A stretch of 45,092 nucleotides of DNA from Planctomycetota bacterium (GTDB taxonomy: Bacteria > Planctomycetota > Planctomycetia > Pirellulales > Pirellulaceae), in contig JAJRWU010000149.1 of assembly GCA_024276655.1 (NCBI GenBank), forward strand, positions 1-45,092. Reading direction: 5' to 3'. The translations under genes were made by a program, and so were the position numbers. This document shows, piece by piece, positions 1 to 45,092 of this stretch (positions within the stretch are counted from its first letter, which is position 1; every line of letters starts with the position of its first letter). The notes beneath the pieces were generated by a model, which was not told the origin of the DNA, searched no databases, and worked only from the letters and a program-made list of their open reading frames with translations.

Positions 1-140
1 CGGCTAACAATGGCTCGTTTAACGGCAAGCCGAAGGCGACTGCGTTTTTCGGTCTTGCTCAAACGCGTTGGCGCCAAACACAGCCGCCTTCGGCTTGCCG
101 TTAAACGAAGAATGCGACATTTTCAACCGCGAGCAGTATA
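1..140 (-). repeat. Palindromic MITE-like element A, copy 1 (cut by window edge)
   Basis: This copy is built around a long hairpin. The arm gtttaacggcaagccgaagg (positions 18-37) returns in reverse complement at about 85-106. Near-identical copies lie at 15198-15348, 27624-27740 and 36344-36493. The right edge ends in a reverse complement of TATACTGCTCGCGG, which resembles the TATACTGCTCACGG edge of copy 2. The ATG at position 10 belongs to the repeat and opens a frame running into the next gene, but that frame is not used here as the gene start. Confidence 0.8.
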
Positions 141-207
141 CAAGCACGACGCGGCGCCTCTTTTCCGCCCATTCCAAAATGACGCGAGTGATATCGGACC
201 CCTCAAT

Positions 208-1827
208 ATGACCAAGCTTTCGACCCCAGATCTTCTTGACCGTTTTGCCCAGAAGGCGCGGCGGCTGTATACGTTGCCGGCCGTGGCGGCCAAGGTTTTG
301 GAGCTGACAGAATCTCCGCGGGTCGATATTCGAGCCCTAAAAACGTGCATCGAAAAAGATCCTTCGCTGGCCACCAAGTTGCTCGGCGTGGTCAACAGTT
401 CGCTGTTCGGACTCAGTCGGCAAGTGAGCGATTTGAATCAGGCATTGGCCCTGTTGGGCGTGAAGCCGCTGAAATTGTTGGTGCTTGGTTTTAGTCTGCC
501 CAAGAGTTTGACCGAAGGCGCCGAGCCGGAGGCGTTAGCGGCCTATTGGAAACACGCGCTGATTAAATCAGTCGCGGCGAGAGAAATCAGCATTCGCTTT
601 TGGAACGCGCCCGGCGACGAGGCGTTTTTGGCCGCGCTGCTGCAAGACGTCGGAGTGTTGGTGCTCACGCAAGATCTCGGCGAACCGTATATCGCGCTTC
701 GCCGCCGCGCCATCGCCGAACACGCCGACACCGCCCCCTGGGAAGAAGACGCCCTAGGATTTCACCATATCGCACTCAGCGCCCGGTTGCTCGAACATTG
801 GAAATTGCCGCGGAGCATTGTCCGCGCGGTGGGAATTCCTCACGACGCCGAGGTGATCAACCAACTGCCTGAAAACGAACGAACAACGCCGCAAATTCTG
901 CATTTGGCGGAACTGACCGCGCAACTCCTGGCCGAGCAGACCGCCGGCTCCTTGGCGGAATTGATCGCCGCGAGCGGCGCGTATCGCGAAATAAAAATCG
1001 ACGAAGCCGTCGAACTGCTGGTCGGAATCGAACCCAAAATACAACAACTGAGCGAGACGCTGGCGATCTCTTTCTCCGACGAAATAGACTGCGCCGCGAT
1101 CGTCGAACAGGCGCACGCCCAACTGTCGCTGGCCGCCCAAGACGCCGCCGGCACGATGCTGAAGCAGCGCGCCGAACGCTCGCGGGAAGTTGAAGAAGTG
1201 GCCGTCCTACGGGAAACCGCCCAACGCCGCGCCGCGATGCCCGCCGAGCCAGGTCGTCTGCCGACGGCCGCCGCTTCGCCCCTGGCGCTGCAATCGAAAA
1301 GCGCCACCACGAACACCAAAACCCTCGCCTCGCGCGCAAACAACCAGGCAGTTGACGACCCAGGATTACTCGGCCGCATCGCTAGCGGCGTGGCGATGTC
1401 GCGTAAAACACGCAGCCCGTTGAGCCTGCTGATGGTGGCCTTGAACGATCTGGGCGAGCTTTCTGTAACGGGCGGGGTCGAGCGGGTTTGCATGTTGATC
1501 GGCGCTTTTGAAAAAACGCTCAACAGCCTCTGCGACCCACACGGCGGCGCACTGTTGGTCGGCGACGGACAATGGGGCGTTGTCATCAACGACTGCGAGC
1601 GCAGCGAGGCGGTGGAATACGCACGCCACATTGTCGAACGCCTGCCGGTGCAAATGTCGCAGGTACCGGCGTTGGCGCATTTGGAGTTTTCCGTCAGCGT
1701 TGGCGCCGCCACGGTGGCCGCTCCGCCGAAAAACTTTCCCGCCGAGGCATTGGCGGAGTCGGCCCAACGGTGTCTGAACGCCGCCCGAACCTCCGGCGGA
1801 GGATTCAAAAGCCTGGAAACCTATTAG
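208..1827 (+). CDS. HDOD-domain signalling protein with degenerate GGDEF-like C-terminus
   Basis: The 539-residue protein has an HDOD domain at about residues 15-215, with the helical pattern typical of the family (CIEKDPSLATKLLGVVNSS, then LLQDVGVLVL). A linker of low complexity follows. Residues about 383-539 resemble a diguanylate-cyclase fold, but the GGDEF signature is replaced by VGDGQWGVV (451-459), so cyclase activity is unlikely. HDOD proteins are regulators in bacterial signalling; the partner here is unknown. I chose ATG 208 because the frame upstream of it (open from position 10) only translates palindromic repeat A. The stop overlaps the convergent dehydrogenase gene by 4 bases. 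The HDOD call is firm and the degenerate GGDEF call moderate. Confidence 0.85.
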   Translation: MTKLSTPDLLDRFAQKARRLYTLPAVAAKVLELTESPRVDIRALKTCIEKDPSLATKLLGVVNSSLFGLSRQVSDLNQALALLGVKPLKLLVLGFSLPKSLTEGAEPEALAAYWKHALIKSVAAREISIRFWNAPGDEAFLAALLQDVGVLVLTQDLGEPYIALRRRAIAEHADTAPWEEDALGFHHIALSARLLEHWKLPRSIVRAVGIPHDAEVINQLPENERTTPQILHLAELTAQLLAEQTAGSLAELIAASGAYREIKIDEAVELLVGIEPKIQQLSETLAISFSDEIDCAAIVEQAHAQLSLAAQDAAGTMLKQRAERSREVEEVAVLRETAQRRAAMPAEPGRLPTAAASPLALQSKSATTNTKTLASRANNQAVDDPGLLGRIASGVAMSRKTRSPLSLLMVALNDLGELSVTGGVERVCMLIGAFEKTLNSLCDPHGGALLVGDGQWGVVINDCERSEAVEYARHIVERLPVQMSQVPALAHLEFSVSVGAATVAAPPKNFPAEALAESAQRCLNAARTSGGGFKSLETY

Positions 1828-2642
1828 GCGAGTTCGTAAGGTCCTGCGAATGCAGCCCAGGCGCCCAAGCCGCCATCGACTTCGAGATCGGTCGCGGTGA
1901 CGAAAGAGGCGTCCGCGCAAGACAGCCAAAGCACGGCGTTGGCCACTTCCTCTGGCGCGCCGATGCGTCCCAGAGGATGGCGGTCCGCCAGATCCGACGC
2001 GCCTCCCTGCCCGCCCAAACTCGCTTGCAACAGTGGCGTGTCGATCGCTCCCGGCGATACCGAAACGACGCGAACGCCTTGCCGGGCGTACTCCACGCCC
2101 CACTGGCGGGCCTGCATCAAATTGCCCGATTTGATCGGGCCATACGCCGGAACATTGCGGCACGTTCGGTGCCCCTGCGCGCTGGCGATGTTTACGATCA
2201 CGCCCGACCGCTGCCGCAGCATGTGTGGCAAGGCGTGCTTGGCCATCATCGCGTAGCCGGTGAAGTTGATGTCGAGCATCTTTCGCCAGAGGTCGCTGGA
2301 AAACTGATCGAGCGGGCGATACGAATCGGCGGGTTGGATCGTGGCGTTGTTCACCAGCACATCGATCCCGCCGAATTGCTGAACAGCCCAGTCGACCGCG
2401 CTGCGGCAGTCGTCTTCGCTGGCCACGTCGCCACGGCGAAACACCACCCCCGGCGGTAGGTCGGAAGCGCAGGCGGCGTCGACATCCAGGCAAACAACGC
2501 CCGCCGCGCCGGAGCGGGCAAACGCGTCGCAGATCGCGCGGCCGATGCCCTTGCCGCCGCCGGTGACAAGAACCACGCGGCCGGCGTTGTCGAAACGAAC
2601 GCCGCCCACCGGACGCGAACTCTTCCTCGATGTTTCTGGCAT
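1824..2642 (-). CDS. SDR-family NAD(P)-dependent oxidoreductase
   Basis: This 272-residue classical short-chain dehydrogenase has the nucleotide-binding motif TGGGKGIG at 27-34, NNA at 98-100, the catalytic Ser at about 154 (NIASAQG), and Tyr167 and Lys171 in YGPIK. The PGAIDTPLL segment after the active site is typical of the family. About 20 residues precede the first beta strand, slightly longer than usual. It is expected to be a cytoplasmic enzyme that oxidises or reduces an alcohol or ketone with NAD(P); the substrate cannot be told from the sequence. It is convergent with the HDOD gene and shares 4 bases with its stop region, so it is probably transcribed alone. Confidence 0.93.
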   Translation of the reverse strand: MPETSRKSSRPVGGVRFDNAGRVVLVTGGGKGIGRAICDAFARSGAAGVVCLDVDAACASDLPPGVVFRRGDVASEDDCRSAVDWAVQQFGGIDVLVNNATIQPADSYRPLDQFSSDLWRKMLDINFTGYAMMAKHALPHMLRQRSGVIVNIASAQGHRTCRNVPAYGPIKSGNLMQARQWGVEYARQGVRVVSVSPGAIDTPLLQASLGGQGGASDLADRHPLGRIGAPEEVANAVLWLSCADASFVTATDLEVDGGLGAWAAFAGPYELA

Positions 2643-3103
2643 GGAACGATCGGGTCCTAAAAAAGGGCGTTTGAGAAGTACGGCTTATTCAAAAAGCCGG
2701 CCTTCTGAACCGGGAAGTAATTTCCCCACGCGTTCGAGGTTGCGCGGCGTCGCCTCAGGTTAGTTTTTTGCGAGCGCATTGTCCAATGGCCTTTTGCCGC
2801 GGGCGAAGGCGAAAAGGAACAGTCCCGAAATAAGTTCCCGGTGCCGGAAAAAAAAGTCCGGCGTTTTCAAAATGCCGGTCTTTTAAGTCGGCAGGTAAAT
2901 TGGGGACCATTGATAAGCATGGGCGGCTCCGTGGGCGAGGAGTTTTTTTCCGTCCGATAAGTGCGGTTGCGCGGGGATGATGCGTCTATTTTTAAGGTCC
3001 GCATCAATATTTCGGTCTGAACACTTGCCAACCGACGCTTATGACTACAGAATAAATGTAAGACTTGTTGGTAATTCTTGTTTTCGGGAAAGGGTTGTGG
3101 CAA
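2643..3103. other. Gene-free stretch with two decayed hairpins
   Basis: No convincing gene is seen. Two imperfect hairpins, at about 2674-2706 and 2849-2884, look like degenerate relatives of the AAGCCCGGC...GCCGGGCTT hairpins found intact at 5264, 10494, 13645 and 32157. The remainder must hold the promoters of the short-chain dehydrogenase (leftward) and of the secreted protein at 3104, but no box is clear enough to name. Confidence 0.5.
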
Positions 3104-3655
3104 ATGAGCCGGTTATTCTTTTTGACGGCCGTCGCTTTGTCGTTGGGGGTTTCTGTCGAGGCCCAAGCGCAGAGCTTTGGCCCGGTGCAAACGTTCGCCG
3201 TCGACCCCATTCGTGTTGCTCCGGCGTACGCAGCGCCGGCGTACGCAGCGCCGGTTGTAGCAGCGCCGGTTGTAGCAGCACCCGTCTTCGCGGCTCCGGT
3301 GGCGCGCGCGCCGGTGGCAGTGAGCCATGTCGACGCCTGCAACCCGCACTATGCCGCCCGCCCGGTGTATGCGACGCCCCGATTTGTGCAGCCCTACCGC
3401 CGTGTCATGCGGCCGGTGGTCGCTTATTCCGCCCCCAGCCAGTATGCACCCGTGCAGACGACCTTCCGCCCTGTGGTTCCGGTGGTGGCGTATTCGCCAG
3501 TGGTCGCCCGGCCGGTAGTGGCGTATTCGCCAGTCGTCGCCCAGCCCTTGGTGGTGGCCCGCCCGGTGTTGCTTGGCCAGGGCGTTTTCGGTCAACCCAG
3601 GGCGTATGTTGTCGGCCAACCGGTGAGAAACGCAGTTCGCTACGTGACTCCCTGA
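3104..3655 (+). CDS. Secreted Ala/Val/Pro-rich repeat protein
   Basis: The 183-residue product begins MSRLFFLTAVALSLGVSVEA and has a clear signal peptide, probably cleaved near AQAQ. The mature part is of low complexity: short tandem units of the types APAYA and APVVA, then copies of PVVAYSPVVA. At the DNA level the first units are near-perfect 15-bp repeats at about 3225-3290. I chose ATG 3104 over an earlier in-frame TTG at 3065 because the signal peptide starts there and GGGAAAGGG lies upstream at 3086-3094. It is likely an extracytoplasmic structural or envelope protein; no enzymatic domain is visible. Similar low-complexity secreted proteins are common in Planctomycetota. Confidence 0.75.
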   Translation: MSRLFFLTAVALSLGVSVEAQAQSFGPVQTFAVDPIRVAPAYAAPAYAAPVVAAPVVAAPVFAAPVARAPVAVSHVDACNPHYAARPVYATPRFVQPYRRVMRPVVAYSAPSQYAPVQTTFRPVVPVVAYSPVVARPVVAYSPVVAQPLVVARPVLLGQGVFGQPRAYVVGQPVRNAVRYVTP

Positions 3656-3845
3656 ATCAGTCGATACTCCGCAATATTTAGCCAGAGGGGTACACTCCAA
3701 CGGCGCGGAAACACGCTAAAGCGTACACGCCAACGGTTCGGAAAACGGCGCGGCCGGTTGACGGTTTTCACATCTGCTCTTTACGATAATGGCTGCTGTG
3801 TCTGACTGCCTTGTGTTGTCGTTTCGGGAAGGTGTGCGGCCGTAG

Positions 3846-5150
3846 ATGGAAAAGACCAAAGTTGCCGTCGTCGGCATGGGCGTCGTGGGCTCTGGCGTGG
3901 CGCGATTGTTGCTCGATCAGGGAGATCGCACCGCCCGACACGCCGGCCGCACATTGTGGCTGGAACGGGTGGTGGTTCGCGATGTCGAACGAGCGCGTGA
4001 ATTGGAGCTGCCCGCCGGCGTTCTCTCCGACGATCTTTCGCTGATCATCGACGATCCTGAAATCAAACTGGTCGCGCAGTTGATCGGCGGACTGGAGCCA
4101 GCCCGCACGATCATGTTGCAGTTGCTCGAAAGCGGCAAGGATATTGTCACGGCGAACAAGGCGTTGCTGGCCGAACACGGCGGGGAGTTGTTCGATCGGG
4201 CGCGGGAGTTGGGCCGCTCGATCGCCTTTGAAGCGGCGGTGGCGGGCGGCATTCCGATCATCACCAGCATCGGGCAATGTCTGTCGGCCAACCAGATCAA
4301 TTTGCTGCAAGGAATTCTCAACGGCACCAGCAATTTTATTGTCACGGAAATGGAGGAGCACGGCGCCGACTACGCCGCCACCGTGGCCCAAGCACAAAAA
4401 CTCGGTTACGCCGAGGCCGACCCCACAATGGATGTCGATGGCTCCGACGTCGCGCAGAAACTCGCCATCTTGGCGCACCTGGCGTTCGGCGCCCGCGTGC
4501 ATTGGCAAGATATTCCCCGCCAGGGAATCGACCGACTCAGCCCGACCGATATCCAATACGCCTCCCAGTTGGGTTACCGCATTAAACTGATTGCCGTCGC
4601 GGAGCGAACCGACCAGCGTTTGGAATTGCACGTTTCGCCCACGCTGGTTCGCATGGGGCGGCCCTTGGCGGAGGTGCGCGGCGCGTACAATGCGGTGAGT
4701 GTGGTGGGCGACGCCGTCGGCCGTACTTTTTTTCACGGCCTGGGGGCTGGGCAAATGCCGACCGCCTCGGCGGTGGTGGCCGATATGATCGATACCGCCG
4801 TGGGCCGCACGCAAATTACTTTTCGCACGCTGGAGCTATGGTCGCGGCGGGAATCTGGCGTGGGGTTGCTGCAACATCGGGAGTCGAGCTCTCGGTTTTA
4901 CCTGCGTTTCAGCGTGAACGATCATCCCGGCGTGTTGGCGCAAATCGCGGGAATTTTAGGGGAAAACGCTATTTCGATCGCCTCGGTGATGCAGCACGAA
5001 TCGAGCGAAAACGGCGGCGACCACCAAATTCCCTTGATCATCATGACGCACTCAGCGTCGGAAGGCGCCGCCCAAGACGCGCTGGCCGAAATCGACCAAC
5101 TCGATTCGGTGCAAGCCGGCAGCATTCGCATGCGCGTGCTCGATCGTTAA
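3846..5150 (+). CDS. hom: Homoserine dehydrogenase
   Basis: The enzyme makes homoserine from aspartate semialdehyde with NAD(P)H, at the branch to threonine and methionine. The 434-residue protein has the Rossmann motif GMGVVG (10-15), NGTSN (159-163) and the catalytic-region motif EADPTMDVDGSD followed by AQKLAIL. A C-terminal ACT domain starts near residue 354 (VNDHPGVLAQIAGIL) and is expected to sense threonine. Length and domain order match the standard bacterial monofunctional enzyme. It is the first gene of a same-strand block with the putative homoserine kinase (5428) and aspartate kinase (6762). The 277-bp gap to the next gene contains a terminator-like hairpin, so the three may not form one transcript. 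Confidence 0.97.
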   Translation: MEKTKVAVVGMGVVGSGVARLLLDQGDRTARHAGRTLWLERVVVRDVERARELELPAGVLSDDLSLIIDDPEIKLVAQLIGGLEPARTIMLQLLESGKDIVTANKALLAEHGGELFDRARELGRSIAFEAAVAGGIPIITSIGQCLSANQINLLQGILNGTSNFIVTEMEEHGADYAATVAQAQKLGYAEADPTMDVDGSDVAQKLAILAHLAFGARVHWQDIPRQGIDRLSPTDIQYASQLGYRIKLIAVAERTDQRLELHVSPTLVRMGRPLAEVRGAYNAVSVVGDAVGRTFFHGLGAGQMPTASAVVADMIDTAVGRTQITFRTLELWSRRESGVGLLQHRESSSRFYLRFSVNDHPGVLAQIAGILGENAISIASVMQHESSENGGDHQIPLIIMTHSASEGAAQDALAEIDQLDSVQAGSIRMRVLDR

Positions 5151-5263
5151 GCCCCCCTCGACAAGCATCGCCCGACAGCCGACATTGGCGGTCATCCATG
5201 CGGTTCCCCAGCCGTAGTGTTGGGCGAAGTTTGGGAAGTCTTGGAAAACGACAGCCCGGTTTA

Positions 5264-5295
5264 GAAGCCCGGCTTTTTGAAAAAGCCGGGCTTCT
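5264..5295. terminator. Perfect AAGCCCGGC hairpin (repeat family E)
   Basis: Arms GAAGCCCGGCTTTTT and its complement pair perfectly around a tiny loop. The hairpin sits between hom and the next gene. It is symmetrical and lacks a long T-run after the stem, so it could terminate transcription from either direction or be only a repeat. Copies with the same core occur at 10494, 13645 and 32157. Confidence 0.6.
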
Positions 5296-5427
5296 CAGAC
5301 GCCAACTCGATATTTGATGGCGCTACGGTTTTCTGGTTTCAGGCCGCCCCAAGAGTATGTGAATTTGCACGACGGCTTTCGAGGCCGTTGCAACTGATGT
5401 TTTTCCTCGTTGAATTGCGGAGCACTG

Positions 5428-6624
5428 ATGAAATACGCAATCATCATTCCCGATGGCTGTGCCGATGAACCGCTGGAGTCGCTTGGCGGTAAAACTCCCC
5501 TGCAAGCGGCCCACACGCCCGCGATGGACGCCGTCGTGGCCTCCGGCGTGGTCGGCTTCGCTCACCATGTTCCGCCGCATCTGCCGGCTGGGTCGGACGT
5601 CGCCAATATGAGCCTATTGGGTTACAACCCGAATGCCTACTTTACCGGGCGGGCGCCGTTGGAGGCGGCGGCGCAGGGCATCGCACTAGGGCCCGACGAC
5701 TGGGCGGTGCGCTGCAATTTGGTCACGATCGAAGACCAAACCATGCAAGATTTTACCGCAGGACATATTTCCACCGACGAAGCCAGACAACTGCTGGCCT
5801 CACTCCAAGAGCGGCTGGAAAATGAACGGCTGGAGTTGGCGCCGGGTGTGAGTTATCGCAATTTGTTGCTTTTTCGAGGCGCCGGCGCAGCGCCGCCGTT
5901 TAGCCCCGAAACTCGCACCGTTCCCCCGCATGATCTGACCGGCCAGGCGGTCGTCGATAGTTTCCCTCGCGGCGCCGGCAGCGACCTGCTCAACCAGATC
6001 ATGAGTTTGAGCATCGACGTGTTTGCCGGCCATCCTGTCAACAAGGCGCGGCTTGCCGCGGGAAAACGCCCGGCCACCAACGTGTGGCTCTGGGGACTGG
6101 GCCGCACGCCCAAACTGCCCTCTTTTTCTGAGCAATATCAAAAAACAGGCCGCATGATCACGGCGGTCGATCTGCTGCGAGGCTTGGCCGCCTTGGTCGG
6201 TTGGCCCTGTATCGAGGCGCCCGGCGCCACCGGCTACACCGATACCGACTACGCCTCCAAGGGCCGCTGCGCCATTGCCGCAATAGCCGAAGCCGATGTG
6301 GTTTGCGTGCATATCGAAGCGCCCGACGAAGCTTCGCATGAAGGTGAGGTGGCGGCCAAAATCAAGGCCATCGAACAAATCGATCAGCATGTGGTCGGTC
6401 CGCTGCATGCCGCGCTCCGCGCCGGCGGCGAGCACCGCATTCTTGTCACGCCCGACCACCCCACTTCGATTGCCACCAAAACGCATACGCACGGCGCCGT
6501 GCCGTTCGCCTTGGCGGGAACGGGCGTCGAGCCCGATCGGCATTCGCATTATAATGAAGTTTCGGCGGCCGAGGGCGAAGCTTTTCCCGACGGCTGGAAA
6601 GTGATGGCGCGCTTTTTGGGCTGA
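5428..6624 (+). CDS. ApgM/phosphoglycerate-mutase-like protein, probable homoserine kinase
   Basis: This 398-residue protein of the alkaline-phosphatase superfamily resembles archaeal-type cofactor-independent phosphoglycerate mutase. It has PDG near the N-terminus (8-10), SDVANMSLLGYNP (56-68) carrying the predicted active-site Ser, and DHPTS at 343-347 with a later HTHG metal-site region. A subgroup of this family has been proposed to act as homoserine kinase in bacteria lacking the GHMP-type ThrB. Its position between homoserine dehydrogenase and aspartate kinase fits that role (phosphorylating homoserine for threonine synthesis) better than glycolysis. The start at ATG 5428 is preferred over TTG/ATG candidates upstream because the conserved beta strand KYAIIIPDG begins there. 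Phosphoglycerate mutase activity remains possible. Confidence 0.88.
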   Translation: MKYAIIIPDGCADEPLESLGGKTPLQAAHTPAMDAVVASGVVGFAHHVPPHLPAGSDVANMSLLGYNPNAYFTGRAPLEAAAQGIALGPDDWAVRCNLVTIEDQTMQDFTAGHISTDEARQLLASLQERLENERLELAPGVSYRNLLLFRGAGAAPPFSPETRTVPPHDLTGQAVVDSFPRGAGSDLLNQIMSLSIDVFAGHPVNKARLAAGKRPATNVWLWGLGRTPKLPSFSEQYQKTGRMITAVDLLRGLAALVGWPCIEAPGATGYTDTDYASKGRCAIAAIAEADVVCVHIEAPDEASHEGEVAAKIKAIEQIDQHVVGPLHAALRAGGEHRILVTPDHPTSIATKTHTHGAVPFALAGTGVEPDRHSHYNEVSAAEGEAFPDGWKVMARFLG

Positions 6625-6635
6625 CCGGCTTTTTC

Positions 6636-6708
6636 TGTAACCGTTCACGGTGGCGCGGGAAATGCGAAAGCAATCTATCCGACAAGTCAAAACCCGTGAA
6701 CGATTACA
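6636..6708. repeat. Imperfect inverted repeat between homoserine kinase and lysC
   Basis: TGTAACCGTTCACGG at 6636-6650 returns as a reverse complement with one mismatch at 6694-6708. The left half, including the following GGTGGCGCGG, resembles 12064-12100, so this may be a dispersed repeat. It could also form a structured leader ahead of lysC; no known riboswitch class was recognised. Confidence 0.45.
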
Positions 6709-6761
6709 AAACTGTTTCTCTATTCGCCCGCAACGGCTGGGCTAGAAGAGTGTAAATTCCC

Positions 6762-8543
6762 ATGCCGCTTATCGTGCAAAAATTCGGCGGCACCAGCGTT
6801 GCCGATAGCGAAAAAATATTGGCCGCGGCGCGCAAGGCCATTCGCGCCCAGCAAGAAGGCAACCAGGTGGTGATGGTCGTCAGCGCGATGGGCAAGAATA
6901 CCGACATGCTGGTCGGCTTGGCCGCCGAAATCAACGACCACCCGCCCGCTCGTGAGCTAGACATGCTGCTCTCCACCGGCGAGCAGGTGAGCGTGGCGCT
7001 GATGGCCATGGCCATTCATTCGCTGGGCCACAAGGGCGTCAGCCTCACGGGCGGCCAAATCGGCATCAAAACCGATAGCACGCACACCAAGGCCCGCATC
7101 CGCTCCATCTCCACGGAACGCATGCAACGTTTGCTCGACGAAGGCAATATCGTGATTGCGGCCGGGTTCCAGGGTATCGATGAAAATTTTGATATCACGA
7201 CGCTGGGCCGCGGCGGCAGCGACACCACCGCCGTGGCGTTGGCCGCCGTGTTGCAGGCCGACGCCTGTGAAATCTACACCGATGTGGACGGCGTATACAC
7301 CACCGACCCTCGCGTTTCGCCCGAAGCTCGCCGCATGAGCCACATCAGTTACGATGAAATGCTCGAACTGGCCAGCTTGGGCGCCGGCGTGATGCACAGC
7401 CGGGCGGTGGAATTCGCCAAGAAATTCTCCGTGCCGATTCACGTCCGCAGTAGTTTCACCGATTTGCCCGGAACGTTGATCGTGGCCGACCCCGAATCGA
7501 ACGACGTGGCGGTCAGCGGGGCGGCGCTTACCAAAAACGAAGTTCGCATCACGGCGCTGGGCGTGCCCGATGTTCCCGGTTCGATTCTAACGATCTTTTC
7601 CCGGCTGGCCGACCGCGCTATTACGGTCGATATGATCGTGCAAAACATCGGGCTCGACGGCCAGGCCGATGTCTCGTTCACGGCGCCTAGCGAAGAACTG
7701 GCCGCCGCCTTGGAGGCGACTCGCGATGCCGCCCAAACCATTGGCGCCGTGCGAGTCGTTTACGACGACATGGTCTCGAAGGTTTCCGTCGTTGGCCTGG
7801 GAATGGAGCGGCAAACCGGCGTGGCCAACGAAATGTTCGGCGCACTTTCCCAAGCCGGCGTCAACATCCAGATGATCACCACCAGCGAGATAAAAATCTC
7901 GGTGCTGGTGGAGCAGGCGTCGGCGCAACGAGCGCTGCGCACCGTGCACCAGGCGTTCAACCTCGACCAGCCGCCAAAACACTTGACTCCCCTGACCGAG
8001 CGCAGCGCGCAAAAGAATCAGAGTCCGCTCGATGTCGTGGCGTTGCTGCAAGGCGCCGGCATGGAAGACCTGATCATCGACGCCGTCACGCTCGACCAAG
8101 ATCAAAGCCGTGTCACGATCAACGGCGTGCCCGATTCTCCCGGCGTCGCGACCAAGGTGTTCGAGGAAGTTGCCGCCGCCGGTATTTTTGTCGACATGAT
8201 CGTGCAGAGTTATCATGGCGACGACGGCCTGGCCACGCTGAGTTTCACGGCCCCCAAGGCTGATCTGAAAAAGAGCGTGCTGGTGGCCGAGAGTTTGGCC
8301 AAGTCGCTGCAATTTCATTCGATCACGAGCAGCGCCGATGTGGCGAAGCTCTCGGTTTCCGGCATCGGCTTGCGTAGCCATACGAGCGTCGGCATGCGAA
8401 TGTTCCGCGCCTTGGCGGATGCGGGAATCAACGTCGGCATGATCAACACCAGCGAAGTGCGGGTGAACGTGGTTGTCGACGGCGCGCAAGGCGAACGGGC
8501 GCTCGCCTGTTTGCAACAAGCCTTCGCCGACGTGATGCAATAG
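6762..8543 (+). CDS. lysC: Aspartate kinase with four ACT domains
   Basis: The enzyme phosphorylates aspartate, the first step to lysine, threonine and methionine. The N-terminal kinase begins with QKFGGTSVADSEK (residues 6-18) and continues with the LLSTGEQVS and GRGGSDTTAVALAA motifs. After about residue 262 come two tandem ACT pairs: EVRITALGVPDVPGS to the first linker near 415, then a second pair at about 440-593 (RVTINGVPDSPGVATKVFEE, then VSGIGLRSHTSVGMRMF). At 593 residues it is much longer than the usual enzyme of about 400, because the ACT pair is duplicated. This architecture is known in cyanobacteria and fits feedback control by lysine and threonine. It is the last gene of the aspartate-family block. 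Confidence 0.97.
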   Translation: MPLIVQKFGGTSVADSEKILAAARKAIRAQQEGNQVVMVVSAMGKNTDMLVGLAAEINDHPPARELDMLLSTGEQVSVALMAMAIHSLGHKGVSLTGGQIGIKTDSTHTKARIRSISTERMQRLLDEGNIVIAAGFQGIDENFDITTLGRGGSDTTAVALAAVLQADACEIYTDVDGVYTTDPRVSPEARRMSHISYDEMLELASLGAGVMHSRAVEFAKKFSVPIHVRSSFTDLPGTLIVADPESNDVAVSGAALTKNEVRITALGVPDVPGSILTIFSRLADRAITVDMIVQNIGLDGQADVSFTAPSEELAAALEATRDAAQTIGAVRVVYDDMVSKVSVVGLGMERQTGVANEMFGALSQAGVNIQMITTSEIKISVLVEQASAQRALRTVHQAFNLDQPPKHLTPLTERSAQKNQSPLDVVALLQGAGMEDLIIDAVTLDQDQSRVTINGVPDSPGVATKVFEEVAAAGIFVDMIVQSYHGDDGLATLSFTAPKADLKKSVLVAESLAKSLQFHSITSSADVAKLSVSGIGLRSHTSVGMRMFRALADAGINVGMINTSEVRVNVVVDGAQGERALACLQQAFADVMQ

Positions 8544-8565
8544 AGCGGTGGTTATTCCGTGATTT

Positions 8566-8837
8566 TAGGCCAGCGGCCGATGACAATTTGCCGAATACAA
8601 GCACGAAGCGCAAGCGAGTGCATCAGCAAACGGTCATTCCCGCTCAGGCGGGAACCCCAAAAAAACTCACAGACTCCCGCTGCGTGCGGGTAAGCACCGC
8701 GCGATAAATAACGGTCGCATATGTGTAGCCATCGTCGCCAGACGGTGGGTGAGCGGTGAACCATCCCACGCTCTGGCGAGCATGGCTACGACACTAATTT
8801 TCCGCTCGATGCTAAGTTATTTTCCGCCGCTCGCCGT
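8566..8837 (+). repeat. MITE-like element B, copy 1, interrupted by element C
   Basis: Element B begins TAGGCCAGCGGCCGATGA at 8566 and carries the shared core with ACAAGCACGAAGCGCAAGCG and ACTCCCGCTGCGTGCGGGTAAG. It is then interrupted at 8695-8812, and its right end TTATTTTCCGCCGCTCGCC resumes after 8816. Other copies lie at 10316, 23437, 24766 and 30032. The outer ends are inverted repeats of the form GGCGAGCGGCAGA. TA flanks both sides here, as expected for insertion at a TA dinucleotide. It fills most of the space between lysC and the next gene. Confidence 0.8.
8695..8812 (+). mobile_element. MITE-like element C, copy 1, nested inside element B
   Basis: This 118-bp element is flanked by direct TAAG repeats (8691-8694 and 8813-8816), which look like a target-site duplication. 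The ends are imperfect inverted repeats: GCACCGCGCGATAAATA on the left, counting the last G of TAAG, and GCATCGAGCGGAAAATTA on the reverse strand at the right. The interior is a palindrome in which GTAGCCATCGTCGCCAGA pairs with TCTGGCGAGCATGGCTAC. A copy of identical length lies at 12257-12374. It has no coding capacity, so it would need a transposase supplied elsewhere. Confidence 0.8.
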
Positions 8838-9022
8838 ATCGCATTCAACGGCGAGGACGCATCCCGCCATGGCGGGCATCGCTGTTGCTTTGTGGCTTGC
8901 GGTGGTGTTTACTGGTGGCGTGCAACAAGTAGTTACGAAAACGCGTGGAATCGGAACTCGCCTCCAATCCGAACACGGTCCGCCCGGCGGGCTCATACCG
9001 CTCTTGTGAAAGGTTGTTAGTG

Positions 9023-10318
9023 ATGGCTGAATCGACACGACGAAACTTTCTTCAATCTGCCGGTCTGGCCAGTGTTGCCGCGGCTGCGGCGGTGAAAACA
9101 GCCCAAGCGGCCAACAGCGTCATACGATTAGGCGCGATAGGTTGCGGCGGCCGCGCCCGTTCCCTGGTGAAGGAATTGGCTTCGGTCGACGGCGTGGATT
9201 TGGTCGCGGTGTGCGATCCCGACGCCGCCCGCGCCGCGCAGATAGCGGCCAGTTTCGGCGACCGTCCTCAGATCAAAACCGACCTGCGCGCCCTGCTCGC
9301 TATGAAGGAGCTCGACGCCGTCGTGATCGCCACGCCCGACCATTGGCACGCGCCGGCTTCGCTGTTGGCGTTGGCCGCCGGCAAGCATGTGTACGTGGAA
9401 AAGCCGTGTGCCCATAACCTGCGCGAGGGGCGGTTGTTGGTCGAGGCGGCGCATCGCAGCGGCCTCAAGGTGCAGCACGGCACGCAAAGCCGCTCCAGCG
9501 AGTTGGTCGCCCAGGGAATGCGGCTGTTGCGCGAAGGCGTGATCGGCGATGTGCTGGCGGCCAAGGCCTGGAACGTGCAGCGTCGGGGCGAAATCGGCCA
9601 TGCGAAACCGAGCCAGCCGCCAGCCGGATTCGACTACGATATGTGGGTCGGCCCGGCGCCGAAGCCGCCGTTCCAGAGTAATCGCCATCACTACACTTGG
9701 CATTGGTGGTACGATTTCGGCACCGGCGACATGGGCAACGACGGCGTGCATGAACTCGATATCGCGCGGTGGGGCTTGGATGTGAACCAACACCCGTCGC
9801 GCATCGCGGCGACCGGCGGCAAACTCAAATTCAACGACGACCAACAATTCCCCGACACCCAATATGTATCGTTCGATTACCCCGGCGATGGGCGGCGGGG
9901 AACACATCGGCAACTCATTTTCGAGCAACGGCTGTGGTCGCGTTATGGCATGGAAGGCGTCGACAACGGCAACGCTTTCTACGGAACCGAAGGCTGGATG
10001 CTGCTCGCCAAACGGGGCGTGCTCAAAGTGTTCGATGAACGCAATCGGCCCCGTGAAATAAAGCTGCAACCGGTTTCGTTGCCCAGCCATGCGGAAAACT
10101 TTATCGACGCCATTGCCGGCAACGCGAAACTCACCGCCGAGATTGAAGTGGGGCACCTTTCGGCGGCGCTTTGTCATTTGGGCAATATCGCGACGCGCGT
10201 CGGCCGCACCTTGGAATTCGATCCTCTTAAAGAACAAATTCTGCACGATGATGAAGCGAACGCGCTCCTACGCAGGACCTACCGAGAGGGCCACTTCGCC
10301 ACGCCGAGCGGAGTTTAG
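9023..10318 (+). CDS. Tat-exported Gfo/Idh/MocA family oxidoreductase
   Basis: The 431-residue protein begins MAESTRRNFLQSAG, a twin-arginine leader (Arg6-Arg7) followed by an alanine-rich h-region, so it is expected outside the cytoplasm. The NAD(P)-binding region follows (IRLGAIGCGGRA, about 34-45), then the family motif VEKP (about 125-128), in which the Lys is catalytic. The second half has HWWYDFGTGDMGNDGVHELD, typical of the secreted planctomycete members. Such enzymes act on sugars or sugar derivatives; the substrate is unknown. ATG 9023 follows GAAAGG (9009-9014) and opens the leader. The stop TAG coincides with the left edge of repeat B copy 2, so the last residues may derive from an insertion-truncated end. 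Confidence 0.93.
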   Translation: MAESTRRNFLQSAGLASVAAAAAVKTAQAANSVIRLGAIGCGGRARSLVKELASVDGVDLVAVCDPDAARAAQIAASFGDRPQIKTDLRALLAMKELDAVVIATPDHWHAPASLLALAAGKHVYVEKPCAHNLREGRLLVEAAHRSGLKVQHGTQSRSSELVAQGMRLLREGVIGDVLAAKAWNVQRRGEIGHAKPSQPPAGFDYDMWVGPAPKPPFQSNRHHYTWHWWYDFGTGDMGNDGVHELDIARWGLDVNQHPSRIAATGGKLKFNDDQQFPDTQYVSFDYPGDGRRGTHRQLIFEQRLWSRYGMEGVDNGNAFYGTEGWMLLAKRGVLKVFDERNRPREIKLQPVSLPSHAENFIDAIAGNAKLTAEIEVGHLSAALCHLGNIATRVGRTLEFDPLKEQILHDDEANALLRRTYREGHFATPSGV

Positions 10319-10464
10319 TCGAGTGGCAGATGAAAATTCACCTAACACAAGCACGAAGCGCAAGCGAGTGAATCAGCAAACGGTCATTCCCGCGTGGGCG
10401 GGAACCCAAAAAAAATCATGGACTCCCGCTGCGTGCGGCTAAGTTGTTTTCCACCGCTCGCCTT
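10316..10464 (+). repeat. MITE-like element B, copy 2
   Basis: The element runs from TAGTCGAGTGGCAGATGA to CCACCGCTCGCCTT, with the same core as the copies at 8566, 23437, 24766 and 30032. Its first three bases are the stop codon of the upstream oxidoreductase. The right flank reads TT rather than TA, so the target duplication is not intact. Confidence 0.8.
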
Positions 10465-10493
10465 GGAAGCCACACGCAATAACTCGCCGAATT

Positions 10494-10527
10494 AAAAGCC
10501 CGGCATTTTGGAAATGCCGGGCTTTTT
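10494..10527. terminator. Hairpin with T-run (repeat family E)
   Basis: AAAAGCCCGGCATTT and AAATGCCGGGCTTTTT form a near-perfect GC-rich stem followed by T residues, resembling an intrinsic terminator. It lies between the two Gfo/Idh/MocA genes. The same sequence, with the same GAATTAAAAGCC entry, recurs at 32157 inside another inverted-repeat element, so it is also a dispersed repeat. Confidence 0.65.
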
Positions 10528-10591
10528 CGAGCAACCGCTGTGGCGTATTCTAAAACGCTTTGCAATCACGGCAACCATTGAGGGAGTATTC

Positions 10592-11581
10592 ATGAGCAAG
10601 GTTCGTTGGGGTGTTTTGAGCACCGCGAAAATTGGCCTGGAAAAAGTCATTCCCGCCATGCAGCAAGGTGAATTCTGCGACGTCGTCGCGATTGCCTCGC
10701 GCAGTAAGGAGAAAGCCGACGAAGCGGCCAATCAACTGGGCATTTCGAACACCTACGGCGCGTATGAAACGTTGCTCGCCGATCCTGATATCGACGCCGT
10801 TTACATCCCGCTGCCCAATCATTTGCACGTGCGTTGGGCGATTGCCGCGCTCAAGGCGGGCAAGCATGTGTTGTGCGAAAAACCGATTGGGCTCTCTTCG
10901 GAAGAAGCCATGCAATTGGTCGCCGCCGCCGAGCAATTCCCTCACTTGAAAGTGATGGAGGCGTTCATGTATCGGCATCATCCTCAATGGCGACTCGCCA
11001 AAAAGTGGGTTGAGGAAAAGGCGATCGGCAATCTAAAAACCATCCAGTCCTTTTTCTCCTACTATAATGTCGACCCCCGCGACATCCGCAACAAGGCGGC
11101 GTTGGGCGGCGGCGGGCTGATGGATATCGGCTGTTATCCGATCTCGGTGGCGCGGTTCCTGTTCGACGCCGAACCGCACCGCGTCGTAGGTTACGCCGAA
11201 TTCGACCCTCAATTCCAGACCGACCGTTTGTCGTCGGCGATACTTGATTTTGTCGACGGCGTTTCAACATTCACCTGTTCCACGCAACTGGCGAAGTATC
11301 AGCGGGTGAACATTCTGGGCGACGAAGGCGGCATCGAAATCGAAATCCCCTTCAACGCGCCTCCCGACCGCCCCTGTAAACTCTGGTTACAAACTTCGGC
11401 CGGAGTGGAGGAAGTAACGGTCGAGGTCTGCGATCAATACACCGTGCAGGGCGACTTATTCTCTCGCGCCATTCTCGACGCCGCGCCGACGCCGACGCCG
11501 CTCTCCGACGCCGTCGCCAACATGCGCGTGATTGAAGCTCTCAACCGCAGCATTGCCGAAAACACCTGGGCCGATGTTTGA
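10592..11581 (+). CDS. Cytoplasmic Gfo/Idh/MocA family oxidoreductase
   Basis: This 329-residue protein has no export signal. It begins MSKVRWGVLSTAKIGLEKV, an atypical nucleotide-binding loop in which STAKIG stands where GxGxxG usually is, as in dimeric dihydrodiol dehydrogenase and glucose-fructose oxidoreductase relatives. The EKP motif with the catalytic Lys is at 96-98, and MEAFMYRHHPQW follows. GGGGLMDIGCYPISVARFLF is the typical C-terminal-domain segment. It is probably an NAD(P)-dependent sugar or trans-dihydrodiol dehydrogenase; the substrate is unknown. ATG 10592 follows GAGGGAG at a normal distance. It lies downstream of the exported family member but is separated from it by element B and a terminator-like hairpin, so co-transcription is doubtful. 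Confidence 0.93.
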   Translation: MSKVRWGVLSTAKIGLEKVIPAMQQGEFCDVVAIASRSKEKADEAANQLGISNTYGAYETLLADPDIDAVYIPLPNHLHVRWAIAALKAGKHVLCEKPIGLSSEEAMQLVAAAEQFPHLKVMEAFMYRHHPQWRLAKKWVEEKAIGNLKTIQSFFSYYNVDPRDIRNKAALGGGGLMDIGCYPISVARFLFDAEPHRVVGYAEFDPQFQTDRLSSAILDFVDGVSTFTCSTQLAKYQRVNILGDEGGIEIEIPFNAPPDRPCKLWLQTSAGVEEVTVEVCDQYTVQGDLFSRAILDAAPTPTPLSDAVANMRVIEALNRSIAENTWADV

Positions 11582-11606
11582 GCGGCTGAAATCCAACAAA
11601 CCACCG

Positions 11607-11903
11607 CTACGCGACGCGAACATGTTGCACGTTATTGGCGACCATCCATTCGAGCCAGGACTCTTGTTCGTCGGTCAGTTCGATCTCCGCTTTCACGGCG
11701 GCGTCTAACGGCGAAACGAGATAAAATACGAGGTCGTCGAGCCAGCGGCGGGAGTCTTCCAGGCGAATCCAATATTCATTCGGCCCCAACTGCGGGGCGC
11801 CGTTCTCCCCGGCGGGCGTCATGAAATAGGCGATATCGGTGCGGAACCGCTGGGGCATTTCAAAGGGCGGCAGTTCAGGATGGTCAATGGAAATAACGTG
11901 CAT
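11607..11903 (-). CDS. Small acidic protein of unknown function
   Basis: This is a 98-residue product from ATG 11903; a TTG five codons upstream is possible. It begins MHVISIDHPELPPFEMPQRF and is rich in Asp, Glu and Trp, with no membrane segment and no signal peptide. I do not recognise a family. The balanced composition, including EYWIRLEDSRRWLDDLVFYL and DEQESWLEWM, looks like a real folded protein rather than a shadow frame. It is convergent with the oxidoreductase gene, only 25 bases away. Confidence 0.6.
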   Translation of the reverse strand: MHVISIDHPELPPFEMPQRFRTDIAYFMTPAGENGAPQLGPNEYWIRLEDSRRWLDDLVFYLVSPLDAAVKAEIELTDEQESWLEWMVANNVQHVRVA

Positions 11904-12512
11904 GGAATTGTGCTTCAAACCGACGACGCGGGAAGGGGGAACACGGGCGAAACCGCGAGGGGCGTCTCTTCTCGCCGGAAGCCAATCGCTCGCATTATAG
12001 TCGCCGCGGCGTGCTTGGGCAGGCGCCTGCGGCAGCCGATGGCGTTTATCCTGGAACGGGTTTTTGTAACTGTTCAGGCGTTCGCGTCACGGTGGCGTGG
12101 AAAATCGCGCCAACAACCTACCCGACGGCGCGTGTCCGACAAACGCTCGGGACGAAGGGAAACGCAGAGCGAAAAGAGGCGGAGCGCTGCGGAGAAGAAG
12201 AACGAGAATGGACAATTATTTCGCGAGCGGTCCTTAATCAAGGAAACCATGCTAAGCACCGCTCGCGAAATAATTGTCGCATTTGTGTAGCCATCGTCGC
12301 CAGACGGTGGGTGAGCGGTGAACCATCCCACGCTCTGGCGAGCATGGCTACGACACTAATTTTCCGCTCGATGCTCAAGCATGAACGCCAACGCTCGCGT
12401 CAAGGACCTACGTGCGTGAAATTTGACGCCCACCCGAAACGCAAGTTACGATAACTCCAGTCTGGCCGAGGCGTCTCCTTCGACCCGTTGCTCACATATT
12501 TGGAGGTTTGCG
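11904..12512. other. Gene-free stretch rich in inverted repeats
   Basis: No convincing gene is seen. At 12211-12231 and 12258-12278 there are perfect 21-bp inverted arms separated by 26 bases; the right arm is also the left end of element C copy 2. The segment near 12064-12100 resembles the inverted repeat at 6636. GTAACTGTTCAGG and ACGGTGGCGTGG can be recognised in it. The esterase promoter should lie near the right end, close to the TGGAGG at 12501. Confidence 0.55.
12257..12374 (+). mobile_element. MITE-like element C, copy 2
   Basis: This 118-bp copy matches 8695-8812 across the internal palindrome and both ends. The left flank is TAAG, as in copy 1. The right flank is TCAAG, so the duplication is imperfect. 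The left end takes part in the perfect 21-bp inverted arms with 12211-12231, suggesting a second, partial element in the opposite orientation beside it. Confidence 0.78.
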
Positions 12513-13616
12513 ATGAAACGTTTTTTCGGCGCGGCGCTATTGCTCTTGACGTTCGCGGTCGGCGCGTACGCCGTAGACGACAACCAGCCACGGCCAAAGA
12601 CGCCCGTTCTACAAGACGCTGTTCAAAAAACGCCCGTTCAAAAACACTCCGCGCTTCTCAACACGGGCGACGGCGCCGTTTCCCGGCGGGCGGTTTCGCC
12701 GGAAAGCATCGCCTACCTGAAAAAATTGCGAAAGGGAACGCCCTTCGGCACAAACGACTTCAACCTGGAGCAGCTTCGCGCCGGAATGGGCTCGCGCCGC
12801 CCGCCCACAATAAAGGGCGTCCGACTCATCCGCGTGAAGGTCGGCGAGATTCCCTCGGAATGGGTGCTGGCCCCCGGCGCCGACCCCGATGTGCGGCTGC
12901 TGTATCTGCACGGCGGCGGGTTTGTTTCAGGCTCCGGCGGATTCTATCTCGCATTGGCGGCGCACATTTCGGCGGCGGCCAAGTGCGCCGTGCTTCTGCC
13001 CGATTACCGACTCGCGCCGGAGCATCCGTTCCCCGCCGGGCTGAATGATTGTGTCGCGGCACACCAGTGGATGCTCTCGAACGGACCGTCTGGCGCTAGC
13101 GCCGCCAAGGTCACGTTTGTCGCCGGAGATTCCGCCGGCGGCAATCTGACTCTGGCCACGCTGCTAGCGCTCCGCGACCGCAAACTTCCGCTCCCGGCGG
13201 GAGGCATTCCGCTTTCGCCAACCACCGATTGGACACTAACCAGCAAATCGCTGAAAACCGCGAAAGACCCCATCATCAGTGCTCGAACCATGCCCGTGTT
13301 CCGAGATTATTATCTGGGCAAGGAAAATCCCCGTAGCCGACTGGCTTGGCCCGTGCATAACCCGCTGGCTTCGCCCGTGTTTGGCGACTACCACGGTATT
13401 CCGCCGCTGCTGATTCAGGTCGGCGAACACGAAATGCTGCTCGACGATGCTATTCGCGTGGCCGCGAAAGCTCGCTCGGACGGAATCCCGGTGAAACTCG
13501 AAATTTGGCCGGGCATGTTCCATGTGTTCCAATCGCACGAGCCGTTGCTGCCCGAAGCCAGGGAATCGATCAAGCACATCGCCAAATTCATGGCGGCGCA
13601 CACACCCAAACCATAA
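12513..13616 (+). CDS. Exported HSL-family alpha/beta hydrolase (esterase)
   Basis: The 367-residue protein has a signal peptide (MKRFFGAALLLLTFAVGAYA). The hormone-sensitive-lipase motif HGGGF starts at His133 and forms the oxyanion hole. The nucleophile elbow GDSAGG has Ser207. The acid is in the EMLLDD segment, and the catalytic His is in PGMFHVF. YRLAPEHPFPAGLNDC is a hallmark of the family. It is expected to hydrolyse short-chain esters outside the cytoplasm. ATG 12513 lies 6 bases after TGGAGG (12501-12506). The gene appears monocistronic and ends in a bidirectional hairpin at 13645, convergent with the DUF1501 gene. Confidence 0.94.
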   Translation: MKRFFGAALLLLTFAVGAYAVDDNQPRPKTPVLQDAVQKTPVQKHSALLNTGDGAVSRRAVSPESIAYLKKLRKGTPFGTNDFNLEQLRAGMGSRRPPTIKGVRLIRVKVGEIPSEWVLAPGADPDVRLLYLHGGGFVSGSGGFYLALAAHISAAAKCAVLLPDYRLAPEHPFPAGLNDCVAAHQWMLSNGPSGASAAKVTFVAGDSAGGNLTLATLLALRDRKLPLPAGGIPLSPTTDWTLTSKSLKTAKDPIISARTMPVFRDYYLGKENPRSRLAWPVHNPLASPVFGDYHGIPPLLIQVGEHEMLLDDAIRVAAKARSDGIPVKLEIWPGMFHVFQSHEPLLPEARESIKHIAKFMAAHTPKP

Positions 13617-13644
13617 TGCACAGGGGGAAACCACCTCCCATTTC

Positions 13645-13677
13645 AGAAGCCCGGCTTTTTCAAAAAGCCGGGCTTCT
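13645..13677. terminator. Bidirectional hairpin between convergent genes (repeat family E)
   Basis: AGAAGCCCGGCTTTTT and its complement form a perfect stem around a single unpaired C. It lies in the 97-bp gap between the converging esterase and DUF1501 genes, exactly where a shared terminator would be expected. It has the same core as the hairpin at 5264. Confidence 0.7.
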
Positions 13678-13713
13678 CGACCGCTGTTTCGGGAACGAAT
13701 GGCTCCGCGTTTT

Positions 13714-15135
13714 TTAGAGCAATTCCGAGATCGGTTCGCCAAACGGCAGCAAAGGCATGGGACGACCTGAGTGGTCGAGAATGGCCTGATGGTGGTCGAT
13801 GCCCAAATGCCGGTAGACGCTGGCCCAAAGATCGTTCGGCGTGAGCGCCCGGTCTTTCGGTTCTTCGCCCTTGCTGTTGGTTTGGCCAACCACCTGCCCG
13901 GTTTGCATACCGCCGCCGCTGACGAGCATCGACATCGCCCGCGGCCAATGATCGCGCCCCGGTTGGCGGACGCCGGTCTGCGTGCCGATTTGTGTATTGA
14001 GTCGCGGTGTGCGGCCGAATTCGCCCGTGACCACCAGCATGACTTTCTTCTCCAAGCCGCGCTGGTGGATATCTTCCACCAACGCCGTGATGGCGCGGTC
14101 GTAAATCGGCAGCCGCGCCAAGGCGTCGTCGTACAGGTGGCAGTTGACGGCGTGCGAATCCCAATTGTAGACGCCCTGCTTCAGCCGCGTTACGCCCGAT
14201 TGATAAGGGTTCTCCATCACCATCGTAACAAAACTACACCCCGCTTCGACCAACCGCCGCGCCAACAGAGCGCGTTGCCCCCAGGCGTGGCGTCCATACC
14301 GATCGCGGAGCGCGTCGGGCTCCCGCGAAAGATCGAACGCCCGCCGCGATTTCTCGCTCAACAGCAGTTCCATCGCTTGCTGGTTGAACTGCTGCATGGC
14401 GTCCATGGCGCCGCTTTGGTCGACGTTGCGGCGAAGCGTGTCGAACCCGTCGAGCAATGCCAAGCGGTCGTCCAGCCGCGAGGAAACCGAATTTGACACG
14501 GAGAGATTCTTAACTTGGAAATTCTCTTCGCTAGGATCGCCCGGAATATTGAACGGCACGAACGACGAACCGGCGTAAGCAGCGCCGAAACTATAAACAT
14601 CCACCGCGGCGCGGCCCGCCGCCGTGCCCGAAATATAATTCGGCAGGCCGATGTTGCGCTGCGAGCGAAGCCGCGACACAATCGAACCGACCGCCGGAGC
14701 GTCGTTCACGAAACCAGTCGGCGTGGCCGGCTTTCGACCAGTGAGAAATCGTTTGTGGCCGCCGCCGTGGTCGGCGAACTCATGGGCGATCGAGCGAATG
14801 AGCGTGAACTTGTCGGCGATCTTGGCGTGCATCGGCAAATGTTCGCAGACCTCAATTCCCGGAACATTCGTGCGAATTGGCCGGAAGTCGCCCCGATACT
14901 CCGCCGGCGCGTCGGGCTTCATATCGTAGGTTTCCATATGCGGCGGACCGCCCGGCAACCAGATGAAAATGATCGAGGTATCCGGCTGCGAAACCGCCGC
15001 CTGCTTGGCCTCCGCCCGCAGTTGCAACAGTTGACTCAAACCCAATCCGCCCACGCCCAAAGCGCCGGCTTTGAGCACGCTCCGCCGTGAGATCGGCCCT
15101 GGGCAATGTTGTTGTTCGCGATGTTGTTCCATCAT
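13714..15135 (-). CDS. DUF1501 family protein, Tat leader
   Basis: The 473-residue protein starts MMEQHREQQHCPGPISRRSV and contains a twin-arginine leader (Arg17-Arg18) followed by an LGVGGLGLSQLL h-region. DUF1501 features include FIWLPGGPPHMETYDMKPDA, a segment with HEFADHGGGHKRFLTGRKP, and GEFGRTPRLN near the C-terminus, in an alkaline-phosphatase/sulfatase-like fold. Function is not established. In Planctomycetota these genes usually sit next to PSD1-type DUF1549/DUF1553 genes; here the nearest one is 10 kb away. I chose ATG 15135, preceded by GTGGGAAG. The frame remains open upstream only because it runs through palindromic repeat A copy 2. Confidence 0.92.
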   Translation of the reverse strand: MMEQHREQQHCPGPISRRSVLKAGALGVGGLGLSQLLQLRAEAKQAAVSQPDTSIIFIWLPGGPPHMETYDMKPDAPAEYRGDFRPIRTNVPGIEVCEHLPMHAKIADKFTLIRSIAHEFADHGGGHKRFLTGRKPATPTGFVNDAPAVGSIVSRLRSQRNIGLPNYISGTAAGRAAVDVYSFGAAYAGSSFVPFNIPGDPSEENFQVKNLSVSNSVSSRLDDRLALLDGFDTLRRNVDQSGAMDAMQQFNQQAMELLLSEKSRRAFDLSREPDALRDRYGRHAWGQRALLARRLVEAGCSFVTMVMENPYQSGVTRLKQGVYNWDSHAVNCHLYDDALARLPIYDRAITALVEDIHQRGLEKKVMLVVTGEFGRTPRLNTQIGTQTGVRQPGRDHWPRAMSMLVSGGGMQTGQVVGQTNSKGEEPKDRALTPNDLWASVYRHLGIDHHQAILDHSGRPMPLLPFGEPISELL

Positions 15136-15197
15136 GTGCTTCCCACTGTTTTGCCACAAAAACAGAATATGCCGAGACCCGAAATGTTCGCCCTTAT

Positions 15198-15348
15198 TAT
15201 ACTGCTCACGGTTGAAAATGACACTTTTTTCGTTTAACGGCAAGCCGGAGGCGACTGCGTTTTTTCCTTGGCCGTACGCGTTGGCGCAAAACGCAGCCGC
15301 CTCCGGCTTGCCGTTAAACGAGCCCTTGCCGGCCGTGTGAAGTATATA
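15198..15348 (+). repeat. Palindromic MITE-like element A, copy 2
   Basis: The element runs from TATACTGCTCACGG to GTGTGAAGTATAT; these edges are roughly inverted (TATACTGCTCACGG against ATATACTTCACAC). Inside, CGTTTAACGGCAAGCCGGAG pairs with its reverse complement near 15300-15320, with a loop of about 40 bases. It lies just upstream of the leftward DUF1501 gene. Confidence 0.8.
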
Positions 15349-15458
15349 TCGTCTCGGTTGCCGCCACGATACAAGGAAACATGTCGGGTAACCGTTCCTG
15401 ATTTTCACCGGTCGTAAGAACGCAACCCTTCGTTCACTCCGCGTGACACGAATGGAAC

Positions 15459-15715
15459 AGGAGAGAACGGAGGAAACAGAGAAAGTGCGGAATCATTCGG
15501 TGTAGGCGCCGGGCAGGATCAATCTGAAAACGCCGTCCGTCAATTTAAAAACATTAAAGTTGATGATCAGCATGAACTTCGATGGCGGAACCAATCAGAT
15601 CGTGCGTCATACTGTTTGCGGAGGAAAACAAAGCATGCATCGCAAGACCTTTTATGCGGAGGAAACGAGCAAACAAACAAGATTCTCCGTTCTCTCCGTT
15701 CCCTCCTGTAAAATC
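15459..15715. repeat. About 255-bp stretch bounded by inverted repeats
   Basis: ACAGGAGAGAACGGAGGAAA at the left returns as an imperfect reverse complement at about 15689-15715 (TTCTCCGTTCTCTCCGTTCC). No gene is convincing inside. The inverted ends suggest another MITE-like unit. This and element A account for most of the 720 bases between the DUF1501 gene and the membrane-protein gene. Confidence 0.55.
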
Positions 15716-15855
15716 AAGCCAGCGTAACGATGAACGTTCCGATCAAACTCCGCGAACGGCCACCATGGCGGGTCCGTTCGAACTCAAATACGATGAAACC
15801 ACGGAGGATACCGCGTCAAAACAAAACCCCCTGCTGCCTAAAAAACTGCCAGCAC

Positions 15856-16665
15856 CTAGAACACAATCAGCGCCAGTGCGAGTCCGACCACTGTGCCGAG
15901 CGTGGATATGCCGAATATCGCCACTCCCAGCCAGTGCAGCCAATCGCGGTTTTGGCGATCTCGAATATCCAAGATAATTGCGGCGACAAGTGTGACGGCG
16001 GCAATGGCGACCAGTATGCCGGCGCCGACCTGAGTCCATCTGACAAATGACACCGTTATCCCGGGATTACCTTGAAACCACGCTACGGCGGAGAAGGCGA
16101 ATGGAATCAAACTGTCAAATATTTGTTGCATAACCAACGCGGCGAAGAACACGGTCCAGCGTCTCGACCTGCTCCGCCAAGCCGCTGTTGCATAGAGAGC
16201 AGCCATGGCCATTAATAACGATGTGCGAAAAAAACGTATAGACAGGATGAAATCGTTGTCCAGAATTTGGAGCGGAAGGAAGTTAAGCAGCATAAAAATG
16301 CCGGCCTGCATTCCGACGACGAGCAAAATCCAATGCCCCGGCTGCCGCAGCAAAGGGGCGGCGCCGCGAATTCGCGTAAACAACAAAACAGCGGCTCCGG
16401 CCCAAGCAGCGCCAATTTGGCAGTCCCAAAAGACCAGCCGAACGTACGCCAGGATCAGACCTGCTCGCATAGCGACGGTTACTTCATCTTGCGTTTCCCA
16501 TTGGGCCGATAGCCCTTCCAGCGATTGCCGCGTTACCGCCGAATAGAGGGATGTGCAGAGCATCCATAACAACAAATGGGAGATGCCCAGTCGCGGCAAG
16601 GGGCGCGCTTCCAACATCGGCGCGGCGGCGGTTGGCGAAAACGGTGTTGTTTCTGATTCCGACAT
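15856..16665 (-). CDS. Multi-pass membrane protein of unknown function
   Basis: The 269-residue product has a short polar N-terminus followed by about six to seven hydrophobic segments: LGISHLLLWMLCTSLYSAV, a Trp-containing WAGAAVLLF region, ILLVVGMQAGIFMLLNFLPL, LLMAMAALYATAA, a segment near WTVFFAALVMQQIFDSLIPF, then GILVAIAAVTLVAAIIL and a final GVAIFGISTLGTVVGLALAL. I recognise no family or catalytic motif. It begins 45 bases after gatB ends, on the same strand, and is probably the last gene of the leftward block starting at 21279. A general inner-membrane role is all that can be inferred. Confidence 0.78.
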   Translation of the reverse strand: MSESETTPFSPTAAAPMLEARPLPRLGISHLLLWMLCTSLYSAVTRQSLEGLSAQWETQDEVTVAMRAGLILAYVRLVFWDCQIGAAWAGAAVLLFTRIRGAAPLLRQPGHWILLVVGMQAGIFMLLNFLPLQILDNDFILSIRFFRTSLLMAMAALYATAAWRSRSRRWTVFFAALVMQQIFDSLIPFAFSAVAWFQGNPGITVSFVRWTQVGAGILVAIAAVTLVAAIILDIRDRQNRDWLHWLGVAIFGISTLGTVVGLALALIVF

Positions 16666-16710
16666 GACGATGGCTACTCCGTAGGCGCCAATTATAATCG
16701 CCTCACCCGT

Positions 16711-18201
16711 CTACATGGCGTCGATCAGTTGTAGGCAGATTTTTCGCACTTCGCTGGGGTTGGCGTTGGGGTTTTTCTTTTTGGCTTGACCGATCAAAGC
16801 GCCCACGGCTTGTTGCTTGCCGCCCTGAACATCCGCCACGATGCGCGGATTGTCGTCCAATAACGATTGGCAGAGCGCCACGAGGGTGGAATCGTCGACG
16901 GCTTCAATTCCCAGGGTTTTCATCGCTGCGGGGGCCGTCGTTTTTGCATTGAGCATTTCGGCGAACACATCTTTAGCGCGCGACGAGGCAAGTTCTCCGC
17001 CTTGAATCAGACCGATCATTTCCGCCAGCGATTCCGCCGAAACGTCGAATTCCCCAATGCCGATTTCTTGCTCATTCAAATAGCGCAACACGCTCTGTTG
17101 GATCCAATTACCGGCCAGTTTTCCCGAGCCACTTTTTTCCGCCACGGCGATGTAGTAGTCGACGAACGGCCGCCCCTGATTCACAATCACCTCGGCGTCA
17201 TGGGCGTCGAGCGCGTAGTCGGTTTGCAAGCGGCTGCGCAGTTCGGCGGGCCGCTCGATCATGGCGGCTTTGAGCTTTTCCACCTCTTGGGCGCTGGTCA
17301 GCACGGGGGCCAGATCGGGGTCGGGGAAGTAGCGGTAATCGCTCGATTCCTCCTTGTGGCGTTGGGCGCGGGTGAGTTGGGCTTGGTCGTCCCAGCCGCG
17401 TGTTTGCTTGGGGGCGTCGCCCAGTTTTTTGCCCGCTTCCCGCCAAAGTTCGTATTGGCGTTGGGCTTCGTAAACCACCGCACGTTCGACGGCGCGAAAA
17501 CTGTTCAGGTTTTTGATCTCGACAATCGGCGTGGCGATTTTTTCGCCCTTTACCTCCAGGTGGAGATTAACGTTCGCATCGACGCGCAAGCTGCCTTCTT
17601 GCATGTTGCAATCCGACACACCCAGATAGGTGAGCAACAACTTCAATTCGGTGAGATAGGCCCGCGCCTCTTGAGCGGAGCGCATATCGGGCTCACTCAC
17701 GATTTCCAGCAGCGGCGTTCCGGCGCGGTTGAGGTCGATACGGCTATCCGCCTTGCCGGCGGCTTCGTCGTGCAGGCTTTTGCCGGCGTCGTCTTCCAAA
17801 TGGGCGCGAAGAATGCGAATTTTTTTGGGGGCGAAGGCGCCTTTGGGGTCGCTGATGTGCAGAAAGCCATGTTCCGACATCGGCAAATCGAACTGGCTGA
17901 TTTGATAGCCCCGGGGAGAATCGGGATAGAAATAGTTTTTCCGATCCCACTTGGTGAACTGGGGGATGTGCAGGTCGAGCGCGATGGCGGTTTTCAAGGA
18001 AAGCCGGAACGCCTCACGGTTCATCACCGGCAGCGCGCCCGGCATGCCGGTGCAAACCGGACAGGTTTGCGTATTGGGCGGCGCCCCGAATTTCGTGGAG
18101 CAGCGGCAAAACAGTTTCGATTGGGTGAGAAGTTGGACGTGAACTTCCAGCCCCACGACCGTCTCGTAAGCTGCGGTCGTTTCCTCGGGTTGCGTAATCA
18201 T
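16711..18201 (-). CDS. gatB: Asp-tRNA(Asn)/Glu-tRNA(Gln) amidotransferase subunit B
   Basis: GatB is the kinase and tRNA-binding subunit of GatCAB, which amidates misacylated Glu-tRNA(Gln) or Asp-tRNA(Asn). The 496-residue protein has the opening VGLEVHVQL and the Cys set in KLFCRCSTKFG and TCPVCTGMPGALPV. The core motif YFYPDSPRGYQISQFDLP is present, then RIDLNRAGTPLLEIVSEPD, and a C-terminal YqeY-like tail (NPNANPSEVRKICLQLI). Length is typical. ATG 18201 is preferred to an upstream TTG at 18219. The gatA and gatC genes are not in the window. Upstream, the AAA ATPase gene ends 110 bases away on the same strand. Confidence 0.98.
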   Translation of the reverse strand: MITQPEETTAAYETVVGLEVHVQLLTQSKLFCRCSTKFGAPPNTQTCPVCTGMPGALPVMNREAFRLSLKTAIALDLHIPQFTKWDRKNYFYPDSPRGYQISQFDLPMSEHGFLHISDPKGAFAPKKIRILRAHLEDDAGKSLHDEAAGKADSRIDLNRAGTPLLEIVSEPDMRSAQEARAYLTELKLLLTYLGVSDCNMQEGSLRVDANVNLHLEVKGEKIATPIVEIKNLNSFRAVERAVVYEAQRQYELWREAGKKLGDAPKQTRGWDDQAQLTRAQRHKEESSDYRYFPDPDLAPVLTSAQEVEKLKAAMIERPAELRSRLQTDYALDAHDAEVIVNQGRPFVDYYIAVAEKSGSGKLAGNWIQQSVLRYLNEQEIGIGEFDVSAESLAEMIGLIQGGELASSRAKDVFAEMLNAKTTAPAAMKTLGIEAVDDSTLVALCQSLLDDNPRIVADVQGGKQQAVGALIGQAKKKNPNANPSEVRKICLQLIDAM

Positions 18202-18311
18202 AAAACCGTATCCACTCAAAACCGACTTGCGTGAAGGCGTTGTACGCCACGTGCGGGGAACGCCAACGGCCCATGGTTATAGCACTTGCGGGCCGATGTA
18301 AAAATGGCGGC

Positions 18312-20060
18312 TTAGTCGCCGGAACCCATTCCGGCGGGCAAGCCGCCGACGGTTTCAGGCAGCAGATTCCACCAGGGCACGACGAACGCGGTTTCGCATT
18401 TGCAGGTCACGCGGCGGCCGAGAAATCGTTGGCTGACGCTGCCGGTTTTGTCGCAACCGGGGCAACGGGTGGTCCATTTGGCTTGCGAGAGGTTGAGCCG
18501 GGCGGGGTCGATCTGAGAAATGCGTTTCAGGGAAATGTCGTCGCCTTCGAGCGTGAGGAGCGTTTGTTTGTCGAGCGCGTCGGCCGCCAATTCGGCGATG
18601 CGATGCGCTTGATGGCCGAGCGCCTCTTCAAACACGTTACGCACAAACCTCGCGTTGCCGAAGTGTTCGTCGCGGAAATGGTGCGCCAGATGAAAGAGCA
18701 GCGAAGCCCGCGCCCGCGCCGCGGGGCTCAACTGATATTCTTCGTCGGCGCAGAATTTCTCCAGAATGCGGCACATGTGTTCGGGCGAGAAATCGTCGAA
18801 GGATATGTAACGCGTGAACCGGCTTTTCAAACCAGGATTGGCGTGAATAAAGTCGTGCATGAGTTGCGGATACCCGGCCACGATCACAACCAACCGCCGG
18901 CGGTCGTCTTCCATGCGTTTGAGCAAGGTTTGAATCGCTTCGCTGCCGTAGTCGCCGGCGTTATCGGCGGGGGCCAAGGTGTAGGCTTCATCGATAAACA
19001 ACACGCCATCGAGCGCCGACTCAATGACTTCGTCGGTTTTGATGGCCGTCTGCCCCACATACGCGCCGACCAACTCCGAGCGGTCGCACTCCACCAGATT
19101 GACCCGTTCCAGCAAACCGAAGCCGTACAGAACCTTGCTGATAATGCGCGCGACGGTCGTTTTGCCCGTTCCAGGATTACCGGTGAAGACAAAATGCAGC
19201 GTGCGGTTCGATTCCCGCAGTCCATGCTCGCGCCGCGCCTTCTGGACCTTTAAATACGCCGTGAGCCGATTCACCTCCGCCTTCACGGCGCTCAAGCCGA
19301 TCAAACTCCCCAACTCCTGAAGCGCTTCGTCCAGGACTTCGTCCGGCGGGGCTTCGGCGGGGTCGAACGTGGCGGCGCGGGCTGCGTGTTGAACGCCTTC
19401 TTGGGCGAACGGCGTCTGACTTTTCTTCCGCTTGTTTTTGTTTGAAAAGGCGGAGGCCACATCGATCGCAACGCCATCGAATAGGCTGCGGTAATGATGC
19501 TCCTCAGCCGACACGCCGCCGACTTGCAGCACGTCGTCCAACGCCGTTCGCACCATATTCGCGTAGCGATCCAACAAAGAGCACTCGCTCCAATGCCGAT
19601 CAATACCTCCACAGAGGCGCAGCGCCGACGAAAGTGCGCCCGATTCCGCGCCGCCGAACCAGGATTCGTCGGTCACGAACGTCGTGATGAATTCATGGTG
19701 GCTGTTGGCGTTATGGTGGTCGAACCGCCGATACCGCACCACCGAGAGCCCCAGTCGCGCGCCCATTACGCTCGTCACCGACCAGGCGCGGTCGAGTTCT
19801 TCGTGGGTCACTTCGCCATCGCAGGCTCCGGCGCCCGCCACCCACGCCAAGAGGTTGGAGGCGAAGGTTAGTTCGACGATGGTCTCCGTGGGCGGATAAC
19901 CGGCCTTCTCAAACGCTTCTCGCATATCGACCCAGCGGGAATAACGCTCGCCCAATATTTGAGCCAGCACGCGATCATCCTCCAATGAGCCGAGTTTTTC
20001 GACCACCGCCGAAACGATTTCCCGGTATTCGCCGCTCAGTGAAGACCAGAGGTCGGCCAT
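18312..20060 (-). CDS. CbxX/CfxQ-type AAA ATPase with TerB-like N-terminus and C-terminal Cys cluster
   Basis: The 582-residue protein has an N-terminal helical region (about 60-200) with a TerB-like stretch containing GACDGEVTHEELDRAW. The AAA core of the CbxX/SpoVK type starts near LIGLSAVKAEVNRLTAYLK. Walker A is GNPGTGKTT at 294-302 and Walker B is LFIDEAY beginning at 354. GYPQLMHDFIHANPGLKSRF is the sensor and arginine-finger region. The C-terminus adds CPGC and CKC motifs that could bind zinc. CbxX proteins remodel other proteins (Rubisco activase is one case), but there is no Rubisco here and the client is unknown. The ATG begins one base after the stop of the sugar dehydrogenase gene, so translation is likely coupled. 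Confidence 0.9.
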   Translation of the reverse strand: MADLWSSLSGEYREIVSAVVEKLGSLEDDRVLAQILGERYSRWVDMREAFEKAGYPPTETIVELTFASNLLAWVAGAGACDGEVTHEELDRAWSVTSVMGARLGLSVVRYRRFDHHNANSHHEFITTFVTDESWFGGAESGALSSALRLCGGIDRHWSECSLLDRYANMVRTALDDVLQVGGVSAEEHHYRSLFDGVAIDVASAFSNKNKRKKSQTPFAQEGVQHAARAATFDPAEAPPDEVLDEALQELGSLIGLSAVKAEVNRLTAYLKVQKARREHGLRESNRTLHFVFTGNPGTGKTTVARIISKVLYGFGLLERVNLVECDRSELVGAYVGQTAIKTDEVIESALDGVLFIDEAYTLAPADNAGDYGSEAIQTLLKRMEDDRRRLVVIVAGYPQLMHDFIHANPGLKSRFTRYISFDDFSPEHMCRILEKFCADEEYQLSPAARARASLLFHLAHHFRDEHFGNARFVRNVFEEALGHQAHRIAELAADALDKQTLLTLEGDDISLKRISQIDPARLNLSQAKWTTRCPGCDKTGSVSQRFLGRRVTCKCETAFVVPWWNLLPETVGGLPAGMGSGD

Positions 20061-20061
20061 C

Positions 20062-21279
20062 CTATTTCGCCTGGTTGAATCGGTAGATCATGCCGAAGGC
20101 GTCGGTGAAATACACTTCGCCGGCTTCATCTTCGCCGAACGTGATGACCGGCATGTTTTTCACGCTCACCGAAGCGCCCGGCTTGAGCAAGTGATTGCCC
20201 AGCACGACCTTTTCCTTGCGGTCGTACTGCAAGGCCCACACCCGGCCGGAAACGTAGTCGGCATACAAATAAGCGCCCTGAAGTTCGGGGAGTTTCTTAC
20301 CACGATAAACGCCGCCGCCGGTGATCGACTTGCCGTCCACGGCGTGGTGGAATTCCCAAATCGGTTCGATCAGGTTTTTATGCGGCCCGGCGCCTTTCGG
20401 TCCGAACGGATTCTTGCCTTCCCGAATGTTCCAACCATAGTTGCCGCCCGAGACGAGAATATCGATCTCTTCCCACAAGTTCTGCCCGACATCGCCAGCC
20501 CACAATTCGCCGGTTTGGCGATCGAACGACATCCGCCAGATGTTTCGCAGGCCGTAAGCCCAAATTTCTGGACGCGCGCCTTTGCGGCCCACGAAAGGAT
20601 TGTCTTTGGGAATGGCGTAATTTTTGCCGTCGCTCTTGTGGTTGACATCAATGCGAAGCACGGAGCCCAATAACGTGCCCAAATTCTGCGCGTTATCGAA
20701 CGGATCATTCGCCTTGCCGCCATCGCCCAAGGCGATGTAAAGGTAGCCGTCGGGTCCGAATACTATCGTGCCGCCGTTATGGTTCCAGAACGGTTGCTTG
20801 ATTCTCAGCAGCTCCTCTTCGGAGGCCGGGTCTGCCTTGTTGGGGTCGTCTTTCGAGATGCGGAACCGCGAGATCACCGAAGTTTGCGGCGTGTCGGTGG
20901 TGGTGTAATAGATGAAAAATTCGCCGTTCTTTTTGTAATCGGGATGGAACGCCAAGCCGAGCAAGCCTTCTTCATTCTCTTTATCCTTGTACTCCACGCG
21001 AGATTCGATATCGAGAAAGACGGTCGTATTCTTCACGTTCTGGTCGTTGGCGAAAAAACGCACCACGCCCTGTTGTTCGGCCACGAAAACGCGGTCGGAG
21101 CCATCGGCGGCGTTGGTCAAGACAATCGGCCGACGAATTCGCAGATTGGGAAAGGCCCGCTCCGTTTGGATGGATAGCTTGGCGGGCGCCGCCGGCGGCG
21201 CCGCATGCGCGGAGTAGGCGAACGCCACGGAATAAAAGGCCACGGCGAACGAACGGAAGATTCGTGCGGAAAGTTTCAT
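20062..21279 (-). CDS. Exported PQQ-type sugar dehydrogenase (glucose/sorbosone dehydrogenase family)
   Basis: The 405-residue protein has a signal peptide (FRSFAVAFYSVAFAYSAHAA). It shows six-bladed beta-propeller motifs of the soluble aldose sugar dehydrogenase family: VFVAEQQGVVRFF, LLGLAFHPDYKKNGEFFIYY, WNHNGGTIVFGPDGYLYIAL and the characteristic YGLRNIWRMSFDRQTGELW followed by AGDVGQNLWEEID. It is predicted to act in the periplasm, oxidising sugars or aldehydes with PQQ and passing electrons to a cytochrome. PQQ binding is inferred from the family. It is first of the leftward block; its stop TAG is followed after one base by the AAA ATPase start. Confidence 0.92.
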   Translation of the reverse strand: MKLSARIFRSFAVAFYSVAFAYSAHAAPPAAPAKLSIQTERAFPNLRIRRPIVLTNAADGSDRVFVAEQQGVVRFFANDQNVKNTTVFLDIESRVEYKDKENEEGLLGLAFHPDYKKNGEFFIYYTTTDTPQTSVISRFRISKDDPNKADPASEEELLRIKQPFWNHNGGTIVFGPDGYLYIALGDGGKANDPFDNAQNLGTLLGSVLRIDVNHKSDGKNYAIPKDNPFVGRKGARPEIWAYGLRNIWRMSFDRQTGELWAGDVGQNLWEEIDILVSGGNYGWNIREGKNPFGPKGAGPHKNLIEPIWEFHHAVDGKSITGGGVYRGKKLPELQGAYLYADYVSGRVWALQYDRKEKVVLGNHLLKPGASVSVKNMPVITFGEDEAGEVYFTDAFGMIYRFNQAK

Positions 21280-21473
21280 GAGAACGCAACCCAGGGGAAA
21301 TCTTGATGAAGGACAAAGCTGTTCAATGACAACGCCACAGACAAACCTTCAAGCCTAAATGACAGCCGAGCCGATTGCAATCGGCGGCATTGGCTGGAAC
21401 TCCAACGGCGCTGACCGTTGGAGTTCAGCCTTCAGACTGCTTTCGCCAATTTTCAACCGAAGGCGATGCGTTT

Positions 21474-22766
21474 TTAGCGAATGTCGACTCTCGAACCCTG
21501 AGCCAAGATGCCAAAAATGTCGCCGGCGTCTTGGGGGCTGAGGCTCAGGCAACCGGCGCCGTTGGCTGCGGACGCCGAACTACCGTGGAGTGAAAGGCCG
21601 CCGCCGAGGTCGATCCAAACGTTGCCGTAGGGGTTGTCAGGATGTCCGACCGGAAGGTTTCGTCCGCTGGGATCGAAAAACACGCGGCCGGGCTCCAAGG
21701 CGAGAACGGTAAAGCGTCCTGGCCGCGGGGCCGGACGATCGCCCACCGAGAGCGGAAAGCGGCCGGCGTAAAGTTGGCCGAGAAATAAAGTCAACTCACT
21801 TTTTTGTAGGTCGATTTCGGCGCGGAACGGGCCGCGCAGCACCTTCAACTCCCGGCCCGGCAACAAGAGTTCCGGGTCTTGGACGCCATTGATGCTGCGC
21901 AACAAACGCCAAGGCACGCCATACCGTTCGGCGATTTCATAAAGCGTTTCGCCGCGTCGCACTTTGTAGGCCGGTTCAAGCCGATTTTCACGCGAGTAAA
22001 TGACGGATCCGGCGAGTTGGTCGAGCCGCTGCATCAGACGTTTCGTTTGCGATTCATCCAAGGCGGAGCTTTGGTAATACGTGCTCAATGTCAGGAGCGC
22101 TTCGGCCATGTGGCCTTCGTCGACCTGTGTTTGCGCGGTGTTCCACACACGGAGAAAGCTGTATTGGGTCAAAGCCGACGCCGAAGATTCGCCCACGGAG
22201 TTCGCGCCCCTCGCATTCGAAGGGCCGCCTGCTTCTTCCGGCGCCGAGCCGTGGTCGTGCGAGTGGCCATCGTGCGACGCCAGGTGTTGGGAGTCGGCCG
22301 CGCTGGCAACCTCTCCCGCGCCGGGCGCATTGAACGAAGCCGTGGCCAGCCCCGATGCGCCGCGACCATAATTGGGTAGGTCTGACAATCGGGCGGACGC
22401 GGAACCTGGGGCGGCGGGCATTTCCAGAGAGGCGTTCACGCTGTTCGGAGCATCGTGCGAACCGGCCAGGGGTGGCGGCGAAAGCCTCGCCACGGCGCCC
22501 GAAGCGGGCGAGGTGGAATCCGCCGCCGGCGAGGCCATCATCGTGTTTGAATGGCTGCCAGGCTGTTGTGGGTTGGTGTCGCCGCCAGCCGGGGCGAAGG
22601 AAACTTCGGGCCCTGAATCGTCTTGGCTGGTATCGTCGGCCGACGTCCAGGCTTGATCGAGCAGCGACTGCGGCAGCGTTCCGTTGGGTTCGTTGAGCAC
22701 CACGTACACGCCGCCCAGCACGGCGAGCAACAGGATTACCACCAGTGCGGTGTTTATCGTTTCCAT
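21474..22766 (-). CDS. Membrane-anchored LysM / L,D-transpeptidase (YkuD) protein
   Basis: The 430-residue protein opens METINTALVVILLLAVLGGV, a single N-terminal anchor. A long Ser/Ala/Gly-rich linker of low complexity follows. A LysM domain is at about 266-312 (KVRRGETLYEIAERYGVPW), then a YkuD catalytic domain to the end. The predicted active site has His394 (LHGSS) and Cys406 (GAGCLSLS), but the usual [S/T]HGC reads GAGC, so the His normally next to the Cys is missing and the spacing is shorter. L,D-transpeptidases make 3-3 crosslinks or attach proteins in peptidoglycan; activity of this variant is uncertain. A strong AAGGAGG precedes the ATG. The gene diverges from 22932 across 165 bases. 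Confidence 0.92.
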   Translation of the reverse strand: METINTALVVILLLAVLGGVYVVLNEPNGTLPQSLLDQAWTSADDTSQDDSGPEVSFAPAGGDTNPQQPGSHSNTMMASPAADSTSPASGAVARLSPPPLAGSHDAPNSVNASLEMPAAPGSASARLSDLPNYGRGASGLATASFNAPGAGEVASAADSQHLASHDGHSHDHGSAPEEAGGPSNARGANSVGESSASALTQYSFLRVWNTAQTQVDEGHMAEALLTLSTYYQSSALDESQTKRLMQRLDQLAGSVIYSRENRLEPAYKVRRGETLYEIAERYGVPWRLLRSINGVQDPELLLPGRELKVLRGPFRAEIDLQKSELTLFLGQLYAGRFPLSVGDRPAPRPGRFTVLALEPGRVFFDPSGRNLPVGHPDNPYGNVWIDLGGGLSLHGSSASAANGAGCLSLSPQDAGDIFGILAQGSRVDIR

Positions 22767-22931
22767 GTTCGTCCTCCTTGACGAATCTCCGGCCCTGTCG
22801 CGGGGCGGAGCAGCACGTTTTGGAAAGGGCGTCTGCGGAATTGCCGTTCCCGTGCGAAAGTGTGTCAGTTAGGTTTTACGGGGTCTTTGACAGGCTTGCA
22901 GGAATTGTGATTTATTTTGAGGTTGGCGGCA

Positions 22932-23201
22932 ATGGAATTCGACGAACATGCAACAGACGGCGACCACTGGGAAGATGAAGATAACGACTGGCAAGATGAG
23001 TTCGACGGCAGTGAGAATGAAGCCGACCAATACGTCGATTGTCCTTTTTGCGGCGCCGATGTATACGAGTTGGCCGAGCAATGTCCGGCGTGCGGTTCCT
23101 ATATAACGCATTCCACCAGCGCGTTTTCCGGCAAACCCTGGTGGTGGGTTACTCTCGGTTTGATTGGAATTCTAGCTTTGGCGGCGGCGTTGCTGTTTTA
23201 G
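22932..23201 (+). CDS. Small acidic zinc-ribbon membrane protein
   Basis: The 89-residue product has three parts: an acidic N-terminus (about residues 1-34, rich in Asp, Glu and Trp), a zinc ribbon with CPFC at 37-40 and CPAC at 51-54, and a C-terminal membrane helix (WWWVTLGLIGILALAAALLF). It is expected to be anchored with the ribbon exposed on one face. The function is unknown; similar small zinc-ribbon proteins are common in Planctomycetota. ATG 22932 is chosen over TTG 22917. It is transcribed divergently from the L,D-transpeptidase gene, so both promoters must lie in 22767-22931. Confidence 0.82.
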   Translation: MEFDEHATDGDHWEDEDNDWQDEFDGSENEADQYVDCPFCGADVYELAEQCPACGSYITHSTSAFSGKPWWWVTLGLIGILALAAALLF

Positions 23202-23673
23202 GTGTTGTCATTTTAATGGAACGGCACTTTAGAAAAAAACGCCGCGCAAAGCCAGATCAACTATCCAAATGCGCATCGGAATAAAATCACCAACTTTGGC
23301 GTCGTTCATTTTGAAGACGGGTCATTGATCGCGCCCCCCCTCTGAAGAGCTGTTTTTTTGGAATTCTTGGCCCAATGGCGGCTTTGTAAGGCACTTCACA
23401 GTAGGTTGCGCCCGCAGTCGGCAAGATATTGCATTGAGGTGAGCGGCAGATGAAATTTTACTAATACAAGCACGAAGCGCAAGCGAGTGAATCAGCAAAC
23501 GGTCGTTCCCGCGTAGGCGGGAACCAAAAAAACTCACCGACTCCCGCTGCGTGCGGGTAAGTTATTTCCGCCACTCGCCTAATGTCGGGCGCCTACTTTG
23601 GCGGGCTGTCGACAAAGCGACGTGGGGCAGCGCCGCCTCGCACATCCAAACTGCTTGGGAAGGAACAATAGTC
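23202..23673. other. Gene-free stretch containing element B copy 3
   Basis: No gene is supported. Element B occupies about 23437-23581. The rest, including a C-rich run near 23333, shows nothing recognisable. The final 90 bases contain the Shine-Dalgarno-like GGGAAGGA (23657-23664) for the DUF3179 gene, and presumably its promoter. Confidence 0.5.
23437..23581 (+). repeat. MITE-like element B, copy 3
   Basis: The copy runs from AGGTGAGCGGCAGATGAAAT to CCGCCACTCGCCTAA and contains the shared core ACAAGCACGAAGCGCAAGCG, then TCCCGCGTAGGCGGGAACC. The left end lacks a flanking TA; the right end is followed by TA. It lies upstream of the DUF3179 gene. Confidence 0.8.
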
Positions 23674-24768
23674 GTGGTGGAAACTACCTCGAAACCTGGC
23701 GTCGTTAAACGCATGGTACGTTTGGTCGTGCTGGCGGTATTGAGCGCGGCGGTGGCGGTTCCGGCGGCGATGGCCATTTCCAAGTGGCAAGACTGGAAGT
23801 TCCGCGCCAGCGAATCGGCGCTGAGTTTGGCGATGACCGAACACGCAATCAGCCTTGAAAACCCGCCCAGCCCCGAGTCGTTTTTTCCGATGGAAGTTGT
23901 TTCACGTCCGCCATCGGTTTCGGATTTTCCCATTTTGTCGGCCGAGGAGGCGAAAGGAAAAATCGAAGACAACGAACTGGTGCTGGGCGTGACGATCAAC
24001 GGCGAGTCGCGTGCTTACCCATTGAACGTGCTGACCGGCCCGGATCGCGAAGTTTTCAACGATCAGTTGGGCGGCCGCCGGATCGCCGCCACTTGGTGAC
24101 ATCTCTGCTACAATGGCATCGTGTATGCCACCGAAGTTGACGGCAAAAACCTCACGCTGGGCGTTTCCGGGATGCTCTGGGAGGGCAGCCTCGTGATGGT
24201 CGACCAAGAGACCGGAAGCCTGTGGAGCCATTTATTGGGCGCCTGCATGAAAGGCCCGCTGGTGGGGAAAGAACTCGAGGTGATCCCCTCGTTGATGACC
24301 GACTGGAAATCTTGGAAAACACGAAACGCCAAGGGCTCATTGGCGTGGCTCCCGCGCACCGCCATCCGATATCGGTCGGGTCCTTCCAGACTGGATACGG
24401 GGCTGGGTCTGGGCTTGGTCGAAGAGGGTGAGTCGCGGATCTGGGACTTCGGATTTCTGGCTGCACATCCGGTGATCAACGACAAACTGGCGGGACGACC
24501 GTTGGTTGTCTTTTTTGATTTGTCGGCTGAAGCGGCGTCGATCTTTTCGAGGCTTGTTGATGACCAGGTTTTAAGCTTCACGTTCCGTGAAAACCAGTGC
24601 CTCGACAACGAAACCGAAAGCAGTTGGGACCTCCAAACCGGAGCGGCGCTTTCGGGGCCCATGCAAGGCCGACAACTCACGCGTTTGCCCGGCATCGTTT
24701 CCGACGGCGCCGCCTGGGAAACCTTCCATCCCAAAACCACTGTGTGGCTGCCGGACGAAAAGCCATAA
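23674..24768 (+). CDS. DUF3179 protein with in-frame TGA: candidate selenoprotein
   Basis: Read through TGA 24097-24099, the frame encodes 364 residues. GTG 23674 is chosen because GGGAAGGA lies 10 bases upstream; an N-terminal membrane segment (VRLVVLAVLSAAVAVPAAMA) follows. The DUF3179 pattern is clear: NGESRAYPLNVL, then FNDQLGGRRIAATW, the TGA (codon 142), HLCYNGIVYATEVDGKNLTL, VSGMLWEGSLVM and ETGSLWSHLLG. In this family a Cys is expected at codon 142, forming CxxC with Cys145, so decoding as selenocysteine would give UxxC. The part after the TGA remains in frame and well conserved to its natural stop at 24766. Alternatives are a single nonsense mutation or base error. The product would be exported or membrane-attached; its reaction is unknown. 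Its stop coincides with element B copy 4. Confidence 0.72.
24097..24130 (+). promoter_or_regulatory. TGA plus SECIS-like hairpin
   Basis: After the TGA (24097-24099) come 14 bases and then a perfect 6-bp stem, TGGCAT (24114-24119) with ATGCCA (24125-24130), around the 5-base loop CGTGT. The loop begins 21 bases after the TGA and has G as its second base. Bacterial SECIS elements lie immediately downstream of the Sec codon, with a small loop about 16-37 bases away and a G among its first bases, so the geometry fits. The stem is short and chance occurrence is possible. Confidence 0.5.
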
Positions 24769-24915
24769 GGCGAGCGGCGGAAAATAACTTACCCACACGC
24801 AGCGGGAGTCAGTGAGTTTTTTGGGCCCCGCCTGCGCCGGAATGACGGTTTTCTGATTCACTCGCTTGCGCTTCGTGCTTGTATTTAGGTAAATTCTCAT
24901 CCGCCGCTCGCCTTA
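24766..24915 (-). repeat. MITE-like element B, copy 4
   Basis: This inverted copy runs from TAAGGCGAGCGGCGGAAA to CCGCCGCTCGCCTTA. The ends are inverted repeats flanked by TA on both sides. Its first three bases are the stop codon of the DUF3179 gene. Confidence 0.82.
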
Positions 24916-25135
24916 CCATCGGCGCGGAACCTTATCGCTACGGATTGATGATCTGCACGATCTCCAAAGCGTGAGTTCCAATGGCAAAACCGAGCCCCTC
25001 TCTTGGGGTGGCCAAGGTGCTGTCTGTATAGCATTGCAGCCTCGGGTAGGCCATAATGGAGGTCCCGCCCAGATTGAACTCCCCGATTGAGCCTCCCCCG
25101 CCTTCTCGACCCTCGAGCAATGGAGTTGATTTCTC
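24916..25135. other. Short gap with a possible leftward coding remnant
   Basis: On the minus strand, 25120-24938 reads as 60 residues ending in GTHALEIVQIINP, with protein-like composition (PRLQCYTDSTLATPREGLGF). It lacks an ATG and runs back towards the start of the PSD1 gene. It may be the 3' remnant of a gene whose front was lost; I do not recognise it. Otherwise this gap holds the promoter region of the rightward gene at 25136. Confidence 0.25.
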
Positions 25136-27616
25136 ATGCGTCTCACACGCCGCGTTGCATCGTTTGCGTTCTTGACACTATTCGCGTTCTCGCCATTGGG
25201 GCTCTCGCTTTCCGCGGAGGCGAAAACATTCCAAGTGCAGCCGGCCGCCGCAAAGCTGCAAGGCAAATTCGCACGTTTGCAATTGCTCGTTTCCGCGACC
25301 GACGCCAACGGCCAAGCGACCGACCGCTCCCCCGACCTCACCACACAAGCCGAGATTACGTCGTCGGCGCCGAATATCGTTCAAGTGTTCGAGGGTGGGC
25401 GGCTCTTGGCGCTGGGCGATGGCCAAGCCACGATTACCGTGAAAATCGGCGATGAGACGCAAACAATGGCCGTCACGGCAGTGGGTGTCACGGCGGGCGA
25501 GATCGACTACAAAACCGATGTAGCGCCCATTCTCACCAAGGCTAACTGCGCCACGGCCGCCTGCCACGCCAGCCAGTTTGGCAAGGGCGGGTTCAAACTC
25601 TCGGTGGTCGGGTTCGACGCCCAGTCCGATTTCGAAGCCATCGCCCGCGCCGCCCGGCAGCGGCGGGTCGCCTTCGCCCGTCCGGAAGAGAGTCTGATTC
25701 TGCTCAAACCTTCGATGAGCGTGGCCCACGGCGGCGGACGACGGCTGGACCCCGCTTCGGTCGAATATCAAATTTTCAAAACCTGGATCGAAACCGGCGC
25801 GCCGCCGCCCCGCAAGGAAGCGTCCAAGGTGGTGAAGGTTTCGGTCAGCCCGACGCGGCGCGTGGGGCAGGTCGGCGCTAGCCAACAACTCCGCGTGGTG
25901 GCCCATTATTCTGACGACTCCGTGCGCGATGTGACGCCGCTGGCCAAATTCGATTCGATGGACGACGGCGTCTTGGCCATCGCGCCCGATGGCGTCGCGA
26001 CCTGCGTCGGCAAGGGCCAGACCGCCGTCATGGTGATTTACGAAGGGCAGGCCGGAATCTCGACGTTTGTCGTTCCCTATGCCGATTCGGTGAAGCTGGC
26101 CGGTTGGCAAGACAATAACTTCGTCGATCAACTGGCGGCCAACAAGTTTCGCTAACTGGGGCTGGAGCCTTCGCCGCTCTGCGACGACGCCACCTTCGTT
26201 CGCCGCGCCTTTCTCGACGCCATCGGCACGCTGCCCACCGCCAAGGAAACCTTGGCCTTTGTCGACTCCGATGATCCTAAAAAAAGAGAAACCCTCGTCG
26301 ACCAACTGCTAGGGCTTACCAACGACCCCAACCAAGATATTTACAACGACCAGTACGCCGCCTACTGGACACTGCGCTGGTCGGACCTGATTCGCAACAG
26401 CAGCAAGTCGTTGGGCGAACAGGGTATGTGGTCGTTGCACAATTGGATCAAGGAAGCCCTCCGAACCAACAAGCCGTTCGATCAATTCGTCAGTGAGTTG
26501 GTCACGGCCAAGGGCTCGATTTACACCAACGGCCCAGCGAACTATTTCCGCATCCATGCGAATCCGACAACACTCACCGAAGCCACCGCACAACTGTTTC
26601 TCGGCGTGCGGCTGGAGTGTGCGAAGTGCCACCACCATCCGTTCGAGAAATACAGCCAGGCCGACTATTACGGACTGGCCGCATTTTTCTCCCGCGTGGG
26701 CTCCAAGAACAGCGAAGAGTTTGGGCTGTTTGGCCGCGAGACGGTGGTCGTGGTTCGTTCGACGGGTGAAATCAACCATCCTCGCACCGGCCAGCGAATG
26801 CAACCCACGCCGCTCGATGGCGAGCCGATAGACGACCCGCTCGACCGCCGCTTGCCGCTGGCCCAGTGGCTGACTTCCGCCGACAACCCGATGTTCTCGC
26901 GTTCGGTGGTAAACCGCTACATGGGCTTTTTGTTGGGCCGTGGTTTGGTCGACCCAGTCGACGACATGCGCAGCACCAACCCGCCGAGCAACGTCGCCTT
27001 GATGGACGCGCTGACCCAGGATTTTGTCGCCCACGATTTCGACTTGAAACGTCTGATGCGTAACATTATGACGTCGCGTCTGTACCAACTGAGTTCGCAG
27101 CCGACGCCGGAAAATAATTCCGACCGCCGCTTTTATAGCCATTACCGGGTCAAGCGTTTGACGGCCGAACCGCTGCTCGACGCCATCGACCAAGTGACCG
27201 GCGTGCAAACCAAGTTCAAGAGCCTGCCGCTGGGCACGCATGCCATTGAACTGCCCGACGCCGAATATCCTAACTATTTTCTGACCACTTTCGCCAAGCC
27301 GCGTCGGGTGAGTGTTTGCGAATGCGAGCGTTCGCAGGAGGAAAATCTTTCACAAGCTTTGCACACGCTCAACGGAGATATTCTGGCCAAGAAAATCGCT
27401 GATAAAAAGGGACGTGTTACCGAACTTGTCGCCGCCAAAAAGCCGCACAAAGAGATTGTCGCCGAACTTTATTTGGCCGCGTTGTGCCGACGTCCGTCGG
27501 AGGCGGAGTTGCAAGCCAGCAAGGAATTTCTGGCGGAGAGCCCCAGTCCGCAAGAATACTATGAAGATTTGTTGTGGGCGTTGGTGAACTCGAAACAGTT
27601 TTTGTATGTGCATTAG
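25136..27616 (+). pseudogene. PSD1-type protein (BIG2, DUF1549, DUF1553) broken by one in-frame TAA
   Basis: Read through TAA 26153-26155 (codon 340), the frame is continuous for 826 codons. The first part has a signal peptide (FAFLTLFAFSPLGLSLSAEA), a BIG2-like domain, a CHASQFGKGGFKLSVVGFDA segment typical of the family and a second BIG2-like domain. DUF1549 spans the break: NNFVDQLAANKFR, stop, LGLEPSPLCDDATFVRRAFL. It continues to CAKCHHHPFEKY, a CxxCH that may bind heme. DUF1553 follows (LPLAQWLTSADNPMFSRSVV to the end). A sense codon such as CAA, GAA or AAA is expected at the break, so one substitution would restore it. No frameshift is seen. It could be a recent pseudogene or a sequence error. 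Function is unknown; such proteins are exported in Planctomycetota. Confidence 0.8.
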
Positions 27617-27623
27617 CGGTGCT

Positions 27624-27740
27624 CTACTTCACGCGGATAGAAATGGCTCGTTTAACGGCAAGCCGAAGGCGACTGCGTTTGGCGCCAACGCGTTCTTGCA
27701 AGACGGAAAAACGCAGTCGCCTTCGGCTTGCCGTTAAACA
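27624..27740 (-). repeat. Palindromic MITE-like element A, copy 3
   Basis: From TCTACTTCACGCGG the sequence matches copy 1 closely, including ATGGCTCGTTTAACGGCAAG at 27643, the loop, and the returning arm near 27716-27739. The far end has diverged and lacks the TATACTGCTCACGG edge. It fills almost the whole gap between the PSD1 and PPC genes. Confidence 0.78.
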
Positions 27741-27760
27741 AACGTATTGGAAACGAAACG

Positions 27761-29866
27761 ATGAACAAAATCTATTCACTCGCCTTGCTTCTTTGTTTTA
27801 TTCTCTGCGCGACGCCCGCCAATGCGCAAAAATCATACCCGATGTTGATGAGCCTCAAGCCGGTGGCGGCGCAAGTGGGGCAAACATCGGAGCACACGAT
27901 TTCATCGCGCTATAGCATGTATGGCGCCTACCAAGTGTTGGTTTCAGGCGAGGGCGTTACCGGCGAGATTTTGCACCCCGAAGTGAAGGAAGCCGACAAA
28001 GCCAAGCCGCCGAATTTGCAAACGATGAAAGTTCGCTTCACCGTGGCGGCGGAAGCCACGCCCGGCGTGCGAGATTTCCGCATCGCGACGCCCAATGGCG
28101 TCAGCACGCTGGGGCAGCTCGTGATCAGCCGCGATAAAGTGGTCGTCGAAACAGATAAAAATAATAACACGGCTGAAAATGCCGAACCGATTTTGCTTCC
28201 CGCCGCTGTCTGCGGGGCGGTTGAGAAAGCCGAAGACGTCGACTACTACAAGTTCAACGCCGCCGCCGGCGCGTCGCTGAATTTCCATGTCCGCTCGATG
28301 CGGCTGCAAAACAAAATTCATGATTTGCAGCAGCATATCGACCCCATTATCACGTTGCGCAGCGCCCAAGGCGCGACGCTGGCCGCGTCGGACAACTACT
28401 TTTATGGCGATCCCTTTCTCAGCCACACCTTTGCCGCCGCCGGCGAATATCTGCTCGAAATTCGCGACGTTCGTTTTCAGGGCAACAAATATTGGGAGTA
28501 TTGCATCGAGATCAGCAACCAACCGTTCGTGACCACCGTATATCCCTTGGCCGTTGCGGCGGGAAAAGAAACCAAGCTGCAAATGATCGGCTTTCAGATT
28601 CCCGCCGACCCCATGACCACTATCAACCCGCCCGCCGATGCCGCCGCCGATGCGCAATGCCTGCCGCTGCCGATGGGCGAAGCGGCCAGTAATCCGGTAT
28701 CGGTGGTGGTTTCCAAACTACCGATCTTGCAGGAGTCGGACGCCGACAACAACACGCCCGAACACGCCCAAACGATTTCTCTGCCGGGCGGCGTGAATGG
28801 CCGCATCGAATCGGCGGGCGATATCGACTGTTTCGCCTTCGCCGCCAAAAAGGGCGAAAAGTTTTCCTTTGAAGTGGTCGCCCGCAGAGAGCAATCGGCG
28901 TTGGATTCACACCTCCGCATTTTGAATAGCAAGGGCAAGCAACTGGCCTTGAACGACGACATGCGCATCGGCAAGCGTTCGTCGGCCGACTCCCAATTGG
29001 AAAATTGGAAGGCGCCCGCCGACGGAACATACTTCATCGAAGTGCGCGACCTCCACCTTCGCGGCGGCCCGGCGTTCGTTTATTTTGTTCGCGTTACGCG
29101 GAGCGAACCGTATTTCGAGCTTTATCTGGATACCGACAAAACGGAACTCACACCGGGAACCGGCGGCGTGATTTACGTCCGCATGGTTCGGAAGAATGGC
29201 TTCGCCGGAGAAGTGCAACTAAAAATCGAAGGCCTGCCGGCGGGAGTTTCCGCCACGGCGGGCCGCATTTTGGCGGGCAAGGGGCAAGACGGCTGCATTG
29301 TGCTGAGTTGCGAAGACGCCGCCATGAGCGTGGCGAACATTACCGTTAGCGGCAAATCGGTGTTGCCCGCCGAAGGCGAAGCAACACCGAAGGAGCTTGC
29401 GGCCATTGCCGCAATCTACCAAGAGACCTACCTCCCCGGCGGCGGTCGCGGCCATTGGCCGGTCGGCATGCACACGGTATCCGTGGGCCGGCCGAGCGAT
29501 ATTCTCGGCGTTGGGCTGAGTGCTTATGAGGTGTCGCTCAAGCCCGGCGAATCAAAGAAGATCGACGTCACGATCGAGCGCGCCTAAGGTTTCGATAAAA
29601 ACATCCTGTTGGAAGTGATGTTCAAACATTTGAGTAGCGTTTACGGCAACTCGCTTCCGGAAGGCGTCACGCTCGACGCCCCCAATAGCCTCACGCTGCT
29701 GACCTCCGGCGCCGCCAAGGGCTCCATCACATTGAAAGCCGCCGCGAACGCGCCGCCGGTCGAGAAACAGCAGATTGTCGTGATGGCGAACGTCTCGCTG
29801 AACTTCGTCATGAAAGCCACCTACGCCAGCCGGCCGGTGTTGGTATCGGTGGTGAAAGCCGATTAG
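27761..29866 (+). pseudogene. Secreted PPC-domain protein broken by one in-frame TAA
   Basis: Read through TAA 29585-29587 (codon 609), the frame gives 701 residues. MNKIYSLALLLCFILCATPA is a signal peptide. Two prepeptidase-C-terminal-like (PPC) domains are visible: DVDYYKFNAAAGASLNFHV to about GNKYWEYCIEI, and DIDCFAFAAKKGEKFSFEVV to LRGGPAFVYFVRV. After the stop the frame continues GFDKNILLEVMFKHLSSVYG and MANVSLNFVMKATY, matching the usual C-terminal end of such proteins. The first 608 residues include all domains, so a truncated but folded protein is possible. It follows the PSD1 gene, its common neighbour in Planctomycetota. Alternatives are recent decay or a base error. Role: an extracytoplasmic protein, activity unknown. 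Confidence 0.78.
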
Positions 29867-29917
29867 GCCGTGGCGCCGCACTTCGCCTCCCACCGTTGGC
29901 ATCCCCCCGGGATGCCT

Positions 29918-29985
29918 CCGGTGGTGTTCGCCGCGTTCGACCACCGGCGAATGGCTGGCAAACCTCCGGCTTGATGAGAATTCCA
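29918..29985 (+). repeat. Repeat D, short copy
   Basis: CCGGTGGTGTTCGCC, then TTCGACCACCGGCGAATGGC and AAACCTCCGGCTTG closely match 35425-35490. Only the right half of the longer element at 35262-35490 is present. Confidence 0.6.
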
Positions 29986-30031
29986 TAACACCATTGCACG
30001 GAATAGATCTTGGACAGGTGCTAAGAACCTC

Positions 30032-30182
30032 TAAGGCGAGCGGCAGAAAATTACTTACCCGCACGCAGCGGGAGTCCGTGAGTTTTTTTGGGTTCCCGCC
30101 TACGCGGGAATGACCGTTTGCTGATTCACTCGCTTGCGCTTCGTGCTTGTATTAGGTAAATTTTCATCTGCCGCTCGCCTAA
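30032..30182 (-). repeat. MITE-like element B, copy 5
   Basis: This inverted copy runs from TAAGGCGAGCGGCAGAAAAT to CTGCCGCTCGCCTAA. The right edge supplies the TAG stop (read on the minus strand at 30181-30179) of the glycine-tailed protein gene. Confidence 0.82.
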
Positions 30183-32026
30183 AAGAATCCGCCTCCACCG
30201 CCGCCGCTGCCGAATCCACCACCTCCTCCACCACCGCCACCACCGCCGAATCCACCGCCTCCTCCGAATGCGGCGCCGTTAAAGCCCGGAACTTCCAACT
30301 TCTTAAACAGAGCACGAATTTTCTTATGGACCGCCGGCGTTTGGCGAATCAGGAGCATGTCGGACACGGCATGAATGTATGTGCCTTCAACCCCCCAACT
30401 CTCGGGCGCCACAAGCTGCATCACGACGTCAATGAGTTCGACCGGTTCGTAACTGGCGGGAGTGACTAAAACGTGCTCGGTTACTCTTCCGCCACCGCCG
30501 AATCCGCCGCCGCCGAACTGCGCCTGGATGGGCGAACGCACGGGCGGCGCGGCTTGCCCCTGCTCCTTGTTGGTGGGTTTCTTGGCGGCGGCCTTGGAAG
30601 CGGTCTCGCTCTGAAGCCGCGAGTAACGAACACGATACGCCACCAGCTTCATGGCGCGGGGATCGAACTTCTGGGCCGTGTTTTCCACGGGGCGGTTCTG
30701 GAGTTTGGCGCGCACCTGGGCCAGCAAATCGAGAATCTGTTCATGCACTTCGCCTGTTTGCGAGACGATGAGTACGCCATCCAGCCCGTCAATAGCGCCG
30801 GGACCGCCGACTTCATCCCAGCAGTCCGGCGAGAGAGTTGCGGTAACCATTTCAATCAGCGAGTCGTAATCGTGCGAGGTGGCATCAAGAACATCAGCGG
30901 TGCGCCGGGCGTCAGCCACCAGATCAAGCACGGGGTAACATCGCGTGGTGAGTTGGGTTTCACTTTCCTCGGGCGTGGTGATGACGAGGCTTTCATCGCG
31001 CACGACGAACGTCAATTCGAGCTCTTGTAAGAGAAGCGTGAGGGCCGATTTCAACGGCAACTGGCTGGCCCGGAAGATAACGGGAGTGTTGACGCCGAGG
31101 CCTAAATCTTCGAGGGCATTGGTGTCGATTGACACATTCACTTCCGCCATTTCCCCCACATGCTGAACGACTTCATTGAGCGGAGTGTCGACAAAGTCGA
31201 AATCGGCGGGAAGCTCCAAGGCGGCGTAAATTCGGTCTTCGTTCGCCCGATTGCCAACAACCAGCCTGACCTCAAAAACAGCCGGCGCTGCGAATCCGCT
31301 GGCGTGGGCGATGCCGCGGGCGGCGCGAAACGCTTTCAGCAAACTCGCCACCTGTTCCTGAACATAGCCGGTTTGCGAAATCGTGAGAAGTCCTCGGAAA
31401 TATTGTATCGCTCCCGGTCCGCCGACTTCATCCCAGGAGTCGGGTGCGATGATGGTTGTGATTGCATCGATCAGGGAATCGGCGGAAATAGCCGGTTCTT
31501 CATCGCCGACTTCCTCCGAGACAAGGTCGGAAACGTCGTACGTTTTTAATCCCAGTTGGGTTTCGGCCTCTTCGGGCGTGGTGATCATCAATACGCCGTG
31601 CCTGACCACGGTTGTCAACTCCAGGGGCCGCAGCAAACGCCGCAGCGCCGAAGCCAGGGAAATATCTTGGAACTGGTCGGTGATCGGGGGGTCGAGGGCG
31701 ACGCCAAGATCGTCGAGCGCTCGGTGATCGATCAAAATCAGAATATCGTGCGCCTTGGCCAGGAAATTCATTGCTTCGGCCAACGGTGTTTCAACAAAAT
31801 CAACGTCCGTTTTCGCTTGCATCTTTTCCAGAATGCGGGCCTCTTGCCGGGTCGGCGGCGAATGCTTCGCTTTCTCTTCGGCGCGGAGCGGCGAGGGTTG
31901 AAGCATTGCTGACGCCAGCAGCGTCGCCCAGAGGCAGATTGCCAGCGGAAGCAAGCCAAGCCTCGAAAACAGGTTCGACGCCAGCGGTTTTATTGTGGAC
32001 ACGTACGGTTTTGTTTTGATCGACAC
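30179..32026 (-). CDS. Exported protein with repeated secretin-N-like units and glycine-rich tail
   Basis: The 615-residue protein contains two long homologous units and a shorter third. Each full unit has FVxTPLxE, an LxDLGxxxxxP segment, a VRxxxLxITTPEE motif, then PDxWDEVGGPGAI and a SQTGxVxEQ end. The third keeps only APESWGVEGTYIHAVSDMLL. This alternation resembles STN/secretin-N-type units seen in planctomycete proteins. The C-terminus is nearly pure Gly with Phe. I chose GTG 32026 because AGAAAGG lies 7 bases upstream and a signal peptide follows (GLLPLAICLWATLLASAML). An ATG at 32077 is possible but has no visible ribosome site. The protein is probably extracytoplasmic. Its stop lies in element B copy 5. 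Confidence 0.82.
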   Translation of the reverse strand: MSIKTKPYVSTIKPLASNLFSRLGLLPLAICLWATLLASAMLQPSPLRAEEKAKHSPPTRQEARILEKMQAKTDVDFVETPLAEAMNFLAKAHDILILIDHRALDDLGVALDPPITDQFQDISLASALRRLLRPLELTTVVRHGVLMITTPEEAETQLGLKTYDVSDLVSEEVGDEEPAISADSLIDAITTIIAPDSWDEVGGPGAIQYFRGLLTISQTGYVQEQVASLLKAFRAARGIAHASGFAAPAVFEVRLVVGNRANEDRIYAALELPADFDFVDTPLNEVVQHVGEMAEVNVSIDTNALEDLGLGVNTPVIFRASQLPLKSALTLLLQELELTFVVRDESLVITTPEESETQLTTRCYPVLDLVADARRTADVLDATSHDYDSLIEMVTATLSPDCWDEVGGPGAIDGLDGVLIVSQTGEVHEQILDLLAQVRAKLQNRPVENTAQKFDPRAMKLVAYRVRYSRLQSETASKAAAKKPTNKEQGQAAPPVRSPIQAQFGGGGFGGGGRVTEHVLVTPASYEPVELIDVVMQLVAPESWGVEGTYIHAVSDMLLIRQTPAVHKKIRALFKKLEVPGFNGAAFGGGGGFGGGGGGGGGGGFGSGGGGGGFF

Positions 32027-32123
32027 GGCACGCCTTTCTCGAGAAAATTTCACCAACCAACAACGCCCATGCCCCATGATAGGCTTGGCCGTTCAAATTC
32101 TGCAAGAAAGATTTCATCTGCGT

Positions 32124-32231
32124 TTAGGCAAGCGGCAGATGAAATCTTACCGAATTAAAAGCCCGGCATTTTCAAAATGCCGGGCTTTTCTGAACAGCAA
32201 TCGGTAACTTATTTCAAGACGATTCCTAAGG
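32124..32231. repeat. Hybrid inverted-repeat element with family E hairpin core
   Basis: The outer ends TTAGGCAAGCGGCAGATGAA and, on the other strand, TTAGGAATCGTCTTGAAATA are related to the ends of element B. Inside, at 32157-32189, is the hairpin AAAAGCCCGGCATTTT paired with AAAATGCCGGGCTTTT. So one unit joins element B-like ends to the hairpin found alone at 10494. It lies between two leftward genes and may also act as a terminator for the DUF1501 transcript. Confidence 0.55.
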
Positions 32232-32315
32232 CGATCGGCGAGAATGACGGTGCGCTGCGCGGGAATGACGGTGCGATGTGGCCAGCTCGCGAAGAACAGC
32301 CGTTTTCTTCCACAG

Positions 32316-33743
32316 CTACCCAAACAGCGGCAACGGCGTTCCGGCGTAGATGCGGTGCGGACGTTCGTCGCGGTCGGGCAGCGCTAAATCGTGTGGAACG
32401 CCCAGAGCGTGTAACAAGGTGGCGGTGAAGTCGTGCGGCGAGACGGCGTCTGCCGCGGGATACGCCGCGATGGCGTCGCTGCGTCCATGAACGGCGCCGC
32501 CTTGAATTCCTCCGCCGGCGAGCAAGCCGCTGTAACAGAACGGCCAATGCTCCCGCCCCGCGTTGCCGGCCGAGATTTGCGGCCGCCGGCCAAATTCGCC
32601 GACCCAGGCCACGATGGTCTGCTCCAACATGCCGCGTTGGTCCAGGTCTTCGAGTAAGGCCGAGAGTGCTTGGTCGGCTGGCGGGATGAGTTGATTTTTG
32701 AGGCGACTGAAGTTAGCGCCGTGGGTGTCCCAGAAGTTCTGGCCATCGTTATGCCAGTTCACCGACGCCACCGAAACGCCTCGCTCCACCAACCGCCGCG
32801 CCAGCAAAACGCACTGCCCGTGAATGTGGCGTCCATAGCGGTCGCGCGTGGCCTCCGGCTCCGCCGCCAGATTGAACGCCTCGCGCACTTGGGCCGAACC
32901 CAAGAGGCCGAACGCGTCGGCTTGTTTGCGGGTGAAATCGGCGGCGAGCGTGTCTTGTGCAAGGTGTTCTTGAAGGGCGTCTTGATAGCGACGGGCGGCG
33001 TTTAAGTCGTGCAGCAGTTTTCGCCGGTCCAGCAGACGCGCCACCGGAACGCCGTTTCGCAATTCGAGGGCGGGCGCTTTCCAGTCGGCCTGATTAGGGT
33101 CACCCTGCACGAGGAGCGGATCGTACTGGGCGCCGAGCCAGCCGCCGTGTTGTCCTGGAGCGTCGCCGCCGGGCGCCGCCGGATGATGGGCCAACCAGGG
33201 CATGGTTACAAACGGCGGCACGGCGTCTTTTCGCGCAGGGCGTTGCCGGGCGATGAGTGAGCCGAAATGGGGCGTGTCGCGATCACTGGGCGGATCGCGG
33301 TCGCTACGCACCACCGGCGCCAAATGGCCGGTGAGCGTAGCGTGCGCGCTGGAAAGATGCGCCGGGTCGTTGTGATACAACGAACGCACGATGGCCACGC
33401 GATCGGTCAGATTCGCCAGCCCCTTGAAATGCTCGCTGAGGTGCAAGCCGGGCGTGCGCGTGGCGATGGTTTTGAATTCACCCCGAACTTCCGCCGGCGC
33501 ATGGGGTTTGGGGTCGAGCGTGTCTAGTTGGCTGGGACCGCCCCACATGAAAAGGAAAATACAAGCCTTGGCCTGGCCGAAACCGCCAGCGGGCATATGC
33601 GCCGCCGATACATATTGCCGCGGCAGGCCGCTTCCCACAAAACTGCTCCCCAGCAAACCCAGCCGTAGAAGATCCAACCCCCCGGCCTGTAAAAGGAAAC
33701 GGCGGTTGATGAGCGAATTCGCGGCGGGGAGGCTGGGGCTCAC
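32316..33743 (-). CDS. DUF1501 family protein, Tat leader (second copy)
   Basis: The 475-residue protein carries a twin-arginine-like leader (INRRFLLQAGGLDLLRLGLL). DUF1501 features are FLFMWGGPSQLDTLDPKPHA, a YHNDPAHLSSAHATLTGHL region, NWHNDGQNFWDTHG and AWVGEFGRRPQIS near the end. It is about as long as the copy at 13714 but diverged from it. The function is not established. GTG 33743 is preferred because GGAG lies 6 bases upstream; a TTG at 33755 is also possible. The gene diverges from the exported protein at 33977 across about 230 bases holding both promoters. Confidence 0.9.
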   Translation of the reverse strand: MSPSLPAANSLINRRFLLQAGGLDLLRLGLLGSSFVGSGLPRQYVSAAHMPAGGFGQAKACIFLFMWGGPSQLDTLDPKPHAPAEVRGEFKTIATRTPGLHLSEHFKGLANLTDRVAIVRSLYHNDPAHLSSAHATLTGHLAPVVRSDRDPPSDRDTPHFGSLIARQRPARKDAVPPFVTMPWLAHHPAAPGGDAPGQHGGWLGAQYDPLLVQGDPNQADWKAPALELRNGVPVARLLDRRKLLHDLNAARRYQDALQEHLAQDTLAADFTRKQADAFGLLGSAQVREAFNLAAEPEATRDRYGRHIHGQCVLLARRLVERGVSVASVNWHNDGQNFWDTHGANFSRLKNQLIPPADQALSALLEDLDQRGMLEQTIVAWVGEFGRRPQISAGNAGREHWPFCYSGLLAGGGIQGGAVHGRSDAIAAYPAADAVSPHDFTATLLHALGVPHDLALPDRDERPHRIYAGTPLPLFG

Positions 33744-33976
33744 GCGTGGCTCCAAAGGGGAAGGCGGGGCGGGCCTTTATTCTAGCACATTCGCCCGGCT
33801 TCGTGACGTAACGCCCCCCCATTTCACCGATTACAACGCATCGCGAGCCCTATCCCGCCTGAACGAAAATTGCCCAACGACGGATCGATCTTGACTCGCC
33901 AGGCCGTGATTGGTACTTACATCGCCGCTTCGAAACTAAGCGTTATCGACAGATCGCTCCCGGGACTTTAGCCGTG

Positions 33977-35173
33977 ATGAAAAAAATCAGCGCCATCCTA
34001 TGCAGCTTCCTTGCTGCTAGCATCGTTCTCTTGGCGTCGCGTGTTGGGGCCCAGCAGGTCCAGTTTTCTCAGCCAAATATTGGCGCTGCGGCGCCGCTGG
34101 CGGCGCCTCCCGCTGCTGCGCCGGCTTTCCAAGCCGCTCCCCTTGGGCGGCCTCCGGCTCAAGGCGCTTCGGGCTTTGACGCCTATTCCACACACCCTAG
34201 CGCCGCGGCCACGGCGCCCACTTTGTTGCCGCCCACCGGCACGTTGCCGCCCAGTGTGATGGGCGTGCCTCCGCTGGCGCCGCAGCCGCAAGGCGTCTAT
34301 CCGGGGGGGCAGGCGCCGGCTTTGTTTCCCAATGGGTTTGGGGGAGGCGTGGGCGCGCCGAGCCTCAAATTGTTCCAAAATGTTCGCGGCCAATATACCT
34401 GGCTGGGCGGCAGCGGCGGCGTCAACAGTCTTGACATCAACGACGTGGAAGTCGCCACGACGCTGGCGTTTCCCAACTTTATCTACAGCGGCCGTCCGCT
34501 GTTGGTTTCCCCCGGTTTTCAGTGGCACCTTTGGAGCGGCCCTGATACGCCTCCGGCGCCTCCCGCCGCGCCGCGCCCCGACCTTCCCGGAAGCGCCTAT
34601 AGCGCGTATGTCGATTTCGGTTGGTTTCCCCAGAGCCGGTTCATCCCGCAATTGAGCGGCGAAATCGCGGCCCGGGTGGGGCTCTTTACCGACTTCAACG
34701 CCATCACGACCGACAGCTTCCGCGTTCGCGGAACCGCCTTGGCCGTTTTGCAGCTAACGCCCACCTTGAGCTTCAAGGGCGGCGTGAACTACATCAATCG
34801 AGTCGATATCAAACTGCTGCCGGCGATTGGCCTCCTCTGGACCCCCAACCCTCATACGCGGTGGGACATTTACTTCCCACGCCCCAAGTTTTCACAATTC
34901 CTATATACCGTCGGCACGACCGACGTTTGGTGGTATGTGGGCGGTGAATACGGCGGCGGGAGTTGGACCATTGAACGCGCTTCGGGCGCCAGCGACCAGG
35001 TGGATATCAACGACATTCGCGTATTTGTCGGTTTCGATTGGACACAACCCGCCGGACTCAAGGGATTCCTCGAAGCGGGGTACGTTTTTGAACGGCAACT
35101 CGTGTATCGCTCAACCGTCGACAATATCAACCTCGAAGACACATTCATGGTGCGAGCCGGCTTGGCGTTCTAA
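33977..35173 (+). CDS. Exported Pro/Ala-rich, probable outer-membrane beta-barrel protein
   Basis: The 398-residue protein has a signal peptide (KKISAILCSFLAASIVLLAS) ending near RVGAQQ. About 100 residues rich in Ala and Pro follow. The rest is beta-rich with alternating hydrophobic and aromatic residues (YTWLGG, VATTLAFPNFIYSG, YVDFGWFPQSRFIPQLSGEI, LSFKGGVNYINRVDIKLLPA) and ends in VRAGLAF, a terminal Phe as in many outer-membrane barrels. That suggests a barrel, but I cannot name the family with confidence. GTG 33974 directly precedes ATG 33977; the ATG is chosen. Confidence 0.8.
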   Translation: MKKISAILCSFLAASIVLLASRVGAQQVQFSQPNIGAAAPLAAPPAAAPAFQAAPLGRPPAQGASGFDAYSTHPSAAATAPTLLPPTGTLPPSVMGVPPLAPQPQGVYPGGQAPALFPNGFGGGVGAPSLKLFQNVRGQYTWLGGSGGVNSLDINDVEVATTLAFPNFIYSGRPLLVSPGFQWHLWSGPDTPPAPPAAPRPDLPGSAYSAYVDFGWFPQSRFIPQLSGEIAARVGLFTDFNAITTDSFRVRGTALAVLQLTPTLSFKGGVNYINRVDIKLLPAIGLLWTPNPHTRWDIYFPRPKFSQFLYTVGTTDVWWYVGGEYGGGSWTIERASGASDQVDINDIRVFVGFDWTQPAGLKGFLEAGYVFERQLVYRSTVDNINLEDTFMVRAGLAF

Positions 35174-35261
35174 GGACTCGTCCAAGATATATTCCGTGTT
35201 TTTCAGATGCCGGAAAAACCGAAGGCGAAGGATCAGCGTTATTTATTTCATATCCTGAAAG

Positions 35262-35490
35262 GATTCAAGCCATTAGCCGGTGGTCGAGCGCAGCGAACAC
35301 CACCGGAGGATCTTGGTCGCGACACAAATGACGGCGTTGTTTTGAAGCATGTTGCGTCGAGGCGTTTCTCGCGCCCGCTGCATCTGGCGTCGTCGCCGGG
35401 ATGCATCGTTCGCTGCGTTGGCCTACCGGTGGTGTTCGCTATGCTCGACCACCGGCTAATGGCTGGCAAGCCTCCGGCTTGGCGGGAATA
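35262..35490. repeat. Element D with inverted ends
   Basis: CCATTAGCCGGTGGTCGAGC at 35270-35289 returns as GCTCGACCACCGGCTAATGG at 35443-35462. The flanking GCGAACACCACCGG and CCGGTGGTGTTCGC are also inverted. This accounts for most of the 370 bases before the next gene. The right half recurs at 29918. It has no coding capacity. Confidence 0.65.
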
Positions 35491-35542
35491 CCTACAACGA
35501 ACTCGTAACCGTGACCGGTTACAGTAATTTTTCCGCACTTCC

Positions 35543-35755
35543 TTACGGCCAGGGTGATGAAAACCCCAGCCAAAACGCCAGCCAGGCCGCCAGCCGCGAA
35601 AGTATCACGGTGGAGGAAACGTCGCCGCCGCCCGTCGGCGGCGCGGTTCGTATGACACCGTACGCCATCGCCAACGCAATGCCGCAGAGCACCACGAACA
35701 AGTAAGTGGACGGCCTGAAGCGGAGTTGGAATGGTCGGTTGCGCGTGCTGGGCAT
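35543..35755 (-). CDS. Tiny two-segment membrane protein
   Basis: The 70-residue product has a basic N-terminus (MPSTRNRPFQLRFRPS), a hydrophobic segment (YLFVVLCGIALAMAYGVI) and a second one near the C-terminus (LSRLAAWLAFWLGF). The positive-inside pattern suggests a cytoplasmic N-terminus. I recognise no family. It follows the gene at 35786 by 30 bases on the same strand, so the two are probably co-transcribed. Confidence 0.6.
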   Translation of the reverse strand: MPSTRNRPFQLRFRPSTYLFVVLCGIALAMAYGVIRTAPPTGGGDVSSTVILSRLAAWLAFWLGFSSPWP

Positions 35756-35785
35756 GGCGTCGTTTCCAACTCTATTCCGCAGAAA

Positions 35786-36052
35786 TCAATAGCTGAAAAG
35801 TAAGTAGACGAGCAACTGCGCCACCGTGACAAACACGGCCCACACGCGAACATTTCGCCACCATGGCGGGACCGCCTTTGTTTGCCCGATGCGCTCACGC
35901 GGCAAGAGCATTAGCCACACCAGCAACACGGCGAACACGCCGGCGTAAATCCAACGCCCGATTTCGCGGTCGTCAAACCCGCCGCCGGCGAGCGCTGTTT
36001 GTCCCCATAGCAGGGGCGCGGCCAATACGGCGGCTCGCATGAAGAATATCAT
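35786..36052 (-). CDS. Small membrane protein with signal-like N-terminus
   Basis: The 88-residue product starts MIFFMRAAVLAAPLLWGQTA, a signal-peptide-like segment, and has two further hydrophobic stretches (WIYAGVFAVLLVWLMLL and VWAVFVTVAQLLVYLLFSY) separated by a short charged loop. I recognise no family. A good GGAAGGA lies upstream of ATG 36052. It forms a two-gene unit with 35543 and diverges from the large heme protein gene. Confidence 0.68.
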   Translation of the reverse strand: MIFFMRAAVLAAPLLWGQTALAGGGFDDREIGRWIYAGVFAVLLVWLMLLPRERIGQTKAVPPWWRNVRVWAVFVTVAQLLVYLLFSY

Positions 36053-36343
36053 CGTTACATCCTTCCGTAGCAGGCGAGTTTTTTTGACGTATAAGAGACG
36101 TATAACAACAGAGGCTGGTTGGACTGGAATTAAAGACCGAAAAACGCTTGTTTTATCGTTCGAGTCTGGGCGGCGCCGAGTTTGCGAAAGCAGACGGGTC
36201 TGATTATAATTCTCCTACGCTCCCCCCCTCAGGCGACAACGTTCTACTCCCAAGAACGAACGTTACCCCCAACCTCCCGGACCAAACCACAATGCGCATG
36301 ATAACCTTTTCCCGCTGGCGAGTCTCTCGCGGCTTCCTGCGTT

Positions 36344-36493
36344 TATACCGCTCACGGTTGAACATGGCGCGTTTTCGTTTAACGGCAAGCCGAAGGCGGC
36401 TGCGTTTTTCTGCTTGCCCAAAGACGCTGCCACAAAACGCAGCCGCCTTCGGCTTGCCGTTAAACGAGCCATTGGTAGCTGCGAAAAGTATAT
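36344..36493 (+). repeat. Palindromic MITE-like element A, copy 4
   Basis: The copy runs from TATACCGCTCACGGTTGAAC to GCGAAAAGTATAT. The arm CGTTTAACGGCAAGCCGAAG pairs with its reverse complement around 36450-36467. It contains both candidate start codons of the large heme protein (ATG 36364 and TTG 36472). Confidence 0.82.
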
Positions 36494-39400
36494 TTACTTT
36501 ATTGCTTGTGGTAATTCTGGCATTTCTACTGGGCGTGGCCCGCCCCGAGCAAGCACAGGCTCAAGAAAAGGGAGCAAAGGAAATCGCGTCCGATTGGCAA
36601 ACCGTTGCCGTGCCGGAGACTTGGCGGAAAACTCGCGGCGGGCCTTATGCGCCGCGCCAAGGATATGTTTGGTTTCGCTGCGCCGTGCATGTTCCGGCCA
36701 ATTGGCAGAGCCGCGCCATCGAGATTTTTTCCGAGCCCGTCGACGACGTGCGCGCTGTTTACATCAACGGCCAGTGGGTCGGCGCGGCGGGTGAATTTCC
36801 GCCCCTGTTTCGCAGCGGATTGGGCGGGGCTTCGATCTTCCCTGTTTCGCAAGACGTCATCCGATTCGGCGAAACCAACGTCGTTGCCATGCGTATTTAT
36901 GTGAAAGAAGGCCGCGGCGGGTTCAATGTCGCGGCGCCGGTGCTATTCGGCGGCGATGAAGCAATTCGTCTGCAAGGCATGTGGCAAGTCCGTTCGGGAG
37001 ACGACGAATCGTGGGCGCAAGCCAAAGTGGCGGACCTGCCGGCTTCCGTGGCTTTTACGAAATTATCCGACAGCGCGGCGGTGCGCAAGTCGCTCAAAAA
37101 ACTGGGCGATGAAATCGGTCCGCTGAATTTACCCGAGAGTTTGGCGCACATGAAAACACCCGACGACCTCAGCGTCGATTTGGTGCTGGGAGAGCCGGAT
37201 GTGCGGCAGCCGCTTTCCATCAAGTGGGATGAACGCGGCCGATTGTGGGTGATGCAATACCTGCAATACCCCGCGCCGGCCGGTTTGAAGATGGTCAGCC
37301 GCGACAAATTCTTGCGGTCGGTCTACGACAAAACTCCCGTCGCGCCGCCGAACCATGTTCGCGGCCAAGACAAAATCACGATCCACGAAGACACCAACGG
37401 CGATGGCGTGTTCGACAAACACAAAACCTTCGTCGATGGCTTGAGTATTGTTTCTTCGTTCGCTATTGGGCGCGGCGGCGTGTGGGTGTTGAACCCGCCG
37501 TACTTGTTGTTCTACCCCGACAAGAACCGCGACGACATCCCCGACGCAGACCCCGTTGTGCATCTGGAAGGTTTCGGCATCGAAGACTCCCATTCCATCG
37601 CCAACAGTCTGCGTTGGGGTCCTGATGGCTGGCTCTACGCGGCGCAGGGCAGCACCGTCACGGGCGATATCCGCCGACCGGGCGAGAAAAAAGAGACACA
37701 CTCCCTGGGCCAACTCATTTGGCGATACCATCCTGAAAAGAAGATTTATGAAATTTTCGCCGAAGGCGGTGGCAACACGTTCGGCGTCGAAATCGATTCG
37801 CAAGGCCGCACATTTTCCGGCACCAACGGCGGCGACACGCGCGGCTACCATTACGTGCAAGGCGGTTATTCGCGGAAGGCGTTCGGCAAGCACGGAGCGT
37901 TGTCGAACCCGTACGCCTTCGGTTACTTCAACCACATGGCCCACCATAAAGTGCCCCGCTTCACGCACACCTTCGTCATCTATGAAGGCGGCGCCCTGCC
38001 GAGCCGCTACAACGGCAACCTGTTCGGCGTGGGGCCGTTGCAAAGCCACGTGTTGTACAGCCAAGTGGAGCGCGACGGCGCCTCCTTCAAAACACATGAT
38101 CTTGGTTATGTGCTCACGACGGACGACACCTGGTTCCGTCCGGTCGATATTCAAGTCGGGCCCGACGGCGCTTTGTACGTGGCCGATTTTTACGAACAAC
38201 GCATCGACCACGCCAGCCACCATCAGGGCCGCGTCGACAAAACAACCGGCCGCGTTTACCGTTTGCGCGGCAAGCATGCCGCGCCGCTGGCGCCATTCGA
38301 TTTAGGCCGACTGACCGACGCCGAATTGGTCGATGTCTTGCGGCATCGCAACAAGTGGTTTCGTCAAACCGCTCTGCGGTTGATTGGCGACCGCAAAAGC
38401 GCGTCACTCATTCCGCTGTTGAAGAAAAACGTGCGAGAAGAAACTGGGCAGTTGGCTTTGGAGTCGCTCTGGGCGCTGCACTTGAGCGGTGGTTTCGATG
38501 AGAACATCGCTCTGGAGCTACTGGGCCACGCCAACCCGTCGGTGCGAAGTTGGGCCATCCGACTCATCGGAGACACTCGAAAAGTCAGCCCGGAAACCGC
38601 TGGGCGGTTGGCGGAACTGGCCTACCGGGAGCCGGAGGTGGATGTCCGTGCACAACTTGCTTGCACGGCGCGGCGGCTTCCGGGAGCAGCCGCCTTGCCG
38701 ATTATTCGTCAACTATTAACTCGCGGCGAAGACAATACCGATGTCTTCATGCCGCTGCTATTGTGGTGGGCGGTGGAATCGAAAGCCGCTCCCGACCGCC
38801 AGCGCGTGCTGGCGATGTTCGCCGACAAATCCATCTGGGATTTGCCGCTCGTGCGGGATCAAATCGCAGGGCGTCTGATGCGTCGTTACGCCATGGCCGG
38901 CGGCCGCGCCGACCTATTAGCCTGCGCCACGCTGCTCAACGCCGCGCCCGACCAACCCACGGCACAATTGCTGATGAAAGGCTTCGAGTTGGCTTTCGCC
39001 GGCCGCTCCCTGACAGGACTGCCGCCAGAATTAGTAGCCGCGATGGCAAAATCGGGCGGCGGCTCTCTGGCGTTGCGTGTTCGCCAAGGCCAACAAACCG
39101 CAGTGGACGAAGCCTTGCAATTGATCGCTCGTGAAAAATCACCGCAACCGCAACGCCTCGAAATGATTCAAACCTTTGGTGAAACAAAGCAACCGGCCTG
39201 TGTTCCCGTGCTGTTGGCGGTGCTTCGCAACAGTAAGAACGAAGTCGTGCGGTCGGCCGTGCTGGGAGCGTTGCAAAATTACCAAGACGCGGCCATCGCC
39301 CAGGAAGTGTTGCACGTCCACAACAAACTCTCCGCCGCTGGGCAAGAAGCCGCGCAGGCGTTGCTGGCCAGCCGCAAGGCATGGTCGGTCGCTCTTCTTG

Positions 39401-40002
39401 AGGCGGTGGAAGCGGGAGACATTCCACGTGAATCGGTGGCCGACGCGTCGGTGCGTCGTTTGTTATTCCATAACGACCAGCAGATTGCCGCCGCGGTGCG
39501 AAAACTATGGGGCGATATCCGGGGCGCCACCACCGACGAAATGCGCAGCCAAATCGAGCAATACGCCGGCAAGCTGCGCCAAGGCTCCGGCAACCCGTAC
39601 GAAGGGAAAAAGCTATTTGCCAAGAGTTGCGGCAAATGCCATACGCTGTTCACCGAAGGCGGCCGCATTGGTCCTAACCTGACGGCCTACAAACGCGACG
39701 ACCTCAACCGCATGCTGCTTAATGTGGTCAATCCCAGCGCGGAAATTCGCGAAGGGTTTGAAAACTATGTGGTGCTGACCGACGATGGCCGTCAACTCAA
39801 CGGCTTTATTTCCGACCAAGACTCGCGCGTCGTGGTGCTCAAAACGACCGAAGGGCGAGCCTTCACGGTCGACCGCGAGGAAATCGACGACATGCGCGCC
39901 ATTCCCATTTCGCTCATGCCGCAAGGCTTGCTCAAAGACTATAACGAGCAACAACTCCGCGATTTATTCGCCTACCTCCGCGCCACCCAGCCGCTGAATT
40001 GA
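36364..40002 (+). CDS. PVC-type heme protein: N-terminal sugar-binding-like domain, propeller, HEAT repeats, CxxCH
   Basis: Numbered from ATG 36364 the protein has 1212 residues. A signal peptide is visible (KSIFTLLLVVILAFLLGVA then PEQAQA). A jelly-roll domain like the sugar-binding part of GH2 enzymes follows (GYVWFRCAVHVPANW). Next is the membrane-bound-dehydrogenase beta-propeller of the PVC group (LSIKWDERGRLWVMQYLQYP and WGPDGWLYAAQGSTVTGDI). Then come HEAT-like repeats and a C-terminal cytochrome-like module with CGKCH at about 1089-1093, followed by GPNLTAYKRDDLNRMLLNVV. It is predicted to be an extracytoplasmic redox or sugar-oxidising protein; the substrate is unknown. The start is uncertain: TTG 36472 would place the signal peptide at the very N-terminus. 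Both candidates lie in palindromic element A and neither has a clear ribosome site. Confidence 0.9.
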   Translation: MARFRLTASRRRLRFSACPKTLPQNAAAFGLPLNEPLVAAKSIFTLLLVVILAFLLGVARPEQAQAQEKGAKEIASDWQTVAVPETWRKTRGGPYAPRQGYVWFRCAVHVPANWQSRAIEIFSEPVDDVRAVYINGQWVGAAGEFPPLFRSGLGGASIFPVSQDVIRFGETNVVAMRIYVKEGRGGFNVAAPVLFGGDEAIRLQGMWQVRSGDDESWAQAKVADLPASVAFTKLSDSAAVRKSLKKLGDEIGPLNLPESLAHMKTPDDLSVDLVLGEPDVRQPLSIKWDERGRLWVMQYLQYPAPAGLKMVSRDKFLRSVYDKTPVAPPNHVRGQDKITIHEDTNGDGVFDKHKTFVDGLSIVSSFAIGRGGVWVLNPPYLLFYPDKNRDDIPDADPVVHLEGFGIEDSHSIANSLRWGPDGWLYAAQGSTVTGDIRRPGEKKETHSLGQLIWRYHPEKKIYEIFAEGGGNTFGVEIDSQGRTFSGTNGGDTRGYHYVQGGYSRKAFGKHGALSNPYAFGYFNHMAHHKVPRFTHTFVIYEGGALPSRYNGNLFGVGPLQSHVLYSQVERDGASFKTHDLGYVLTTDDTWFRPVDIQVGPDGALYVADFYEQRIDHASHHQGRVDKTTGRVYRLRGKHAAPLAPFDLGRLTDAELVDVLRHRNKWFRQTALRLIGDRKSASLIPLLKKNVREETGQLALESLWALHLSGGFDENIALELLGHANPSVRSWAIRLIGDTRKVSPETAGRLAELAYREPEVDVRAQLACTARRLPGAAALPIIRQLLTRGEDNTDVFMPLLLWWAVESKAAPDRQRVLAMFADKSIWDLPLVRDQIAGRLMRRYAMAGGRADLLACATLLNAAPDQPTAQLLMKGFELAFAGRSLTGLPPELVAAMAKSGGGSLALRVRQGQQTAVDEALQLIAREKSPQPQRLEMIQTFGETKQPACVPVLLAVLRNSKNEVVRSAVLGALQNYQDAAIAQEVLHVHNKLSAAGQEAAQALLASRKAWSVALLEAVEAGDIPRESVADASVRRLLFHNDQQIAAAVRKLWGDIRGATTDEMRSQIEQYAGKLRQGSGNPYEGKKLFAKSCGKCHTLFTEGGRIGPNLTAYKRDDLNRMLLNVVNPSAEIREGFENYVVLTDDGRQLNGFISDQDSRVVVLKTTEGRAFTVDREEIDDMRAIPISLMPQGLLKDYNEQQLRDLFAYLRATQPLN

Positions 40003-40028
40003 GGCCGCCGTTGAATTGAGGCCGCCGT
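39995..40028 (+). repeat. 17-bp tandem duplication over the stop region
   Basis: The unit TGAATTGAGGCCGCCGT occurs twice in direct succession. The first copy spans the TGA stop of the heme protein. It looks like a recent slippage duplication, with no evident role. Confidence 0.7.
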
Positions 40029-40226
40029 TGAAAGGATGTTGTCGTCACACACGGCGCCCCGCAGTAAGGAAGTTCCGCGAAGTTTTTGGGTTTGCAACGT
40101 CTTCTCGTTCGTTTACGCTGTCCAGTGGCGCACCCGGCCGACCGGCGGAGGAAAGGCGACACCCATTGTTCGAGCGGCCCTTATCTCGTTCGAAGAGTTG
40201 AAACGGATGGAAAAACAGCAAGAGAG

Positions 40227-40305
40227 GGAACCGCGAATGGACACGAATGCACACGAATTTTCAAACCGGAGGCATTCGTGTTTATTCGCGTCCAATCGTG
40301 GTTCC
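40227..40305. repeat. Imperfect palindrome overlapping the start of the ankyrin gene
   Basis: GGAACCGCGAATGGACACGA near 40227 returns, reverse-complemented with mismatches, as TCGCGTCCAATCGTGGTTCC ending at 40305. It encloses the ATG at 40237. Palindromes of this style, carrying GGACACGAATG words, are dispersed in bacterial intergenic DNA. Confidence 0.65.
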
Positions 40306-42264
40306 ATAAAGCGGAAATCCCTGTGTTTTTTCGTTGTGGTAGGTTGTTTGGCGAACTTTTTACAGGCTGCAAGTCCTGATCAAAACAAACTCGACCAGGA
40401 GTTGATCGCGCGAGCGCGCGGCGGCGATGTCGCGCAAGTCAAAGCTCTTCTTGACAAAGGCGCCGACCCAAACGCCAGAGGCGGAATAGCCCGTCCGCTG
40501 CAAATTGCCGCTTCGGGCGGCCGTCTTGAAATGATGAAGGCGCTCATTGACCATGGCGCGAATGTGAATGGAAAATCGCCCACTGGCGGCACCGCCCTTC
40601 ATGCCGGCGCGATCCAGGGAGGCGTCGACGTCGTCCGATTTCTGCTCGCTCGGGGCGCCGATCCCAAAGCGGCCAACGACCGAGGAGAAACACCGCTTCA
40701 CATGGCCGTAACGGGCGACGCCCTGATTGAGAATGTGCGTATGATGCTCAAGGCGGGCGCCAACCCGAATACAAGAAACAAGGAACTGGTTTCGCCTATC
40801 CGGCTGGCCGCGATTCGCGGCAATATTCCGGCCTACCAACTGTTGCTGGAAGCCAGCGGAGGCAAAGAGCAAAAGGGCGTCACTCCCAAGAATTCCACCG
40901 CCCACAAAAGTGACAAGACCACGCGGGCGTTGATCGTCGACACTGCGTCAAAAGATTATGAAACCCGCAAGCAGGCGATGCTCGCCTTGGTCGCGCGAGG
41001 CGGCCAGATCATGCCGGAAGTAATACAGGCTCTCGATACGCCAGGCGAACGATACTGGCCATTATTCGACGTGCTCGCCAAGCTGGGCCCTGAAGCGGAG
41101 GCGGCCCTGCCTCAACTGGCGGCGCTTCTCCCAGACAAGCGTTATGTGGTAGCCTCGCGACTGACCATCGATCGCATCAAGCCGGGCCGCTTCGCGCAGC
41201 TGCCGGCGGCTATTCGAGAGCAGGCGGAAGCGGCTCTCTACGAAGCGGTTACTGATCCAAATTCACGCCAAGAGGCCGGTTATTTTGCCTACTTACTGAG
41301 CGAACCTTCAAAACTCAAGCTGCTTCGTTCGCGCGAGCCGGAGCTTCGCGCTATCGCGGTGGGAGTCATCTCTGGAAGTGATTGGCGGTCGGAGAAAATC
41401 GAGGCGGAGTTGATCAAGATTTTACTTGCCAACGATGAAAAAACATCGCTCAGAGCGAGGGCCGTTCGCGCTCTGGGCAGATCAAACAAACTCAGCGCGG
41501 CGGCCCAGGCAGCGCTTCTCCTGGTCGTGAAAGCTTCGCCGCCATTCGGGAAGGGTGGCCAGTATGGGTCGCGGAACACTCGGCTGCAAACGTTGTCAAA
41601 GACGGCGGGAAGAGCATTGGGAACCGCCGGACCTTCCGTCATCGACGATCTGCTGCCGCTCCTTTCCCCGCTCGACAACCATCTTCGACCGGGCGCCATG
41701 GAGGCCCTGTACCAGTTGGGTTCGGCTGGAGTTCCCCGATTAATCGAACTTCTCGCACACCAGGATGAAGCCATCGCCATTTCCGCCAGCATCGCCTTGA
41801 GACGCCTCGGCCGACCCGCCCTGCCAGCGCTCACAAAGGCGTTGGAATCTGAAAACGAACAAGTGATTGAACAGGCGTTGTTGGCAATCGGGCAGTTTGG
41901 CCGCCACGGGAAACAAGCGTTGCCCGCAATACTAACGATCATCCGATCAGAGAACCAATCTGATTCGATCAGAATTACCGCGGCCCGCGCGGCGCTGCAA
42001 GTCGATCCGAATGACGGTCGTTCGAAAGAGGCGATCACGAAGGCCCTTCCAGCATTCATTCGCATCTTTGCCGGGCAAGACGGCAGACGCCAACTGTTCG
42101 CCGCCGACGCCCTGCGGCAACTCGGCTCGGAGGGAGAGCCGGCGCTTCCAGCTCTGCTGGCGTTTCTCGAAAAGGACGAAAGCCGCGACAACCAAGCGTA
42201 TTACTTGGCGCGGCGCGCGGCGCAACTCGCAATCGACAGCATCGAAAAAGCATCGCGACACTAG
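40237..42264 (+). CDS. Exported ankyrin-repeat / HEAT-repeat protein
   Basis: The 675-residue product from ATG 40237 has an unusual polar N-terminus of about 28 residues (MDTNAHEFSNRRHSCLFASN and on), encoded by the palindrome at 40227-40305. A signal peptide follows (KSLCFFVVVGCLANFLQA). Four ankyrin repeats are at about 50-215 (VKALLDKGADPNARGG, MKALIDHGANVNGKSP, VRFLLARGADPKAANDRGET, VRMMLKAGANPNTRN). The remainder is HEAT/PBS-lyase-like repeats (LALVARGGQIMPEVIQAL and many similar). Both repeat types bind proteins; the partner is unknown. The ATG follows AGAGAGGG (40221-40228). An earlier in-frame ATG at 40207 is possible. No other ATG lies between the palindrome and the signal peptide. 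It is convergent with the gene ending at 42362. Confidence 0.83.
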   Translation: MDTNAHEFSNRRHSCLFASNRGSIKRKSLCFFVVVGCLANFLQAASPDQNKLDQELIARARGGDVAQVKALLDKGADPNARGGIARPLQIAASGGRLEMMKALIDHGANVNGKSPTGGTALHAGAIQGGVDVVRFLLARGADPKAANDRGETPLHMAVTGDALIENVRMMLKAGANPNTRNKELVSPIRLAAIRGNIPAYQLLLEASGGKEQKGVTPKNSTAHKSDKTTRALIVDTASKDYETRKQAMLALVARGGQIMPEVIQALDTPGERYWPLFDVLAKLGPEAEAALPQLAALLPDKRYVVASRLTIDRIKPGRFAQLPAAIREQAEAALYEAVTDPNSRQEAGYFAYLLSEPSKLKLLRSREPELRAIAVGVISGSDWRSEKIEAELIKILLANDEKTSLRARAVRALGRSNKLSAAAQAALLLVVKASPPFGKGGQYGSRNTRLQTLSKTAGRALGTAGPSVIDDLLPLLSPLDNHLRPGAMEALYQLGSAGVPRLIELLAHQDEAIAISASIALRRLGRPALPALTKALESENEQVIEQALLAIGQFGRHGKQALPAILTIIRSENQSDSIRITAARAALQVDPNDGRSKEAITKALPAFIRIFAGQDGRRQLFAADALRQLGSEGEPALPALLAFLEKDESRDNQAYYLARRAAQLAIDSIEKASRH

Positions 42265-42361
42265 AAACGGAGCATCGCGCCGACACGCATTATGCCGCTC
42301 GCGGTGGGCGCCGGTCTGCACTTTTTAGGCGGCGGCGTCTGCCAGGATGTCGAACTGGAAC

Positions 42362-44659
42362 TCACTCGCCTGCCTGGAGCGCTTCGGCCATGATTTCCTC
42401 GAATATTTTGATCGCGGCGGGAGGAAATGCGTTCCGTTCCCGGCTCCAGAAGTTCACCGTTGCCGGGTTGCCCTCCCAAGTAATGGGAATATGGACGCTG
42501 GAGTGGAAAACCCGGCCCATGAACTTCATGTCGGGGGCGCGAACCTTGGACACATCTTGGTTCGCGATCGCGGCGCCGGCCGCCTTTTCGGTATAGGCGG
42601 CTAAGCGGGAGAAGTTGGCGTCGATCGAAATGCCGCGTCCGCCAACGGCCAGCCGCAGCTTGGAATCTTGCGCCGCGACAACCACCTTCAATTTTTTGCC
42701 ATCTACCGCCGTTACGCCCAGCCGATCAAGTTGGGGCGCCAATTTTTGCAGCGCCAGGGCGAATCGTTCAAATGCTTCTTCCGACCCCGCCGCCTTGCGG
42801 GCCAAGCTGCGTAGTTCGTCGCTGATCACGACATCGCCGCGTTTTTCGGCCGCCAAAAAAGCGTCCACTCGCGAAGGTTTGTTTTTCGCGTCCAAACGCT
42901 CCTGGATCAGATTCTGATCGGCCAGCACGACGTCGAAATAGCCGATCATCATTTCGTCCCAGGTTTGATCTCCCCAACTCACCGCGTGGGTGGGGTCTGG
43001 GTTGGCGAGATTATTTTCTGAATTGTCGAAACGGGCTTCGCAGTGTAGCTTCGTGCCGGCGGGCATGAGCTTCGGCTGCCGAAAGGCGTAGGCGTTTTGC
43101 CAGTTGAAATCGTACTGGGGAACATCAAGAAGGATCTCTTTTTCGCCATCGGGGTAAATGGCGGTGTAACGAAACGCCTTGCCGCGAAGATGCATGTGCG
43201 GAAACATCGCCAGCATGAGAGAATTCTTGCGGAACAGGTACCACGATTCCTCAGGATGGTTTTCGGCGCCGGCGGGAATATGAATTTTGGTGTTCACTGC
43301 TTTCTGCGTCGCCACGACCTGCTTGACGTTCTCTTCCTCCGTAAAAACGAGGCCGATCGAACTACGGTCTTCCTGCGGAATTCCGGTGGGCGTGTAATGC
43401 ATTTGAAAAATGAGTTGCGAACCGGCGGGAATTTTTTTCGCCATGCCGTCGCGCAGAATCATCGCTTGCCCGCCCGGCGCCGTTGCCGCCAGCCAGTCGG
43501 ACTGCAACCCGCCGATGGAGCCGGCAAAACGTCCGCCGGGTGGCAGCACCGCCACGATAATATGATGCACCACCGCCCGATTGCCCGGTTGGCACTCCGC
43601 CGCCCGCACCCACATATCTTTTTTGAAGCCGGGATTGACCTTGAAATATTGGTATTTCACTTCGCCCTTGGCCGGCACCTGAAACGGTTTGTCGTCCATG
43701 TAAATCACCAGATCGGGCTTGGGAATGCGCCAACCTTGGGTGAATGCACGCGGCTTTGGCAGATCGTCGGGGTTGCCCTGCGGCGCTCCGGCGTCGACCC
43801 AATCAAAAATCTGTTGCTTCTGCTCCTTGGTCAGGCGAACGTCGTTGACGAAGTCGCCATGCTTGGGGTTGGCGTGCCAGGGCGGCATTCTCTGTTCGCT
43901 CACCACTTCGGCGATCATCTCCGCCCAACCGACCACTTCGTCGTACTCGGTCAATGAAAAAGGACCTATTTCGTTCGGCCGGTGGCACTCCACACAGCGG
44001 CTTTGCAAAATGCGGCTAATCTGCTTGGAGTAGGTGACGCCCGAATCTTTTTGCGATTTGAACACCCGACCAATATGACAGCCGACCGTTTCAGTGCTGG
44101 GCGTTGCAACCGCCTTGCCGGCGAGCAACTCTTGAAGGCACTCCCGCAAATAATCGTGCTCAATACGAGGACGCTGAATGCCGTAGGTGTATTGGTCGTC
44201 GATTCTGCCCTGATAACGCACCACGCGTTTTTCATCCAGAACGAAAACCTCGGGCGTGCGCGTGGCCGAAAACTGGTCGGCCACAATGTTTCCAGGATCT
44301 TTTAGCAGCGGAAAATGGACCGCGTTGGTGCGCACAAAATGCTGGATTTCCGCCAGAGAATCTTGTTGGTTGGAATTTACGCCCAGAAAACTGACGCCCT
44401 GCGAACCGAACTCCTTGGAAAGGGCTTCCAGGCGGTCGACGTAGAGCTTGACCAAAGGGCATTCCACGCCCAAAAACGCCACCACAACGATCTTTTTCTC
44501 AGCGAAATCGGCCAGCGAACGAGGTTTTCCGGTGCTATCTCGCAACTCGAATGTCGAGATTTTCCTACCCACACTCGAAGGAAGCTCCTTACTGCTTCCA
44601 GGCAGCGCCGCCAGAAGAAGAAAACAAACCGCCAAAACCGCTGAAAAACCTGATTTCAT
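42362..44659 (-). CDS. Exported redoxin / CxxCH / Cu type II monooxygenase-like protein
   Basis: The 765-residue protein has a signal peptide (MKSGFSAVLAVCFLLLAALP). A thioredoxin-fold (redoxin) domain at about 25-170 has only one Cys at the active-site position (LGVECPLVKLYVDRL), so it is not a CxxC reductase. A cytochrome-like segment with CVECH follows (Cys222, Cys225, His226), then the segment EQRMPPWHANP. The second half resembles Cu type II ascorbate-dependent monooxygenases: VVHHIIVAVLPPGG, QMHYTPTGIPQED and FPHMHLRGKAFRYTAIYPDG supply His and Met that could bind copper. It is probably an extracytoplasmic redox protein, substrate unknown; the same fusion occurs in other Planctomycetota. 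ATG 44659 is chosen, with AAGGG upstream, over a TTG at 44710. Confidence 0.87.
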   Translation of the reverse strand: MKSGFSAVLAVCFLLLAALPGSSKELPSSVGRKISTFELRDSTGKPRSLADFAEKKIVVVAFLGVECPLVKLYVDRLEALSKEFGSQGVSFLGVNSNQQDSLAEIQHFVRTNAVHFPLLKDPGNIVADQFSATRTPEVFVLDEKRVVRYQGRIDDQYTYGIQRPRIEHDYLRECLQELLAGKAVATPSTETVGCHIGRVFKSQKDSGVTYSKQISRILQSRCVECHRPNEIGPFSLTEYDEVVGWAEMIAEVVSEQRMPPWHANPKHGDFVNDVRLTKEQKQQIFDWVDAGAPQGNPDDLPKPRAFTQGWRIPKPDLVIYMDDKPFQVPAKGEVKYQYFKVNPGFKKDMWVRAAECQPGNRAVVHHIIVAVLPPGGRFAGSIGGLQSDWLAATAPGGQAMILRDGMAKKIPAGSQLIFQMHYTPTGIPQEDRSSIGLVFTEEENVKQVVATQKAVNTKIHIPAGAENHPEESWYLFRKNSLMLAMFPHMHLRGKAFRYTAIYPDGEKEILLDVPQYDFNWQNAYAFRQPKLMPAGTKLHCEARFDNSENNLANPDPTHAVSWGDQTWDEMMIGYFDVVLADQNLIQERLDAKNKPSRVDAFLAAEKRGDVVISDELRSLARKAAGSEEAFERFALALQKLAPQLDRLGVTAVDGKKLKVVVAAQDSKLRLAVGGRGISIDANFSRLAAYTEKAAGAAIANQDVSKVRAPDMKFMGRVFHSSVHIPITWEGNPATVNFWSRERNAFPPAAIKIFEEIMAEALQAGE

Positions 44660-44710
44660 CGTCGCACCCTTAACACATGTAAACCGACGGGCCTCATCCT
44701 CCACACTCAA

Positions 44711-45092
44711 ATAAACCCTCGAATCACGGTGAAAGTTTCGCGTCGAGCACGCTTATTGCGGTATTATCGGCTTTCGAGCGGGCGTTTGGAGGGAAATTGG
44801 CGTATTTCATTTTCGGCGAATGCACAAAAAAACCACCACTTCCGCAGCGGGGAGAACTTCCCGGACAAATCCAGTATTCCACAAACCGCCGGGCATGTAA
44901 CCACCAATCACGCGGATTCGGTGTTCGCGGGTGCAGGAACCGGCTCCGGCGCAATAGTGTTCGGCACGGCAATAGCGGCATGGAGTGAAGTCGATTTTCA
45001 GGTCGTTTTTTAGCGGGAAAGAGCGGGAAAGAAACTGAGGTCGCGGCGAAGTTCAGATTCTGATCTCTCAAGCGCGCAGCAGTAAGCGGATC
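44711..45092. other. Right window edge, no gene supported
   Basis: Open frames exist on both strands (for example about 44729-45013 forward) but their translations are of mixed, shadow-like composition and overlap each other. The stretch should include the promoter of the redoxin/cytochrome gene. GAGCGGGAAA is repeated directly near 45014-45032. Nothing else is recognised. Confidence 0.4.

Follow-up and report, generated by a model that had tools for sequence, protein, structure and literature searches.

We have analyzed a window of 45,092 nucleotides (the whole stretch of DNA considered here), which is contig C69 of a planctomycete draft genome of 5.96 Mb in 328 contigs, 96% complete. The window contains a gene of the DUF3179 family (Table 1) that starts with GTG, has the sequence AAGGAA (23660-23665) 8 nt upstream and ends in a TAA at 24766-24768. 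Translation of 23674-24765 gave 141 codons, a single TGA and then 222 codons up to the TAA, with the TGA occupying the first Cys position of a CxxC. The original prediction described AATW, TGA and HLCYNGIVYA in one unbroken frame, and the translation reads exactly so; of its 223 codons said to follow the TGA the last is the stop, so the open frame stands and the count becomes 222. Both sides of the TGA matched the Pfam DUF3179 model (PF11376) in one frame, with 180.6 bits over a cut-off of 27, and two stretches of the product were placed in the family. Among the 1094 TGA codons found in the six frames of the window, only this one had at least 141 open codons before it and at least 222 after it (limits chosen after the gene had been seen), and therefore the open frame around it is not due to chance.

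The closest locus in the named records, as given by a search that may omit very near genomes, was that of the Planctomycetaceae MAG SZUA-33 (L098), 96% identical in the DUF3179 protein. This relative keeps the TGA, has a protein of the same length as that of the window and shows no other stop, i.e., there are none of the scattered stops or frameshifts that had been proposed as a sign of decay in close relatives. The dN and dS values between both genes were 0.013 and 0.091 upstream of the TGA and 0.016 and 0.154 downstream, giving ratios well below 1 on both sides.

Table 1. Features of the window, with coordinates, strand and basis of assignment.
Feature	Position	Strand	Basis
DUF3179 selenoprotein gene (predicted), 364 residues with Sec142	23674..24768	+	frame translation and Pfam match
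In-frame TGA, read as Sec142 (U142-H-L-C145)	24097..24099	+	same site TGA in three DUF3179 genes of the genome
Bacterial SECIS-like hairpin	24115..24129	+	comparative pairing and covariation
Long N-terminal helix with hydrophobic segment, residues 8-56	23695..23841	+	model helix; hydrophobic stretch by eye
First repeat, residues 98-222, Rieske/ISP-like beta domain with U142 and C145	23965..24339	+	model and structure comparison
Second repeat, within residues 237-364, without U/C pair	24382..24765	+	29% identical to first repeat
Inverted copies of a dispersed repeat flanking the gene	23463-23567, 24782-24885		
Further copies of the flanking repeat	8561-8665, 10311-10467, 30030-30184		
Hairpin-like repeat copies	2845-2891, 5256-5302, 10487-10533, 13638-13684, 32150-32196		

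Three DUF3179 genes were found in the genome, in the window and in contigs C282 and C265, and in each of them a single TGA occupies the Sec position of UxxC (ATWUHLCYNG, ATWUHLCHNG and VSFUAVCNSG, respectively). NCBIfam has no model that matches any of the three proteins, and automated pipelines would therefore be likely to end them at the TGA. Over the 396 genomes of the order, 77 of which contain DUF3179, the match rows bearing stops had TGA alone in 34 cases and TAG alone, TAA alone or TGA plus TAG in one case each. When the rows were read singly, 32 of the 34 TGAs were located at the Cys column, the exceptions being G176 and a truncated copy in G144. A selA gene above cut-off was detected in 25 of the 26 genomes with TGA at the column, compared with 25 of the 51 remaining DUF3179 genomes (Fisher P 2.7e-5), these 51 including G144, G170 and G176, where the TGA rows are off the Cys column or not resolved; if G144 is counted among the TGA genomes the figure becomes 26 of 27. 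Taking all the remaining genomes as reference, the comparison was 25 of 26 against 89 of 370 (P 7.6e-14). The sole exception was G026, a genome with the TGA form that is 92% complete, in which no selA was found.

The recurrence of TGA at this column in other genomes, which the original prediction had proposed to look for, was also evident in relatives from named genomes: 53 of 57 readable loci, spanning Planctomycetota, Verrucomicrobiota and Poribacteria, had TGA there and four had Cys (L108, L113, L134 and L145), even though the loci were collected with two search patterns of which one required Cys at the column. One row was kept per locus, three of the 60 loci lacked the anchor (L128, L151 and L157), and several of the 57 share a genome or repeat genes retrieved by motif (for instance, L108 is L081 and L145 is L089). 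The motif rows covered 55 of 73 fetched DUF3179 loci, 32 with TGA and 23 with Cys. Since the motif required Cys or TGA, and the 18 loci in which it was absent were left out (L029, L036, L043, L044, L045, L047, L055, L080, L085-L088 and L091-L096), the statement that Cys occupies this site is biased by selection. A two-state tree of 87 domains (62 TGA and 25 Cys), built from few columns and with several long branches, required at least seven changes, three of them forced by well-supported branches. An exact pattern of 33 bases matched in three of 392 genomes of the phylum, twice in this genome and once each in G459 and G541, and DUF3179 relatives of less than 60% identity appeared in 27 records of a plasmid collection. 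Two of the loci have peculiarities of their own. The truncated copy of G144 (L080, G144:C14:122600-124000) has stray stops and its TGA off the Cys column, is probably a pseudogene, and lies about 5 kb from an intact Cys copy (L081). L109 has tandem DUF3179 copies at 4304 and 5492, both with TWU-HLC.

The search for selA, selB, selC and selD suggested for this genome found all four. The selC gene scored 66.4 bits and was called by ARAGORN as tRNA-SeC with anticodon tca; selB (339.9 bits) and selA (552.1 bits) are on one contig, and selD reached 271.4 bits, all of them above cut-off. The latter (L024, G000:C177:29081-30001) lies inside a frame of 870 codons with an oxidoreductase-like N-terminal part, which we take to resemble FAD/NAD oxidoreductases.

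Located 15 nt after the TGA there is a potential hairpin, with stem GGCAT/ATGCC (24115-24119 with 24125-24129) and loop CGTGT (24120-24124). In two overlapping sets of TGA genes all five pairs were formed in 27 of 28 and 52 of 53 members, L073 and L102 respectively having only four, and in the corresponding Cys genes (also overlapping sets) in 0 of 23 and 0 of 4, the best of these reaching three pairs in the same register. Bases 2-3 of the main type of loop were GU in all 28 and all 53 TGA genes read. The innermost pair, U-A, is invariant, and the outer ones vary by subfamily yet still pair (GGCAU/AUGCC, CUGAU/AUCAG, CUCGU/ACGAG, UCCGU/ACGGA). In the first set 139 of 140 pair cells were paired and 29 had changed on both sides; none of 500 shuffles was as high and slid controls were at most 55% paired. 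Two of the five measures used did not exceed the shuffles, the number of pairs changed on both sides being reached in 216 of 500 and that of further pair types in 114 of 500. Another 37 sequences outside this count, close relatives among them, had 184 of 185 cells paired and 17 changed on both sides; no shuffle out of 500 was as high and slid controls were at most 57.3% paired. Here the pairs changed on both sides were reached by 9 of 500 shuffles, and the one measure that did not exceed them was the further pair types (500 of 500). All these figures count sequences and not independent events. What appears to be the clearest sign of the hairpin is a silent covariation between codon 149 and that of Tyr-151 (33:0:0:20): all 33 genes with an Ile codon at 149 (first base A) have TAT for Tyr-151, and all 20 with a Val codon (first base G) have TAC.

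The C265 type has its own version, with a stem of five pairs out of five and a loop of 7 nt in four of four loci, in which a sixth pair, C-G, closes a GGUCU loop. Folding L003 alone yields this stem; the four loci (L003, L082, L083 and L084, three distinct rows, too few for testing) are excluded from the first-set count. Folding of the window RNA alone did not favor this structure (z 0.40 over 49 nt and -0.85 over 81 nt), and Rfam gave only a chance-level match on 23900-24500, with no family at the hairpin. Judged by its comparative pairing, it is a putative compact bacterial SECIS. The SECIS of the Escherichia coli fdhF type is a hairpin within the coding region shortly after the UGA. That of DUF3179 shares this location and a G close to where the apical loop begins, but its stem has only 5 bp and its loop 5 nt, and no conserved lower stem was seen. 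One of the Cys forms, L113 (TWCHLC), retains the CGTGT loop and three of the five stem pairs, and is perhaps a recent change from Sec to Cys with the SECIS decaying.

The order holds several Sec subfamilies of DUF3179, and the residues around the site differ among them. Columns 142 and 145 are both invariant in a 50-row alignment of the window subfamily, collected with two search patterns of which one required the two residues. Elsewhere the Cys at +3 is absent: SYU-SSE in L076, L077 and L079, GWU-PLV in L075 and TWU-ELG in L073. The two residues of the U142/C145 redox pair originally predicted are thus kept in the window subfamily, but such a pair is no rule for the family, several of whose Sec members lack the Cys at +3. 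Since such members keep the hairpin (fully paired in L076, L077 and L079, four of five pairs in L073), it is Sec, rather than the U/C pair, that they suggest to be the constant part. L075 has a very long tree branch, and 90 codons after the first TGA it has another, which may serve as its stop. The Cys-type members (T-Y-C-P-L-C-D-S) belong to the same family and have a CxxC at the same site; they differ in the Cys codon itself, in the hairpin (0 of 23 fully paired) and in an invariant His located 17 residues before the CxxC (19 rows), with which the invariant Arg125 of the window subfamily is aligned by eye. The other Sec subfamilies keep a His at that position.

The full-length model (pLDDT 94.9) has a helix at residues 8-56 followed by two beta domains. 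U142 is located at the end of a strand and C145 in the following turn. The helix is a probable membrane anchor, from which we infer export; the C282 paralogue and a relative have an N-terminal RRxFL, which we take to be a Tat-like motif. The first domain modeled alone reached pLDDT 94.5. In its comparison by VIA-align the best 50 of 206 matches (Z of at least 2) had Z from 9.2 to 7.3, values under 8 being of perhaps little meaning, with rmsd 2.5-3.6 over 82-106 residues, and at least 46 chains had Z of 8 or more. We take these best 50 to be Rieske-fold entries. Covering matches of the second repeat were at Z about 8. The fold predicted for each repeat thus resembles that of Rieske/ISP domains, including NirD, a cluster-free domain of this fold. 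However, the CxH...CxxH cluster ligands are absent from the translation, comparison of the DUF3179 profile with Rieske domains by hhalign gave no match, and Pfam at a loose limit gave no Rieske hit. Foldseek gave the first domain a best E of 0.16, not significant, with probabilities of at least 0.9 for several Rieske rows. A sequence search of solved structures returned one meaningless match (E 0.82), and among viral structures there was a single hit, an uncharacterised protein of Indivirus (E 1.2e-6).

It could be argued that the UGA is indeed read as Sec but that the U/C site, instead of serving redox catalysis, holds a metal or an iron-sulfur centre, the protein having descended from a Rieske-type domain. 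The structural matches of the first repeat agree with it, and so does the His of the Cys-type members, whose distance to the CxxC is that found between the His of box 1 and the Cys of box 2 in the Rieske proteins of these genomes (H43-C60). Against it, the window subfamily has Arg in place of this His and the profiles detect no Rieske relationship. Moreover, in the alignment with 1fqt_A, where 94 pairs join model 12-117 to chain 1-97, the Sec corresponds to a residue within 22-37 of the chain and precedes the ligands of the cluster, which we take to be C43, H45, C63 and H66. We consider such a metal site unlikely. A substitution of the Rieske box 2 C-x-x-H by the U-x-x-C was set aside, as the aligned ranges place the Sec before the ligands.

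A pseudogene, in which a stop has arisen from a Cys codon and the sequence beyond it decays, is very improbable. Where Sec cannot be decoded the TGA would terminate translation, and the copy in G144 illustrates that truncated genes with a stray TGA off the column do exist; but here the same codon recurs throughout three phyla and in three paralogues, the dN/dS is low on both sides, the frame has no further stop and the sel machinery is present. If TGA stood for one of the standard amino acids (Trp or Gly) in this lineage, the frame would be equally open. However, four of the 23 other open reading frames of the window end in TGA (their ends compared without relatives), making a general recoding in this lineage unlikely; the rows free of TGA that were read have Cys at the column (one motif asked for Cys or TGA), and selA-D and the tRNA-Sec are all found, which leaves this explanation even less credible than the former. 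A sequencing error of a single base, conceivable in one contig of a 328-contig draft, has a negligible chance when the same TGA and hairpin appear in other assemblies and in the paralogues.

The TGA very probably encodes selenocysteine, as originally predicted; the sel genes, the recurrence of the codon, the intact relative and the covarying hairpin all support it. We hold with high confidence the reading as a whole, a DUF3179 selenoprotein served by the cell's own SelA, SelB, SelC and SelD and by the hairpin, with a predicted anchored product of two domains and a putative Sec142-Cys145 redox pair. The UGA would be decoded by these four components under the direction of the 5-bp hairpin with its GU-containing loop, downstream within the coding region. 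The product would be membrane-anchored and probably exported, with two homologous beta domains, and in the first of them Sec142 and Cys145 could form a selenenylsulfide or selenol-thiol pair reducing a small or protein substrate of the envelope. The attacking residue would probably be Sec142, given that family members without the Cys at 145 still have Sec or Cys at 142, and that Arg125 replaces the His of the Cys-type and other Sec-type members. The most likely role, read from the two residues only, would be that of an exported, anchored selenol/thiol oxidoreductase of the envelope. The neighborhood offers no operon clue, since the largest clusters of similar neighbors reach only six and five of the 57 loci (up to three open reading frames of at least 90 aa per side, crude calling); by eye, the largest clusters were sulfatase-like and cytochrome-type genes.

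A more speculative proposal, to which we give somewhat less than an even chance, is that DUF3179 proteins are tandem cluster-free domains of Rieske fold whose redox centre is now a Sec (or Cys) borne by a hairpin distant from the former cluster site, i.e., a new class of selenoenzyme. Such a class would span Planctomycetota, Verrucomicrobiota and Poribacteria and keep Sec where the partner Cys has been lost. To our knowledge the Rieske fold is not known for selenoproteins.

As to whether such a selenoprotein had been described, which the original prediction left open, DUF3179 is tabulated as a predicted "UxxC/T" selenoprotein in the parts consulted of PMC9312934 and PMC13188914, the former crediting the work of Zhang and Gladyshev (2007) on the symbiont of Olavius algarvensis. 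In those parts neither gives a SECIS, a number of paralogues or a structure for the family, and the terms planctomycet- and verrucomicrob- are absent from both main texts. The reviewed proteins share with ours the Pfam family and the Sec in UxxC, whereas the members found here also include UxxE, UxxG and UxxV. Selenoproteins and genes for Sec have also been reported in a study on Planctomycetes from Porphyra, whose candidates may include DUF3179. Searching the literature on DUF3179 and on selenoproteins of Planctomycetes and Verrucomicrobia, partly accessible and with few subscription journals covered, we found no description of a SECIS or a fold. The window gene is a strong addition to a selenoprotein family that is known but little studied and uncharacterised. 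The features that appear to be new are the presence of three paralogues, a defined SECIS, the Sec sites without a second Cys and the confident two-repeat model resembling the Rieske fold. The short covarying hairpin provides a rule to find such genes, the three copies and several Sec subfamilies suggest that selenium-dependent DUF3179 chemistry is common in these bacteria, and what the protein does, how it folds and what the partner Cys contributes can now be put to the test.

The gene is flanked by inverted copies of a dispersed repeat, complementary to each other over 69 nt (90%) and 44 nt (93%), and several further copies are found along the window. Besides, a hairpin-like repeat of the form AAGCCCGGC...GCCGGGCTT appears in five copies, 64-89% like the reference copy.
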